Shown piece by piece: positions 1-64,000 of a stretch of 64,000 nucleotides of DNA. Under the pieces are notes generated by a model. That model searched no databases. It was not told where the DNA came from and saw nothing but the letters and a program-made list of their open reading frames with translations. The DNA lies in the NCBI RefSeq assembly GCF_900102425.1, contig NZ_FNBT01000008.1:124001-188000 (forward strand), given 5' to 3'. A program made the translations under genes and the position numbers. Position 1 is the stretch's first letter. Each line of letters opens with the position of its first letter. The DNA is from Blastococcus aurantiacus. Its GTDB lineage: Bacteria; Actinomycetota; Actinomycetes; Mycobacteriales; Geodermatophilaceae.

Positions 1-100
1 GCAGCGTCACGCTGCCGGTGGTCTCCCCCGCCGGGGTGCGCACGTCGACCTGGCGGTCGGTGCGCGTCTCGGTCGACCCTGCCGTTGTAGATGCGGTCAC
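1..100 (-). CDS. rplD: 50S ribosomal protein L4 (5' end only)
   Basis: Only the first 33 codons are in the window. The frame opens with GTG at 98-100, overlapping the rplC stop in a GTGA arrangement, and reads a Ser/Thr-rich start followed by [16 protein letters not shown], which matches the beginning of L4. L4 binds 23S rRNA near the exit tunnel and in some bacteria autoregulates the S10 operon. Position directly after rplC is the standard S10 operon order. The rest lies beyond the left edge. Confidence 0.9.
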
Positions 101-762
101 TTGGAGTCACTCCCCACGGGGCCGCCCTTGACGGCCGAACGGACGAGCAGGAGCCCGCCCTTCGGACCGGGGATGGCGCCCTTGATCAGCAGCAGTCCGC
201 GCTCGGCGTCCACCTTGTGGACGACCAGGGACAGCGTCGTCGTCTTCACGTGGCCCATGCGGCCGGCCATCTTGAGGCCCTTGAACACGCGACCGGGGGT
301 CGACGCGCCACCGATGGATCCGGGGTGGCGGTGCTTGCGCTTCACGCCGTGTCCGGCGCCGAGGCCCTTGAAGCCGTGACGCTTCATGACACCGGCGGTG
401 CCCTTGCCCTTGCTGGTGCCGATGACGTCGACCTTGGCCACGCCGTCGAAGACGTCCGTGGTCAGCTCCTGGCCGACCGTGTACTGGCCGGCGTCCGAGG
501 TGCGGAGTTCCACCAGGTGCCGCCGCGGCGTCACGCCCGCCTTGGTGAAGTGCCCGCCCTCGGGACGGTTCACCTTGCGCGGGTCGATCTCACCGAAGCC
601 GAGCTGGACGGCCGAGTAGCCGTCGACCTCGGGGGTGCGCACCTGGGTCACCACACACGGGCCCGCCTTGACGACGGTCACCGGCACGAGGCGGTTGTTC
701 TCGTCGAAAACCTGGGTCATCCCCAGCTTCTCGCCGAGGAGACCGCGAAATGTGCTCGCCAT
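97..762 (-). CDS. rplC: 50S ribosomal protein L3
   Basis: L3 is an early 23S rRNA-binding protein near the peptidyl transferase centre. The 221-residue product has the family signature [17 protein letters not shown] at residues 7-23 and the basic loop [20 protein letters not shown], which carries the conserved glutamine/histidine-rich extension toward the active site. Length is normal. It follows rpsJ by 15 nt and overlaps rplD by 4 nt, so it is the second gene of an S10 operon. No strong Shine-Dalgarno precedes the ATG, consistent with coupling to rpsJ. Confidence 0.97.
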
Positions 763-777
763 GTCTGCTGACTGCCC

Positions 778-1083
778 TTACTGAATGTTGACGTCGACCG
801 AGGCCGGCAGGTCGATGCGCATGAGCGCGTCCACCGTCTTCGGCGTCGGGTCGAGGATGTCGATGAGCCGCTTGTGCGTGCGCATCTCGAAGTGCTCGAA
901 CGAGTCCTTGTACTTGTGCGGCGAGCGGATCACCGCGTACACGTTCTTCTCCGTCGGCAGCGGCACCGGGCCGACCACTCGTGCTCCGGTCTTCGTGACC
1001 GTCTCCACGATGCGTCGCGCCGAGGCATCGATCGCCTCGTGGTCGTAGGCCTTCAACCGGATGCGGATCTTCTGTCCCGCCAT
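778..1083 (-). CDS. rpsJ: 30S ribosomal protein S10
   Basis: S10 sits in the 30S head and also acts as NusE in antitermination. The 101-residue product begins [19 protein letters not shown] and contains [24 protein letters not shown], both diagnostic. The open frame extends 43 codons further upstream, but that part is a repetitive intergenic stretch, so the ATG at 1081-1083 is chosen to give the usual length. It is the first gene of the S10 operon and is separated from tuf by hairpins. Confidence 0.97.
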
Positions 1084-1220
1084 CGCTGTCTTCTGCTCCT
1101 GCCGATCGGTTGTGAAAGTTCGAGTGGGTCTGCTGACCCGGGGTGGGTCCGGGGACCCGTCGGGTCCGGGGACCCGGTGGTGGGCGGCGGCCGGCTCGCG
1201 GCCACCGCCCACCAGGGGTA
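1084..1220 (-). repeat. Intergenic tandem hairpins between tuf and rpsJ
   Basis: The block contains a 14-bp self-complementary unit GGGTCCGGGGACCC twice in direct repeat (1146-1159 and 1162-1175), followed by the larger hairpin listed separately. Each unit can fold on itself. The likely role is to insulate the S10 operon from tuf readthrough. No clear -10/-35 for rpsJ could be picked out, so the S10 promoter is unresolved. Confidence 0.55.
1179..1213 (-). terminator. Probable terminator after tuf
   Basis: A 15-bp stem with one mismatch (1179-1193 with 1199-1213) and a 5-nt loop begins 8 nt after the tuf stop codon. There is no U-run, as is common for GC-rich actinobacterial terminators. Confidence 0.6.
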
Positions 1221-2414
1221 CTACTTGTTGATCTTGACGACCCGGCCGGCACCCACGGTGCGTCCACCCTCACGGATGGCGAACTTGAGGCCCTCCTCCA
1301 TGGCGATGGGCTGGATGAGCTCCACCGTCATCTCGGTGTTGTCGCCGGGCATGACCATCTCGGTGCCCGAGGGCAGGGTCACGACACCGGTGACGTCCGT
1401 CGTCCGGAAGTAGAACTGGGGACGGTAGTTGTTGAAGAACGGCGTGTGACGGCCACCCTCGTCCTTCGAGAGGATGTAGACCGAACCCTCGAAGTTGGTG
1501 TGCGGGGTGATCGAGCCGGGCTTCACGACGACCTGGCCGCGCTCCACGTCCTCGCGCTTGATGCCGCGGAGGAGCAGACCGACGTTGTCACCGGCCTGGC
1601 CCTGGTCGAGCAGCTTGCGGAACATCTCGACGCCGGTGACCGTGGTCTTCGTCGAGTTCTCGCGGATACCGACGATCTCGATCTCCTCGGAGACCTTGAC
1701 GATGCCACGCTCGACGCGGCCGGTGACGACCGTGCCACGACCGGTGATGGTGAAGACGTCCTCGACGGGCATGAGGAACGGCTTGTCGATGTCGCGCTCC
1801 GGCTCCGGGATCGCGGTGTCGACGGCGTTCATCAGCTCCATGAGCTTGTCGCCCCACTCCGCGTCGCCCTCGAGGGCCTTGAGCGCGGACACGCGGACCA
1901 CGGGGACGTCGTCGCCCGGGAACTCGTACTCGCTGAGGAGCTCGCGGACCTCGAGCTCGACGAGCTCCAGGATCTCCTCGTCGTCCACCATGTCGGCCTT
2001 GTTCAGGGCCACCACGATGTAGGGGACGCCGACCTGGCGGGCCAGGAGGACGTGCTCCTTGGTCTGCGGCATCGGGCCGTCGGTCGCCGCGACCACGAGG
2101 ATCGCGCCGTCCATCTGGGCGGCACCGGTGATCATGTTCTTGATGTAGTCGGCGTGCCCGGGGCAGTCGACGTGCGCGTAGTGGCGAGCCTCGGTCTGGT
2201 ACTCGACGTGCGCGATCGAGATCGTGATGCCGCGGGCCTTCTCCTCGGGCGCCTTGTCGATCTGGTCGAAGGCGGACGCCTCGTTGAGGTCCGGGTACTT
2301 GTCGTGCAGGACCTTGGTGATCGCCGCGGTCAGCGTCGTCTTCCCATGGTCGATGTGCCCGATGGTGCCGATGTTGACGTGCGGCTTGGTCCGCTCGAAC
2401 TTGGCCTTGGCCAC
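1221..2414 (-). CDS. tuf: Translation elongation factor Tu
   Basis: EF-Tu carries aminoacyl-tRNA to the ribosome as a GTPase. The 397-residue product has G1 GHIDHGKT at 19-26, the G3 motif DCPGHADY, G4 NKAD, and the EF-Tu C-terminal barrel motifs ending AGRVVKINK. All GTPase residues are intact. It lies 96 nt after fusA in the classic str order rpsL-rpsG-fusA-tuf and is separated from the following S10 operon by strong hairpins. Confidence 0.98.
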
Positions 2415-2510
2415 TGGGTTCCTCTCCTCGTGGTTACGCAGGTGGTGCGTGCTCTGGGGTTTCGGGCGGGGCCCGCCGGCCGCGGGCTGGGCCCGCGACC
2501 GGTCTGGCGA

Positions 2511-4610
<2,100 letters not shown>

Positions 4611-4708
4611 TGCTTCCCCTCTTGGTTCTTGTCCGTGTGCGGGTTACCGGGCAGCTCTCGTGAAGCGTCCCCGGGAGTCCCGCCGACGGCGGGCGCTGGT
4701 GCCCTGCG

Positions 4709-5179
4709 TTACCAGCGGTAGTGCGCGAAGGCCTTGTTCGCTTCGGCCATCTTGTGCGTGTCCTCGCGCCGCTTGACGGCGGCACCGAGGCCGTTGCTCG
4801 CGTCGAGCAGCTCGTTCATGAGGCGCTCGGTCATCGTCTTCTCGCGACGGGCCCGGCTGTACTGGATGAGCCAGCGGAGGCCGAGCGTCGTGCTGCGGGA
4901 GGCGCGGACCTCGACCGGGACCTGGTAGGTCGCGCCACCGACACGGCGGCTGCGGACCTCGAGGCTCGGCTTGACGTTGTCCAGCGCGCGCTTGAGCGTG
5001 ACGACCGGGTCGGTGTCGTTCTTGGCGCGGGCGCCCTCGAGGGCGCCGTAGACGATCGCCTCGGCGATCGAACGCTTGCCGTCGACGAGCACCTTGTTGA
5101 CCAGCTGGGTGACCAGCTGCGACTGGTAGACCGGGTCGATGACCAGCGGCCGCTTCGGCGCGGGGCCCTTGCGAGGCAT
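4709..5179 (-). CDS. rpsG: 30S ribosomal protein S7
   Basis: S7 nucleates assembly of the 30S head and contacts E-site tRNA. The 156-residue product begins [18 protein letters not shown] and contains [19 protein letters not shown] and [13 protein letters not shown], typical S7 signatures; it ends AFAHYRW. Its ATG shares one base with the rpsL stop (TAATG), indicating translational coupling in the str operon. Confidence 0.98.
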
Positions 5180-5553
5180 TAGCTCTTCTCCTTCTTGGCG
5201 CCGTAGCGGCTGCGGGCCTGCTTGCGGCCGCGGACGGCCTGCGTGTCCAGCGAGCCGCGGATGATCTTGTAGCGCACGCCCGGCAGGTCCTTCACACGAC
5301 CGCCACGCACGAGCACCATCGAGTGCTCCTGCAGGTTGTGGCCGACGCCGGGGATGTAGGCGGTGACCTCGACCCCACTGGTGAGGCGGACGCGGGCGAC
5401 CTTGCGCAGCGCCGAGTTCGGCTTCTTCGGCGTCGTCGTGTACACGCGCGTGCAGACTCCGCGGCGCTGGGGCGAACCCTTCAGCGCCGGAGTCTTGGTC
5501 TTCTCGACCTTGTCCTCGCGGCCCTTGCGGACCAGCTGGTTGATCGTGGGCAT
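5179..5553 (-). CDS. rpsL: 30S ribosomal protein S12
   Basis: S12 is part of the decoding centre. The 124-residue product starts [14 protein letters not shown]; the longer open frame upstream is rejected because S12 always starts with this motif. The streptomycin-resistance hot spots read KKPNSALRK and [11 protein letters not shown], so the lysines that are mutated in resistant strains are wild type. It is the promoter-proximal gene of the str operon, with a leader of roughly 315 nt. Confidence 0.98.
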
Positions 5554-5868
5554 GGGTGGCCTGGATCTCCTACCTGCGCTGGGTGGTGCTTGCGATTCGA
5601 GCTGATGTCGTGGTCCTGCTGGTCGTGCGCGGGTGCCGGACCCCCGGAGGAGATCCACCCGGACCCGGCCGCCGGCCGTTGTCCGGCCCCCGCGGTCGGG
5701 CGTGTCGCCCAACTCGGGACCGGTCCGCGGTCGGACCGAACTCGGTTGCCCCTCGCGATTCGGCGCCGCCACCTTCCGGCCGGGGGCCGGAGGGCGGTCC
5801 CCGGTGACCGTGGAAGGTCACCCAGGCGCACCGCTGAACGGGAGCTGGCCCAGGGCACCCTGGGCACG
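5554..5868 (-). other. Long untranslated leader of the str operon
   Basis: No protein-coding signal was recognised between the promoter and rpsL: all long frames here are unbroken only because of extreme GC content. The interval is the inferred 5' UTR of rpsL-rpsG-fusA-tuf. It contains several GC-rich self-complementary stretches, and no named riboswitch or ribosomal-protein leader was recognised. The stretch 5905-6160 beyond the promoter, up to the divergent protease gene, also shows no gene. Confidence 0.4.
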
Positions 5869-5875
5869 GCTGACC

Positions 5876-5904
5876 ACGATACCCGCGCCCGGAGGACCGG
5901 TCAA
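5876..5904 (-). promoter_or_regulatory. Promoter for the str operon
   Basis: On the minus strand, TTGACC (5899-5904), a 17-bp spacer and TATCGT (5876-5881) form a near-consensus housekeeping promoter. The predicted start is near 5869, about 315 nt before the rpsL ATG. Confidence 0.65.
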
Positions 5905-6175
5905 AGCCGGGTCCCTCACACGCACGGCCGGAGGCCGGCCACCACCCACCGGGGGCGGGTGACACCCCGGGCAACGACGGGCGGCCCGGTCTTCTTCCCC
6001 TGCGCCGCACGCGTTCCGCGCGCCGTCGCCGGAGCGCGTCGGACGGTACCCCCTGGGGTCGCCGGACGGGAGTAGGCCGGCGGCGGCACGGGCATCCCGA
6101 TGAGAGGTCACCCGGTTTCGGTCGTACCCGCGACCTAGCGTCCCGCACGTCCCACTCCCCTGCCCCGGAGGTCCC

Positions 6176-7159
6176 GTGCACCCCGACTCCGCCCGTGAGC
6201 TGAAGGCCCGCATCCTCGAGCAGCTGCCGGCCGCGCCCGTCGTCGCCGCCGACGCCGGTACCGACGCGCCCTGGCCCTGGGTGGCGGTGGGCCTGACCCC
6301 GGCCGGCGCGGCCGGTGCGCGGGTGGCCGTGCGGCTCCAGCGGGACGGCGACCGGGCGCTGCTCCCCGACCTGGGACGGGCGGCCGAGCAGGAGCTCGAC
6401 GTCCGGGTCATCGGCCGGGTCCGGGCCCTGCGCTCCCCCACCCCGGACGAGCTCCAGCAGCGGATCCGGCCGCTCAGCCCCGGCATCTCCGTCGCGCACC
6501 CCGACGTCACGGCCGGGACCCTGGGCGGCTTCGTCCGCGTCGGCGGGCGCACCGCGATGCTGTCCAACAACCACGTGCTGGCGGCCAGCGACGCCGCAGC
6601 CGTCGGCGACGCCGTCCTGCAGCCCGGCCCGGCCGACGGGGGCGGTCCGGGCGACCGGGTGGCGACGCTGGCCGCATTCGAGCGCTTCCGCGAGGGCCTG
6701 CCCAACCTGGTGGACGCCGCCGTCGCGCTCCTGGACGCCGGTGTCGGCGCCGAGCCCGGGAACGTGCCGGGCGGCCCGCTGGGCGGCCTGGTCCCCGACG
6801 CCCTCGACATCGACCCGGACGACACCGTGGAGAAGATCGGCCGCACGACCGGGCACACGCACGGCCTGGTCACCGCGGTCGAGGTGGACGGGGTGGCCGT
6901 CCAGTACGACGACGTGGTGCACCGCTTCGACGACCAGATCGAGATCCAGGGGACGGCGGGCGGCTTCAGCGCGGGCGGGGACAGCGGCTCGGTCATCTGG
7001 CGCAGCCGGGACCGGGCCCCCGTCGCGCTGCTCTTCGCCGGCAGCACCACCGGCGGGTACGACGGGTCGGGCGTCACCTTCGCCAACCCGCTGGCGACGG
7101 TGCTCGCCGTGCTGGGTGCGGAGTGGTTGACGGACCTCCTGCCCCCCACCACCCGCTAG
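6176..7159 (+). CDS. Trypsin-fold serine protease-like protein (Nal1-like)
   Basis: A 327-residue protein with no signal peptide, so probably cytoplasmic. A likely catalytic triad is visible: His133 in LSNNHVLAAS, Asp180 in NLVDAAVALLD, Ser270 in GGDSGSVIW. The motif EKIGRTTGHTHG (219-230) is typical of this bacterial branch of trypsin-fold proteins. Residues 33-84 form a small N-terminal domain resembling the product of the next gene. The GTG start at 6176 follows GGAGG at a good distance. The substrate is unknown; peptidase activity is inferred from the triad only. It is read divergently from the str operon promoter region. Confidence 0.7.
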   Translation: MHPDSARELKARILEQLPAAPVVAADAGTDAPWPWVAVGLTPAGAAGARVAVRLQRDGDRALLPDLGRAAEQELDVRVIGRVRALRSPTPDELQQRIRPLSPGISVAHPDVTAGTLGGFVRVGGRTAMLSNNHVLAASDAAAVGDAVLQPGPADGGGPGDRVATLAAFERFREGLPNLVDAAVALLDAGVGAEPGNVPGGPLGGLVPDALDIDPDDTVEKIGRTTGHTHGLVTAVEVDGVAVQYDDVVHRFDDQIEIQGTAGGFSAGGDSGSVIWRSRDRAPVALLFAGSTTGGYDGSGVTFANPLATVLAVLGAEWLTDLLPPTTR

Positions 7160-7235
7160 CTCGCGGCAGCCCCTGCAGCGGGCCACGGGGGGCGCCTGGG
7201 TGTCCTCAGGCTGCCCGGAGGGGCACCATGGGCGC

Positions 7236-7451
7236 ATGACCGACCGGGCCGCAGCGCGTGCCGCGAAGAGCGCGCTGACCGCGCGCCTCTCCTCCGACCC
7301 GGGCGTGGTCGGCATCGGGCTGGCCCGTCGCGACGACGGCTACGTGCTCAAGGTGAACCTGGCCGATCCGGCGGCCGCCCCGCGGGTGCCGGGCGACGTC
7401 GACGGCGTCCGGGTGGTCACCGAGGTGATCGGCGTGGTCCGTCCCTTGTAG
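7236..7451 (+). CDS. Small protein resembling the N-terminal domain of the upstream protease
   Basis: A 71-residue protein; the ATG at 7236 is preferred over an earlier in-frame start because family similarity begins here. The core GVVGIGLARRDDGYVLKVNL followed by DGVRVVTEVIGVVRPL parallels residues 35-84 of the preceding protease (VAVGL, then VAVRL, then DVRVIGRVRAL). It therefore looks like a free-standing copy of the protease prodomain-like module, lying 76 nt downstream on the same strand. A role as inhibitor, chaperone or assembly partner is inference. It may be cotranscribed with the protease. Confidence 0.6.
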   Translation: MTDRAAARAAKSALTARLSSDPGVVGIGLARRDDGYVLKVNLADPAAAPRVPGDVDGVRVVTEVIGVVRPL

Positions 7452-7512
7452 CGGGCCGCTAGCGTGCCCCTCAGGGCGCCGCGACGCGCGCCCGGAACCG
7501 AAGGAGGGCAAC

Positions 7513-8556
7513 GTGCGCATCGGCACCCAGGCCAGTTACAGCGGTGGGTTCACCCAGACCGCGGCGGAGCTCCGCGACCTCGAGTCCGCCGGGCTCGACG
7601 TCGCGGCGGTCGCCGAGGTCTACACGTTCGACGCGGTCAGCCAGCTGGGCTACCTGGCGGCGGTGACCGAGCGGGTCGAGCTGCTCTCCGCCATCTTCCC
7701 CATCTACAGCCGCACGCCGGCCCTGACCGCCATGACGGCCGCCGGCCTGGACTTCGTCTCCGGCGGGCGGTTCACGCTCGGGCTGGGCGCGTCGGGCCCC
7801 CAGGTCATCGAGGGCTGGCACGGTGTCCCCTACGACGCCCCGCTGCAGCGCACCCGCGAGGTCGTGGAGATCTGCCGCAAGGTGTGGCGCCGCGAGCGCG
7901 TGGAGCACCACGGCAAGAAGTACGACATCCCGCTGGCGGAGGGCCAGGGCACCGGGCTGGGCAAGCCGCTGAAGCTCATCAACACCCCGGTGCGCGAGCG
8001 GATCCCCGTCATGCTCGCCGCCCTCGGCCCGAAGAACGTGGAGCTCGCGGCCGAGATCGCCGAGGCGTGGGAGCCGATCTTCTTCATGCCCGAGCGCGCG
8101 CAGTCGGTGTGGGGCGACGCCCTCGCCGCCGGCAAGGCGAAGCGGGACCCCGAGCTGGGGGACCTGCAGGTGATCACCGGCGTCCCCGTGGCCATCGGCG
8201 AGGACCTCCCCGAGGACCTGCTCGACCGTGTGCGTCCCGGCCTGGCCCTCTACATCGGCGGCATGGGCGCCCGCGGCAAGAACTTCTACAACGACCTCGC
8301 GGTGCGCTACGGCTTCGAGGCGGAGGCCAAGGAGATCCAGGACCTCTACCTCGACGGCAAGAAGGACGAGGCGGCGGCCAAGGTGCCCGACGAGCTGGTG
8401 CGCGCGACGTCGCTCATCGGCCCCGAGTCCCACGTCCGCGAGCGCATCGCCGCCTTCCGCGAGGCCGGCGTCACCACGCTGATGATCCAGCCGCTCGACG
8501 GCAGCCCCGAGGGCCGCCTGAGGACCGTCGAGACCATGAAGAAGCTGACCAACTGA
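7513..8556 (+). CDS. LLM-class F420-dependent oxidoreductase
   Basis: A luciferase-like TIM-barrel oxidoreductase expected to use coenzyme F420; the substrate cannot be told. The 347-residue product starts GTG at 7513, six bases after a perfect AGGAGG. Seen are MRIGTQASYSGG at the N-terminus, SGGRFTLGLGASGP near 83-96, the family phrase YDAPLQRTREVVEICRKVW, and GVTTLMIQPLDGS near the C-terminus, where F420-dependent homologues bind the cofactor. Full length. It ends just before the bidirectional terminator facing rpoC. Confidence 0.85.
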   Translation: MRIGTQASYSGGFTQTAAELRDLESAGLDVAAVAEVYTFDAVSQLGYLAAVTERVELLSAIFPIYSRTPALTAMTAAGLDFVSGGRFTLGLGASGPQVIEGWHGVPYDAPLQRTREVVEICRKVWRRERVEHHGKKYDIPLAEGQGTGLGKPLKLINTPVRERIPVMLAALGPKNVELAAEIAEAWEPIFFMPERAQSVWGDALAAGKAKRDPELGDLQVITGVPVAIGEDLPEDLLDRVRPGLALYIGGMGARGKNFYNDLAVRYGFEAEAKEIQDLYLDGKKDEAAAKVPDELVRATSLIGPESHVRERIAAFREAGVTTLMIQPLDGSPEGRLRTVETMKKLTN

Positions 8557-8592
8557 CCGTCGGGACTTCCGCGCCGGAAGTCCCGAGGCACA

Positions 8593-8632
8593 CGAAAGGG
8601 CCCCCAGGTCTCTCGACCTGGGGGCCCTTTCG
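8593..8632. terminator. Bidirectional rho-independent terminator
   Basis: A perfect 18-bp inverted repeat (8593-8610 with 8615-8632) with a TCTC loop sits between the converging LLM oxidoreductase and rpoC genes. Its ends read CGAAAGGG and CCCTTTCG, giving a short A/U-rich flank on both strands. Confidence 0.9.
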
Positions 8633-8649
8633 TCACTGCCTGGTCGGCA

Positions 8650-12567
<3,918 letters not shown>

Positions 12568-12661
12568 GGTGGTGACCCCTTTCAGGGGCTAGTGCTTCGC
12601 TTCTATGGCTGTGGTGGAGCGGTCGGCCGGCCCCGGTTGCTCAGGGCCGGCCGACCACCGA

Positions 12662-16168
<3,507 letters not shown>

Positions 16169-16355
16169 GATGCGTCCTTCCAAGGACCTCACGACGTGCG
16201 GGCGGTGGGTGCTGGTCGTCCTGGGTCGTCGTCGGTAATGGCGAGGCTGTCCGCGACGGCCGCGATCGCCCGGATCGACGGTCAGCGTGGGGCGACCCGG
16301 TAGGTTCCCGGGCACCCGTCGTGACCCGTCTCAGCGGGCAGGCAGTCGGAGGGCA

Positions 16356-16388
16356 GCGCAACAGGAGACCCTACCCCTGCTGTTGCGC
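16356..16388. promoter_or_regulatory. Inverted repeat centred on the rpoB -10 element
   Basis: GCGCAACAG (16356-16364) and CTGTTGCGC (16380-16388) form a perfect 9-bp inverted repeat with a 15-bp spacer. The spacer contains the -10 hexamer and the left arm covers the predicted start region. It could be an operator; the protein is unknown. Confidence 0.45.
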
Positions 16389-16396
16389 GATGTCCA
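16368..16396 (-). promoter_or_regulatory. Promoter of rpoBC
   Basis: On the minus strand TGGACA (16391-16396), a 17-bp spacer and TAGGGT (16368-16373) match the housekeeping consensus TTGACA / TAnnnT. The predicted start near 16361 leaves about 193 nt of leader before the TTG start. Confidence 0.7.
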
Positions 16397-16512
16397 CGTC
16401 AGGGGTACCGGTGCGACCGGCGCCACAACCGGGCGGGACACGGTCCGCGCGCCGGGGCGGTGCAGCCATGATGCCAGCCGACCGGCGGCTGTCCGACCGC
16501 CACGCCGAGGGC

Positions 16513-17322
16513 TCAGCTCGTGGTGAGCACCGTGAGCTCGCTGATCTTCCAATCGCCGTCGACGTCGACCAGCGTCGCCCGGACCGTCTGCACGCAGGAC
16601 TGGGCCCCCTCGGGCGTCACCTGGCACTCCGAACCCTCGGGGGCCGGCTGGGTGCCGCTGTTGACCGACTTCAGCACGTACTGGCCGAAGACGACCACCG
16701 TCGCGGACTCCTGGGACTCGTCGACCTGCTGCACGCCGACGTCGAGCACCTCGTACCGGGTCGTCGCCGACACCTGCTCGTAGGAGCTGATGATGCCGCC
16801 GTCGGTGAGGTCCTGCTCGTACTGGTCGCGCAGGTCGCCGGTGAGCGCGTCGAGCTTGCCCTGCACGCTGCCCTCGGAGTCCTCGTAGTCGTACGCGTAG
16901 ACCGCCTGGATGCCGCTGCGGGCCGCGGTGAGGATCTCCGGGTCGACGTGCGTGGGGTTCAGCCTCTGCCAGAGCAGCACACCACCACCGGCGGCCGCCG
17001 CCACGCAGAGCAGCGCCAGGACGAGCAGGGCGGCCGGCAACCGGCGCCGGGCAGTGCCGGCGGCGGCATCCGCGCCGGCGGACGACGGGGTGCGCCGCGT
17101 GCGAGCCCGCGGCGCCGGGGCAGGCGCTGCGTCCTCCTGCACCGCCGCGCCGGCGGTCGCCGGGAGCTCCGCTGCCGCGGAACGGGTCGGCTCCACGGCG
17201 TCCTCGCGGTCGCGGCGGCTGCCGGCGACACGGGCCCGGGGAGCAGGGCTGGGGCGCGGGGCCGCGGGGCGGGCGCGCGGCGTGGGCCGCGGGCGCTCGC
17301 CGGGGAGGCGGTCGTCACTCAT
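16513..17322 (-). CDS. Mce-associated membrane protein (second)
   Basis: A 269-residue protein with a long Pro/Ala/Arg-rich cytoplasmic N-terminus (about 1-95), one transmembrane helix at LPAALLVLALLCVAAAAGGG, and an extracytoplasmic domain of NTF2-like appearance (ILTAARSGIQAVYAYDYEDSEG onward). This is the architecture of Mas proteins at the end of mycobacterial mce operons, thought to stabilise the Mce complex. It overlaps the preceding mas gene by 8 nt and is the last gene of the mkl-yrbE-mce operon. Two cysteines flank a short loop near the C-terminus (CQVTPEGAQSC) and could form a disulfide. Confidence 0.8.
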   Translation of the reverse strand: MSDDRLPGERPRPTPRARPAAPRPSPAPRARVAGSRRDREDAVEPTRSAAAELPATAGAAVQEDAAPAPAPRARTRRTPSSAGADAAAGTARRRLPAALLVLALLCVAAAAGGGVLLWQRLNPTHVDPEILTAARSGIQAVYAYDYEDSEGSVQGKLDALTGDLRDQYEQDLTDGGIISSYEQVSATTRYEVLDVGVQQVDESQESATVVVFGQYVLKSVNSGTQPAPEGSECQVTPEGAQSCVQTVRATLVDVDGDWKISELTVLTTS

Positions 17323-17992
17323 CGCCCGCGGACCCCGTTCCCGTGATCCCGGACAGGAGCCACCGGTCGCCGGACTTCTCCAGGTTCACCTCGAGGCGGT
17401 ACCGCGAGACCTGCACCTGCTCGCTCGCCGCGCTCTCCTGCGTCGCCTGGATCACCAGGAGGACCGTCGCGTCCTCGGTGTCGGCACGGGTGACGCCCGC
17501 ACCGATGATCTCGGTGTTGACGACGGCCTCCAGCTCGGCGATCTCCTCCCGCCGGTCCTCGAGCTCGGACACCGAGTCGTCGCGCAGGTCGCCGGTCGCG
17601 ACCCGGCGGATCTGCTCGATGTCGTCGTCCAGGGTCAGGTAGTCGAAGGACGTCAGATCCACGACGCCGGAGCGCGCCGCCTGCAGCGCGGCCCCGTACT
17701 CGCCGGTGCGGACGGAGGAGTCCCCGGGGCGGGTGAACCAGAGGAAGGCCACCCCGGCGAGGAGCAGGACCAGGAGAACCGCGAGTGCGGGCAGCAGCGG
17801 GATGGACAGCCGGGCGCGCCGTCCGGTCAGCGGCGGCTCGCCGTCGCCCGGTACCACGGCCTCGACCGTCTCCTGCTCGTCGGCGGCCGCACGCACGGCG
17901 GGGTGGTCGGCCGGCACGACGGAGACGCCGTCGCCGGGGACAGGAGCGGTCGCTCCCCCGGCCCGCGCGCCGGTCCGCGCATCGCTGGTCAC
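17315..17992 (-). CDS. Mce-associated membrane protein (first)
   Basis: Paralogue of the following gene: 225 residues from the GTG at 17990-17992, chosen because GGAGGAG lies just upstream, whereas the longer open frame runs back into mceF. A disordered N-terminus (about 1-45) precedes one membrane helix, SIPLLPALAVLLVLLLAGVA, and an exported domain with YGAALQAARSGVVDLTSFDY, aligned with the same segment in the second Mas protein. Likely an accessory subunit of the Mce transporter, one membrane pass, C-terminus outside. It lies 49 nt after mceF. Confidence 0.8.
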   Translation of the reverse strand: MTSDARTGARAGGATAPVPGDGVSVVPADHPAVRAAADEQETVEAVVPGDGEPPLTGRRARLSIPLLPALAVLLVLLLAGVAFLWFTRPGDSSVRTGEYGAALQAARSGVVDLTSFDYLTLDDDIEQIRRVATGDLRDDSVSELEDRREEIAELEAVVNTEIIGAGVTRADTEDATVLLVIQATQESAASEQVQVSRYRLEVNLEKSGDRWLLSGITGTGSAGDE

Positions 17993-18041
17993 GCGGGCAC
18001 TCCTCCAGGTCGGTGGGCGGTGTCGGCCGTCGGCATCCCGC

Positions 18042-19328
18042 TCACCCCGCGACGCTGGAGAAGGGACTGGCCGAGACCAGTCCGCCCAGCAGGTCGGTGA
18101 GCGGCGCGAGCGGACCGGGCGCAGCGGGAAGACCCCCGACTCCGCCCGGACCCTCCTGGGGGGCGCCGGCCTGGCCGCCGTCGCGGCCGATGTTCTGCTC
18201 GCCGCGGATGTTAGACCCGTTCTCGTCGTAGCCGTCCCCGGGCGCGGGGTCGACACCGTTGACGACACCGCAGCGGACGGCGTCGGTGTCGACGGACTCG
18301 ACCGCCCCCTGCGTCGGGGTGGACGAGCTCGGCACGTAGCCGGTGGTGCAGGCGTGCGGGTCCCCCGCGTTCAGCACGAACCCGAAGTGCGAGCGCAGCA
18401 CGCCGTCCTCGTCGCGGCGGACGACGGTGAAGCCGCCGGTCACCGCGTCCGGGTAGGTGACCAGCATCTGGCGCACGCCGTCGAGGCGCGGGATCGTGAC
18501 CCCGTTGAGGACGTCGAGGTTGCGGACCAGCGAGCCGAGGCCCGGACCGGCGTCCTCCACGAGGGTCTGCAGCGACTCCCCGGCGTCGGGCGCGTTGACC
18601 AGGATCTCGCGCAGGTCGGGGTCCATGTCGACCAGGGTGTCGGTGACCAGGCGCAGGTCCGCCGCCCACGCGCGGATCGCAGACCGGCTGTCCCGCTGCG
18701 TGTCCAGCACCGTCTGGCCGTCGGTGATCAGGGCCAGGGTCTGCGGGAGGGACTCGGTGGCCCGGGCCAGGAGCAGGTTCCCGTTGTCGATGAGGCGCCC
18801 GAGGTCGTCCCCGGCGCCCTCGAACGCCCGCCCGAGCTCCTCGATCACGATCCGGAGGTTGTCCTGGTCGATCGAGCCGACGAGCTCGTCGAGGTTGAGC
18901 AGCATCTGCTCCACCGGCACGGGGGTGCTGGTGCGCTCCTTGGGGATGACCGAGCCGTCCTCGAGGTAGGGCTCCCCCTCGCCGGTGGGCCGCAGGATGA
19001 CGTACTGCTCCCCCACCGCGCTCCGGGTGGCGACCGCGGCCTCGGTGTCGGCGGGGATGGCCTCGGCGTCGGGGTCGATGCGGAGGACCACGCGGACGCC
19101 GTCCTCCACGACCTGCATGTCGGTGACCCGGCCGACGGCGACGCCGCGGTAGGTCACCTCGGCGTTGACGAAGATCCCACCGGACTGCTCGAAGTCGGCC
19201 GCCACCTCGTAGCTGCCGCCGAAGAGGACGCGGTCGAGGCCGACGTAGTTGAAGCCGAGGTAGGCCATCGCCACGACGGAGAGGGTGACGAAGGCCACCA
19301 GCCTGATCTTGGTCGCGCGGGCGATCAC
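18042..19328 (-). CDS. mceF: Mce family protein, MceF type
   Basis: A 428-residue MCE-domain protein. The GTG at 19326-19328 overlaps the mceE stop as GTGA. One N-terminal helix (VAFVTLSVVAMAYLGFNYVG) anchors it, followed by the MCE/MlaD domain (SYEVAADFEQSGGIFVNAEVTYRGVAVGRV) and a long helical region. The low-complexity C-terminus (GGQAGAPQEGPGG) is Pro/Gly-rich. MceA-F are thought to form a hexameric tunnel that carries lipids from the cell surface to the YrbE permease. Type F is assigned from order: last of six. Confidence 0.88.
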   Translation of the reverse strand: MIARATKIRLVAFVTLSVVAMAYLGFNYVGLDRVLFGGSYEVAADFEQSGGIFVNAEVTYRGVAVGRVTDMQVVEDGVRVVLRIDPDAEAIPADTEAAVATRSAVGEQYVILRPTGEGEPYLEDGSVIPKERTSTPVPVEQMLLNLDELVGSIDQDNLRIVIEELGRAFEGAGDDLGRLIDNGNLLLARATESLPQTLALITDGQTVLDTQRDSRSAIRAWAADLRLVTDTLVDMDPDLREILVNAPDAGESLQTLVEDAGPGLGSLVRNLDVLNGVTIPRLDGVRQMLVTYPDAVTGGFTVVRRDEDGVLRSHFGFVLNAGDPHACTTGYVPSSSTPTQGAVESVDTDAVRCGVVNGVDPAPGDGYDENGSNIRGEQNIGRDGGQAGAPQEGPGGVGGLPAAPGPLAPLTDLLGGLVSASPFSSVAG

Positions 19329-20596
19329 GGTCCCACCTCCGTGACGAGCGGCAGACCCGGGCGACCGGTCGCCTGGTCGGCCTGCGGCAGCTGGTCCAGG
19401 ACCTGGCCGGGGAGGTCGCCGAGCCCGGGCAGCCCGCCCTGGGACGGCGCGGGCGCCGGGGTGCCGGCACCGCCACCGGCCGGCGAGGCCGCCCCGCCCT
19501 CGGTACCGCACTTCCCCTGGCTCAGCGCCTCCGTCAACGGGAGTTCGCGCAGCGCGCCGCTCTGGTCGACGACGTACCGGCAGAGCAGCTGGGTGAGGTC
19601 CAGGTCGACCGTCGCGGTCATGTTGGTGAACAGCGCCATGCCACCGGACTGCGCCTGGCGGTAGTTCAGCGCCGACAGGGAGCTGTCGGGGAACGGGTAG
19701 GTCAGCAGCAGCTCCAGCGAGTTCGCCAGGTCCGGGCCGGCCGCGGCCAGCTGGCTGAGGATCGGCTGCAGCAGCTTCAGGTCCTCGATGGTGTTGACCG
19801 CCGACGCGTCGATGATCCGCGTGCCGACGTCGCCGAGCCGGGCCAGGCCCTCGAGCATCGAGACGAGCAGCCCGCGCTGCTCGTTGATGACGTCGAGCCC
19901 CGGGCCGATGGTGTCGAGGGCCGTCTCGATGGTCGCGGTCCGCTCCGCGAGCGTCGCCGCGAGCTCGTCGACGCGGTCGAGGGCACGGTTGATCTCGGCC
20001 CGCTGCTCGTCCAGCCCCCCGATGAAGGTGTCCAGCTGGTCCAGGGTGTCCTTGATCTCGGCCTCGCGGCCCTCCAGCGCGTCACCGAGCTCGCGGTTGA
20101 TCGTCTGGAGCTGGGTCAGCCCACCACCGTTGAGCACCAGCGAGAGCGCCCCGAGGAGCTCCTCGACCTCGACGTTGCGGTTGGTGCGGTCCAGCGTGAT
20201 CCGCGCCCCGTCGTCCAGGCGCCCCTCCGGTTCCTCGTTCCCGGGGGCGGCCAGCTCCACGTACTTCTCGCCGAGGAGCGAGGACTGCTGGATCGCCGCC
20301 ACCGCGTTGGCCGGCAGGTCGACGTCACCGTTGACCTTGATGGTGACGACCGCCGTCCAGTTCTCCTCGTCCAGCTCGATGCCGTCCACCCGGCCGACGG
20401 GCACATCGGCGACGCGCACGCCGGACTGGGGCACGAGGTCGAGGACGTCGAGGAACTCGACCTCCACCGTGTACGGGTCGTCACCGAGGTCGGCACCGCC
20501 CGGCAGGCTCACCGAGTACGCGCCACGGAAGCCGCAGCCGCCGAGCACGAGCACCCCGACCGCGAGCGCGCCGGCCCGCTGCCACCGGCCGGTCAC
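19325..20596 (-). CDS. mceE: Mce family lipoprotein, MceE (LprK) type
   Basis: A 423-residue MCE protein that starts with a lipoprotein signal: ALAVGVLVLGGC with Cys21 as the predicted acylation site, the trait that marks MceE in mce operons. The MCE domain follows (YTVEVEFLDVLDLVPQSGVR), then an extended helical part and a Pro/Gly-rich tail. The only lipid-anchored subunit of this cassette. The GTG start overlaps the mceD stop by 4 nt. Confidence 0.9.
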   Translation of the reverse strand: MTGRWQRAGALAVGVLVLGGCGFRGAYSVSLPGGADLGDDPYTVEVEFLDVLDLVPQSGVRVADVPVGRVDGIELDEENWTAVVTIKVNGDVDLPANAVAAIQQSSLLGEKYVELAAPGNEEPEGRLDDGARITLDRTNRNVEVEELLGALSLVLNGGGLTQLQTINRELGDALEGREAEIKDTLDQLDTFIGGLDEQRAEINRALDRVDELAATLAERTATIETALDTIGPGLDVINEQRGLLVSMLEGLARLGDVGTRIIDASAVNTIEDLKLLQPILSQLAAAGPDLANSLELLLTYPFPDSSLSALNYRQAQSGGMALFTNMTATVDLDLTQLLCRYVVDQSGALRELPLTEALSQGKCGTEGGAASPAGGGAGTPAPAPSQGGLPGLGDLPGQVLDQLPQADQATGRPGLPLVTEVGP

Positions 20597-21843
20597 GGGG
20601 CACCCGCCGGGAGGACCGGGGGCAGGCCCGGGAGGATGCCGCCGCCTCCGCCGCCGCCACCGCCACCGCCACCGCCGAGGAGCGCGTCGCGCAGCTCCTC
20701 GTAGTCGGGGACGCCGTTGCCGTTGAGGTCGTCGACGGTGCCGTTGGCGTCCGCGTCACCGGACAGCAGCCGCGAGCAGACGTCCTGGACGGTGTCGCGG
20801 AGCGGACCGGTGAGGTCGGGGAGCGGCAAGGGCAGCTGGAGCTCGATCCGGCCTGCCTGCGCCAGCAACCCGCACACCACCACCTCGGCGTTGAGGGAGC
20901 CGAGCCCGTTGTCCCGCGTGTCCAGCGTGCCGAAGTCGGGGTTGTAGGCGCGGGCGAGGTTGCTCAGCGCCGCCGGCGCCACGTCGAGCACCTCGGCGAG
21001 CTTGGCGCGCTGCTGCACCAGCACGAGGGTCACGTCCGCGAGCCGGTCGACGTTCGTCGTCAGCAGCGCCGTGTTGTCCCGCACGAAACCGGCCACGTCG
21101 CCCAGGGCATCGCTGAGCAGGGCCACCGCCTCCTGGAGGTCGGCGCGCTCGCCCTCGAGCAGGTCGGCGACCGCGGCCATGTTGTCGTTGAACTGGCCCA
21201 CCTGCGCGTCGATCGTGGCCAGCGCACTGGTGAACGTCTGGAGGTTCTCCAGGGACCCGAACAGGTCGTCGCGGTTCTCGGCGAGCGTCTCGACCGCCTG
21301 CGAGAAGCCGGTGAGGGTGCGGTTCAGCTCGTCACCGTTGCCTTCCAGGTTGGCCGCCCCGACGTCGACGAGGTCGGACAGCGCTCCGTTCGCGTTGGCG
21401 CCGGTGGGGCCGAGGGCCGCCGACAGCTCGTCGAGCGCGCCGTACACCGCGTCGAGTTCGACCGGGATGGCGGTGCGGTCCAGCGGGATCTCCGCGCCGT
21501 CCTCCATCGCGGCGCCCCCGTCGTAGACCGGGGAGAGCTGGACGTAGCGGTCGGAGACCAGCGAGGGCGCAAGGATGATCGCGTCGGCGTCGGCGGGGAC
21601 GTCGTAGTCCTCGTCGATGCTCATCTCGACGCGGACCCGGTCGCCCAGGGGCACCACGTCGTCGATCGTGCCGATGGCGATGCCCAGCACCCGGACGTCC
21701 GAGCCGGGGTACAGGCCGACCGTCTCGTCGAAGAAGGCGGTCACCCGGTACTGACCGGCCGGGCGCAGGACGGTCCACCCGACGGCGACGAGGAGCACGA
21801 ACGCCGCCGTCAGGGCCACGGCGCGCTGCAGGCTGCCGCTCAT
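20593..21843 (-). CDS. mceD: Mce family protein, MceD type, with Ca-binding-like tail
   Basis: A 416-residue MCE protein: N-terminal helix VALTAAFVLLVAVGWTVL, MCE domain (YRVTAFFDETVGLYPGSDVR), long coiled region to about 330. Its C-terminus is unusual: residues 363-383 read DADANGTVDDLNGNGVPDYE, two overlapping DxDxNG / DxNxNGxxDxxE loops like those of EF-hand or thrombospondin type 3 repeats, followed by 13 consecutive glycines and a Pro-rich end. Calcium binding is inferred. It shares one base with the mceC stop and overlaps mceE by 4 nt. Confidence 0.88.
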   Translation of the reverse strand: MSGSLQRAVALTAAFVLLVAVGWTVLRPAGQYRVTAFFDETVGLYPGSDVRVLGIAIGTIDDVVPLGDRVRVEMSIDEDYDVPADADAIILAPSLVSDRYVQLSPVYDGGAAMEDGAEIPLDRTAIPVELDAVYGALDELSAALGPTGANANGALSDLVDVGAANLEGNGDELNRTLTGFSQAVETLAENRDDLFGSLENLQTFTSALATIDAQVGQFNDNMAAVADLLEGERADLQEAVALLSDALGDVAGFVRDNTALLTTNVDRLADVTLVLVQQRAKLAEVLDVAPAALSNLARAYNPDFGTLDTRDNGLGSLNAEVVVCGLLAQAGRIELQLPLPLPDLTGPLRDTVQDVCSRLLSGDADANGTVDDLNGNGVPDYEELRDALLGGGGGGGGGGGGGILPGLPPVLPAGAP

Positions 21844-22874
21844 CAGCGACCTCCCTCGGTCGGGGTGCAGCCGGTCAGCGGGGTGCTGGCCGCGCCGCAG
21901 ACGGCCGCGCCGACGACGGTGGGGATGAGGTCGTTGACGAAGCTGTCGAACCAGCGGCCGTTGCCGAGGGTGTTGGTGAAGACGCGCACGAAGGGCGCCA
22001 GCTCCTTCACCGTCTCGGCCAGGGCGGCCCGGTTGCGGGACAGGATCTCCGTGACCCGGGAGAGCTGCTGCAGGGCCGGCGTGAGCACCTCGCGGTTGTC
22101 CTCCACGAGGCCGGAGAGCTGCCCGGCGAGCTGCTGGGTGCTCTCCAGGATCGAGTCGATGAGCTCGCGCCGCTCCTGCACCTCGGTGAGCAGCGTGTTG
22201 GAGTCGAGGATCAACTGGGTGAACTCCCCGTTGCGGTCGGCGAGGACCTGGGTGACCTGGCGGGTCGAGGAGAGCAGCTGGCGCAGTTCGGCGTCCCGCG
22301 AGGCGATGGTGTCCGAGAGGCGCGCGAGACCCTGGAGCGAGGTCTGCACCTCCTCGGGCGTCTCGGCGAAGGTGTCGGCGAGCACCTCGAAGCTGGCCGC
22401 GAGCTGCCCGGTGTCGATGTCCTGCACGGTCGTGGAGAGGTCGGCGAAGGCCTCGACGACGTCGTAGGGCGACGCCGTCCGCTCCAGCGGGATGCGGTCG
22501 TCGGGGTCCAGCTCCTGCGATCCCCGCGGCACCAGCGCCACGTACTTGGCGCCGAGCACGGTCTCGATCTTGATCGCCGCCTCCGAGCGGTCCCCGACGA
22601 AGGCGTCCTTCACCCGGAACTCCACGGTGACCGCGCCGTCCTCGAGCGCGAGGCTCTCGACGCTGCCGACCTTGACACCGGCGACGCGCACCGGGTCGTC
22701 GGCCTGCAGGCCCGCGGCCTCGGAGAACTGCGCCTTGTAGACGGTCCCGCCGCCGATCAGCGGCAGCGACTGCGCGTTGAAGGCGAGGAGTACGACGGCG
22801 AGGACGACGCCGAGGCTGACCGCCCCGACGATCACCGGGTTGCGGTCTCGGAAGTTCGTGGACCGGCGAGCCAT
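21843..22874 (-). CDS. mceC: Mce family protein, MceC type
   Basis: A 343-residue MCE protein. The ATG at 22872-22874 is preferred to the GTG nine bases earlier because GGAGGGG then lies 8 nt upstream and the ATG shares its A with the mceB stop. Membrane helix at about 15-35 (VIVGAVSLGVVLAVVLLAF), MCE domain with VYKAQFSEAAGLQADDPVRV, helical region, and two C-terminal cysteines (VCGAASTPLTGC). Third of six mce genes. Confidence 0.88.
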   Translation of the reverse strand: MARRSTNFRDRNPVIVGAVSLGVVLAVVLLAFNAQSLPLIGGGTVYKAQFSEAAGLQADDPVRVAGVKVGSVESLALEDGAVTVEFRVKDAFVGDRSEAAIKIETVLGAKYVALVPRGSQELDPDDRIPLERTASPYDVVEAFADLSTTVQDIDTGQLAASFEVLADTFAETPEEVQTSLQGLARLSDTIASRDAELRQLLSSTRQVTQVLADRNGEFTQLILDSNTLLTEVQERRELIDSILESTQQLAGQLSGLVEDNREVLTPALQQLSRVTEILSRNRAALAETVKELAPFVRVFTNTLGNGRWFDSFVNDLIPTVVGAAVCGAASTPLTGCTPTEGGR

Positions 22875-23932
22875 CAGCTGCACCCCTCCGCGCCGCTCTC
22901 GAACTCGAACGTCTGGGCCACCGGCGCCCCGCCGAGCGGGGTTGCGGGCAGCGTCACGGTGCCGCCGGCCCGGCAGAGGAAGAAGTTGAACCAGCTGCCG
23001 TTGATGGCGGTCCGGGTGGTGAGGTCGAGCTTGGCCGGCACGGTCTGCAGGAAGCGCTCGACCACGTCCCCGGTGTCACCGAGGTTGCGCGACAGGTCGT
23101 CCAGCGCCTGGATGTCGGCGGTCAGCGGAGCGCGCGCGTCCTCCAGGAAGCCGCTGGTGGCCGTGGCCAGCTGGTCGATGGTGGCCAGGGAGTCGAAGAT
23201 GACCTCCCGGTCGCCCGCCAGACCGGTGACGAACTCCTGGAGGCTGACCACCAGGCCCGACAGCTGCTCGTCGCGGGCGGCCAGCGTGCCCATGACGGTG
23301 GTCAGGTTGTCGATGACGCTGCCGATCACCTGGTCGCGGTCGGCCAGGCTGTTGGTGAGCGAGCCGACGTGCCCGAGCAGGCTCTCCACGGTCCCGCCCT
23401 CGCCCTGGAAGACCTGGATGATCTCGAACGAGACCCGGTTCACGTCCTCCGGCGACAGCGCCTGCAGCAGCGGCTGGAAGCCCCCGAACAGGATCGTGAG
23501 GTCGAGGGCGTTCGTCGTCTGCGCGACCGGGATCACCGCCCCGGAATCGAGCGTGTCCCCGCCGGCGCCCTCGCCCTCGGTGAGAGCGATGTACCGCTGG
23601 CCGACGAGGTTCCGGAAGCGGATGGTCGCCTCGACGCTGCTCGGGAGCGACACCGACTCGCCCACCTCCAGCTCCACCTCGGCGACCGGGCGCTCGGTCT
23701 CCTCCGCCAGCCCGATGCCCACCACCTGGCCGACCCGGACGCCGGCGATGCGCACCTCGTCGCCCTCGACCAGCCCGGCCACGTCGGTGAACTGGGCCCG
23801 GTAGGTCAGCTGCTCCCCGTAGCCGGCGTTCGTGATGGTCGTGATGAGCACGTAGGCCGCCATGATCGTGACGAGCGCGAACGCGACGAGCTTGACCAGC
23901 GGTGCGCCGAGGCCTCTCATCTGACCCTTCAT
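22874..23932 (-). CDS. mceB: Mce family protein, MceB type
   Basis: A 352-residue MCE protein with helix LVKLVAFALVTIMAAYVLIT, MCE domain (LTYRAQFTDVAGLVEGDEVR; GQRYIALTEGEG) and the family phrase NGSWFNFFLCRAGG near the C-terminus that recurs in MceB proteins. Overlaps the mceA stop by 4 nt (ATGA). It lacks the long low-complexity tail seen in MceD-F. Second of six mce genes. Confidence 0.88.
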   Translation of the reverse strand: MKGQMRGLGAPLVKLVAFALVTIMAAYVLITTITNAGYGEQLTYRAQFTDVAGLVEGDEVRIAGVRVGQVVGIGLAEETERPVAEVELEVGESVSLPSSVEATIRFRNLVGQRYIALTEGEGAGGDTLDSGAVIPVAQTTNALDLTILFGGFQPLLQALSPEDVNRVSFEIIQVFQGEGGTVESLLGHVGSLTNSLADRDQVIGSVIDNLTTVMGTLAARDEQLSGLVVSLQEFVTGLAGDREVIFDSLATIDQLATATSGFLEDARAPLTADIQALDDLSRNLGDTGDVVERFLQTVPAKLDLTTRTAINGSWFNFFLCRAGGTVTLPATPLGGAPVAQTFEFESGAEGCS

Positions 23933-25302
23933 CGGAACATCACGTTCTTCCCCCGCAGGACCGGCGCCAGGGTGGCAGCACCCAGGTCGGACACGTCACC
24001 GGGCTCGTCGCCCGTCTGGAACGCGAGGATGCTGCGCACGAAGTCGAGCTCGGCCGAGGATCCGGCGAGCACGTCCGGCAAGGACTCCCCCGCCCGCGCG
24101 CCACCGGGCACGTTGTTCGGGTTGCCGCCGTCGTCGGCGCCGCCGGCGTAGCAGGCGGGCTCCTCGCGCAGTTCGCTCTCCGGCGAATCGATGCCGTCGA
24201 GGGGCGGGTAGGGGCAGTAGTACTCCCCCGCCTGGGCCTGCGCGATCTCTCCCTCGATGTCGTCCAGGCCGCGGCAGTCCGGCGCCGCCGTGTCGGCGTA
24301 GATCGGCTGGTCGCCCGGGACGTAGGGGTTCCGCGGCGGCAGGGTGAAGACGATGTTCAGGTTCAGCGCCGGGTCGCCGTCGGTGCCGAAGGTCTCGCCG
24401 ATGCGGGGCACGGAGGAGGCCAGCCCGTCGAGCAGACAGGGGTAGACCGGCGAGTACTCGGCGAAGAGCCCGAGCACCGGCCGCGACGTCTCCGCCAGCG
24501 AGATGAGGTTGCGCTCGTTGCGCTCGAGGAAGCCGGCGGCCACGTTGGAGGAGCTGGTGCCCACGCTGAACGTGCGGCGCAGCTGCTCCTCCTGGTCGAC
24601 CACGGTGGTGTTGGTGACGGCAAGGTTGTCCAGCACGGCCAGCAGGTCGTCGGCGGCGCCCTCGTAGGTCTCGGCGAAGTCGGCCACGCCGGAGATGTCC
24701 GCCTGCAGTTCGGGCAGCACGGTGTTGAGCTCCCCGATGTACTCGCCGGTCGCGGCCAGGTTCGCGCCCAGCTCGTCACCGCGGCCGCGGACGGCGTCCG
24801 CGACGGCACCCAGGGTGAAGGCGAGGTCCTCGGGCTGCACCGCCTGGAGCAGCGGCAGCGTGTCGTCGATCACCCGCTGCAGCTCGATGGCGTTGCTCGT
24901 CCGGTCCTGGCCGATGACGTCGCCGTCGGCCAGCCGTTCCGCGCTCGGGTTCTCCGGCAGCTCGAGGGACACGAAACGCTCGCCGAAGAGGGTCTTGGGC
25001 AGCAGCCGCGCGGTCACGTCGGCGGGGATCTGCTCGAGGTGCTCCGGATCGATCGCGAGCTCGATCACGGCGCCGTCCGCACTGGCCTCCACGTCGCGCA
25101 CCTCGCCGACGATGACGCCGCGCACCTTCACGTCGGAGGCCGCCTGGAGCTGGTTGCCGGCCGTGTCCGCCTCCAGCGTCACCCGGACGACGTCGGCGAA
25201 CGCCTTGTTGTACTGCGCGACGGCCAGGCCGAGCAGCAGCACGAGGACGGCGAGGAACGCCACACCCTGCAGGCGGGTGCGGATCACCTTGCTCCTGCTC
25301 AT
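23929..25302 (-). CDS. mceA: Mce family protein, MceA type
   Basis: A 457-residue MCE protein with helix GVAFLAVLVLLLGLAVAQYN, MCE domain (VVRVTLEADTAGNQLQAASD, VKVRGVIVGEV) and the DUF3407-like region that follows it in MceA, including SLAETSRPVLGLFAEYSP YPC. The C-terminal third is Asp/Gly/Pro-rich with several cysteines. It starts 7 nt after yrbEB and is the first of the six mce genes, fitting the name by position. Confidence 0.88.
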   Translation of the reverse strand: MSRSKVIRTRLQGVAFLAVLVLLLGLAVAQYNKAFADVVRVTLEADTAGNQLQAASDVKVRGVIVGEVRDVEASADGAVIELAIDPEHLEQIPADVTARLLPKTLFGERFVSLELPENPSAERLADGDVIGQDRTSNAIELQRVIDDTLPLLQAVQPEDLAFTLGAVADAVRGRGDELGANLAATGEYIGELNTVLPELQADISGVADFAETYEGAADDLLAVLDNLAVTNTTVVDQEEQLRRTFSVGTSSSNVAAGFLERNERNLISLAETSRPVLGLFAEYSPVYPCLLDGLASSVPRIGETFGTDGDPALNLNIVFTLPPRNPYVPGDQPIYADTAAPDCRGLDDIEGEIAQAQAGEYYCPYPPLDGIDSPESELREEPACYAGGADDGGNPNNVPGGARAGESLPDVLAGSSAELDFVRSILAFQTGDEPGDVSDLGAATLAPVLRGKNVMFR

Positions 25303-25309
25303 CGGTCGG

Positions 25310-26176
25310 TCACCCCGCGATCCGGACGGTCGTGGTCGAGCCCCAGATGGCCAGCGACAGGAAGAGGTCGATGACGTTGATCGCCACGATGGAGAAGCGC
25401 ACCGCCCGGCCGACCGCCATGCCGACGCCCGACGGACCCCCGCTGGCCCGGTAGCCGTAGTAGCAGTGGGTCAGGATGACCACCACGGCGAAGACCAGCA
25501 CCTTGAGGAAGGACCACAGCACGTCCTCCGGGGGGAGGAACAGGTTGAAGTAGTGGTCGTACGTTCCCGCCGACTGCCCGTACGCCTGAGTGACGATGGT
25601 GCGGGTGGCGAAGTAGCTGGTCAGCAGACCCAGCACGTAGAGCGGGATGACGGCGATGAACCCGGCGATGATGCGGGTGGTCACGAGGAACGGCAGCGAG
25701 GGCACGCCCATGACCTCGAGGGCGTCGATCTCCTCGTTGATCCGCATGGCGCCGATCTGCGCGGTGAACCCGCAGCCGACCGTCGCCGAGAGCGCCACGC
25801 CGGCGACCAGCGGGGCGATCTCGCGGGTGTTGAAGTAGGCCGACAGGAAGCCGGTGAACGCGGAGGTGCCCAGCTGGTCGAGGGCGGCGTAGCCCTGCAG
25901 GCCGACGGCGGAGCCCGTGAAGAAGGACAGGGCGGCGATGACGCCGACCGTTCCTCCGATGACCGCCAGTGCGCCGGTCCCGAAGGTCACCTCGGCCAGC
26001 AGCCGCATGACCTCCTTCTTGTAGCGCCGCAGCGTGCGGGGGGTCCACGCCAGGGCGCGGCCGTAGAAGCCGAGCTGGTCGCCGAGGTTCTCGAGCGTGT
26101 CCAGCGGCTGCCTGCCCACGCGCTTGAGCCGTCGCAGGCCGACCTTGACCCGGTCCACCGGGGAGAAGAGCGCCAT
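25310..26176 (-). CDS. yrbEB: Mce transporter permease, YrbEB type
   Basis: A 288-residue MlaE-family integral membrane permease. The ATG at 26174-26176 overlaps the yrbEA stop by one base; an adjacent GTG one codon earlier is possible. The family motif GCGFTAQIGAMRINEEIDALEVMGV lies centrally, with about five to six hydrophobic helices (for example IIAGFIAVIPLYVLGLLTSYF and VLWSFLKVLVFAVVVILTHC). It pairs with YrbEA as the permease dimer of the Mce lipid importer, driven by Mkl. Confidence 0.92.
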   Translation of the reverse strand: MALFSPVDRVKVGLRRLKRVGRQPLDTLENLGDQLGFYGRALAWTPRTLRRYKKEVMRLLAEVTFGTGALAVIGGTVGVIAALSFFTGSAVGLQGYAALDQLGTSAFTGFLSAYFNTREIAPLVAGVALSATVGCGFTAQIGAMRINEEIDALEVMGVPSLPFLVTTRIIAGFIAVIPLYVLGLLTSYFATRTIVTQAYGQSAGTYDHYFNLFLPPEDVLWSFLKVLVFAVVVILTHCYYGYRASGGPSGVGMAVGRAVRFSIVAINVIDLFLSLAIWGSTTTVRIAG

Positions 26177-26991
26177 CACGACCCCTTCGGCGGGACGAGC
26201 TGGAAGTAGATCGCCGTCATCACGAGGTTCACGGCGAACAGCAGGATGAAGGTGATGACGACGGACTGGTTCACCGCGTCGCCGACGCCCTTCGGGCCAC
26301 CGCCTGCGTTGAGCCCCTTGTACGACGCGACGATGCCGGCGATGAGCCCGAACACCAGGGCCTTCGTCTCCGACGCCCAGAAGTCCTCGATCTGGGCCAG
26401 CGCACTGAAGGACGAGAGGTAGGCGCCCGGTGTCCCGCCCTGCAGCACCACGTTGAAGAAGTAGCCGCCGGCGACGCCCACGACGCTCACCAGCCCGTTG
26501 AGCAGGACCGCCACCAGCATGGCGGCCAGCACCCGCGGGACGACGAGGCGCTGGATCGGGCTGATGCCCAGCACCTCCATCGCGTCGATCTCGTCACGGA
26601 TCTTGCGGGCCCCCAGGTCGGCGCAGATGGCCGAGCCACCCGCCCCGGCGATGAGCAGGGCGGTGACGATGGGGCTGGCCTCGCGCAGCACGGCGAGGAC
26701 CGATGCCGACCCGGTGAACGACTGGGCACCGAGCTGTCGGGTGAGCGATCCCAGCTGCAGGGCGATCACCGCGCCGAACGGGATCGCGACCAGCGCGGTG
26801 GGGATGATCGTCACGCTCGCGACGAACCAGGCCTGCTGGATGAACTCGCGCAGCTGGAACGGTCGCTTGGGCAGTGCCTTGAGGACGTCGAGCGCGAAGG
26901 CGAACAGGTTGCCGCTCGCGGCCAACGGTCGGGTGGGCGAGAAGCGCCCGTCCAGGAGACCCGGCGCCTTCGGCTCTTCGCTGGTGCTCAC
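26176..26991 (-). CDS. yrbEA: Mce transporter permease, YrbEA type
   Basis: A 271-residue MlaE-family permease. The GTG start overlaps the mkl stop (GTGA). The signature GGSAICADLGARKIRDEIDA followed by MEVLGISPIQRLVVPRVLA is intact and several hydrophobic helices are visible (ASVTIIPTALVAIPFGAVIAL; SVVITFILLFAVNLVMTAIY). Forms the inner-membrane part of the Mce importer with YrbEB. Confidence 0.92.
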   Translation of the reverse strand: MSTSEEPKAPGLLDGRFSPTRPLAASGNLFAFALDVLKALPKRPFQLREFIQQAWFVASVTIIPTALVAIPFGAVIALQLGSLTRQLGAQSFTGSASVLAVLREASPIVTALLIAGAGGSAICADLGARKIRDEIDAMEVLGISPIQRLVVPRVLAAMLVAVLLNGLVSVVGVAGGYFFNVVLQGGTPGAYLSSFSALAQIEDFWASETKALVFGLIAGIVASYKGLNAGGGPKGVGDAVNQSVVITFILLFAVNLVMTAIYFQLVPPKGS

Positions 26992-28109
26992 GAGCTGCCG
27001 CCCGACCGAGGCAGGACGGTCGTGGCCGACGCACCCGCCTCCGGCGCCCAGTGCCGCCCACCTTGGCCGGCCGTGGGCGCGAAGACGCCCGCGTCCGCCT
27101 GCGCCAACAGCTCCCCGGGGAGCGACTGACGGATGGCGGCCTGCGTGGTCTCGTCGAACTCGTGCAGCATGCGCGCGACGCGCTCCTGCCGGCGCCGCTC
27201 GGCCTGGCGCTCGGGCAGCCCCTCGGACGGGGTCAGCTGCGGCGGGACGGCCTCACCGCCGCTGGCACCCTTCGGGCCGACGCCGTTGTGCGAGTCGCCG
27301 CCGCGGGCCTCCAGGGCGGCCATCTCGGCCTCGACCTGGGCGACGTCCTTCTCCTCGCTCATCCCGATGGGCCCCTCGCGGCGGCCGTTGAGGAACTGTC
27401 GGACCACCGGCTCCTGCGAGGTGAGCAGCTGCTCGCGGGGGCCGAACATCACCAGGTTCTTGCGGAAGAGGAGACCGAGGTTGTCGGGAACCGTCCGCGC
27501 CGTGCCGATGTCGTGGGTGACGATCAGGAAGGTGGCGTCGATCTGTGCGTTCAGGTCGACGATCAGCTGGTTGAGGTAGGCCACGCGCACCGGGTCGAGA
27601 CCGGAGTCCGGCTCGTCGAACAGGATGATCTCCGGGTCGAGCACCAGGGCGCGAGCGAGCCCGGCGCGCTTGCGCATGCCGCCGGAGATCTCGCCGGGGA
27701 GCTTCCCCTCGGCGCCCTGCAGGCCGACCATGTCCATCTTCTCGAGGACGATGGACTTGACCTCGGACTCGCTCTTCTTCGTGTGCTCGCGCAGGGGGAA
27801 GGCGATGTTGTCGAACAGGTTCATCGACCCGAACAGGGCGCCGTCCTGGAACAGCACGCCGAAGAGCTTCCGGATCTCGTAGAGCTTGTGCTCGCTGGTC
27901 CGGACGATGTCGGTGTCCTTGATGACGATCGAGCCCCGCTCGGGCTTCAGCAGGCCCACCAGCGACTTCAGGAACACCGACTTGCCCGTGCCCGAGGGAC
28001 CGAGCAGGACGGAGATCTCCCCGGGCGGCAGGGTCAGGGTGACGTCGCTCCAGATGTTCTGGCTGCCGAACGACTTCGACAGACCCTCGACCTCGACTGC
28101 GACGCCCAC
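26988..28109 (-). CDS. mkl: Mce transporter ATPase Mkl
   Basis: A 373-residue ABC ATPase of the MlaF/Mkl type. Walker A GPSGTGKS at 37-44, signature SGGMRKRAGLARAL, Walker B IILFDEPDSGLDP and switch histidine in VTHDIG are complete. A C-terminal extension of about 120 residues past the ATPase core (GMSEEKDVAQVEAEMAALEA onward) is typical of actinobacterial Mkl. The GTG at 28107-28109 follows a GGGAGG site. First gene of the Mce operon; it overlaps yrbEA by 4 nt. In M. tuberculosis mkl (Rv0655) also lies near rplL and rpoB but without adjoining yrbE-mce genes. Confidence 0.93.
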   Translation of the reverse strand: MGVAVEVEGLSKSFGSQNIWSDVTLTLPPGEISVLLGPSGTGKSVFLKSLVGLLKPERGSIVIKDTDIVRTSEHKLYEIRKLFGVLFQDGALFGSMNLFDNIAFPLREHTKKSESEVKSIVLEKMDMVGLQGAEGKLPGEISGGMRKRAGLARALVLDPEIILFDEPDSGLDPVRVAYLNQLIVDLNAQIDATFLIVTHDIGTARTVPDNLGLLFRKNLVMFGPREQLLTSQEPVVRQFLNGRREGPIGMSEEKDVAQVEAEMAALEARGGDSHNGVGPKGASGGEAVPPQLTPSEGLPERQAERRRQERVARMLHEFDETTQAAIRQSLPGELLAQADAGVFAPTAGQGGRHWAPEAGASATTVLPRSGGSS

Positions 28110-28268
28110 GATCCCCGCCTCCCGCTCCGGTACTGCTACCGGGTCCCCGTCCCGCCGCAACGACGAGCCCCGGCAGTGTGCTGGAGCACAGCCCGTTCCG
28201 CATCCGGAGGTGCTGTGCGCGCACTGCCTACTCGTCGGTAACGAACACGCAGCCATCAGGTTACGTGT

Positions 28269-28287
28269 GTCACGCCTTTCACGTGAC
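28269..28287. promoter_or_regulatory. Putative operator upstream of the mce operon
   Basis: GTCACG (28269-28274) and CGTGAC (28282-28287) form a perfect 6-bp inverted repeat separated by 7 bp, located where the -35 region of the candidate mkl promoter should be; an 8-bp palindrome TCACGTGA overlaps its right half. A transcription factor site is inferred. Confidence 0.4.
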
Positions 28288-28345
28288 CCGCATCTCCATG
28301 CATCCGTCCGGCGGTGCTCCACGTTCCCCCGCCCAGGGGACACGA

Positions 28346-28379
28346 CAGGGGCCGCCCTCCCGGAGGAGGACGGCCCCTG
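28346..28379 (-). terminator. Terminator after rplL
   Basis: Stem CAGGGGCCG (28346-28354) with CGGCCCCTG (28371-28379), continued inside by CCTCC with GGAGG after one mismatch. It lies 45 nt after the rplL stop and separates the ribosomal genes from the mce operon. Confidence 0.75.
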
Positions 28380-28424
28380 CTGCCGTGCTGGTGGTGCTGT
28401 CCCCGGCTCAGGCCGGGGAGGGGG

Positions 28425-28814
28425 TCACTTGACGGTGACCGTGGCGCCGGCGCCCTCGAGGGCGGCCTTGGCCTTCTCCGCGGCGTCCTTGGCGACCTTC
28501 TCCAGGACCGGCTTCGGCGCGTTGTCGACCAGGTCCTTGGCCTCCTTGAGGCCGAGGGACGTCAGGCCGCGCACCTCCTTGATGACCTGGATCTTCTTGT
28601 CGCCGGCAGCCTCGAGGATGACGTCGAACTCGTCCTGCTCGGCAGCGGCCTCGGGGGCAGCGCCGCCACCGGCGGGGCCGGCGGCCGCGACGGCCACGGG
28701 GGCAGCAGCGGTGACGTCGAACGTCTCCTCGAACTGCTTCACGAAGTCGGACAGCTCGAGGAGGGTCATCTCCTTGAAAGCGTCGAGCAGGTCCGCGCTG
28801 GAAATCTTGGCCAT
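28425..28814 (-). CDS. rplL: 50S ribosomal protein L7/L12
   Basis: Stalk protein that recruits translation GTPases. The 129-residue product has the N-terminal dimerisation domain ([20 protein letters not shown]), an Ala/Gly-rich hinge at about 38-58, and the C-terminal factor-binding domain ([31 protein letters not shown]-like segment [20 protein letters not shown]). It starts 18 nt after the rplJ stop, as usual for the L10-L12 pair. Confidence 0.97.
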
Positions 28815-28832
28815 GTCTGTCTCCTTCTCAGG

Positions 28833-29444
28833 TCACTCGCCGGCCGCGTCGGCGGCGGCAGCGTCGGTCTCGGGGGTGGTGTCAGCAGCAGGTGCGTCGT
28901 CAGCGGCAGGAGCCTCGGCAGCCGGTGCGTCGGCGGCCTTCTTCTCCTGCAGCGCGGCGGCGAGGCGGGCGACCTGCGACAGCGGGGCCTGGAACAGCCC
29001 GGCAGCCTTGGTCAGGTTGCCCTTCATCGCGCCGGCCAGCTTGGCCAGCAGGACCTCACGGGGCTCGACGTCGGCGAGGCGGGTGACCTCGGAGGCGTCG
29101 ACCGTGCGGCCGTCGACCACGCCGCCCTTGACGACGAGCAGCGGGTTGGCCCTCGCGAAGTCGCGGAGAGCCTTGGCGCCCTCGACCGGGTCACCTTCGA
29201 GGAAGGCGATCGCGGTCGGGCCGTTGAGCAGCGGGCTCAGGTCGGAGAAACCGACCGAGTCCGCCGCCCGCTTCGTCAGGGTGTTCTTGACGACGGCGTA
29301 CGTGCTGCCCGCACCGAGGGAACGACGCAGCTCGGTCAGCTGCGCCACGGTCAGCCCGCGGTACTCGGTGAGCACCGCCGCACTCGAGTTCTGGAACCGC
29401 TCGGTGATCTCGTCGATCACCGCGGCCTTCGCCTGCGTGGGCAT
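28833..29444 (-). CDS. rplJ: 50S ribosomal protein L10
   Basis: L10 anchors the L7/L12 stalk dimers on 23S rRNA. The 203-residue product starts [20 protein letters not shown] at the ATG 29442-29444, preceded by AGGAGG; the longer frame upstream is leader sequence. It has the RNA-binding domain ([27 protein letters not shown]) and an Ala-rich C-terminal helix that extends into an acidic Ala/Asp tail longer than in E. coli L10. Probably autoregulated through the leader upstream. Confidence 0.97.
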
Positions 29445-29672
29445 GGGCCTCCTCTCGTCTGTCGGGCGACCCCTGGCCATCGCGCGAGCGCGGGCGATCG
29501 GGTGCCCCGGAGACGGGGAACGCCCCGGCGCAGGGCGCACGGGGCGAGGGGCGGGATGCGTGCTGTGCGCGCAACGCCGCCGATCGAACCGTCCTCCTGC
29601 GCGGGTCGCCCGGAACTCCGGGACCTTCGATCGCACGCGGACGTGCGACGACCAACGGTCTTGGGGGGAACA
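29445..29672 (-). promoter_or_regulatory. Putative L10 autoregulatory mRNA leader
   Basis: About 230 nt separate a possible minus-strand -10 (TACGCT at 29679-29684, no good -35) from rplJ. Within it CGATCGAA (29581-29588) pairs with TTCGATCG (29626-29633), continues through GTCC/GGAC after a small internal loop, and encloses a CCCGG-AACT-CCGGG hairpin. This long bulged stem resembles the kind of element bound by L10-L12, but no alignment to a known leader family was possible here. No coding signal is seen in the interval up to 29705. Confidence 0.45.
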
Positions 29673-29705
29673 GGAGCAAGCGTACGCGACGCGTGCCCCG
29701 CGACG

Positions 29706-29746
29706 CACGGAGGCCCCGCAGCGACGTGCGCTGCGGGGCCTCCGTG
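29706..29746 (-). terminator. Terminator after rplA
   Basis: A perfect 18-bp inverted repeat (29706-29723 with 29729-29746) with an ACGTG loop, 57 nt after the rplA stop and upstream of the rplJ leader, so rplKA and rplJL are separate transcription units. Confidence 0.85.
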
Positions 29747-29763
29747 GGCTCGTCCCGGGCCCG

Positions 29764-29781
29764 CCCTGAGCTTGCGAAGGG
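29764..29781. repeat. Copy of a dispersed intergenic motif
   Basis: CCCTGAGCTTGCGAAGGG closely resembles CCCTGAGCTTGTCGAAGGG, a short intergenic motif that recurs in many actinobacterial genomes; this copy lacks one base. It lies between the rplA stop and its terminator. Identification is from memory of the motif, with one instance here. Confidence 0.45.
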
Positions 29782-29802
29782 TGGGGAGACGAGGTCCTTC
29801 TC

Positions 29803-30522
29803 TTACTGCGACGGCTCGTCCACCAGCAGGTTGCGGGTGCGGTTCGGGTCGACCGGGATGCCGGGGCCCATGGTCGTGGAGATGGTGACCTTCTTGACGT
29901 AGCGGCCCTTGGCCGACGACGGCTTGGCGCGGAGCACCTCGTCGAGAGCGGCCGCGTAGTTCTCGACCAGCTTGTCCTGGTCGAAGGAGGCCTTGCCGAT
30001 CACCAGGTGCAGGTTGGCCTGCTTGTCGACGCGGAAGTTGATCTTTCCGCCCTTGATGTCGTTGACCGCCTTGGTGACGTCCGGGGTCACGGTGCCGGTC
30101 TTCGGGTTCGGCATCAGGCCACGGGGGCCGAGGATGCGGGCGATCCGGCCGACCTTGGCCATCTGGTCCGGCGTCGCGATCGCGGCGTCGAAGTCGAGGA
30201 AGCCGCCCTGGATCCGCTCGATCAGGTCGTCCGAGCCGACGACGTCGGCGCCGGCGGCCTCGGCCTCGGCGGCCTTGTCACCGGTCGCGAAGACGATGAC
30301 GCGGGCGGTCTTGCCGGTGCCGTGGGGCAGGTTGACCGTGCCGCGGACCATCTGGTCGGCCTTGCGCGGGTCGACGCCCAGGCGCATGGCGACCTCGACG
30401 GTGGCGTCGTAGGACGTCGTGGACGTCTCCTTCGCCAGGGCGGCGGCCTGGAGCGGGGAGTAGAGGTTGTCCCGGTCGACCTTCTCGGCCGCGGACCGGA
30501 ACTTCTTGCCGTGCTTCGCCAT
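29803..30522 (-). CDS. rplA: 50S ribosomal protein L1
   Basis: L1 forms the mobile stalk at the E site and can repress its own operon. The 239-residue product starts [20 protein letters not shown] at 30520-30522; the open frame continues upstream without an RBS. Signatures [38 protein letters not shown] and [20 protein letters not shown] are present. It follows rplK by 98 nt. Confidence 0.97.
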
Positions 30523-30620
30523 GGTGGATCCTCTCGCCCGGGCTGTGCCGGGGATCGTGTGGTTCGCGGGCCAGGCGTGGCCCTCCCACTGGTGCAAGGG
30601 TGGTGCGAGGGTGGGACCCG

Positions 30621-31052
30621 TCAGCCGGTGACGGTGATCCCCATCGACCGGGCGGTGCCGGCGATGATCTTCTCGGCCTGGTCCAGGTCGTTGGCGTTGA
30701 GGTCGACCATCTTGGTGGTGGCGATCTCGCGGACCTGGTCACGGGTGACCGTGGCGACCTTGGTCTTGTGCGGCTCGCCCGAGCCCTTCTCGACACCGGC
30801 GGCCTTGAGCAGCATGCGCGCGGCCGGCGGGGTCTTGGTGACGAAGGTGAACGAGCGGTCCTCGAAGACCGAGATCTCGACCGGGACCACGTCGCCGCGC
30901 TGGGACTCCGTGGCGGCGTTGTAGGCCTTGCAGAACTCCATGATGTTGACGCCGTGCTGGCCGAGCGCCGGACCCACGGGCGGCGCGGGGGTGGCCGCGC
31001 CGGCCTTGATCTGGAGCTTGATGACCGCGGTCAACCGCTTCCTGGGGGGCAT
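30621..31052 (-). CDS. rplK: 50S ribosomal protein L11
   Basis: L11 binds the GTPase-associated 23S rRNA and is the thiopeptide target region. The 143-residue product has [20 protein letters not shown] followed by [14 protein letters not shown], and the C-terminal RNA-binding domain with [20 protein letters not shown]. The proline-rich segment where thiostrepton-resistance changes map ([10 protein letters not shown]) is standard. Starts 44 nt after nusG. Confidence 0.98.
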
Positions 31053-31096
31053 GACTTCCTTCTATCGGTGGTGGATCAGCTGACGCCGCGGGGGCG

Positions 31097-32005
31097 TCAG
31101 ATCTTGCTGACCTGGTTGAACGACAGCTCGACGGGCGTCTCGCGGCCGAAGATGGAGACCAGCACCTGCAGCTTCTGCTGCTCGGCGTTGATCTCGTTGA
31201 TCGTGGCGGGAAGGGTCGCGAACGGCCCGTCCATGACGGTGACGGACTCGCCGACCTCGAAGTCGACGAGCGCGGCGGGCGCGGCCGCGGCCGGGGTGGC
31301 CTCGCCACCGGCGGCGCGGGCGGCCTGCGGGGCGGTGGCCGGGACGAGGATCTTGACGACCTCGTCGAGGGTCAGCGGCGAGGGCTTGGACGTGGCGCCG
31401 ACGAACCCGGTGACCCCGGGGGTGTTGCGCACGGCGCCCCACGACTCGTCGTTGAGCTCCATCCGCACGAGCAGGTACCCCGGCAGGACCTTGCGGTTGA
31501 CCTGGGCGCGCTTGCCGTTCTTGATCTCGGTGACCTCCTCGGTGGGCACCTCGATCTGGTAGATGTAGTCCTCCACGTCGAGGGACTGGATGCGCGCCTC
31601 GAGGTTGGTCTTCACCTTGTTCTCGTAGCCCGCGTAGCTGTGCACGACGTACCAGTCGCCGGGAGCGATCCGCAGCGCCTTCTTCATCGCCTCGGCCGGG
31701 TCCTCGTCCTCCTCGACGGCCGGCAGCTCCGATGAGGTGTCCGGCTCGGCGAGCGGGTCGCTGGCCATGGTGTCGGGGTCGCCCGTCTCGATCTCGGGCG
31801 TCGCGTCGGCCACCTCGTCGCCCGGGGCCAGCTCGGCGTCGTCGTCGATCGCCAGGTCGGCGGTGTCGCTGGAGCCCTCGGCGGAGCCGGTCTCACCGAC
31901 GCCGGTCTCGACGTCGGCGGTGCCGCGCTGCTCGAAGCGGGCGTCGTCCAGGTCGATGCCTTCGACCGCGCTGTCGGTCTCGAAGGGCTCACGGGGGTCG
32001 GTCAC
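31097..32005 (-). CDS. nusG: Transcription termination/antitermination protein NusG
   Basis: NusG binds RNA polymerase and couples it to Rho or the ribosome. The 302-residue product is long because the first ~115 residues are a very acidic, probably disordered extension ([20 protein letters not shown]). The NGN domain follows ([40 protein letters not shown]) and the KOW domain ends it ([20 protein letters not shown]). An Ala-rich linker lies between the two. GTG start with GGAAGAG upstream. Acidic extensions of this kind are common in actinobacterial NusG. Confidence 0.96.
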
Positions 32006-32049
32006 AGATATCTCTTCCTTGTCGGATGGCGTGCGGGCGCGGGCGGAGG

Positions 32050-32574
32050 TCAGCCGAAGACGGCGATCACGCCCCGGGAGAAGAGCAGGTCCATCCCGGC
32101 GACCAGCGCGACCATGAAGGCCACGAAGACGATGACCACGGTCGTGTAGGTGATCAGCTCGCGCCGGCCCGGCCAGATGACCTTGCGCAGCTCGGCGACG
32201 ACCTCGCGGAGGAACCGGCCGATGGAGCGCTTGCGGCGGATCTCGTCGGCGCGGGCACGCTCGGCTGCCGCACGAGACCGCGTGCCTGCACCCTCGCGCC
32301 CGGCGGGCCGGGAGGCGGAGCGCGCCGCACGACGGCTGCCGGCCTCGGCCGGCTCGTCGTCCTCGTCGTCTCCGGCGGTGATCCGCCCGCCCCGGCGACG
32401 GGCCGGGGTCGCGACGACCTTGTCCTCCTCGGCCGAGGCCTCGGCAGCCACCGCGTCCTCGGCCGCCTCGAGCTCCGCGGCGTCGTCGACCCCAGGGGCC
32501 TCGCGGTCGAGCTGCTCGTCGGTGAGCTCGGCGTCGCGAGGGTCGTCCTCGCGTCCCGGCTTCTCGTCGCTCAC
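32050..32574 (-). CDS. secE: Preprotein translocase subunit SecE
   Basis: Essential small subunit of the SecYEG channel. The 174-residue product has an acidic then Arg-rich N-terminal extension (about 1-112) ahead of the conserved SecE core [20 protein letters not shown] and one transmembrane helix ([20 protein letters not shown]). Core SecE is around 60 residues, so two thirds of the protein is extension, as in other actinobacteria. GTG start. Directly upstream of nusG, downstream of tRNA-Trp. Confidence 0.95.
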
Positions 32575-32650
32575 TGCGCCTCGCTCGCCTCGTGGTGGCG
32601 GTCGCTCGGGTGAGCGACCGGATGGTCGGTCGGTACCTGCCGTGCGGTGG

Positions 32651-32723
<73 letters not shown>

Positions 32724-32829
32724 AGTCCCCTGGGCGGGGCCCGGGACCACCTGCCTCACCACGGCAGCGCGGGGCCTCGCAGAGGTTCCGAGGCACGCCG
32801 GTGGCGGGGTCAGCTGCCCCAGGACGGCC

Positions 32830-32860
32830 AGTGTACGGGACCGCGGCCCGGCACAGCCAA
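32830..32860 (-). promoter_or_regulatory. Weak candidate promoter for tRNA-Trp-secE-nusG
   Basis: A minus-strand -10 TACACT (32830-32835) with a poor -35 (TTGGCT at 32855-32860, 19-bp spacer). It lies about 107 nt upstream of the tRNA, which would leave a processed leader. Confidence 0.3.
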
Positions 32861-32920
32861 CGTCCCACCTCCGGTGCACGGGACTGGGTGCGGGCGCGCC
32901 GTCTTTGACACGATGGGCCC

Positions 32921-34174
32921 ATGACCGCCGTGTCGCCGGACTCCTCCGCCTCCTCCTCCGAGCTGCCGCCCGCCCAGCGGCGCATCTCCCGTCGCATCGC
33001 CGGCATCGCCGAGTCGGCGACCCTCGCTGTCGACGCGAAGGCCAAGGCGCTCCAGGCCGCGGGGAAGCCGGTCATCGGCTTCGGGGCCGGGGAACCGGAC
33101 TTCCCGACGCCGGACTACATCGTCGAGGCGGCGGTCGAGGCCGCCCGGAAGCCGGCGATGCACCGCTACACACCGGCCGGCGGACTGCCCGCGCTCAAGG
33201 AGGCGATCGCCGCCAAGACCGCGCGCGACTCGGGCCTCCAGATCACCCCCGCCCAGGTGCTGGTGACCAACGGCGGCAAGCAGGCCGTGTACGAGGCACT
33301 GGCCACCATGCTCGACCCGGGTGACGAGGTCCTGCTGCCCGCGCCGTACTGGACCACCTACCCCGAGGCGATCCGGCTGGCCGGCGGCGTCCCGGTGCCC
33401 GTCGTGGCCGACGAGCAGAGCGGGTACCTGGTGTCGGCCGCCCAGCTCGAGGCCGCCCGCACCCCCCGCACCAAGGTGCTGCTGTTCTGCTCCCCGTCCA
33501 ACCCCACCGGGGCGGTCTACCCCGCCGAGCAGGTCGAGGAGATCGGCCGCTGGGCGCTCGACGCCGGGCTCTGGGTGCTCACCGACGAGATCTACGAGCA
33601 CCTGACCTACGGCGGGGCCACGGCCCCCTCGATGCCGGTCCTCGTCCCCGAGCTGGCCGACCGCTGCGTCGTCGTCAACGGCGTGGCCAAGACCTACGCG
33701 ATGACCGGATGGCGGGTGGGCTGGATCGTCGGGCCGGCCGACGTGGTCAAGGCCGCGACGAACCTGCAGTCGCACGCCACCTCGAACGTGGCCAACGTGT
33801 CGCAGGCCGCGGCCATCGCCGCGCTCACCGGCGACCTGTCGGCCGTGGCGACCATGCGCGAGGCCTTCGACCGGCGCCGGCAGACGATCGTGTCGATGCT
33901 CCGGGAGATCCCGGGCGTCGCCTGCCCGGAGCCGCAGGGCGCGTTCTACGTCTACCCGTCGGTCAAGGGGCTGCTCGGGCGCTCCATCGGCGGCCGCACG
34001 GCCGCCTCCAGCGTCGAGCTCGCCGAGCTGATCCTCGAGCTGGCCGAGGTGGCCGTCGTGCCGGGCGAGGCCTTCGGCACGCCCGGCTACGTGCGGATGT
34101 CCTACGCCCTGGGCGACGACGACCTCGTCGAGGGCGTCAGCCGCATGCAGCGCCTGCTGACCAGCGCCGACTAA
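32921..34174 (+). CDS. Class I pyridoxal-phosphate aminotransferase (aspartate aminotransferase type)
   Basis: A 417-residue fold-type I aminotransferase, probably moving the amino group between aspartate (or another amino acid) and 2-oxoglutarate. Seen are [15 protein letters not shown] (substrate-binding N-terminal region), [12 protein letters not shown], the PLP-binding NPTGAVY and DEIYEHLTY, the Schiff-base lysine Lys257 in [14 protein letters not shown], and the C-terminal arginine in YVRMSYAL. Complete. Its stop overlaps the stop of the opposing lipoprotein gene. The enzyme is isolated from other biosynthetic genes and its exact substrate is uncertain. Confidence 0.88.
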
Positions 34175-35598
34175 CCGCCGAGGGCGCCGGCCTCCTCGAG
34201 CACCTCGAGTGCCTCCGGGAGGTCGGCGAGGGCATCGGCGACGTCGTCAGGTGTGGCGATGCTCCAGGCAGTGGTCTCGACGTAGCAGCGGATCGCGGCG
34301 TCGAAGGCCTCGGCGCCGGCCGCCTCGCGGGCCTCCATCAGGGCCGCGCCACCCTTGCCGTAGACGAAGGCGCCGTACTGCTGCTGGCTCCGGAACTCGT
34401 CCATGGCCCCGCCGACGTCGCCCTGCACGCCGCGGGCCGACTCGAGGTCCTCGGCCGACGAGGGGTTGACGACGGCCTCGGCCCACGTGGCGAACGCCTC
34501 GTCCAGCCAGGGGTCGCGGAACTGGGAGTTGCCGACCATCCCGTAGAACCACATGTGCGCGACCTCGTGCACCAGCACCGCGCGGCTGGGTGAGGCCTGC
34601 AGGATCGAGCTCGGGTACTCGATCCCGCCGCCGTAGTCGGGCAGCAGCGGCACGGTGAGCGTCCGGTACGGGAACGGGCCGAGGAACTCCTCGAGCTCGG
34701 CGATCGACTCCTCGGTGGCATCGAGCAGCTCCTCCGGCGTCGCCTCGGCCTCCGGCAGGACGCCCACGGTCACCCGGACGCCGTCGGGCGTCGTCCCCTC
34801 GGCCGTGGTGAACCGGCCGACGGCGACGCTGACGTCGCGGGCCACCGGCTCGGTGGAGGTCCACGTGCGCCGCCCCTCGGCGTCCGCGGGCGTCGGCTCG
34901 TCCTGCGCGCCCGTCATCAGCACGGTGAGGTCGGCGGGTGCGGAGACCCGGACGGTGGTGTCCGCGGCGGGGCTGGTGGTCGTCTCACCGGGGACCTCGA
35001 CGAACGGGTCGCGCGCCCAGCCGGCGCCCGGCTCCCAGGCGAGCAGCGGGAAACCGCTGGCCCACCAGGAGACGCCCTCGTCGGCGCCGACGCGGTCGAA
35101 CCCGGCGGAGCCGAGGGTGAGCGTGAAGTCCAGCTCCACCTCGGTGCTCTCCCCCGCCGCCAGCGGCTCGTCCAGCGCCACCACGTACGCGCCGCCGGGG
35201 TCGCCGGCTGCGAGCGGCTCGTACCCGGACCCGGCGACGTCGTCGCCCCGGACCGCGTCCACGACCAGCCGGGCGCCGGTCGAGGCGAGCTCGGGCGCGT
35301 TGGGCACGAGGCGGAACACCAGCTCCTCGATCTCGAGGTCGGGCGTGAAGACGACGGTTTCGGTACCGGTCACCGTGCGCAGGTCGTCGGCCAGCCGGAA
35401 GTCCAGCGCGATCTCCGGGCGGTCGGGATCGGGGTCCGCGCGATCGTCGCAGGCGGCGACCCCGGCGTCCGTGTCGTCGGGCGCCGGGGACGACGCCGGC
35501 GGGTCGTCGTCGGTCAGCGTGCCGGCGAAGGAGGTGCAGCCGCCGAGCAGCAGGCCGGCCGCACCGACGAGAGCGGCGGTCCGGCTCGGGTTGCTCAC
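34171..35598 (-). CDS. M1-family metallopeptidase lipoprotein
   Basis: A 475-residue protein with a lipoprotein signal ([13 protein letters not shown], Cys21) and the gluzincin site HEVAH at 344-348 with Glu367 in WLDEAFATW, that is HExxH-18-E as in M1 aminopeptidases. The exopeptidase motif usually reading GAMEN is replaced by a GGGIEYPSS segment, so peptide specificity may differ. An N-terminal beta-rich domain ([20 protein letters not shown]) precedes the catalytic part. Predicted outer face of the membrane. The GTG start overlaps hadB by 4 nt, so it belongs to the rpmG-hadA-hadB transcript. Confidence 0.85.
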
Positions 35599-36023
35599 GG
35601 CAGACGGAGGACGGCGCGGGCCAGGGAGAGCACCTTCTCGCCGCCGCTGGTGACGGCGAGGTCCACGCGCACGCGGCCGTCGTCCAGCAGGGCGGCGACG
35701 GTGCCGCGGACGGTGACCTCGGCGCCGGCGTCGTCGTCGGGGACGGGCACCGGCCGGCCGAACCGGACCTGGAACTCCACCAGCGCGGCGGGGTCACCGG
35801 TCCAGTCGGTGACCGCGCGCCCGGCCAGCGCCATGGTGAACATCCCGTGCGCGATGACACCGGGCAGCCCGACCTCGGTGGCGACCCGCTCGTTCCAGTG
35901 GATTGGGTTGAAGTCGCCCGAGGCCCCGGCGTAGCGGACCAGGTCGGACCGCGTGATGCGGTACAGCTGCTCGGGCAGCGCGGTGCCGACGACGACGTCG
36001 GCCAGGCGCACGGGGCCGGTCAT
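35595..36023 (-). CDS. hadB: MaoC-like (R)-specific hydratase, HadB type
   Basis: A 142-residue hot-dog protein. The hydratase 2 motif GDFNPIHWNERVA carries the presumed catalytic Asp37 and His42, followed by GLPGVIAHGMFTMALAGRAV. In mycobacteria HadB pairs with HadA or HadC to dehydrate 3-hydroxyacyl-ACP in FAS-II. It overlaps hadA by 4 nt (ATGA). No hadC is present; the next gene is a peptidase lipoprotein. The physiological acyl substrate is unknown in an organism that probably lacks mycolic acids. Confidence 0.88.
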   Translation of the reverse strand: MTGPVRLADVVVGTALPEQLYRITRSDLVRYAGASGDFNPIHWNERVATEVGLPGVIAHGMFTMALAGRAVTDWTGDPAALVEFQVRFGRPVPVPDDDAGAEVTVRGTVAALLDDGRVRVDLAVTSGGEKVLSLARAVLRLP

Positions 36024-36460
36024 CCGCGCGCCACCAGCATCGACGTCGCCGTGCAGACCGCTTCGCCGTCCTCGGTGGTGAGGTCCACGCGGGCGGTGAG
36101 CAGGTCGTTGCCGGCGACTGTCCGGGCGGCGTCGATGGTCGTCGTCGCGACCAGCCGGTCCCCGGCCCGGATCGGGCGGTGGTGGGCGAAGCGCTGCTCG
36201 CCGTGGACGACGCGGGAGTAGTCGATCGCGACGTCGGGGTCATCGAGCACGACCATGGCCGCCTCGAGGGACACCGCGATGGCGAACGTCGGCGGCGCGA
36301 TCACGTCCGGGTGGCCGGCGGCGCGGGCGGCGTCGGCGTCGCGGTAGAGCGGGGAGGGGTCGCCGATCGCGGTGGCGAACTCGGCGATCTTCGCCCGGCC
36401 GACCTCGTAGACGGCAGAGGGCGGGTAGCTGCGCCCGACCAGTTCCCGGTCCAGCGCCAT
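36020..36460 (-). CDS. hadA: MaoC-like dehydratase partner subunit, HadA type
   Basis: A 146-residue hot-dog protein of the FAS1-like dehydratase N-terminal type: YEVGRAKIAEFATAIGDPSP then APPTFAIAVSLEAAM and FAHHRPIRAGDRLVATTTID. It lacks the hydratase Asp-His pair and should be the substrate-binding partner of HadB. Begins 30 nt after rpmG, the same neighbourhood as M. tuberculosis Rv0634B-Rv0637 (rpmG2-hadABC). Confidence 0.88.
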   Translation of the reverse strand: MALDRELVGRSYPPSAVYEVGRAKIAEFATAIGDPSPLYRDADAARAAGHPDVIAPPTFAIAVSLEAAMVVLDDPDVAIDYSRVVHGEQRFAHHRPIRAGDRLVATTTIDAARTVAGNDLLTARVDLTTEDGEAVCTATSMLVARG

Positions 36461-36490
36461 GCTCCCGCCCTCTCGCTCAGCCGCAGACCG

Positions 36491-36655
36491 TCAGCGGGTC
36501 TCGCGGTGCAGCGTGTGCTTGCGCTCGCGCGGGCAGTACTTCATCAGCTCGAGCCGGTCGGGGTCGTTCCGCCGGTTCTTGCGGGTGATGTAGTTGCGGT
36601 TCTTGCACTCCTGGCAGGCCAGGGTGATCTTCGGGCGGACGTCGGTGGCTGCCAT
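36491..36655 (-). CDS. rpmG: 50S ribosomal protein L33
   Basis: A 54-residue ribosomal protein read from the ATG at 36653-36655: [54 protein letters not shown]. Zinc-type L33 proteins have two CxxC pairs; here the first (Cys14, Cys17) is intact but the second is CPRE, leaving Cys41 alone. So three of four ligands remain. It starts 106 nt after tRNA-Met and precedes hadA. Confidence 0.95.
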
Positions 36656-36760
36656 GGGGCGCTCCTAGCCTTGTGGGACAGGACCCGGGTCCGGGTCCTG
36701 CTGTCGTGCCGACCTGAGCCGACACGACGACGGACCCCGGGGTGCGGGGTCCGTCGGGAG

Positions 36761-36834
36761 TAGCGGTGACCGGACTTGAACCGGTGACACAGCGATTATG
36801 AGCCGCTTGCTCTACCAGGCTGAGCTACACCGCC
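36761..36834 (-). tRNA. tRNA-Met (CAT anticodon, elongator type)
   Basis: A 74-nt cloverleaf on the minus strand: acceptor GGCGGTG/CACCGCT (first pair G-U), anticodon loop CTCATAA, T-loop TTCAAGT, discriminator A. The paired first position and lack of the three G-C pairs of initiators argue against fMet; a tRNA-Ile with modified CAT cannot be fully excluded. Confidence 0.9.
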
Positions 36835-36892
36835 GGGACGACCTGCGGCCCGGTCTCGCGACTGGACCGGTAGGTCAGCTTACTAGTTCCAG

Positions 36893-36965
36893 AGCCCCTT
36901 TACGGAATCGAACCGTAGACCTTCTCCTTACCATGGAGACGCTCTGCCGACTGAGCTAAAGGGGC
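36893..36965 (-). tRNA. tRNA-Thr (GGT anticodon)
   Basis: A 73-nt cloverleaf on the minus strand: acceptor GCCCCTT/AAGGGGC, D-stem GCTC/GAGC, anticodon stem TCTCC/GGAGA with loop ATGGTAA, T-stem TACGG/CCGTA. A minus-strand -10-like TAGAGT lies at 36987-36992, just upstream. The order tRNA-Thr, tRNA-Met, rpmG, hadA, hadB matches mycobacteria. Confidence 0.95.
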
Positions 36966-36998
36966 CTGCTCGAAGAGCCGTGAAGAACTCTACCTGAC

Positions 36999-37022
36999 CC
37001 CCTGCGGCCCCTCCGCAGGGGC
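36999..37022 (-). terminator. Terminator after the GGDEF-EAL gene
   Basis: Stem CCCCTGCGG (36999-37007) with CCGCAGGGG (37014-37022) and a 6-nt loop, 24 nt after the GGDEF-EAL stop codon and ahead of tRNA-Thr. Confidence 0.7.
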
Positions 37023-37045
37023 CCACCGCGAGTCGCGCGACCGCG

Positions 37046-39610
37046 TCAGCCGCGCACGAAGAGCCGCCGGTGGGCCGCGCCCGGGGACGCCGTGCGCACG
37101 CCGGTGCGGGCCAGCAGCCAGTTCTCCAGCCGGTCGTCGGGCAGCGGCCGGCTGACCAGGAAGCCCTGCAGCTTGTCGCAGCCCATCTCGGCCAGCAGGT
37201 TGCGGGTCATCTCGTCCTCGACGCCCTCGGCCACCACGCGCAGGCCCAGGTTGTGCGCCAGCTCGATGATCGAGCGGGCGATGAAGGACTCGCCCTGGCT
37301 GGTGGACATGCCCAGGACGAAGGACTTGTCGATCTTGACCTCGTCGATGGGCAGCTGGCGCAGCTGGGACAGCGACGAGTAGCCGGTGCCGAAGTCGTCC
37401 ATCGACAGCCGCAGGCCCAGGTCGTGCAGGTCGGCGAGCACGGTGCTGTCGCGGACGGAGTCGTCGACCACGCTGCCCTCGGTGAGCTCCAGGGTGAGCA
37501 GCTCGCCGGGCACGCCGTGCCGCTGCAGCGCGCTGCGCACGCGGGAGAGTAGGTCGGGCTCGGTGAGGCAGTGCACGGAGAGGTTGACCGCGACCGAGAG
37601 CGCGATGTCCTGGTCCAGCCAGCGGCGGCACCGGGCCAGCGCGAGGTCGAGCACGTGGTCGGTGACGGCGCCGATGCGGCCGATCTGCTCGGCCAGGTGG
37701 ATGAAGTCGTCCGGCGGGATCGACCCGTACCGCGGGTGAGCCCAGCGCACGAGCGTCTCGACGGAGACGATGTCGGAGGTCTGGGCGTCGATGATCGGCT
37801 GGAAGACCACGCTGATCTGACCGTCCGCCATGGCCTGCTCGATCTCGGTGCCCAGCTGGAGCCGGCGGAGGCTCTGCTGATCCAGGACGGGGTGGTAGCT
37901 GGCCACCCCGCCGGAGTCGGCCGCCGCGAGCAGGGCGACGTCGGCCCGCTGCATCAGCATCCCCGAGTCGGTGCCGTGCACCGGCGCCGCGGCGACGCCG
38001 ATCGTGAGCGTGACCTCCAGGTCCAGGCCGGCCACTCGGACGCGGGTGGCGGCCGCCTCGCGGAGGCGGCGCGCGGCGCGCTCTGTGGCGGCCAGGGACA
38101 GCCCGGGGAGCAGCACGGCGAACCGCTCGCTCTCCATCCGGGCCAGCAGCGCCTGCGGCGGGGCGTGCTCGCGCAGCAGACCGGCGGTCACGAGGAGCAG
38201 CTCGTCGCTGGCGGCGTGGCCGAGCGTGTCGGTGACCTCGGTGTAGTTGCCCACCGCCGCGAAGATGAGCCCCGCGCGACCGGCGGCCGGGTCGGCCGAA
38301 CCGACCGGTTCGACCGCGAGCAGGGCATCGATCTCGACGGCCAGCCGCTGGCGGTTGGGCAGCCCGGTGAGCCGGTCGTGGTCGGCGTCGTAGCGGATCT
38401 GGGTGAGCAGCTGCTGGTGCCTGATGGCGGCATTGACGTGGGTGAGCATCGAGGCGAATGCGCCGCGGTCGGCCTCGGCGAACGAGACGACGTCGCTGCG
38501 CCGGTCGCAGACCTCCAGGTAGCCGGCCTCACCGGCCGCCGTCGCCAGCGGGGCGGCGAGCAGTTCGCTGACGCCGCGCCGGGCAAGGCCGGCAACCTCC
38601 CGCTCGTCGGCTCGGCCCGCCGACACCAGGATCGGCCCGTCGGCGACCGCGGCGGCGCGACGGAAGATGTCGTCGGGGTCCCCCGGTCCGTCGTACCAGG
38701 CCCGGCCGTCCTCGGCGGCCACCACCAGGCGGGGCGGCTCGTCGAGGTAGGGAGGGAGCCACATCGCCACCCGCTCGGCGTTCAGCAGCTCGCGCAGCGA
38801 CTCGACGATCTGCATCGTGCCCGCGTCGTCGGCGGCCACCTGCTCCACCCGCCGGGCGAAGCCGTAGACGCGCTCGAGCGACTGGCCCTCCCGGGTCACC
38901 GCCGCGAACCGCCGGTACACCAGCACCAACGCCACGGTGAGCGGCGTGATCAGCAGCCAGGACCAGACGGTGGCGTGGACCAGCAGCAGGATGGACAGGC
39001 CGACCAGCACCGCGACGGGTCCGATCACCGCGACGGGCAGGAACAGGCTCGCCCACAGCTCCCGGCCGGGGTACCCCTGGCTGAGCGTGATGGCGAGGGC
39101 GATGAGGCTGGCACCCACCATGCTCGCGATCAGGACGGCCACCAGGTAGGAGATCCAGGTCTCCGGCGAGCCGATGTCGCCGACCGGGAGCCAGCGGAGC
39201 AGCGCCACGGCGACCGCGACCTCGACGACCGCGGCGGCCATGTTGAAGACGATCTTCGGGTGCGAGAACCCCTTGGCCAGGAGCACCGCCCCCACGGCAG
39301 CCGCCCGTGCCGCGGCGGCCCAGAACCCACCCACCTCCACGAGCGCGATGACGAAGGCGAGTTCGCTGGCCGAGCAGGAGAAGCTCTGCCGCCGGAATTC
39401 GAACTCCAGGCTGAAGGACTCGCCGGCGACGAAGGCCAGTACGGCGACCAGCAGGATCGGCACGCTCACCGTGAACGGTCCGCCGGAGAGCAGCAGGACC
39501 GCGACCGGCACGGCTAGCAGGAGCCCGAGGGCGGCGATGGCCCAGGGACTGCTCAGCGGGCGCTCGCGCCGCGCGGGTCGGACGTCGTGCTCGGCCACTC
39601 GTACCTGCAT
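37046..39610 (-). CDS. Membrane GGDEF-EAL protein, probable c-di-GMP phosphodiesterase
   Basis: An 854-residue protein: about eight hydrophobic helices in residues 20-230, a GAF-like region (about 245-400), a GGDEF domain (about 410-560) and an EAL domain (about 590-840). The cyclase site reads ESERF at 493-497 instead of GGDEF, so cyclase activity is unlikely. EAL residues look complete: ETLVRWAH with Glu618, ELTEG, DDFGTG with Asp738-Asp739, KIDKSF, and Glu795 in AEGVED. Hence a phosphodiesterase is predicted. The ATG lacks a good RBS; a GTG four codons in (39596-39598) follows an AGG and may be used. It lies 164 nt below the AVRWG peptide gene, with a hairpin between. Confidence 0.88.
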   Translation of the reverse strand: MQVRVAEHDVRPARRERPLSSPWAIAALGLLLAVPVAVLLLSGGPFTVSVPILLVAVLAFVAGESFSLEFEFRRQSFSCSASELAFVIALVEVGGFWAAAARAAAVGAVLLAKGFSHPKIVFNMAAAVVEVAVAVALLRWLPVGDIGSPETWISYLVAVLIASMVGASLIALAITLSQGYPGRELWASLFLPVAVIGPVAVLVGLSILLLVHATVWSWLLITPLTVALVLVYRRFAAVTREGQSLERVYGFARRVEQVAADDAGTMQIVESLRELLNAERVAMWLPPYLDEPPRLVVAAEDGRAWYDGPGDPDDIFRRAAAVADGPILVSAGRADEREVAGLARRGVSELLAAPLATAAGEAGYLEVCDRRSDVVSFAEADRGAFASMLTHVNAAIRHQQLLTQIRYDADHDRLTGLPNRQRLAVEIDALLAVEPVGSADPAAGRAGLIFAAVGNYTEVTDTLGHAASDELLLVTAGLLREHAPPQALLARMESERFAVLLPGLSLAATERAARRLREAAATRVRVAGLDLEVTLTIGVAAAPVHGTDSGMLMQRADVALLAAADSGGVASYHPVLDQQSLRRLQLGTEIEQAMADGQISVVFQPIIDAQTSDIVSVETLVRWAHPRYGSIPPDDFIHLAEQIGRIGAVTDHVLDLALARCRRWLDQDIALSVAVNLSVHCLTEPDLLSRVRSALQRHGVPGELLTLELTEGSVVDDSVRDSTVLADLHDLGLRLSMDDFGTGYSSLSQLRQLPIDEVKIDKSFVLGMSTSQGESFIARSIIELAHNLGLRVVAEGVEDEMTRNLLAEMGCDKLQGFLVSRPLPDDRLENWLLARTGVRTASPGAAHRRLFVRG

Positions 39611-39700
39611 TCACGGGGGAAGAAGAGCGGGCGAAGGCTAACAGCGGAGACCCCGCTCACCAGCCTCTTCCGCCCCCAAAGGGTCAGTGCCGTCCCGGAA

Positions 39701-39739
39701 CGCGAAACAGCCGACCGGAAACCGGTCGGCTGTCTCGCG
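39701..39739 (-). terminator. Hairpin after the AVRWG peptide gene
   Basis: An 18-bp stem with one mismatch (39701-39718 with 39722-39739) and an AAA loop, 35 nt after the micro-ORF stop and 90 nt before the GGDEF-EAL start. It can act as terminator of the peptide gene or as an attenuator of the gene below. Confidence 0.75.
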
Positions 39740-39774
39740 TGTGTCGTGGTCGGGGCCGGGGGCCCCGGGGGTGC

Positions 39775-39867
39775 TCAGCCCCAGCGGACGGCGGTGCGTC
39801 CCCAGCGGACGGCGCGTCCCCAGCGGACGGCGCGCTCTGCTGCTGCGTTCGAAACCTTGGCGTTCAT
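39775..39867 (-). CDS. 30-residue Arg/Trp-rich peptide with three AVRWG repeats
   Basis: Not recognised as any known family. The ATG at 39865-39867 is preceded by a perfect AGGAGG four bases upstream. The first 11 residues (MNAKVSNAAAE) are followed by AVRWG at 13-17, 19-23 and 26-30, separated by Arg or Arg-Thr; the last residue is the third Gly. There are six Arg, one Lys, one Glu and three Trp, so the net charge is about +6. Two repeats are identical at DNA level over 18 bp (39796-39831). It has its own hairpin terminator and a 208-nt upstream gap with an inverted repeat. No modification or export gene is adjacent. Options: a RiPP-like precursor, a cationic membrane-active peptide, or a leader peptide attenuating the GGDEF-EAL gene. 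Confidence 0.65.
   Translation of the reverse strand: MNAKVSNAAAERAVRWGRAVRWGRTAVRWG
39778..39831 (-). repeat. Tandem 18-bp repeat inside the micro-ORF
   Basis: On the minus strand, GCCGTCCGCTGGGGACGC occurs at 39814-39831 and 39796-39813 without a mismatch, and its first 14 bases recur at 39779-39792 after a 3-bp insertion. Each unit also holds GTCC/GGAC and could form a small RNA hairpin. Confidence 0.9.
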
Positions 39868-39996
39868 GGTGCCTCCTAGGACATGACTGACTGCGGGTGT
39901 GCGGCAGGCACTCACGCGCGGGGGCAGAGCGTCGTTCGGTACGGACCGCACTGGGGACATTGCTGCCCGTCACCCTTACGAGGCAAGCATCGATGA

Positions 39997-40028
39997 TCAC
40001 GACGGAGTGACGATCTTGAGTGTCGTGA
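39997..40028. promoter_or_regulatory. Inverted repeat upstream of the AVRWG peptide gene
   Basis: TCACGAC (39997-40003) and GTCGTGA (40022-40028) form a perfect 7-bp inverted repeat with an 18-bp spacer, about 130 bp upstream of the micro-ORF start. A regulator site is inferred; no convincing -10/-35 was identified between it and the gene. Confidence 0.35.
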
Positions 40029-40075
40029 CTCTGCGTGCAGCTCGATCTACGCAACGTCAGCCGAACGGGGGAACG

Positions 40076-42082
40076 TCAGCCCGTTTCGGCCTCCGCGAGC
40101 TCCCTCAGTTCCTCCATCACCCCGACGCCGGCCTCGACGACGTCCCGGAGCCGATCGCCACCCGGCATCACGTCCGTGGCCAGCCCCACCCAGTCCACCG
40201 GCGGTGACTCCGGCGCGATGGGCGCGCCCAGCAGTGCCGCGACGTGCTGGTACGCCGCAGCCGGGCCCGGGGCGTCGGAGGACATCGGGAAATGCAGCCC
40301 CTCGTCCTCGGAGCCGTCCCACGTCCCGTCCGCGTCGGCCACGACGGACAGCGCGGAGACGAGCCCGGCCAGCTCGTCCCCGCGACGGGGGATGAACGAG
40401 AGCACCTCCGCCAGCACCGTGGTGGTGCGGTCGCGTCGGACGGCCTCCTCCTGGGCAGCGAACTCGTGGAGGGCGTGGTCCAGGCGTTGCCCGTACTCGC
40501 GGACAGCGAGGTAGCCGGCCTGCACCGCCGGCGCCGCGGACGCCTGGTCCAGCGCCCGGTCGAGCACGTCGGCGGCGGCCGGGTCGGCACTCAGGTACCC
40601 GAGCCCCCGCAGCACCAGCCGGTCCTCCTCCCCCGCGCCCGCGGCGGTCCGCACCAACGGCTCGGCCACCACCTCCGGCCGGGCGGCGACGGCCTCGGCG
40701 AGGGCCGGGGCGATCGAGGCCGCCGTGACCCGGTCGACGGTCCAGCCGGCCGGGTCGCCGTCGTCCCCGAGCCCGATCGCCAGGGCGCGCAGCCCGGAGC
40801 GCATGACGACGTCGCCCGGCTCCACCGTGGCCCGTTCCACCGCCGCGGCGAACGCCGCTCCGCCGTCGTCCCACGGGCGCGCGAGCAGATGCGTCCAGGT
40901 CGGTTCCGCCCGGAGCAGCTCGGCGGCCTGTGGCCCCGCGTCCGCCCGGGCGAGACGGCCGAGGACCTCCTCCAACGGGTCGCCCGGGAGCGCCGGGGAC
41001 GGCCCGAGACGGTCGAGGATCCGCTCCCCGCCGAGGGCGCGCTCCCGCGCGACGATCTGCCGTCCCCACTCCCGGACCGTGGCCGGCGGTGGCCCCGGGT
41101 GTCCGGAGCGCCGCGCGGCGGCGAGCACGGCACCCATGCCCAGTGCCACGTGGTCGGCGTCCAGCGTGCGGACGTCCTCGGGGTCGACGTGCCGCACGTC
41201 GCGCGCCCGTGCCACCCCGCCCGCCGCACCGGTCGGCACCGGGGCGCCCAGGACGGCCGCCAGGACGCCCGCCAGGGCACTGCCCGCCGACAGCGAGCCG
41301 TCCCCCAGCAGCCCCAGCACCTCCTGCACCCCCGCGGCGCCCAGCCCGGTGAGCACCGTCGCGGCGACCGCCCCGTTCCCCGCCCAGGGCAGCAGGTCGC
41401 GGGCCGCCTGCTCGCGGCCGCCGAGGTCGTCGGCGTCGAGGAAGTCGGCCACGAAGTCCGCGCCGCGCCGCTCGAGGGCGGACGCGTGCCAGCCGGGCAG
41501 CAGGTCCTCGAGGTGCCGGACGGCATGCGCCCCGTCGCCGCTCCCCGCGGCGGCACCGCACGCGGCCAGCACGGCCGCGGTCGCCGCTGCGTCGACCTCG
41601 ACCTCGACCAGCATCGTGGCGCGCAGCCGCCCCCGGGCCGCCTCCGCGGCGACGAGCTCGTCGACGACCGCCGCGGCTCCCGGGCCGGGCAGGCCGGTGC
41701 CGGGATCCGCTCCGGCGCCCATGCGCCGCACGGCCACGTCGAAGTCCTCCGCCTGCGCCCGCTGCAGCTGTGCCAGTCGCTGCCGCACGTCGACGAGCAC
41801 CTCCTCGTGGCGCCGCACCCGCGCCGCCGCGCGCACCAGCGCGCCGGCGGCCTCCCGTGCCAGACGGCCGACCCTCGCCAGCTGCGCATCGGCGGCGGCC
41901 GCGTCGTCGCCGGCCCATCCGCACGCCGCCGCGGGGGCGCCGTCCAGCTGCCCGGCGAGGTCGCCGAGGACGGCGGCGGCCGCGTCCAGCCGCGTCGTCA
42001 GGTCCGCCAGCGCAGCCGGGTCCCCCGGCGGTGGCTCGAGTCGCGCGGGGTCAGGCAGCGGCCAGCCCGTCGGTCCGGTCAC
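40076..42082 (-). CDS. Large helical protein with WXG100-like N-terminus (type VII secretion substrate-like)
   Basis: A 668-residue Ala-rich protein with no signal peptide or membrane helix. The GTG at 42080-42082 overlaps the preceding gene (GTGA). The first ~90 residues read as two helices around GWAGDDAAAADAQ, a W-x-G turn like WXG100 proteins; the remainder is mostly predicted helix, with a GSEDEGLHFPMSSD segment near the C-terminus. It resembles large uncharacterised actinobacterial proteins that follow EspC/WXG100-like genes. No ESX secretion machinery lies in this window. Function unknown. Confidence 0.6.
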   Translation of the reverse strand: MTGPTGWPLPDPARLEPPPGDPAALADLTTRLDAAAAVLGDLAGQLDGAPAAACGWAGDDAAAADAQLARVGRLAREAAGALVRAAARVRRHEEVLVDVRQRLAQLQRAQAEDFDVAVRRMGAGADPGTGLPGPGAAAVVDELVAAEAARGRLRATMLVEVEVDAAATAAVLAACGAAAGSGDGAHAVRHLEDLLPGWHASALERRGADFVADFLDADDLGGREQAARDLLPWAGNGAVAATVLTGLGAAGVQEVLGLLGDGSLSAGSALAGVLAAVLGAPVPTGAAGGVARARDVRHVDPEDVRTLDADHVALGMGAVLAAARRSGHPGPPPATVREWGRQIVARERALGGERILDRLGPSPALPGDPLEEVLGRLARADAGPQAAELLRAEPTWTHLLARPWDDGGAAFAAAVERATVEPGDVVMRSGLRALAIGLGDDGDPAGWTVDRVTAASIAPALAEAVAARPEVVAEPLVRTAAGAGEEDRLVLRGLGYLSADPAAADVLDRALDQASAAPAVQAGYLAVREYGQRLDHALHEFAAQEEAVRRDRTTTVLAEVLSFIPRRGDELAGLVSALSVVADADGTWDGSEDEGLHFPMSSDAPGPAAAYQHVAALLGAPIAPESPPVDWVGLATDVMPGGDRLRDVVEAGVGVMEELRELAEAETG

Positions 42083-42366
42083 CGGCCCGGCCCGTCGTGC
42101 GGAACGGGGAGCAGCAGACCGGCGTCGAGCCGCACCCACGCGTCGGCGATGCCGACGACGGTGGAGCCGAGCCAGCGGAGCTCACCCGCCAGTGCGGTGG
42201 CCAGCAACCGGTGGCGGTCCAGGAGCAGCTCGACCGGCGTCCGCAGCGGGCCGTCGACGTCCCCGTCGTCGACGAGGCGGCCGCGGACGTCGTCGACGGT
42301 CCCGGCCCGTCCGGTCAGCGACCGACCCAGCGCCCGGACCTGCTCGGCAGGCATCTCGATGCTCAC
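42079..42366 (-). CDS. Small EspC/WXG100-like protein
   Basis: A 95-residue protein, the usual size of ESX substrates and partners. The start MPAEQVRALGRSLTGRAG after VSIE resembles EspC-family proteins, which open with a short beta-like segment then helix. Two helices with a central RWLGSTVVG turn follow. The GTG at 42364-42366 is chosen; an ATG four codons later is possible and neither has a strong RBS. Overlaps the large partner gene by 4 nt, which suggests the two act together. Confidence 0.55.
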   Translation of the reverse strand: MSIEMPAEQVRALGRSLTGRAGTVDDVRGRLVDDGDVDGPLRTPVELLLDRHRLLATALAGELRWLGSTVVGIADAWVRLDAGLLLPVPHDGPGR

Positions 42367-42405
42367 GGGGCGCAGTGTCTCCGCGTCGGCACGCCCCGCG
42401 CGGCG

Positions 42406-42479
42406 TCGTCCACAGGACGATCGGCGCTCCGGGCCGCCACCCGATCGGGTGTCCACAGCGTCCACAGGCGTTGTCCACA
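42406..42479 (+). promoter_or_regulatory. Cluster of four DnaA-box-like nonamers
   Basis: In the same orientation: TCGTCCACA (42406-42414), GTGTCCACA (42449-42457), GCGTCCACA (42458-42466) and TTGTCCACA (42471-42479). The last is an exact actinobacterial DnaA box, the others differ by one or two bases. They sit between the divergent EspC-like and TadE/G-like genes, so they could bind DnaA for titration or for gene control. Confidence 0.5.
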
Positions 42480-42517
42480 GGTCGTGGACGAACCGGTCGG
42501 ACACCTACGCTGCCCGC

Positions 42518-42949
42518 GTGCCGAACCCGGGGGACGACCGCGAGCGGGGCTCCACGCTGCCGTTCGTGCTGGTCTGCTGGCTGGTCGGCGCCCTCATGGT
42601 CTTCGGCGCCATCGCCGCCTCCGACGCCTTCCTGGAGCAGCAGGGGGTGCAGGCGGTGTGCGACGGCGCGGCGCTGGCCGCCGCCAACCGTGCCGACGAG
42701 GCCGCCGTCTACGCCGGCGGGGTCGGGACCGAGCTCCCGCTCACCCGGTCGTCGGCGCAGGAGGCCGTCGCCGACCAGCTGGCCTCCGGGGTGTCGGCGC
42801 TGGACGCGTGGACGGCCGAGACCGACGGCGCGGAGGTGACCGTCCGCTGCACGCGCTTCGTCGACATCGCCTTCGGCTGGCTCTTCCTCGGCGGGCAGCA
42901 GCTCGGGCGCACCGCCACCGCCAGCGCCCGGGCGCCGACCCTGGGCTGA
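42518..42949 (+). CDS. TadE/TadG-like Flp pilus-assembly protein
   Basis: A 143-residue protein. GTG start at 42518; the open frame runs far upstream antisense to the neighbouring genes, which is only a GC effect. The N-terminus GSTLPFVLVCWLVGALMVFG plus AIAASDAFLEQQGVQAVCDG and AALAAANRAD is the classic TadE/G membrane segment of pseudopilin-like proteins. The rest is a short exported domain with a single cysteine in VRCTRF. No other tad genes lie nearby. It points toward a terminator shared with tRNA-Tyr. Confidence 0.7.
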   Translation: MPNPGDDRERGSTLPFVLVCWLVGALMVFGAIAASDAFLEQQGVQAVCDGAALAAANRADEAAVYAGGVGTELPLTRSSAQEAVADQLASGVSALDAWTAETDGAEVTVRCTRFVDIAFGWLFLGGQQLGRTATASARAPTLG

Positions 42950-42970
42950 ACGACCACCCCGGGGACGGCG

Positions 42971-43002
42971 ACGGCCCCCGACCTGGAAGGGTCGGGGGCC
43001 GT
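42971..43002. terminator. Bidirectional terminator between the TadE/G-like gene and tRNA-Tyr
   Basis: Perfect 13-bp stem (42971-42983 with 42990-43002), 6-nt loop, placed between converging transcription units. Confidence 0.85.
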
Positions 43003-43013
43003 CGTACCGTGCG

Positions 43014-43095
43014 TGGCGGGTGAAGGATTCGAACCTTCGAAGGCTAAGCCGACGGATTTACAGTCCGCTCCCATTGGCCACTCGGGCAACCCGCC
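43014..43095 (-). tRNA. tRNA-Tyr (GTA anticodon)
   Basis: An 82-nt class II tRNA on the minus strand: acceptor GGCGGGT/ACCCGCC, anticodon stem GCGGA/TCCGT with loop CTGTAAA, long variable arm, T-loop TTCGAAT, discriminator A. CCA not encoded. Confidence 0.95.
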
Positions 43096-43180
43096 GTGCG
43101 GTGGTACCGGAGAAGAATACAAGACGGCGGATGCCGACCTCGGAGCCCCGAGCGGTGCCCGCCCGATGAGGGGAGAACCC

Positions 43181-43672
43181 ATGGCCGACGCGTCCTTCGA
43201 CGTGGTCAGCAAGGTCGACCGGCAAGAGGTCGACAACGCCCTGAACCAGACGGGCAAGGAGCTGTCCCAGCGCTTCGACTTCCGTGGCACCAACGCCACC
43301 ATCGCCTGGGCGGGCGAGGAGGGGGTGACGCTCCAGGCCGACACCGAGGAGCGCGTCTCGGCCGCCCTGGAGGTGTTCAAGGAGAAGCTGATCAAGCGGA
43401 ACATCTCGCTCAAGGTCCTCGACGCCGACGAGCCGCAGTCCTCGGGCAAGAGCTACAAGATCTCCGCCCGCATCAAGCAGGGCATCGAGTCCGACGTCGC
43501 CAAGAAGATCTCCAAGCTGATCCGCGACGAGGGCCCCAAGGGCGTGCAGGCCCAGATCCAGGGCGACCAGCTCCGGGTCAGCGGCAAGAAGCGCGACGAC
43601 CTGCAGGCGGTGCAGCAGCTGCTGCGCGGTGCCGACCTCGACGTCGCGCTGCAGTTCGACAACTACCGCTGA
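43181..43672 (+). CDS. YajQ family nucleotide-binding protein
   Basis: A 163-residue protein starting [20 protein letters not shown] at 43181, after GGGGAGAA; the upstream frame runs through tRNA-Tyr and is rejected. Family phrases [36 protein letters not shown] and [20 protein letters not shown] are present. Some YajQ proteins bind cyclic di-GMP (shown in Xanthomonas and Pseudomonas homologues), an interesting link with the phosphodiesterase 3.6 kb away, but binding here is inference. Confidence 0.92.
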
Positions 43673-43678
43673 GCCGCA

Positions 43679-43714
43679 CGTCCCGGGAGCTCCGGTCCGC
43701 CGGCTCCCGGGACG
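43679..43714. terminator. Bidirectional terminator after the yajQ-like gene
   Basis: Perfect 12-bp stem (43679-43690 with 43703-43714) with a 12-nt loop, between the converging yajQ-like and sigma-factor genes. Confidence 0.75.
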
Positions 43715-43723
43715 CGTCAGCGT

Positions 43724-44608
43724 TCAGCTCTCCAGCAGCACGACGTCGAGGGTCTGCACGACCGCCGGGTCGGACACCACCTCGATCGCGGTGATGCGCC
43801 CGTCCCGGACCACGAACTCCAGCGCCGCCCGGACGCGCCCGTCGGGCGTGAAGACGGCGCCGGGGGCGTCGTCGACGACCGCCGCGTGGGCGGCCTGCGC
43901 CTTGCCGAGGAACGCGCGGGCGACCTCTTCCCGTCCGCGCAGCCGCTCGATCCCGCCCAGCGCCGGGACGGCGGTGTCCGCCCGCAGCACGACGTCGGGG
44001 TCGAGCACGGCCAGCAGCCCGCCGAAGTCCCCGCCGCGCGCGGCGGCCAGGAACGCCCGGACCGCGTGCTCGCGGCGCCGGGCATCCGTCGGGTCCTCCG
44101 CGCCCGGGCCGACCTCGCGCACCCGGCGCCGGGCTCGGCTGGCCAGCTGGCGGGCCGCCGCCGGGCTGCGGTCCAGCACCGCCGCGACCGACTCGAACGG
44201 GACGGCGAAGAGGTCGTGCAGCACGAAGGCGAGCCGCTCCGGCGGCGTCAGGGTGTCCAGGACGACGAGCAGCGCGCGGCCCACCGACTCGGCGAGCACC
44301 GCCTCGGCCTCCGGCTCGAGCCCACCCCCCGCGTCCGGCGCCATCGGGTCGAGCGGCTCCTCGCGGCGCACGGCCCGGCGACGCAGCATGTCCAGGCACA
44401 CCCGGGCGACGACCGTCGTCAGCCAGCCGCCGAGGTTGTCCACGCCGCCCGCGCCGGCCCGCTGCAGGCGCAGCCACGCCTCCTGCACGGCGTCCTGCGC
44501 CTCGTCCCCGGCACCGAGCACGCGGTACGCGACCGCCAGCAGGTGCGCACGATGGGCCTCGAACTGCTCGGCCAGGAGCTGGTCCGGCACTGCGGCGTCC
44601 TCGCTCAC
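43724..44608 (-). CDS. ECF41-type RNA polymerase sigma factor (SigJ-like)
   Basis: A 294-residue ECF sigma factor. Region 2 (FEAHRAHLLAVAYRVLGAGD; WLTTVVARVCLDMLRRRAVR) and region 4 (DTLTPPERLAFVLHDLFAVP; SPAAARQLASRARRRV) are followed by a fused C-terminal SnoaL/NTF2-like domain (about 180-294), the mark of ECF41, where that domain replaces an anti-sigma factor. The start is GTG at 44606-44608 with GGAGG 11 nt upstream. Its own upstream region carries an ECF41-type promoter, suggesting autoregulation, and a mirror promoter faces the VOC gene. The inducing signal is unknown. Confidence 0.9.
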   Translation of the reverse strand: MSEDAAVPDQLLAEQFEAHRAHLLAVAYRVLGAGDEAQDAVQEAWLRLQRAGAGGVDNLGGWLTTVVARVCLDMLRRRAVRREEPLDPMAPDAGGGLEPEAEAVLAESVGRALLVVLDTLTPPERLAFVLHDLFAVPFESVAAVLDRSPAAARQLASRARRRVREVGPGAEDPTDARRREHAVRAFLAAARGGDFGGLLAVLDPDVVLRADTAVPALGGIERLRGREEVARAFLGKAQAAHAAVVDDAPGAVFTPDGRVRAALEFVVRDGRITAIEVVSDPAVVQTLDVVLLES

Positions 44609-44610
44609 CC

Positions 44611-44636
44611 GTCACATCCTCCCGTCGGGGTCCGTC
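44611..44636 (+). promoter_or_regulatory. ECF41-type promoter for the VOC gene
   Basis: GTCACA (44611-44616), 16-bp spacer, CGTC (44633-44636) on the plus strand. The published ECF41 target motif is TGTCACA and CGTC. It lies 55 bp before the VOC start. Confidence 0.65.
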
Positions 44637-44644
44637 AGTCCTGT

Positions 44645-44670
44645 GACGGCGCAGGCCGCCGTGATGTGAC
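44645..44670 (-). promoter_or_regulatory. ECF41-type promoter for the sigma gene
   Basis: GTCACA (minus strand of 44665-44670), 16-bp spacer, CGTC (minus strand of 44645-44648), the same spacing as the divergent copy, 36 bp before the sigma-factor GTG. Confidence 0.65.
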
Positions 44671-44691
44671 CGAGAGCAGAGGAGAACCACC

Positions 44692-45084
44692 ATGGACAAG
44701 CCCGGACGAGAGCTCGGCAGCGTCCGCTACCTGGTCGACGACGTCGGTGCCGCCGTCGACTTCTACGGAGGCGTGCTCGGCTTCCGCGTGGGGTTCGACG
44801 CCCGTCCCGCCGTCGCCGAGCTGGTGCGGGGCTCGCTGCGCCTGCTGGTCAGCGGCCCGGTCAGCTCGGCCGGCCGGCCCATGCCCGACGGGCGGGTGCC
44901 GGCGCCGGGCGGCTGGAACCGCATCCACCTGCTGGTGGACGACATCGACGCCGAGGTGGCCCGGCTGACGGCAGCGGGCGTCCCCTTCCGCAACGAGGTC
45001 CTCGACGGTCCGGGCGGTCGCCAGGTCCTGGTCGAGGACCCGTGCGGGAACCCCGTGGAGCTGTTCCAGCCCGCCGGCGGCTAG
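44692..45084 (+). CDS. VOC (glyoxalase/bleomycin-resistance fold) family protein
   Basis: A 130-residue single-repeat pair of the vicinal-oxygen-chelate fold: [20 protein letters not shown] at 11-30 and the second half [20 protein letters not shown] with the closing [16 protein letters not shown] His (IHLLVD) and a Glu (VELF) match common metal positions. ATG at 44692 follows AGAGGAG. Divergent from the ECF41 sigma gene and preceded by its predicted promoter, so it is the likely regulon member. Its stop overlaps the htpX stop. Substrate unknown. Confidence 0.82.
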
Positions 45085-45959
45085 CGCGGACCGGTGTCCC
45101 GGGCCATCGCCTCGAGGCGGGCGATGCGCTCGGGCATCGGCGGGTGCGAGGCGAACATCGACGCCATGCCCTGACCGCGGAACGGGTTGGCGATCATCAG
45201 GTGGCTCTGGGTGACCAGCCGGTCCTCCTGCGGCAGCGGCCGCGCGGCCGCGCCCCGCTCGATCTTGCGCAGCGCCGACGCCAGCGCCAGCGGGTCCTGC
45301 GAGAGCTGCGCGCCGGTCGCGTCGGCCTGGAACTCGCGGCTGCGGCTCACTGCCATCTGCACCAGACCGGCGGCCAGCGGGCCGAGGAAGACGAGCAGCA
45401 GCCCGCCCAGCGCGTTGCCACCGCCGCGGTCGTCGCCGCCCCGGCCGCCGAACAGCGAGGCGAACATCGCCATGTGCGCGAGGTAGGTGATCACCGTGGC
45501 CATGGCGCCGGCGACCGAGCTGATCAGGATGTCGCGGTTGTAGACGTGCGAGAGCTCGTGGGCGAGGACGCCGCGCAGCTCCCGGCGGTCGAGCAGCTCG
45601 AGGATGCCCTGGGTGACGCAGACGGCGGCGTTGCGCGGGTTCCGTCCGGTGGCGAACGCGTTGGGCTGGTCGGTCGGGCTGACGTAGAGCCGCGGCATGG
45701 GCTGGCGGGCCTCGGTCGCCAGCTCGCGCACCATCGCGTAGAGCTGCGGGGCCTGGGTCTCGGTCACCGGGAAGGCGCGCATCGCCCGCAGCGCAAGCTT
45801 GTCGGAGTTGAAGTACGCGTAACCGTTGACGCCCAGCGCGATCACGAGGGCGATGAGCAGCCCGCCCCGTCCCCCGATCAGCGCGCCGGCGAACAGGATG
45901 AGCCCGCCCATGAGACCGAGGAGGACGGCGGTCTTGAGTCCGTTGTTCCAGCGCTGCAC
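45081..45959 (-). CDS. htpX: Protease HtpX homologue
   Basis: Membrane zinc protease of quality control. The 292-residue product has two N-terminal helices ([39 protein letters not shown]), zinc motif HELSH at 134-138 with third ligand Glu209 in SREFQAD, and two further hydrophobic segments around 145-205. The GTG at 45957-45959 is chosen by comparison with actinobacterial HtpX starts ([11 protein letters not shown]); the open frame extends upstream into the divergent korA promoter. [11 protein letters not shown] forms a flexible loop. Confidence 0.92.
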
Positions 45960-46080
45960 GACCCTCTCAACGGCGCCGCGGCGGACGCCGTTCCCGGCCG
46001 ACCTGGCGGAATGCACCGCACCACCGGGTGGTTGCTCCTGACAATCCGCACCTATCGTGTCCGGATCCATACCCGGGCGC

Positions 46081-46098
46081 GGTTACGCGCACGTAACC
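46081..46098. promoter_or_regulatory. Inverted repeat before korA
   Basis: GGTTACG (46081-46087) and CGTAACC (46092-46098) form a perfect 7-bp inverted repeat with a 4-bp spacer, 24 bp before the korA ATG in the htpX-korA divergent region. A possible plus-strand -10 TAACCT overlaps its right arm. Operator role inferred. Confidence 0.45.
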
Positions 46099-46122
46099 TC
46101 GGCCGGTGGAGGTACACCACTG

Positions 46123-49220
<3,098 letters not shown>

Positions 49221-49241
49221 CGACCCACTCCGTCCGACACC

Positions 49242-49273
49242 ACGGGCCCGTCTCCCCCGGGAGGCGGGCCCGT
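49242..49273 (+). terminator. Terminator after korB
   Basis: Stem ACGGGCCCG (49242-49250) with CGGGCCCGT (49265-49273), extended inside by CTCCC/GGGAG. It follows the korB stop by 21 nt and lies 12 nt past the end of the opposing MocR gene, so it can serve both. Confidence 0.75.
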
Positions 49274-49285
49274 CGTCGTCCCGGG

Positions 49286-50653
49286 CTACCCCTGCAGCAG
49301 CGCGGTGAGCGCGGGGAGCGCGTGGTCCAGCTCGGCACGCGTCGGCGCGGCGAAGCCGAGCACCAGTCCCGCGCGGCGGCCGGGCCCGCCGTCGAGGTGG
49401 TGCCGGCCCAGCCCGTCCAGCGCGAGGCCGCGCCGCGCGGCCTCGCCGATCAGCGTCTCCTCCGCAGCGACGTCGTCCAACGGCACGAGGACGTGCGCAC
49501 CCGCAGGGTCGCCCTCGACGACGCGCCCCGCAGCGGTGACCGCGGTCCGCACGAGTTCCCTGCGGCCGGCCATCTCGCGGCGCAGCCGACGGAGGTGGCG
49601 GGACAGGTCGCCGGAGCCCGCCAGCGCGGCGAGGACGCGCTGGCCGGCGCGCGCCGGCCGCATCGCGGTGGCGGCGCGGCGGGCCAACAGGTCCGCGCGC
49701 ACCGGTGCCGGGGCGACGAGCCAGCCCACGCCGAGCGTGGGACTGAGGATCTTGCTCGAGGTGCCGAGGTGCACGACGACGTCGGGCCCGAGGACGCCGA
49801 GCAGCGGTAGCGGGGCGACGTCGAAGCGCAGCTCGCCGTCGTAGTCGTCCTCCAGCACCCACCAGCCCTCCGCGCGCGCCCGGGCGACGAGGTCCAGCCG
49901 GCGCGCGGCGGACATCCGCCGGCCGGTCGGGAACTGGTGGGCGGGCGTGCAGTAGACGGCCGCGAGACCGCCGGGCAGGGCGTCGACGACCAGCCCGTCG
50001 TCGTCGACCGGCACCGGGACGACCTCGATGCCCGCGTCACGCAGCGCCGCCACCGCCCGCGAGTAGCCCGGGTCCTCCACGGCCACCCGGCTGCCCGGTG
50101 GCAGGAGCCGCGCCACCTCGCCGACCGCGGCCGAGGTGCCGGCGGTGGCCAGGACGTCGTCCGCGCCGGCCACCAGCCCGCGGTGGCGGAGCAGGTGCTC
50201 GGCGACCGCCGCCCGGAAGCCGGGGTCGCCCGCGTCCTCGGGCCGGGGGTCCGGGGCCAGGTCGCCCGCCGCGCGCCAGGCCCGCCGCCACGCGGCGCGA
50301 TCCAGCACCTCCAGGCACGGCGACCCGGCCCGCAGGTCGACGAGTGCGGGCGCGGGCTCGCCGGCAGCCGTCCGCGGCGACGGCGCCGCCGGCGCGGAGG
50401 GCACCGCCCCCAGCACGAACGTCCCCACGCCCCGGCGACCGCCGGCCCAGCCCTCGGCCAGCAGCTGGTCGTAGGCGGCGCTGGTGACCGTGCGGCTGAC
50501 CCGGAGCGCGACCGCCAGCTCCCGGGTCGAGGGCAGCCGGTCACCGGGCCGCAGGGCCCCGGCGGCCGCCGCGCCGCGCAGCGCATCGGCCAGCTGCGCC
50601 GACAGCGGTGCGCTCGAGGACCGGTCGAGCACGACGGGCGGGATGCCGGTCAC
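49286..50653 (-). CDS. MocR/PdxR-type transcriptional regulator (GntR-aminotransferase fusion)
   Basis: A 455-residue fusion: GntR winged helix (PLSAQLADALRGAAAAGALR; DRLPSTRELAVALRVSRTVT; YDQLLAEGWAGGRRGVGTFV) and a fold-type I aminotransferase-like domain from about 105. The PLP lysine is Lys301 in LGTSSKILSPTLGVGW, with the aspartate in LEDDYDGELRFD. PdxR members sense PLP and control vitamin B6 genes. The divergent pyridoxamine-phosphate-oxidase-like gene fits such a role. GTG start. Confidence 0.85.
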   Translation of the reverse strand: MTGIPPVVLDRSSSAPLSAQLADALRGAAAAGALRPGDRLPSTRELAVALRVSRTVTSAAYDQLLAEGWAGGRRGVGTFVLGAVPSAPAAPSPRTAAGEPAPALVDLRAGSPCLEVLDRAAWRRAWRAAGDLAPDPRPEDAGDPGFRAAVAEHLLRHRGLVAGADDVLATAGTSAAVGEVARLLPPGSRVAVEDPGYSRAVAALRDAGIEVVPVPVDDDGLVVDALPGGLAAVYCTPAHQFPTGRRMSAARRLDLVARARAEGWWVLEDDYDGELRFDVAPLPLLGVLGPDVVVHLGTSSKILSPTLGVGWLVAPAPVRADLLARRAATAMRPARAGQRVLAALAGSGDLSRHLRRLRREMAGRRELVRTAVTAAGRVVEGDPAGAHVLVPLDDVAAEETLIGEAARRGLALDGLGRHHLDGGPGRRAGLVLGFAAPTRAELDHALPALTALLQG

Positions 50654-50680
50654 CGCACCTCCCCGGTCGAGTGGCCTGCG

Positions 50681-50705
50681 GGAACGCTAGCCGATTGGCC
50701 GTTCC
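50681..50705. promoter_or_regulatory. Putative MocR operator
   Basis: GGAACG (50681-50686) and CGTTCC (50700-50705) form a perfect inverted repeat with a 13-bp spacer, in the 83-bp region between the divergent MocR and oxidase-like genes. Confidence 0.45.
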
Positions 50706-50736
50706 GGGAGGCCACCCGGTCGGCGAGCATGGGGGC

Positions 50737-51423
50737 ATGGACGCCACCCCTCCGCTGTCACCGACCGAGCGCAGCACCGTCCGCCGGGGCGCGAAGCGTG
50801 CGCGCTCCGACCGCCGCGACCTGTACGCGGTCCTCGACGCCGGGCTGGTGGGCCACCTGGCCGTCGTCCTCGACGGCGCCCCGGTGGTGCTGCCGACGGG
50901 CTACGGCCGGCACGACGACACCCTCTACCTGCACGGCTCGACAGGTGCCGCGACGCTGCGCGCCGCCCTCGCCGGTGCGCCGGTCTGCTTCACCGTCACC
51001 CACGTGGACGGCGTCGTCTACGCGCGGTCGGTGTTCCACCACTCGATGAACTACCGGTGTGCGGTGGTCCACGGTCTGGCGCGCCCGGTGACCGACCCCG
51101 ACGAGCAGCTGCTCGGCCTCCGGGCGCTCACCGAGCAGCTGGCTCCCGGCTCCTGGGACACCGCCCGCCTGCCCGACCGGAAGGAACTGGCGGCCACCGC
51201 GGTGCTCGCCCTGGACCTGGCCGAGGCCAGCGTCAAGATCCGGACCGGCCCACCCGGGGACGACGAGCGGGACCTGCCCGCCCCGGGCGACCCCGACCCG
51301 GTGTGGGCCGGTGTCCTGCCGATCACCACCGTGCTCGGCCGCCCGGAGCCGTGCCCGTTGCTCCCTGCCGGCACCGCCGTGCCGGCGCGGGTGTCCGGGC
51401 GGACGCCGGTCCCCGCAGGGTGA
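50737..51423 (+). CDS. Pyridoxamine 5'-phosphate oxidase-family protein
   Basis: A 228-residue split-barrel flavin-binding protein of the FMN-binding, PNPOx-like class: VGHLAVVLDGAPVVLPTGYG, DDTLYLHGSTGAATLRAALA, VCFTVTHVDGVVYARSVFHH, SMNYRCAVVHGLARPV and the C-terminal part with VWAGVLPITTVLGRP. The ATG at 50737 lies 83 nt from the divergent MocR regulator. It may act on B6 vitamers, or merely be a FMN/heme-binding relative; enzymatic activity is not proven by sequence. Confidence 0.82.
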   Translation: MDATPPLSPTERSTVRRGAKRARSDRRDLYAVLDAGLVGHLAVVLDGAPVVLPTGYGRHDDTLYLHGSTGAATLRAALAGAPVCFTVTHVDGVVYARSVFHHSMNYRCAVVHGLARPVTDPDEQLLGLRALTEQLAPGSWDTARLPDRKELAATAVLALDLAEASVKIRTGPPGDDERDLPAPGDPDPVWAGVLPITTVLGRPEPCPLLPAGTAVPARVSGRTPVPAG

Positions 51424-51472
51424 CGCCGCGCGGACCCGACCCGCGACGCCGGGCCGGGCCCGCGCGTGCGCA

Positions 51473-52017
51473 TCAGCGGCGCCCGGCGCCGACGACCTGG
51501 ACCCAGCGGTTCTTGGACGCCGGCATCGCGGTCTGCTCGTCCTCCCCGGCCACGAGGCAGAACTGCAGCCAGGCCCGGCCGTTCACCAGGTACCCGAGCG
51601 GCCGGGTGGGCGGCGGCGGGACCTCGTCGTCGAGGTCCTCCGGCCGGTTCGCGACGGGGTGCCGGCCGAGATCGACGGGCTTGGTCTGCCAGCGGCCGTT
51701 GCAGCGCACCGCGACGTCCTGCGTGATGTTCGTGTCGTACCAGGCGTCCACGGTGGTGCTGCTGCCCGGGGCCGTCGGGTCCTGCCCACCCTGCTTGACC
51801 GACACCCACAGGTGGATGGGCTCCCCGGCCCGGCATCGGTAGCTGCCCAGCACCTGCACGGTGTCGGCCTTCCAGGGCACGGACCAGACGACCGGCGTGA
51901 CGAAGCCGATCTCGGGGCCCGGGGCGGCGGTGCCGGCGCGGCGGACGCCGACGACAGACCGGGGACGACGAGAGCGAGAGCGGCGAGCACGACGACGAGT
52001 ACGCGGGATGTGCGCAT
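51473..52017 (-). pseudogene. Secreted protein gene disrupted by a frameshift
   Basis: The ATG at 52015-52017, with GGAGG 7 nt upstream, opens a clear signal peptide (MRTSRVLVVVLAALALVVPG LSSASA). The mature part (GPEIGFVTPVVWSVPWKADT, then CRAGEPIHLWVSVKQGG, VRCNGRWQTKPVDLG, WLQFCLVAGEDEQ) reads in a different frame, from about 51935 down to the stop at 51473. Joining them needs one extra base in the GC-rich homopolymer stretch near 51925-51945. Either a real frameshift or a sequencing/assembly error. Product about 180 residues, exported, three cysteines, function unknown. Confidence 0.7.
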
Positions 52018-52140
52018 CGCGGACCTCCAGGAGGGGCGCCCGCGCCCGGCGGGCGATCGACAGATGCTCCGAGGCCCTGGCGTCCGGTCCTGCCGGCCGG
52101 ACAGGAACTTCCCGCACCGCGCGGTCCCCGCGGTCGAGGA

Positions 52141-53280
52141 TCAGAGGCGAGGCGTCACCCTCAGTAGTTCGTCGGCCCCGTCACCGTTGTCGGTGGTGAC
52201 GTACAACGCGCCGTCGACGCCCTGGCGCACCGACCGGATCCGGCCGTGGGTGCCGTCGAGCTCGGGCACCCGGAACTGCTCGGTCACCCCGCCCGCGTCG
52301 TCGAGCCGCAGGGCGAGCACCCCCTGCTCCTTCAGCAGTCCGATCACCAGGAGCCCGTCGTAGCCCGCCCACTGGTCCCCGTCGAGGAACGTCGCTCCGC
52401 TCGTGGCCAGGGTGGGCACCCCGGAGGACCAGACGGCCGGGACGGCGCCGGGGATGTCGGGATCGGTCATCGGCACGCTCTCGTCGTAGGAGCCGCCGCC
52501 GTCGGGGTCCCACCCGTAGTTGCCGCCGTCGCGCAGCACGTTCACCTCGTCGTCGCGGTCCGGGCCGTGCTCCACGGAGAACACCTGTCCGCTTCCCGGG
52601 CGCACGGCCAGCCCCTGCACGTTGCGGTGCCCGAGCGTCCACACGGACACCGCTCCCGTCGCCGCGTCCACCCGCAGCACCTTGCCGCCGAGGGACTCCG
52701 GGTCCTGGGGGGCCGAGCCGTCGGCGGTGTCCCCGGTGCCGACGAGCAGGGCGCCGTCGGGCGCGAACTGGAGCCGGCACCCGCCGTGCCGCCCGATCTC
52801 CTCGTTGAGCGGCAGCCCGGCGACGAGCGGATCGGCGGCGCGGGTGGCGGCGGACCAGTCGGGTGCGACCGTCCACGCGATCACCTGGATCGATCCGTCC
52901 CGGTCGCCCTGGCAGCTGTAGAGCCGGCGGTTCCCCTCGAAGGCGGGGTCGAGCTCGAGCCCCATCAGGCCCGTCTCGCCGAGTGCGAAGAGGTCGTCGA
53001 AGTCCGCCCGCACCTCGCGCACCGTGCCGTCGGGCAGGACCGCGGTCAGCCCGCCGGCGCGCTCGTCCACCAGCAGCGTGCCGTCGGGGGCCTGGACCAC
53101 GTCCCAAGGGTTCTGCAGGCCGTCGGCGACCGTCTCGACCTGCAGCTCCGGCGCCCCGGCCGGCGCCTCACCGGCCGGCGCTCGCCCGGCCGGGTCCGGA
53201 GAGCCCTCGTCGGCGGAGGCCCCGCAGCCGGAGAGCACGAGGAGGACGGCGAGGACGAGAGCGGGGCGGCGCACCCCCAC
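52141..53280 (-). CDS. PQQ-dependent sugar dehydrogenase-like lipoprotein
   Basis: A 379-residue protein with signal peptide and lipobox (LVLAVLLVLSGC, Cys19), a Gly/Ala/Pro linker, then a six-bladed beta-propeller of the soluble glucose/aldose dehydrogenase type: DGLQNPWDVVQAPDGTLLV, GETGLMGLELDPAFEGNRRL, FAPDGALLVGTGDTADGSAP, LGHRNVQGLAVRPGSGQVFS, EHGPDRDDEVNVLRDGGNYG. HRN(P/V)QGL and EHGP are PQQ-site motifs. GTG start at 53278-53280. No PQQ synthesis genes lie here. Begins 9 nt after the polyprenyl synthase stop, so possibly cotranscribed. Confidence 0.85.
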   Translation of the reverse strand: MGVRRPALVLAVLLVLSGCGASADEGSPDPAGRAPAGEAPAGAPELQVETVADGLQNPWDVVQAPDGTLLVDERAGGLTAVLPDGTVREVRADFDDLFALGETGLMGLELDPAFEGNRRLYSCQGDRDGSIQVIAWTVAPDWSAATRAADPLVAGLPLNEEIGRHGGCRLQFAPDGALLVGTGDTADGSAPQDPESLGGKVLRVDAATGAVSVWTLGHRNVQGLAVRPGSGQVFSVEHGPDRDDEVNVLRDGGNYGWDPDGGGSYDESVPMTDPDIPGAVPAVWSSGVPTLATSGATFLDGDQWAGYDGLLVIGLLKEQGVLALRLDDAGGVTEQFRVPELDGTHGRIRSVRQGVDGALYVTTDNGDGADELLRVTPRL

Positions 53281-53289
53281 AGCATGGCG

Positions 53290-54345
53290 CTAGCTGGTGC
53301 GCGTCACCACGTAGTCGCACAACGCGGACAGCGCGTCGCGGACGTCGCCGGCGGGGATGTCGGCCAGCTGGGCCCGTGCCCGGTCGGCGTACTCGCGCAG
53401 CACCCCGGTGGCCCGCTCCAGCGAACGGGACGACCGCAGCAGGGCCAGCGCCTCCGCGTGCTCGGCGTCATCGGTGACGGGGGCCGCGACGAGTTCCCTC
53501 AACCGCGCCTCGGCGGGGTCGTCGCCGGCCAACGCGAACAGCGCCGGGAGGGTGGCGATGCCCTCCCGCAGGTCGGTGCCCGGGGACTTCCCGGAGGCGC
53601 CGGCGACGCTGACGATGTCGATGAGGTCGTCGGAGAGCTGGAAGGCCACCCCCACCTCCTCGCCGAACGCGGTGAGCGCGTCGACCAGCTCGCCGTCGAC
53701 CCCGGCGAAGGTGGCGCCGAACCGGGCCGAGGTGGCGACCAGCGAGCCGGTCTTGTCCGCGAGCACCTCGAGGTAGTGGCCCACCGGGTCGTCGCCGGGC
53801 TGGGCGCCCACCGTCTCGCGGATCTGGCCGGTGACCAGGCGCTCGAAGGTCCGGGCCTGGATGCGGACCGCCTCCGGGCCCAGATCGGCCAGCAGGTCCG
53901 ACGCGCGGGCGAAGAGGAGATCGCCGGTCAGGATCGCGATGCTGTTGGTCCAGCGGCTGTTCGCGCTGGGGGCTCCGCGCCGCACGGAGGCCTCGTCCAT
54001 GACGTCGTCGTGGTACAGCGTCGCCAGGTGGGTGAGCTCGCAGACGACCGCCGCCGAGGTCACCTCGGGACGCTCCGGATCGCCCAGCTGCGCGGCCAGC
54101 AGGGCCAGCATCGGGCGGAAGCGCTTGCCACCGGCGGCCATGAGGTGACCGGCGGCCTCGCGCACGAAGGGGTGCTCGCTGCCGACGGAGTCGGCGAGCG
54201 CCGACTCGACCCGCGCCAGCCCCTCGGCCAGGGCGACGCCCAGGGGTCCGTCGGGCAGCCAGGGGCCCATGGTGGAGGCCGGCGTCGAGATCCGGTGCCA
54301 GACCTCGGTGGGGGTGCCGTCGGCTGCGGCACGGGCTCCGGTCAT
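53290..54345 (-). CDS. Polyprenyl diphosphate synthase (menaquinone side chain)
   Basis: A 351-residue trans-prenyltransferase. First Asp-rich motif DDVMD at 113-117 in LATLYHDDVMDEASVRRG, second DDLID at 239-243 in QLSDDLIDIVS, plus AGGKRFRP. The ATG at 54343-54345 shares a base with the nuoN stop (TGATG). It likely makes the long isoprenoid tail of menaquinone, the quinone for the neighbouring NADH dehydrogenase; chain length cannot be told. The same nuoN-grcC proximity is found in other actinobacteria. Confidence 0.9.
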   Translation of the reverse strand: MTGARAAADGTPTEVWHRISTPASTMGPWLPDGPLGVALAEGLARVESALADSVGSEHPFVREAAGHLMAAGGKRFRPMLALLAAQLGDPERPEVTSAAVVCELTHLATLYHDDVMDEASVRRGAPSANSRWTNSIAILTGDLLFARASDLLADLGPEAVRIQARTFERLVTGQIRETVGAQPGDDPVGHYLEVLADKTGSLVATSARFGATFAGVDGELVDALTAFGEEVGVAFQLSDDLIDIVSVAGASGKSPGTDLREGIATLPALFALAGDDPAEARLRELVAAPVTDDAEHAEALALLRSSRSLERATGVLREYADRARAQLADIPAGDVRDALSALCDYVVTRTS

Positions 54346-55904
54346 CAACCGACGAATCTAGCCGCCTGCTCGGCCAGGTCGAGCACCGCCCCGGGCAGGA
54401 TGCCCAGCGCGAGCGTCGCGCTGGCCGTCACGGCGAGCACGACCGTCGTGGGGACCCCCGGCACGCCCACCGTCGGCCCGTCGGCCGCGGGCGGCGAGAA
54501 GTACATGAGCACGATGACCCGCAGGTAGAAGAACGCGGCCACCGCGCTGGCCAGCACCGCGACGAGCACCAGCGGCCAGGCGCCCTGCTCGACGGCGGCC
54601 CGGAACACCGCGAACTTGCCGGTGAACCCTGCCGTCAGCGGGATGCCGGCCAGGGCGAGGAGGAACAGCGCCATCACCGCCGCCGTCAGCGGGGACCGCG
54701 ACGCCAGCCCGGCCCACTGCGCCAGGTGCCCGGCCTCGCCGTCGCCGTCACGCACCAGCGTGAGGACGGCGAAGGCGCCGAGCGTGGTCAGCCCGTAGGT
54801 GAGCAGGTAGAACATCGTGGCCGCCAGCCCCGACCCCTCGCCGTCGGCACCCAGCCCGAGCACGCCGGTGAGGAGGAAGCCGGCGTGCGCGATCGAGGAG
54901 TAGGCCAGCATGCGCTTGAGGTCGGTCTGGGTGAGACCGAGGACGGCCCCGACGACCATGGACACGATCGCCACGCCGTAGACCAGCGGCCGCCAGGTCC
55001 ACTCCTCGGTGCCGAAGGCGACGTACAGCAGCCGGAGGATCGCGCCGAACGCGGCCACCTTGGTGCACGCCGCCATGAAGGCGGTGACCGGCGTCGGGGC
55101 GCCCTGGTACACGTCGGGCGTCCAGCTGTGGAACGGCGCGACGCTGGCCTTGAACAGCAGCCCCACGATCAGCAGCGCCAGGCCCAGCACGACCAGCACG
55201 TCGCCGCCGTCCTCGGCGACCGACTGGCGGATCTCGCCGAGCCGGATGCTGCCGGTGGCGCCGTAGACGAGGGCGAGGCCGTACAGGAAGAACGCCGAGG
55301 CGAACGCGCCCAGCAGGAAGTACTTGACCGCCGCCTCCTGCGACAGCAGCCGCCGGCGCCGGGCCAGCCCGCTGATCAGGTACAGCGGGAGGCTGAGCAC
55401 CTCGAGCGCGACGAACATGATCAGCAGGTCGTTCGCGGTGACGAAGACCATCATCCCGCCGACGGCGAACAGGGCCAGCGGGTAGACCTCGGTCTGCACC
55501 CGGGTGGCCGTGAGCTGCTCGCGGTCGCGCGGGCTGCCCGCCGGCACGGCGGCCGAGGCCACGAACGCCGACCGCGCCGGGTCCAGCCCGCGCTCGGCGA
55601 ACAGCAGCACGGCCAGCACCGAGAGCCCGGCGACCGTCGCCTGCAGGAACAGGCCGGCCTTGTCGACGGCGAGGGCGCCGGCCGCGGTGACGTCGCCCGC
55701 GCCGTCCCCCCACTCGTGGGTGGCGGCGTACACGAGCGTCGCGGCCAGGCCGCCGCCCGTGCCGACCAGCGCGACGGCGACCTGCACCGGGTGCCGCACC
55801 TCGCGCGGCGCGAACGCCTCGACGAGCACGCCGACGCAGGCCGCGCCGAAGACGAACAGCAGCGGTGCCAGCGCCGCCAGCGAGAGGTCGGGGGCGTCGA
55901 TCAT
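54345..55904 (-). CDS. nuoN: NADH-quinone oxidoreductase subunit N
   Basis: Antiporter-like proton-pumping subunit of complex I, 519 residues with about 14 membrane helices. Signatures VAPFHSWTPDVYQGAPTPVTAF, LKRMLAYSSIAHAGFLLTGV, and the conserved Lys in HSW helix region are present. Overlaps nuoM by 4 nt (ATGA). Confidence 0.96.
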   Translation of the reverse strand: MIDAPDLSLAALAPLLFVFGAACVGVLVEAFAPREVRHPVQVAVALVGTGGGLAATLVYAATHEWGDGAGDVTAAGALAVDKAGLFLQATVAGLSVLAVLLFAERGLDPARSAFVASAAVPAGSPRDREQLTATRVQTEVYPLALFAVGGMMVFVTANDLLIMFVALEVLSLPLYLISGLARRRRLLSQEAAVKYFLLGAFASAFFLYGLALVYGATGSIRLGEIRQSVAEDGGDVLVVLGLALLIVGLLFKASVAPFHSWTPDVYQGAPTPVTAFMAACTKVAAFGAILRLLYVAFGTEEWTWRPLVYGVAIVSMVVGAVLGLTQTDLKRMLAYSSIAHAGFLLTGVLGLGADGEGSGLAATMFYLLTYGLTTLGAFAVLTLVRDGDGEAGHLAQWAGLASRSPLTAAVMALFLLALAGIPLTAGFTGKFAVFRAAVEQGAWPLVLVAVLASAVAAFFYLRVIVLMYFSPPAADGPTVGVPGVPTTVVLAVTASATLALGILPGAVLDLAEQAARFVG

Positions 55905-57517
55905 CGGGTCGCTCCGAGGTCGTCCAGGGTCGCGACGACCGCCGGCTCGATGATGTCCAGCAGCAGCTGGGGTTGGACGCCGAGCACGATGACGAGCACC
56001 ACCAGCGGCGTCACCACCGCGATCTCCCGGCGGCTCAGGTCACGGAAGCGCACCGCCGTGGCGGACGGCGCCGTCAGCACCGCGGTGGCACCCGCCCCGC
56101 CCGCCGGCCCGGCTTCCGGCGGCTCGTCGCCCCCGGCCGGTGCGACCACGCCGCGCGCCGGGCCGTGCATGGTGCGCTGGTACATCAGCAGGATGTAGAG
56201 CGCGGCCAGGATGATGCCGAGGGTCGCGACGATCGTGTGCACCGGCCGCTCGGGGAACGAGCCGATGAGCACGAGGAACTCGCTGACGAAGCTGTTGGTG
56301 CCCGGCAGTGCCAGCGACGCGAGCCCGGCGACGAGGAACACCGCCGCGAGCTTCGGCGCCTGCGCGGCCACGCCGCCGTAGTCGCCGATCTGCCGGGAGC
56401 CGCCACGCGCGATGAGCATGCCGACGACGAGGAACAGCAGGCCGGTCGCGATGCCGTGATTGACCATGTAGAGCACCGCGCCGGTGGCGGCCTCGGTGGT
56501 GAAGGCGAAGATGCCCAGCGCGATGAAGCCGAAGTGCGAGATCGACGTGTAGGCCACGAGCCGCTTCATGTCGCTCTGCCCCATGGCCAGCAGCGCCGCG
56601 TAGAGCACGCCCACCACGGCCAGGACCAGCACGAGCGGTGCGAAGTAGCGCGACGCGTCGGGGAACAGCGGCAGGCAGTAGCGCAGGAAGCCGAAGGTGC
56701 CCACCTTGTCGAGGACGCCGACGAGCAGCACCGCGCCGCCGATCGGCGCCTCCGCGGCCGAGTCGGGCAGCCAGGTGTGCAACGGCACCAGCGGCGCCTT
56801 GATCGCGAAGGCGACGAAGAAGCCGAGGAACAGCAGCTTCTGCACCCCCGGGTCGATCTCCAGGTCCCGCAGCGCGTCGAAGGCGAACGTCCCCTCCCCC
56901 AACTCGCTGGCGCTCACCACGTACAACCCGATGACGGCGGCGAGCATGATCAGCCCACCGACCAGGCTGTAGAGGAAGAACTTCACCGCGGCGTACTGCC
57001 GGCGCGGCCCGCCGAAGCGGCCGATCAGGAAGTACATCGGGACGAGCATCGCCTCGAAGAAGACGTAGAACAGGAAGACGTCGGTGGCCGCGAAGACGCC
57101 GACCATCATCGCCTCGAGCAGCAGCAGCCAGGCGAAGAAGAAGCGCATGGAGCGCCCCTCGGTGGCCGCCGCGGGCACGCCGTCGGCACCCGGCGCGCCG
57201 TCCTCCCACGAGGCGCCGATGACCAGCGGGACCAGCAGGCCGATGAGCAGCAGCATCACCAGCGCGATGCCGTCGACGCCGAGGGCGAAGTCCACGCCGA
57301 AGTCCGGGATCCAGGCCACCGAGGTCGTCAGCTGGAACCGCTCGCCGCCGGTGTCGAACGCGACGGCCGCGAGGACGGTGAGCACCAGGACGACGAGGCT
57401 CACGCCGAGCGACAGCTGCCTGGCCAGCAACTCGCGGCCCTTCGGCAGCGCCGCGACCACCGCCGCGCCCAGCGCGGGTACGGCGATCATCGCCACGAGG
57501 AACGGGAAATCACTCAT
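55901..57517 (-). CDS. nuoM: NADH-quinone oxidoreductase subunit M
   Basis: A 538-residue antiporter-like subunit. FFEAMLVPMYFLIGRFGG carries the conserved TM5 Glu; APLVPLHTWLPDSAAEAPIG and LVAYTSISHFGFIALGIFAF are standard. ATG at 57515-57517 chosen (MSDFPFLVAMIAVPALGAAV); the frame is open 30 nt further up. An Ala/Gly/Pro-rich cytoplasmic loop lies near residues 470-500. It starts 87 nt after nuoL. Confidence 0.96.
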   Translation of the reverse strand: MSDFPFLVAMIAVPALGAAVVAALPKGRELLARQLSLGVSLVVLVLTVLAAVAFDTGGERFQLTTSVAWIPDFGVDFALGVDGIALVMLLLIGLLVPLVIGASWEDGAPGADGVPAAATEGRSMRFFFAWLLLLEAMMVGVFAATDVFLFYVFFEAMLVPMYFLIGRFGGPRRQYAAVKFFLYSLVGGLIMLAAVIGLYVVSASELGEGTFAFDALRDLEIDPGVQKLLFLGFFVAFAIKAPLVPLHTWLPDSAAEAPIGGAVLLVGVLDKVGTFGFLRYCLPLFPDASRYFAPLVLVLAVVGVLYAALLAMGQSDMKRLVAYTSISHFGFIALGIFAFTTEAATGAVLYMVNHGIATGLLFLVVGMLIARGGSRQIGDYGGVAAQAPKLAAVFLVAGLASLALPGTNSFVSEFLVLIGSFPERPVHTIVATLGIILAALYILLMYQRTMHGPARGVVAPAGGDEPPEAGPAGGAGATAVLTAPSATAVRFRDLSRREIAVVTPLVVLVIVLGVQPQLLLDIIEPAVVATLDDLGATR

Positions 57518-57604
57518 GGCTCGCCTCGCAAGCTCGGCTCGGCGCACTCACGTCTGGCTCTCCGTTCATCGACAGGACCTGGCCGCTGCGCGCACGTCGT
57601 CCAC

Positions 57605-59539
57605 TCATCCCGACGTCACCGCCAGCAGCGCACCGGCCACCAGCACGGCGCCCCCGAGCATGCCGAGCGCGTAGGTGCGCACGAACCCGGTCTGCGTGCG
57701 GCCCAGGCGGGAGGAGGAGCCGCCGAGCCCGGCGGCCAGGCCGTTCACCGCGCCGTCCACCCCGCGGTTGTCCACCCAGACGAGGGCGCGGGTGAGCCAC
57801 TGGCCCGGGCGCATGAGGAGCGACTCGTTGATCGTGTCCGCGTAGAGCGCGTTGCGGGCCGCCCGGGTGACCGGCGAGACCCGCACGGGTGCGGTGACCG
57901 GCACCTCGCGGCGGCCGACGAACAGCCACGCGGCCAGTACGCCCAGCAGCATCACGCCGGTGACCACCAGGCCGACGGTGAGCGGGGCGACCACGTGCTC
58001 CGCGGAGTGCTCCTCGCCGAACACCGGCTCCAGCCAGTCCGAGAGCGGGAAGGCCTTCACCAGCAGGAAGCCGGCGCCGATCGAGCCGAGCGACAGCACG
58101 ACCATCGGCGCGGTCATGACCGTCGGGGACTCGTGCGGGTGCACCCCGTCCGCCCACCGTGCCCGGCCGAAGAACGTCATGAGCATCAGCCGCGTCATGT
58201 AGAAGGCGGTGAGCCCGGCGCCGAGGACGGCGACGCCGGCGAGGACCCAGCCCCAGGCGTCGTCCCGGTCCAGCGCGGCCTCGATGATCGCGTCCTTGGT
58301 GTAGAAGCCGGAGAGGAACGGGAAGCCGATCAGGGCGAGGTAGCCCAGCCCGAAGGTGGCGAAGGTGATCGGTAGCTTCCGCGCCAGACCGCCGTAGCGG
58401 CGCATGTCCACCGAGTCGTCCATGGCGTGCATGACGGAACCCGCGCCGAGGAAGAGCCCGGCCTTGAAGAAGCCGTGGGCGAGCAGGTGCGCCAGTCCCG
58501 CGACGTAGCCGGCCGGGCCCAGGCCGACGGCCAGGAACATGTAGCCGATCTGGCTGACCGTGGAGTACGCCAGCACCTTCTTGATGTCGTCGAAGGCGCA
58601 CCCGGCGATGGCGCCGATGAGCAGCGTGACCGCCCCGACGGCGAGGACGACGGTGCGCGCCGTCGGCGTCTCGTCGTAGATCGGTGCCGAGCGGGCGATG
58701 AGGTACACGCCGGCGGTGACCATGGTGGCGGCGTGGATGAGCGCCGAGACCGGCGTCGGGCCCTCCATGGCGTCGGGCAGCCAGGCCTGCAGCGGGAACT
58801 GGCCGGACTTGCCGCAGGCACCCAGCAGCAGCAGGAGGCCGATGGCGGTGATCGTGCCCCCGGCCAGGGTGCCGACGGTGCCGAAGACCCCCTCGTAGGA
58901 CGTCGTCCCGAGCTGGGCGAACATGACGAAGATCGCGAGGGCCAGGCCGACGTCGCCGACCCGGTTCATGATGAAGGCCTTCTTGGCCGCCGTCGCCGCC
59001 CCCGGGCGGGTGTACCAGAACGCGATGAGCAGGTAGGACGCGAGACCCACGCCCTCCCAGCCCACGTAGAGCGCGACGAAGCTGTTGCCGAGGACCAGCA
59101 GGAGCATCGCGGCGACGAAGAGGTTGAGGTAGGCGAAGAACCGGCGCCGGGCCGGGTCGTGCGCCATGTAGCCGATCGAGTAGACGTGGATCAGCGAGCC
59201 GACGCCGGTGATCAGCAGGACGAACACCGCCGACAGCGGGTCGTAGAGCAGGCCCGCCCGCACGTCCAGCTGGCCGGTCGAGATGAAGGTGAACAGGTCG
59301 ACGTCCACCGACCGGCCCTCGACGTCGGCCAGCGAGAAGGTGCACAGCACCGCCAGCAGGAACGCGCCCACCACCGTCGCCGTCCCGAGCAGGTGGCCCC
59401 ACCGGTCGGTGCGCCGCCCGCCCAGCAGCAGCACCGCGGCACCCGCCAGCGGCAGCGCGATCAGCAGCCAGGACGCGCCGAGCAACCCCTCGGCCGGCAC
59501 CACCTCCGACGGCAGCACCTCAGCGGAGATGATCTCCAT
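57605..59539 (-). CDS. nuoL: NADH-quinone oxidoreductase subunit L
   Basis: The largest antiporter-like subunit, 644 residues. GWEGVGLASYLLIAFWYTRP, AFIMNRVGDVGLALAIFVMF, QFPLQAWLPDAMEGPTPVSA LIHAATMVTAG and FFKAGLFLGAGSVMHAM are diagnostic. A lateral helix and C-terminal membrane anchor follow (TYALGMLGGAVLVAGALLAV). Begins 16 nt after nuoK. Confidence 0.97.
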   Translation of the reverse strand: MEIISAEVLPSEVVPAEGLLGASWLLIALPLAGAAVLLLGGRRTDRWGHLLGTATVVGAFLLAVLCTFSLADVEGRSVDVDLFTFISTGQLDVRAGLLYDPLSAVFVLLITGVGSLIHVYSIGYMAHDPARRRFFAYLNLFVAAMLLLVLGNSFVALYVGWEGVGLASYLLIAFWYTRPGAATAAKKAFIMNRVGDVGLALAIFVMFAQLGTTSYEGVFGTVGTLAGGTITAIGLLLLLGACGKSGQFPLQAWLPDAMEGPTPVSALIHAATMVTAGVYLIARSAPIYDETPTARTVVLAVGAVTLLIGAIAGCAFDDIKKVLAYSTVSQIGYMFLAVGLGPAGYVAGLAHLLAHGFFKAGLFLGAGSVMHAMDDSVDMRRYGGLARKLPITFATFGLGYLALIGFPFLSGFYTKDAIIEAALDRDDAWGWVLAGVAVLGAGLTAFYMTRLMLMTFFGRARWADGVHPHESPTVMTAPMVVLSLGSIGAGFLLVKAFPLSDWLEPVFGEEHSAEHVVAPLTVGLVVTGVMLLGVLAAWLFVGRREVPVTAPVRVSPVTRAARNALYADTINESLLMRPGQWLTRALVWVDNRGVDGAVNGLAAGLGGSSSRLGRTQTGFVRTYALGMLGGAVLVAGALLAVTSG

Positions 59540-59555
59540 GTCTCCCCGGTCCCCG

Positions 59556-59855
59556 TCAGTACTTCAGCAGGTTGGCGTCGTCGACCGAGGCGGACCGGCG
59601 GGTCCGGTAGATCGACATGATGATGGCGAGGCCGACGACCACCTCGGCCGCGGCGACGACCATGACGAAGAAGGCCATGATCTGGCCGTCGACCGTGCCG
59701 GTGGCGCGGGCGAAGGTGACCAGCGTGAGGTTCACCGAGTTGAGCATCAGCTCGATGCACATGAACACGACGATGGCGTTGCGGCGGACCAGCACGCCGA
59801 CGGCGCCGATGGTGAACAGGATCGCCGCGAGCACCAGGTAGTAGGTCAGCGTCAT
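59556..59855 (-). CDS. nuoK: NADH-quinone oxidoreductase subunit K
   Basis: A 99-residue three-helix subunit with the conserved glutamates in [18 protein letters not shown] and [17 protein letters not shown], needed for proton transfer. Overlaps the nuoJ stop by 4 nt. Confidence 0.97.
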
Positions 59856-60670
59856 GACCGGTCACCGCCTGCCGGGCCGTCGAGGGGGGCGGGGTCGAGG
59901 GTGCCCAGCGCGCCGTCCGGGGAGCCCAGCTGCTCGCGGCCCGTGGGTCGCGGCATCTGGTCGGCCACCTGCGGCTCGATGCCGGTGGCCTGGCTGTCCG
60001 GCGACGTGCGGCCGTCGGGCAGCAGTGCGGGCGCGGCGACGGAGTTGGCCCGGGCGTAGACGCCGGGGCCGGGCAGGGTCTGCGGCCGCTCGGTGAGGAA
60101 GCGGGCCCGCGACAGCTCCTTCTGCGTACGCCGGGTGCCGGGCTCCCGCTCGATGTGCGCCAGCACCATCGCGCCGAGCGCGGCGGTGATCAGCAGGGCG
60201 CTGGTGACCTCGAAGGCGAGCAGGTAGTCGGTGAACAGCGACTCGGCGATCGCCGGGATGTTGCCCTCCGGCTGCGCGTCGGCCAGGCCCACCCCGACGA
60301 GGTCCTCGGTCGCCCGGGCGATGCCCGCGCCGACGAGACCGGCGAAGCCGAGGCCCAGCACGGTGGCGGCGACCCGCTGGCCGCGCAGCGTCTCGACGAC
60401 GGAGTCCGAGGAGTCCCGGCCGATCATCATCAGCACGAACAGGAAGAGGATCATGATCGCGCCGGTGTAGACGATGATCTGCACCGCGCCGAGGAACGGC
60501 GCTTCCTGGATCACGTAGAAGACGCCCAGCGACAGCATCGTGGTGACCAGCCAGAGGGCCGAGTGCACCGCGTTGCGGCTGAACACCATGCCCAGAGCCC
60601 CGGCCAGCGCGACCGGTCCGAGGACCCAGAAGGCGACCGTCTCCCCCGTGCCGATGACGACCTCGTTCAC
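59852..60670 (-). CDS. nuoJ: NADH-quinone oxidoreductase subunit J
   Basis: A 272-residue subunit with five membrane helices in the first ~170 residues ([40 protein letters not shown]). The last ~95 residues are hydrophilic and disordered ([20 protein letters not shown]), a tail seen in actinobacteria. The GTG at 60668-60670 overlaps the nuoI stop; the long upstream frame is antisense to it. Confidence 0.95.
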
Positions 60671-61305
60671 GCCTGCTCCCCCACGACGGCCTCGGACGCC
60701 GAGCCCGCCTCCGGAACCCGCAGGTAGTAGTCCTTCTCGTCGTCCCCCAGGCGCATGGGGTGCGGCGGCTGCTCCATGCCGGGCAGCAGCGGAGCCATGA
60801 GCTGCTCCTTGGTGTAGATCAGGTCCTGGCGGTTGTCGTCGGCGAGCTCGAAGTCGTTGCTCATCGTCAGCGAGCGGGTGGGGCAGGCCTCGATGCACAG
60901 CCCGCAGAAGATGCAGCGCAGGTAGTTGATCTGGTAGACCGCGCCGTACCGCTCACCCGGCGAGTAGCGGGCCTCCTCGGTGTTGTCACCGCCCTCCACG
61001 TAGATCGCGTCGGCGGGGCACGCCCAGGCGCACAGCTCGCACCCGACGCACTTCTCCAGCCCGTCCGGGTGCCGGTTGAGCACGTGACGGCCGTGGTAGC
61101 GCGGCTTGGTCACCTTGGGCTCGAACGGGTACTGCTCGGTCGTCACCTTGCGGAAGATCTGGGCGAAGGTGACGCCGAAGCCCTGGACGGCGGCCGGGAT
61201 CAGGCTGTCGCGGACCGCCGGCTTGGCGAGGTGGTCGGTCGAGGGACGGGCCACCTCGCCACCGCTGCGCTTCGCGGGGGTGCGGTCGGACCGGTTATCG
61301 GACAT
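60667..61305 (-). CDS. nuoI: NADH-quinone oxidoreductase subunit I
   Basis: A 212-residue ferredoxin-like subunit with two 4Fe-4S motifs, [12 protein letters not shown] and [12 protein letters not shown], carrying clusters N6a and N6b. The ATG at 61303-61305 lies inside the end of nuoH (11-nt overlap). The N-terminus has about 35 poorly conserved residues before [20 protein letters not shown]. Confidence 0.96.
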
Positions 61306-62767
61306 CGGGGCTGTCCTCCTCGACGGTGGTGGTGCCGCGCCGGCCGGTGGCCACGACCGCGCCGCCGTCACCGGCGACGGGCTCGCGGCGCAGCCGGGGC
61401 GACGGCGGAACGGTGAGGTCCATCGGCGGGATGGGGAACCCGCCCTCGGCGCGGGTGGGTCCGCCGGTGGGACGGCGCGAGGCGCCGGCCGGGGGCAGGA
61501 CCTCGGCCTCCGGGTCGACGGCGTGCACCCCGCCGGCCGCGGCATCGGCCGCCATGAGCCGGGTGTCGCGATGACCGGACCGGCTGGCCAGGAGCAGGCC
61601 GGCGAGCACCAGCAGCGCGACCGGGACGCCGACGAAGAGCGTGACCTCCCCGGTGGACAGGTCGGTCTCGCGGGCGACCGTGCGCATGGTGGCCACCACG
61701 AGGATCCAGACCAGAGCGGTCGGGACCAGCACCTTCCAGCCGAAGCTCATGAATTGGTCGTAGCGAAGGCGGGGCAGCGTGCCGCGCAGCCAGATGAAGA
61801 CGAACAGGGCGACGACGACCTTGAGGAAGAACCACAGCAGCGGCCACCAGCCGGTGTTGGCGCCGTCCCAGATCGAGATCGGCCAGGGCGCCCGCCAGCC
61901 GCCGAGGAACAGCGTCGCGGCGAGTGCGGAGACGGTGACCATGTTGATGTACTCGGCCAGGAAGAACAGCGCGAATTTCAGCGACGAGTACTCGGTGTGG
62001 AAGCCGCCGACCAGCTCGCTCTCGGCCTCGGCGAGGTCGAAGGGTGCGCGGTTGGTCTCGCCGACCACGGCGATCGCGTAGATGACGAAGGAGACCGGGA
62101 GCAGGACGGCGTACCAGCTGGGGCCGGTGAACTCCCATCCGAAGAAGGACACCTGGTTGCCGTCGGCCTGGGCGGCGACGATCTCCGAGGTCGACATCGA
62201 GCCGGCGTAGAGGAACACCGCGACGATCGACAGCCCCATCGCGATCTCGTAGCTGACCATCTGCGCGGCGCTGCGCAGCGAGCCGAGCAGCGGGTAGGTG
62301 GAGCCGGAGGCCCACCCGCCGAGGACGATGCCGTAGATCCCCATGGCGGAGCAGGCCAGGACCACGAGCACGCCGATGGGGGCGTCGGTGAGCTGCAGCG
62401 GGGTGCGCTCGCCGAAGATGCTGACCGTCGGGCCCAGGGGGATGACGGAGAAGGCGATGAACGCCGGGACGGTGGCGATGACCGGGGCCAGGAAGTAGAT
62501 CGGCTTGTCGGCGAGCGCCGGCATGATGTCTTCCTTGAAGGCCAGCTTCAGCCCGTCCGCGAGGCTCTGCAGGTAACCGCGCGGGCCGACCCGGTTGGGG
62601 CCGATCCGCTGCTGCATGCGGGCGACGACCTTGCGCTCGAAGACGATCGCGAACAGCGTCAGGAGCACCAGGACCACGAAGACCCCGACGACCTTGATGA
62701 GCACGATCCACCAGACGTCGTTCCCGAAGTCCTCGAGGGTGGGCTGGTCGGGGCTGGCCAGCGGCAT
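61295..62767 (-). CDS. nuoH: NADH-quinone oxidoreductase subunit H
   Basis: A 490-residue membrane subunit forming the quinone chamber: [57 protein letters not shown], and [20 protein letters not shown]. The last ~95 residues are a disordered Pro/Gly/Arg-rich tail ([17 protein letters not shown]) absent in E. coli NuoH. ATG at 62765-62767 with GGAGGTG 8 nt upstream; shares one base with the nuoG stop. Confidence 0.96.
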
Positions 62768-64000
62768 CACGCGGCACCTCCATCCGGGACGGCAGCTGCG
62801 GCGATGCGGACGACGGCGCCAGGACCGGCGCCCAGGTGCGTGCGCACCTCGCTGCCGGGCGAGCGCATCGGCAGCCAGACCACGTGGTCGGGCATCGGCG
62901 TGACGAGCAGGGGCAGCGTCACCGCACCGGCGGGCCCGGTCACGGTCACCGGCGCACCGTCGGCGACGCCCAGCCGGGCGGCGGCCTCCGCGGCGAGCCG
63001 GACGACGGGACGGCGGGCGGTGCCGGAGAGCTCGGGCTCGTCGCGCTGCAGCGTGCCGGCGTCCAGGAGTTGCCGCCAGGAGGCGAGCAGGGCCTCGTCG
63101 GCGCGCAGTGCGGGCGCTCCGGCGGCGGCGACGTCCGGGCCGGCGACCGCGGACGACCGCGCGGTGCCCAGCGCCGCGAGCTCCGCCCGGGCGGCCTCGG
63201 GCGTCGGCAGCCGCAGGTCGACGTCCATGAGATCGGCCAGACCGTGCAGCACCCGGGCGTCGGACAGCCGGCCGGTGTCGTGCAGCGTGGCGTCGAAGGA
63301 CCGCACCCGGCCCTCCCAGTCCAGGAAGCTGCCCGCCTTCTCCGAGGCGGCGGCCACCGGGAGCACCACGTCGGCCCACTCCGTGACCGCCGTCGGGAAC
63401 ATCTCCAGACTGACGACGAAGCGGGCCTCCGCCAGGGCGTTCTCGGCGAGCAGGGGGTCGGGCAGGTCGGCCGGGTCGACGCCGCCGACGAGCAGCCCGG
63501 CCAGCCGGCGGTCGCGCACGGCGGCGAGGATGCCGGTGGTGTCCAGGCCCGGGGACGACGGGAGGGCCGCGGCGTCCACGCCCCAGCGTCCCGCGACCTC
63601 GGCACGCGCACCCTCGTCGGCGACGGTGCGTCCACCGGGGAGCAGCGCGGGCAGCGCACCGGCCTCGACGGCCCCGCGCTCGCCGGCCCGGCGGGGCACC
63701 CAGGCGATGCGGGCGCCGGTGGCCTCCGCCAGCTCGACCAGGGCGGTGAACGCGCCCGGCACCTCGGCCAGCCGCTCGCCCGCGAGGACGACGGCGCCGG
63801 GCTGCCGCAGCGCGGCGACGGCAGGGCCGCCCCAGGTGCCCAGCGCCAGCGCCTGGAGCGACCGCGCCTCCGCACCGGGCAGCGTGGTGAGCACCGTGGC
63901 CTGGAGCTTCTGCGCGGCCCGCGTCGGGAAGGGTGCGAGGTCGAAGACCTGCGTCCGCTTGGTGCGGACCGCCTTGCGCAGCCGCAGGAAGAGGATCGGC
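62767..64000 (-). CDS. nuoG: NADH-quinone oxidoreductase subunit G (C-terminal part)
   Basis: The frame enters from the right edge ([20 protein letters not shown]) and runs 410 codons to the stop at 62767, so the N-terminal FeS domain lies outside. What remains is the molybdopterin-oxidoreductase-like part: [40 protein letters not shown], a phrase typical of NuoG, and a C-terminal domain that ends at VPDGGAA. Start not in window. Confidence 0.93.

Follow-up and report, generated by a model that had tools for sequence, protein, structure and literature searches.

The window, by which we mean the whole stretch of 64,000 nucleotides that was analyzed, carries on its minus strand a micro-gene (39775 to 39867, with the ATG at 39867 and the stop at 39775) that encodes a peptide of 30 residues, MNAKVSNAAAERAVRWGRAVRWGRTAVRWG. 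An 11-residue head (39835 to 39867), which varies in sequence and length among relatives, is followed in the ORF translation by three repeat copies on the same strand: RAVRWG (39817 to 39834), a second RAVRWG with the same DNA as the first (39799 to 39816), and R(T)AVRWG, which has one additional Thr (39778 to 39798). The initial annotation of this locus had described a short head followed by repeated cores, two repeats identical in DNA, and a net charge of about +6. All of this was recovered: AVRWG occurs three times with R or RT as spacers, copies 1 and 2 are the identical pair, and 7 basic residues minus 1 acidic residue give a net charge of +6. A Shine-Dalgarno sequence, AGGAGG, lies at 39872 to 39877 (minus strand), and SD-like sequences are also found in relatives. 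Upstream of the start codon, an alignment of 73 genomes delimits a conserved 5′ region of ~150 nt (39868 to 40017, minus strand), a putative promoter and/or leader. Its family-wide conserved blocks are GCGGTCCGTA ... GCTCTGCCCCCGCG ... GCTGCCGC. No Rfam family matched this region, and a c-di-GMP or other riboswitch was rejected as a candidate for that reason. On the 3′ side, a 19-pair hairpin (~39700 to 39740, minus strand) begins 34 nt past the stop codon. The strong hairpin reported earlier is thus present, but it is at most a possible terminator, as it has no long T run and a consensus terminator scan made no call.

Read 5′ to 3′ on the minus strand, the locus comprises the gene for a 687-aa protein (40076 to 42139), the micro-gene, the hairpin, the gene for an 854-aa protein with GAF, GGDEF, and EAL domains (37046 to 39610), and the genes for tRNA-Thr (36892 to 36965) and tRNA-Met (36760 to 36834), which serve as synteny markers of the orthologous locus. 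Because 164 nt and the strong hairpin intervene between the micro-gene and the 854-aa gene, the two may be separate transcripts. Neither the window peptide nor the 687-aa protein upstream of it matched a Pfam or NCBIfam family. The flanking products are thus a GGDEF-EAL sensor and a family-less protein, which bears out the earlier remark that no maturation enzyme is adjacent; the claim of an undescribed family stands as far as Pfam and NCBIfam go. The sensor partner immediately downstream was overlooked in the initial annotation. A homologue of the 687-aa protein was found 5′ of the micro-gene in 18 of the 52 loci searched in other genera and relatives.

We analyzed the partner protein with Pfam and with structure prediction. 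Pfam matches to EAL (2.8e-69), GGDEF (7.1e-25), and GAF (1.7e-5) were obtained, and by the first two of these domains the protein would be classed as a GGDEF-EAL c-di-GMP enzyme. AlphaFold modeling of residues 1 to 262 with a 99-sequence alignment gave a seven-helix domain in which helix 2 is followed by a beta hairpin, the L1 hairpin (pLDDT 89.9, pTM 0.84); a single-sequence model (pLDDT 50) was too poor and was set aside. In structure comparisons of the predicted sensor domain (residues ~19 to 220; 38951 to 39556, minus strand) with VIA-align, a method with which helical bundles often reach Z 13 to 14 without kinship, the best match was NikM (4m5b; Z 15.7, 187 aligned, 3.6 Å). Other ECF S-components followed at Z 9 to 14, and the first different fold was at 6.7. 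The gap in Z between ECF S-components and other folds favors an ECF S-component fold for the modeled domain, and the top Foldseek rows were also ECF S-components, with weak E-values (0.038). A profile search of solved-structure sequences returned nothing. The window membrane domain matched no Pfam family below 0.2, and among the 99 alignment members the lowest Pfam E-value listed was 0.00023 (EptA_B_N), with no convincing family; MASE9 (PF20972) did not match the window protein and matched 2 of the 99 members weakly (best E 0.0089). A NikM-like topology would put the hairpin and pocket outside and the C terminus inside, which agrees with the requirement of the GAF-GGDEF-EAL portion. The fused domain architecture argues for a sensor rather than an ECF transporter.

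Conservation of the micro-gene and matching of its repeat copies

A micro-gene of this type was found directly 5′ of the orthologous sensor gene in all 101 same-family genomes in which the locus was read. These comprised 74 genomes identified by profile matches and locus reading (G009 included), 8 more, and a further 19, in which G067 and G089 were recognized by eye; the family search covered 112 genomes, of which 8 gave no match to the sensor at E 1e-20 and three that did match (G072, G073, and G095) lie outside the count. Within the genus, the sensor gene was present in 23 of 23 genomes. In 22 the region upstream of it was intact, and all 22 had a similarly built micro-gene there; the 23rd (G009) has a contig break at the locus and repeat-coding pieces on two contig ends. 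Conservation of the frame, RBS, and repeats in relatives, the lack of which the initial annotation would have held against a gene, was looked for and is present. Its view that the frame is more than chance is likewise upheld by the occurrence at 101 of 101 orthologous sites and by the substitution counts below. We conclude that the micro-gene at 39867 to 39775 (minus strand) is a real gene; it illustrates how a gene of 30 codons, so readily overlooked, can occur almost throughout a family.

The micro-genes carry one to five copies of a W-centered hexapeptide across the same-family genomes. In the 74-genome set, the peptides have 18 to 42 aa and two to five pattern-fitting copies; the G065 micro-gene has one copy only. 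The repeat unit consists of R, usually G, a hypervariable residue, usually K/R (S in g11/g12, M in G108), W, and then mostly G/S/T/N/A, and 49 different cores were counted among 78 same-family genomes. No signal peptide was seen in the micro-gene peptides of the window's family. One genome, G036, has two sensor loci (L376 and L377), each with its own array, with cores TARWG and TAKWG; the first array ends in a deviating copy, SSRWS. Outside-family matches of the first peptide profiles were rejected as tandem DNA or chance-like, in frames of 33 to 484 codons, on inspection of 3 of 9 non-window matches (L087, L089, and L092) and 5 of 5 order-level matches.

We then compared neighboring copies within the arrays. 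Among copies chosen by the pattern R..[KRS]W., which itself fixes three positions, the 74 genomes showed 258 synonymous nucleotide differences versus 2 non-synonymous codons, where an equal number of random substitutions, free of constraint, would be expected to give ~181 non-synonymous changes; these counts leave out window copy 3, G040 copy 1, and the 27 genomes added last, G036 and G101 among them. Because the search pattern fixes R, [KRS], and W, positions 3 and 6 give the cleaner figure: all 72 codon differences preserve the residue, and 0 changes stand against ~50 (49.6) expected and a minimum of 38 over 1000 simulations. On a tree of the 78 genomes, position 3 changes 34 times and position 6 changes 29 times. 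The copies therefore match within a genome while species diverge. The constancy of W (and R) is partly by construction, since W was part of nearly every peptide filter and both residues were part of the search pattern. Departures from matching comprise the extra Thr of window copy 3, an R-to-P change in G040 copy 1, three inserted residues in G081, one deviating copy each in G051 and G111, a degenerate first copy in G101, and one of the two arrays of G036. The initial annotation had also suggested a recent expansion of the array. This fits the window taken alone but not the family, in which 132 of 155 neighboring copy pairs already differ in DNA.

These counts bear on the idea that the repeats act as nucleic acid, whether as an sRNA, a protein-binding RNA, or DNA repeats, with the frame incidental. 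Such a role could account for the conserved 5′ region and the hairpin, but it is hard to reconcile with 258 synonymous versus 2 non-synonymous differences, with 72 versus 0 at positions 3 and 6, or with the five arrays that switch serine or arginine codon families and keep the residue. It is strongly disfavored, and we give it hardly any weight.

Related peptides and subtilase tails upstream of the same sensor

In other families of the order, peptides were sought 5′ of sensors ~30% identical to that of the window. A peptide was found at 20 of 20 loci read in Micromonosporaceae with Glycomyces (f3, 41 genomes with a match), at 5 of 5 loci in f82 (GSSWT, AIWG), at 2 of 2 in f75 (VVWL, two GAGWG), at 2 of 2 in f78 (leaderless, with five FVDGNTWT-type or four DGGSWTFA-type repeats), and at the single f77 locus (L261), where a leaderless peptide with two GALWG was recognized by eye alone. 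W-repeat tails took this position at 3 of 4 loci in f79, two of them confirmed subtilases. Nothing was recognized 5′ of the sensor in f74 (2 loci), in f80 (1 locus), or at one f79 locus, nor upstream of most paralogous sensors.

A search of named genomes covered 80 sensor loci, 77 of them usable (L260, L296, and L312 were dropped for short downstream sequence). At 63 of the 77, tRNA-Thr/tRNA-Met genes lie right after the sensor as in the window, and a repeat or W-core peptide lies upstream in 63 of these 63 syntenic loci (59 by filter and 4 by eye: L261, L297, L322, and L327). The other 14 loci, without the tRNAs, comprise 12 with no peptide by filter (L264, L275, L277, and L279 also judged by eye, the other 8 by filter only), L325, where the filter picked a spurious frame on a subtilase tail, and Glycomyces algeriensis (L335), which has repeats and no tRNA call. 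A W-repeat tail stands in place of a peptide at L264, L275, L279, and L325, and L278 offered just 23 nt of upstream sequence.

The Micromonosporaceae/Glycomyces peptides, and some others, have a hydrophobic, signal-like N terminus, as judged by a hydrophobicity count and by eye. Putatively secreted peptides with DYDWS, EFEWN, DIVWQ, or GSGEIS units precede the same sensor in other actinobacterial families. Micromonospora sp. 15K316 has six copies of DYSWG, and M. parastrephiae has three of DIVWQ plus one DIVWH; the Glycomyces peptides consist of GSGEIS repeats with W-less cores, and one other genome also uses W-less cores. At 56 Micromonosporaceae loci, a set that omits L322 and L327 (peptide present, missed by the filter) and in which the core was reassigned by eye at 10, the core is mostly [D/G/E]-hydrophobic-[E/D/V/I]-W-x, in 43 variants. 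G-x-[K/R]-W-[G/S/T] of the window's family and G-V-E-W-G of Micromonosporaceae share a grammar, with opposite charge before the W. A comparison by eye of 12 Micromonosporaceae peptides with at least two W cores found all copies matched in 8 (L271, L272, L280, L283, L298, L314, L329, and L330); since 4 of the 12 are unmatched (L293, L300, L301, and L324), copy matching is looser in this family. Seven related peptides had no NCBIfam match, six had sub-threshold Pfam matches to unrelated families only, and a plasmid search with one relative peptide gave no match.

The initial annotation had proposed a membrane-active peptide or the precursor of a ribosomally made modified peptide (RiPP). In the window, the head followed by repeated cores, the charge of +6, and the Arg/Trp alternation do have that appearance. 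The comparison with relatives does not support the proposal: the syntenic Micromonosporaceae peptides are mostly acidic in the core (EFEWN, DYDWS, DIVWQ), similar repeats also form subtilase tails, the constant partner is a sensor, and the locus is conserved beside tRNA-Thr/Met. Moreover, neither flanking protein belongs to a modification family in Pfam or NCBIfam, and the heads, which vary among relatives in both sequence and length, contain no conserved leader. We consider a modified or antimicrobial peptide quite improbable.

We extended the search to the phylum with a sensor-domain profile, which matched 55 of 296 sampled genomes at E 1e-15. At 19 of 29 phylum sensor loci, the gene directly upstream encodes a W-repeat-tail protein (16) or a repeat/W-core peptide (3: L340, from the window's order, L342, and L346, the last a 22-residue frame with an unchecked start codon). 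Nothing was recognized upstream at the other 10, three of which (L344, L351, and L360) are on short contig ends where the estimate of the sensor start may be off. One locus counted as negative, L365 (G369), has a short frame with three VQLHPS repeats before the sensor, possibly another type of ligand. At L342 (G173), a peptide with a signal-like N terminus and very many GASLT repeats without W precedes a sensor-GGDEF-EAL gene. Tail arrays are near perfect at L348, L354, and L364 and mixed at L347, L353, and L359. Pfam tests of W-repeat-tail proteins identified five as subtilases, and GASWT, GKSWT, and GTRWT are among the repeats of subtilase tails before the sensor.

A W-repeat probe matched 13 of 14 sensor-bearing genomes in 21 clusters, counting as one cluster each the two tandem W-repeat frames that precede one sensor on G112:C21 and on G197:C39. 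Fifteen of the 21 precede a same-strand sensor gene by ≤500 nt; among the other six, two also precede a sensor (L369 and L373), one is at a contig end (L372), and three are weak and non-tandem. The one genome without a probe match, G337, has a RARWL-type tail at its locus. Because the genomes were chosen for having the sensor, these counts show the position of the tails and not their frequency. The outputs of 14 scanned sensor proteins were GGDEF-EAL in 6, HisKA-HATPase in 7, and none in 1, and a tail or peptide lies upstream of 6 of the 7 sensor kinases (L346, L354, L367, L368, L369, and L373), in the last five as a W-repeat-tail protein directly before the kinase gene. Since the output module swaps, the constant pair is the repeat with the membrane domain, not the repeat with a c-di-GMP enzyme.

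The spread of the cores over different carriers also weighs against a leader of the attenuator or translation-arrest type, in which, as in SecM, translation of the micro-ORF would control expression of the sensor gene. The arrangement is suggestive of one: a short ORF lies directly 5′ of the sensor gene, the Micromonosporaceae ORF ends ~0 to 130 nt before the sensor with the W-x core often C-terminal, and in the window a strong hairpin separates the two genes. Core residues nevertheless vary widely between species and yet match within a genome in the window's family, and cores are also found in subtilase repeat tails and deep inside longer peptides. A conserved C-terminal arrest motif of the SecM type was not found, as the core varies at positions 2, 3, 4, and 6. 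We regard an arrest leader as improbable.

Co-change of core and sensor, and a candidate peptide-sensor system

To relate changes in the core to changes in the sensor, we used 78 genomes, namely 73 of the 74 (G009 was dropped for its contig break) and 5 with hand-entered cores. With GAF controlled for, core distance correlated with distance in the membrane domain (partial r 0.285, 0 of 2000 permutations); with the membrane domain controlled for, it did not correlate with GAF distance (0.032, p 0.23). This contrast is to be read with the caveat that the membrane domain evolves faster and may just be the better clock. A Micromonosporaceae replicate gave 0.151 (0 of 2000) for the membrane domain given GAF and 0.064 (p 0.028) for GAF given the membrane domain. 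On core-changing branches, an excess of membrane-domain over GAF change had p values of 0.0002, 0.0024, and 0.19 on the all-tree, the membrane-domain tree, and the GAF tree, respectively, and of 0.02, 0.02, and 0.87 on the same three trees in the replicate. With segments of the membrane domain set by hand from an assumed topology, the excess for the whole core fell on the outer third (p 0.002) and the middle third (0.015), but not on the inner (0.23); when position 6 was taken by itself, the middle and inner thirds showed it (0.022 and 0.032), with 0.27 for the outer. For the K/R position, none of the three trees gave a co-change effect. We also looked for coupling of the core with individual receptor residues and rejected it, as no receptor column was significant. 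We regard the co-change of core and membrane domain as suggestive only.

Taken together, these data suggest that the micro-gene probably supplies a ligand, or a dedicated partner, of the sensor, and that a species-specific peptide signal probably feeds into c-di-GMP. What the comparisons establish is that the micro-gene is coding and conserved, that its copies match in the window's family, that it adjoins the sensor gene, and that peptide format and output module are exchanged among relatives; the fold is a model prediction, and binding, export, proteolytic release, and an effect on c-di-GMP are inferred. In the more specific form that we favor, with fair though limited confidence, the product of the micro-gene is a precursor with several copies of a species-specific ligand for the downstream sensor, which would alter c-di-GMP. 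The ligand would be a short peptide built as [G/S/D]-x-x-W-[small/polar], and in the window, where A takes the first place, it would read AVRWG. The sensor would bind this peptide, probably from outside, through its seven-helix domain of predicted ECF S-component fold, and its state would pass through GAF to GGDEF-EAL. Within a precursor, the need of every copy to fit the one receptor would keep the copies matched, a mismatched copy being wasted or harmful, and species would differ because ligand and receptor drift together, the ligand changing only with its receptor. Relatives might make the ligand in the form of an exported peptide or attach it to a subtilase as a repeat tail, and in them the same sensor could drive a histidine kinase; the subtilase tails hint at release of the ligand by proteolysis in other branches.

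The weak point of this ligand reading is that the window-family peptides have no signal peptide though the modeled pocket is expected outside. That observation favors its main rival, in which the peptide is a subunit, plug, or co-folding factor dedicated to the sensor and never diffusible, and in which the matched repeats would occupy like positions on an oligomer of the sensor. Such a partner would also fit the strict adjacency and the conserved synteny, and a basic, W-rich peptide might lie at the face of the membrane. On the other hand, the corresponding element of relatives follows a signal-like N terminus or is part of a subtilase, and the copy number runs from 1 to 5 in the window's family and up to many elsewhere. 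We consider a non-diffusible partner unlikely, if less so than the other alternatives.

We return to the peptide as a ligand. Because similar repeat peptides are found together with this kind of sensor in relatives across the actinobacteria, the locus would belong to an undescribed peptide-signal system. The widest version of this proposal, for which we see about even chances, is a phylum-wide set of Actinomycetota signals, for cell-cell communication or self-sensing, in which GxxW[S/T/G]-type repeats made as micro-genes, exported precursors, or subtilase tails act species-specifically on a receptor of ECF S-component fold and thereby on c-di-GMP turnover or a histidine kinase. The micro-gene peptide family and its pairing with the sensor are undescribed in that they belong to no curated family and that a full-text literature search, with most subscription papers and bioRxiv outside its coverage, found no description of the pairing. 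Actinobacteria include most antibiotic producers, and to our knowledge peptide signaling has hardly been described in them. Because the pair is kept at one locus in the family and recurs across the phylum, ligand, receptor, and output become predictable together, and the predictions can be checked with cheap synthetic peptides. Should the proposal hold, c-di-GMP enzymes and kinases of a class so far orphan would gain their first ligand, a fold known from vitamin transporters would have been put to new use as a peptide receptor, and the repeats would be a striking example of copies that evolve in step.

Among known systems, AgrD/AgrC and ComX/ComP combine a peptide pheromone with a polytopic membrane receptor. 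The window system would resemble them in that a small, variable peptide gene adjoins the gene of a polytopic N-terminal sensor with cytoplasmic output domains, the putative receptor, and in the hint that ligand and receptor change together. It differs in its repeated, matched cores, in its ECF S-component-like sensor fold, in its GGDEF-EAL output, and in that no additional gene for peptide processing was recognized beside the window micro-gene; nor does its peptide fall into a curated peptide family in Pfam or NCBIfam. The multi-copy precursor of the yeast pheromone alpha-factor offers another analogy, with several like units per precursor that are homogenized within a species, whereas the window-type precursor is bacterial, 18 to 42 aa long in the 74-genome set, and has no export signal in the family. 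As an N-terminal membrane sensor on a GGDEF-EAL protein, the partner is comparable to MASE-type sensors such as MASE9 (PF20972), from which it is set apart by the absence of a MASE9 match. Finally, in its predicted fold the sensor domain resembles the S-components of ECF transporters (NikM, RibU, FolT, and ThiT); unlike these, it is fused to GAF-GGDEF-EAL or to a histidine kinase.
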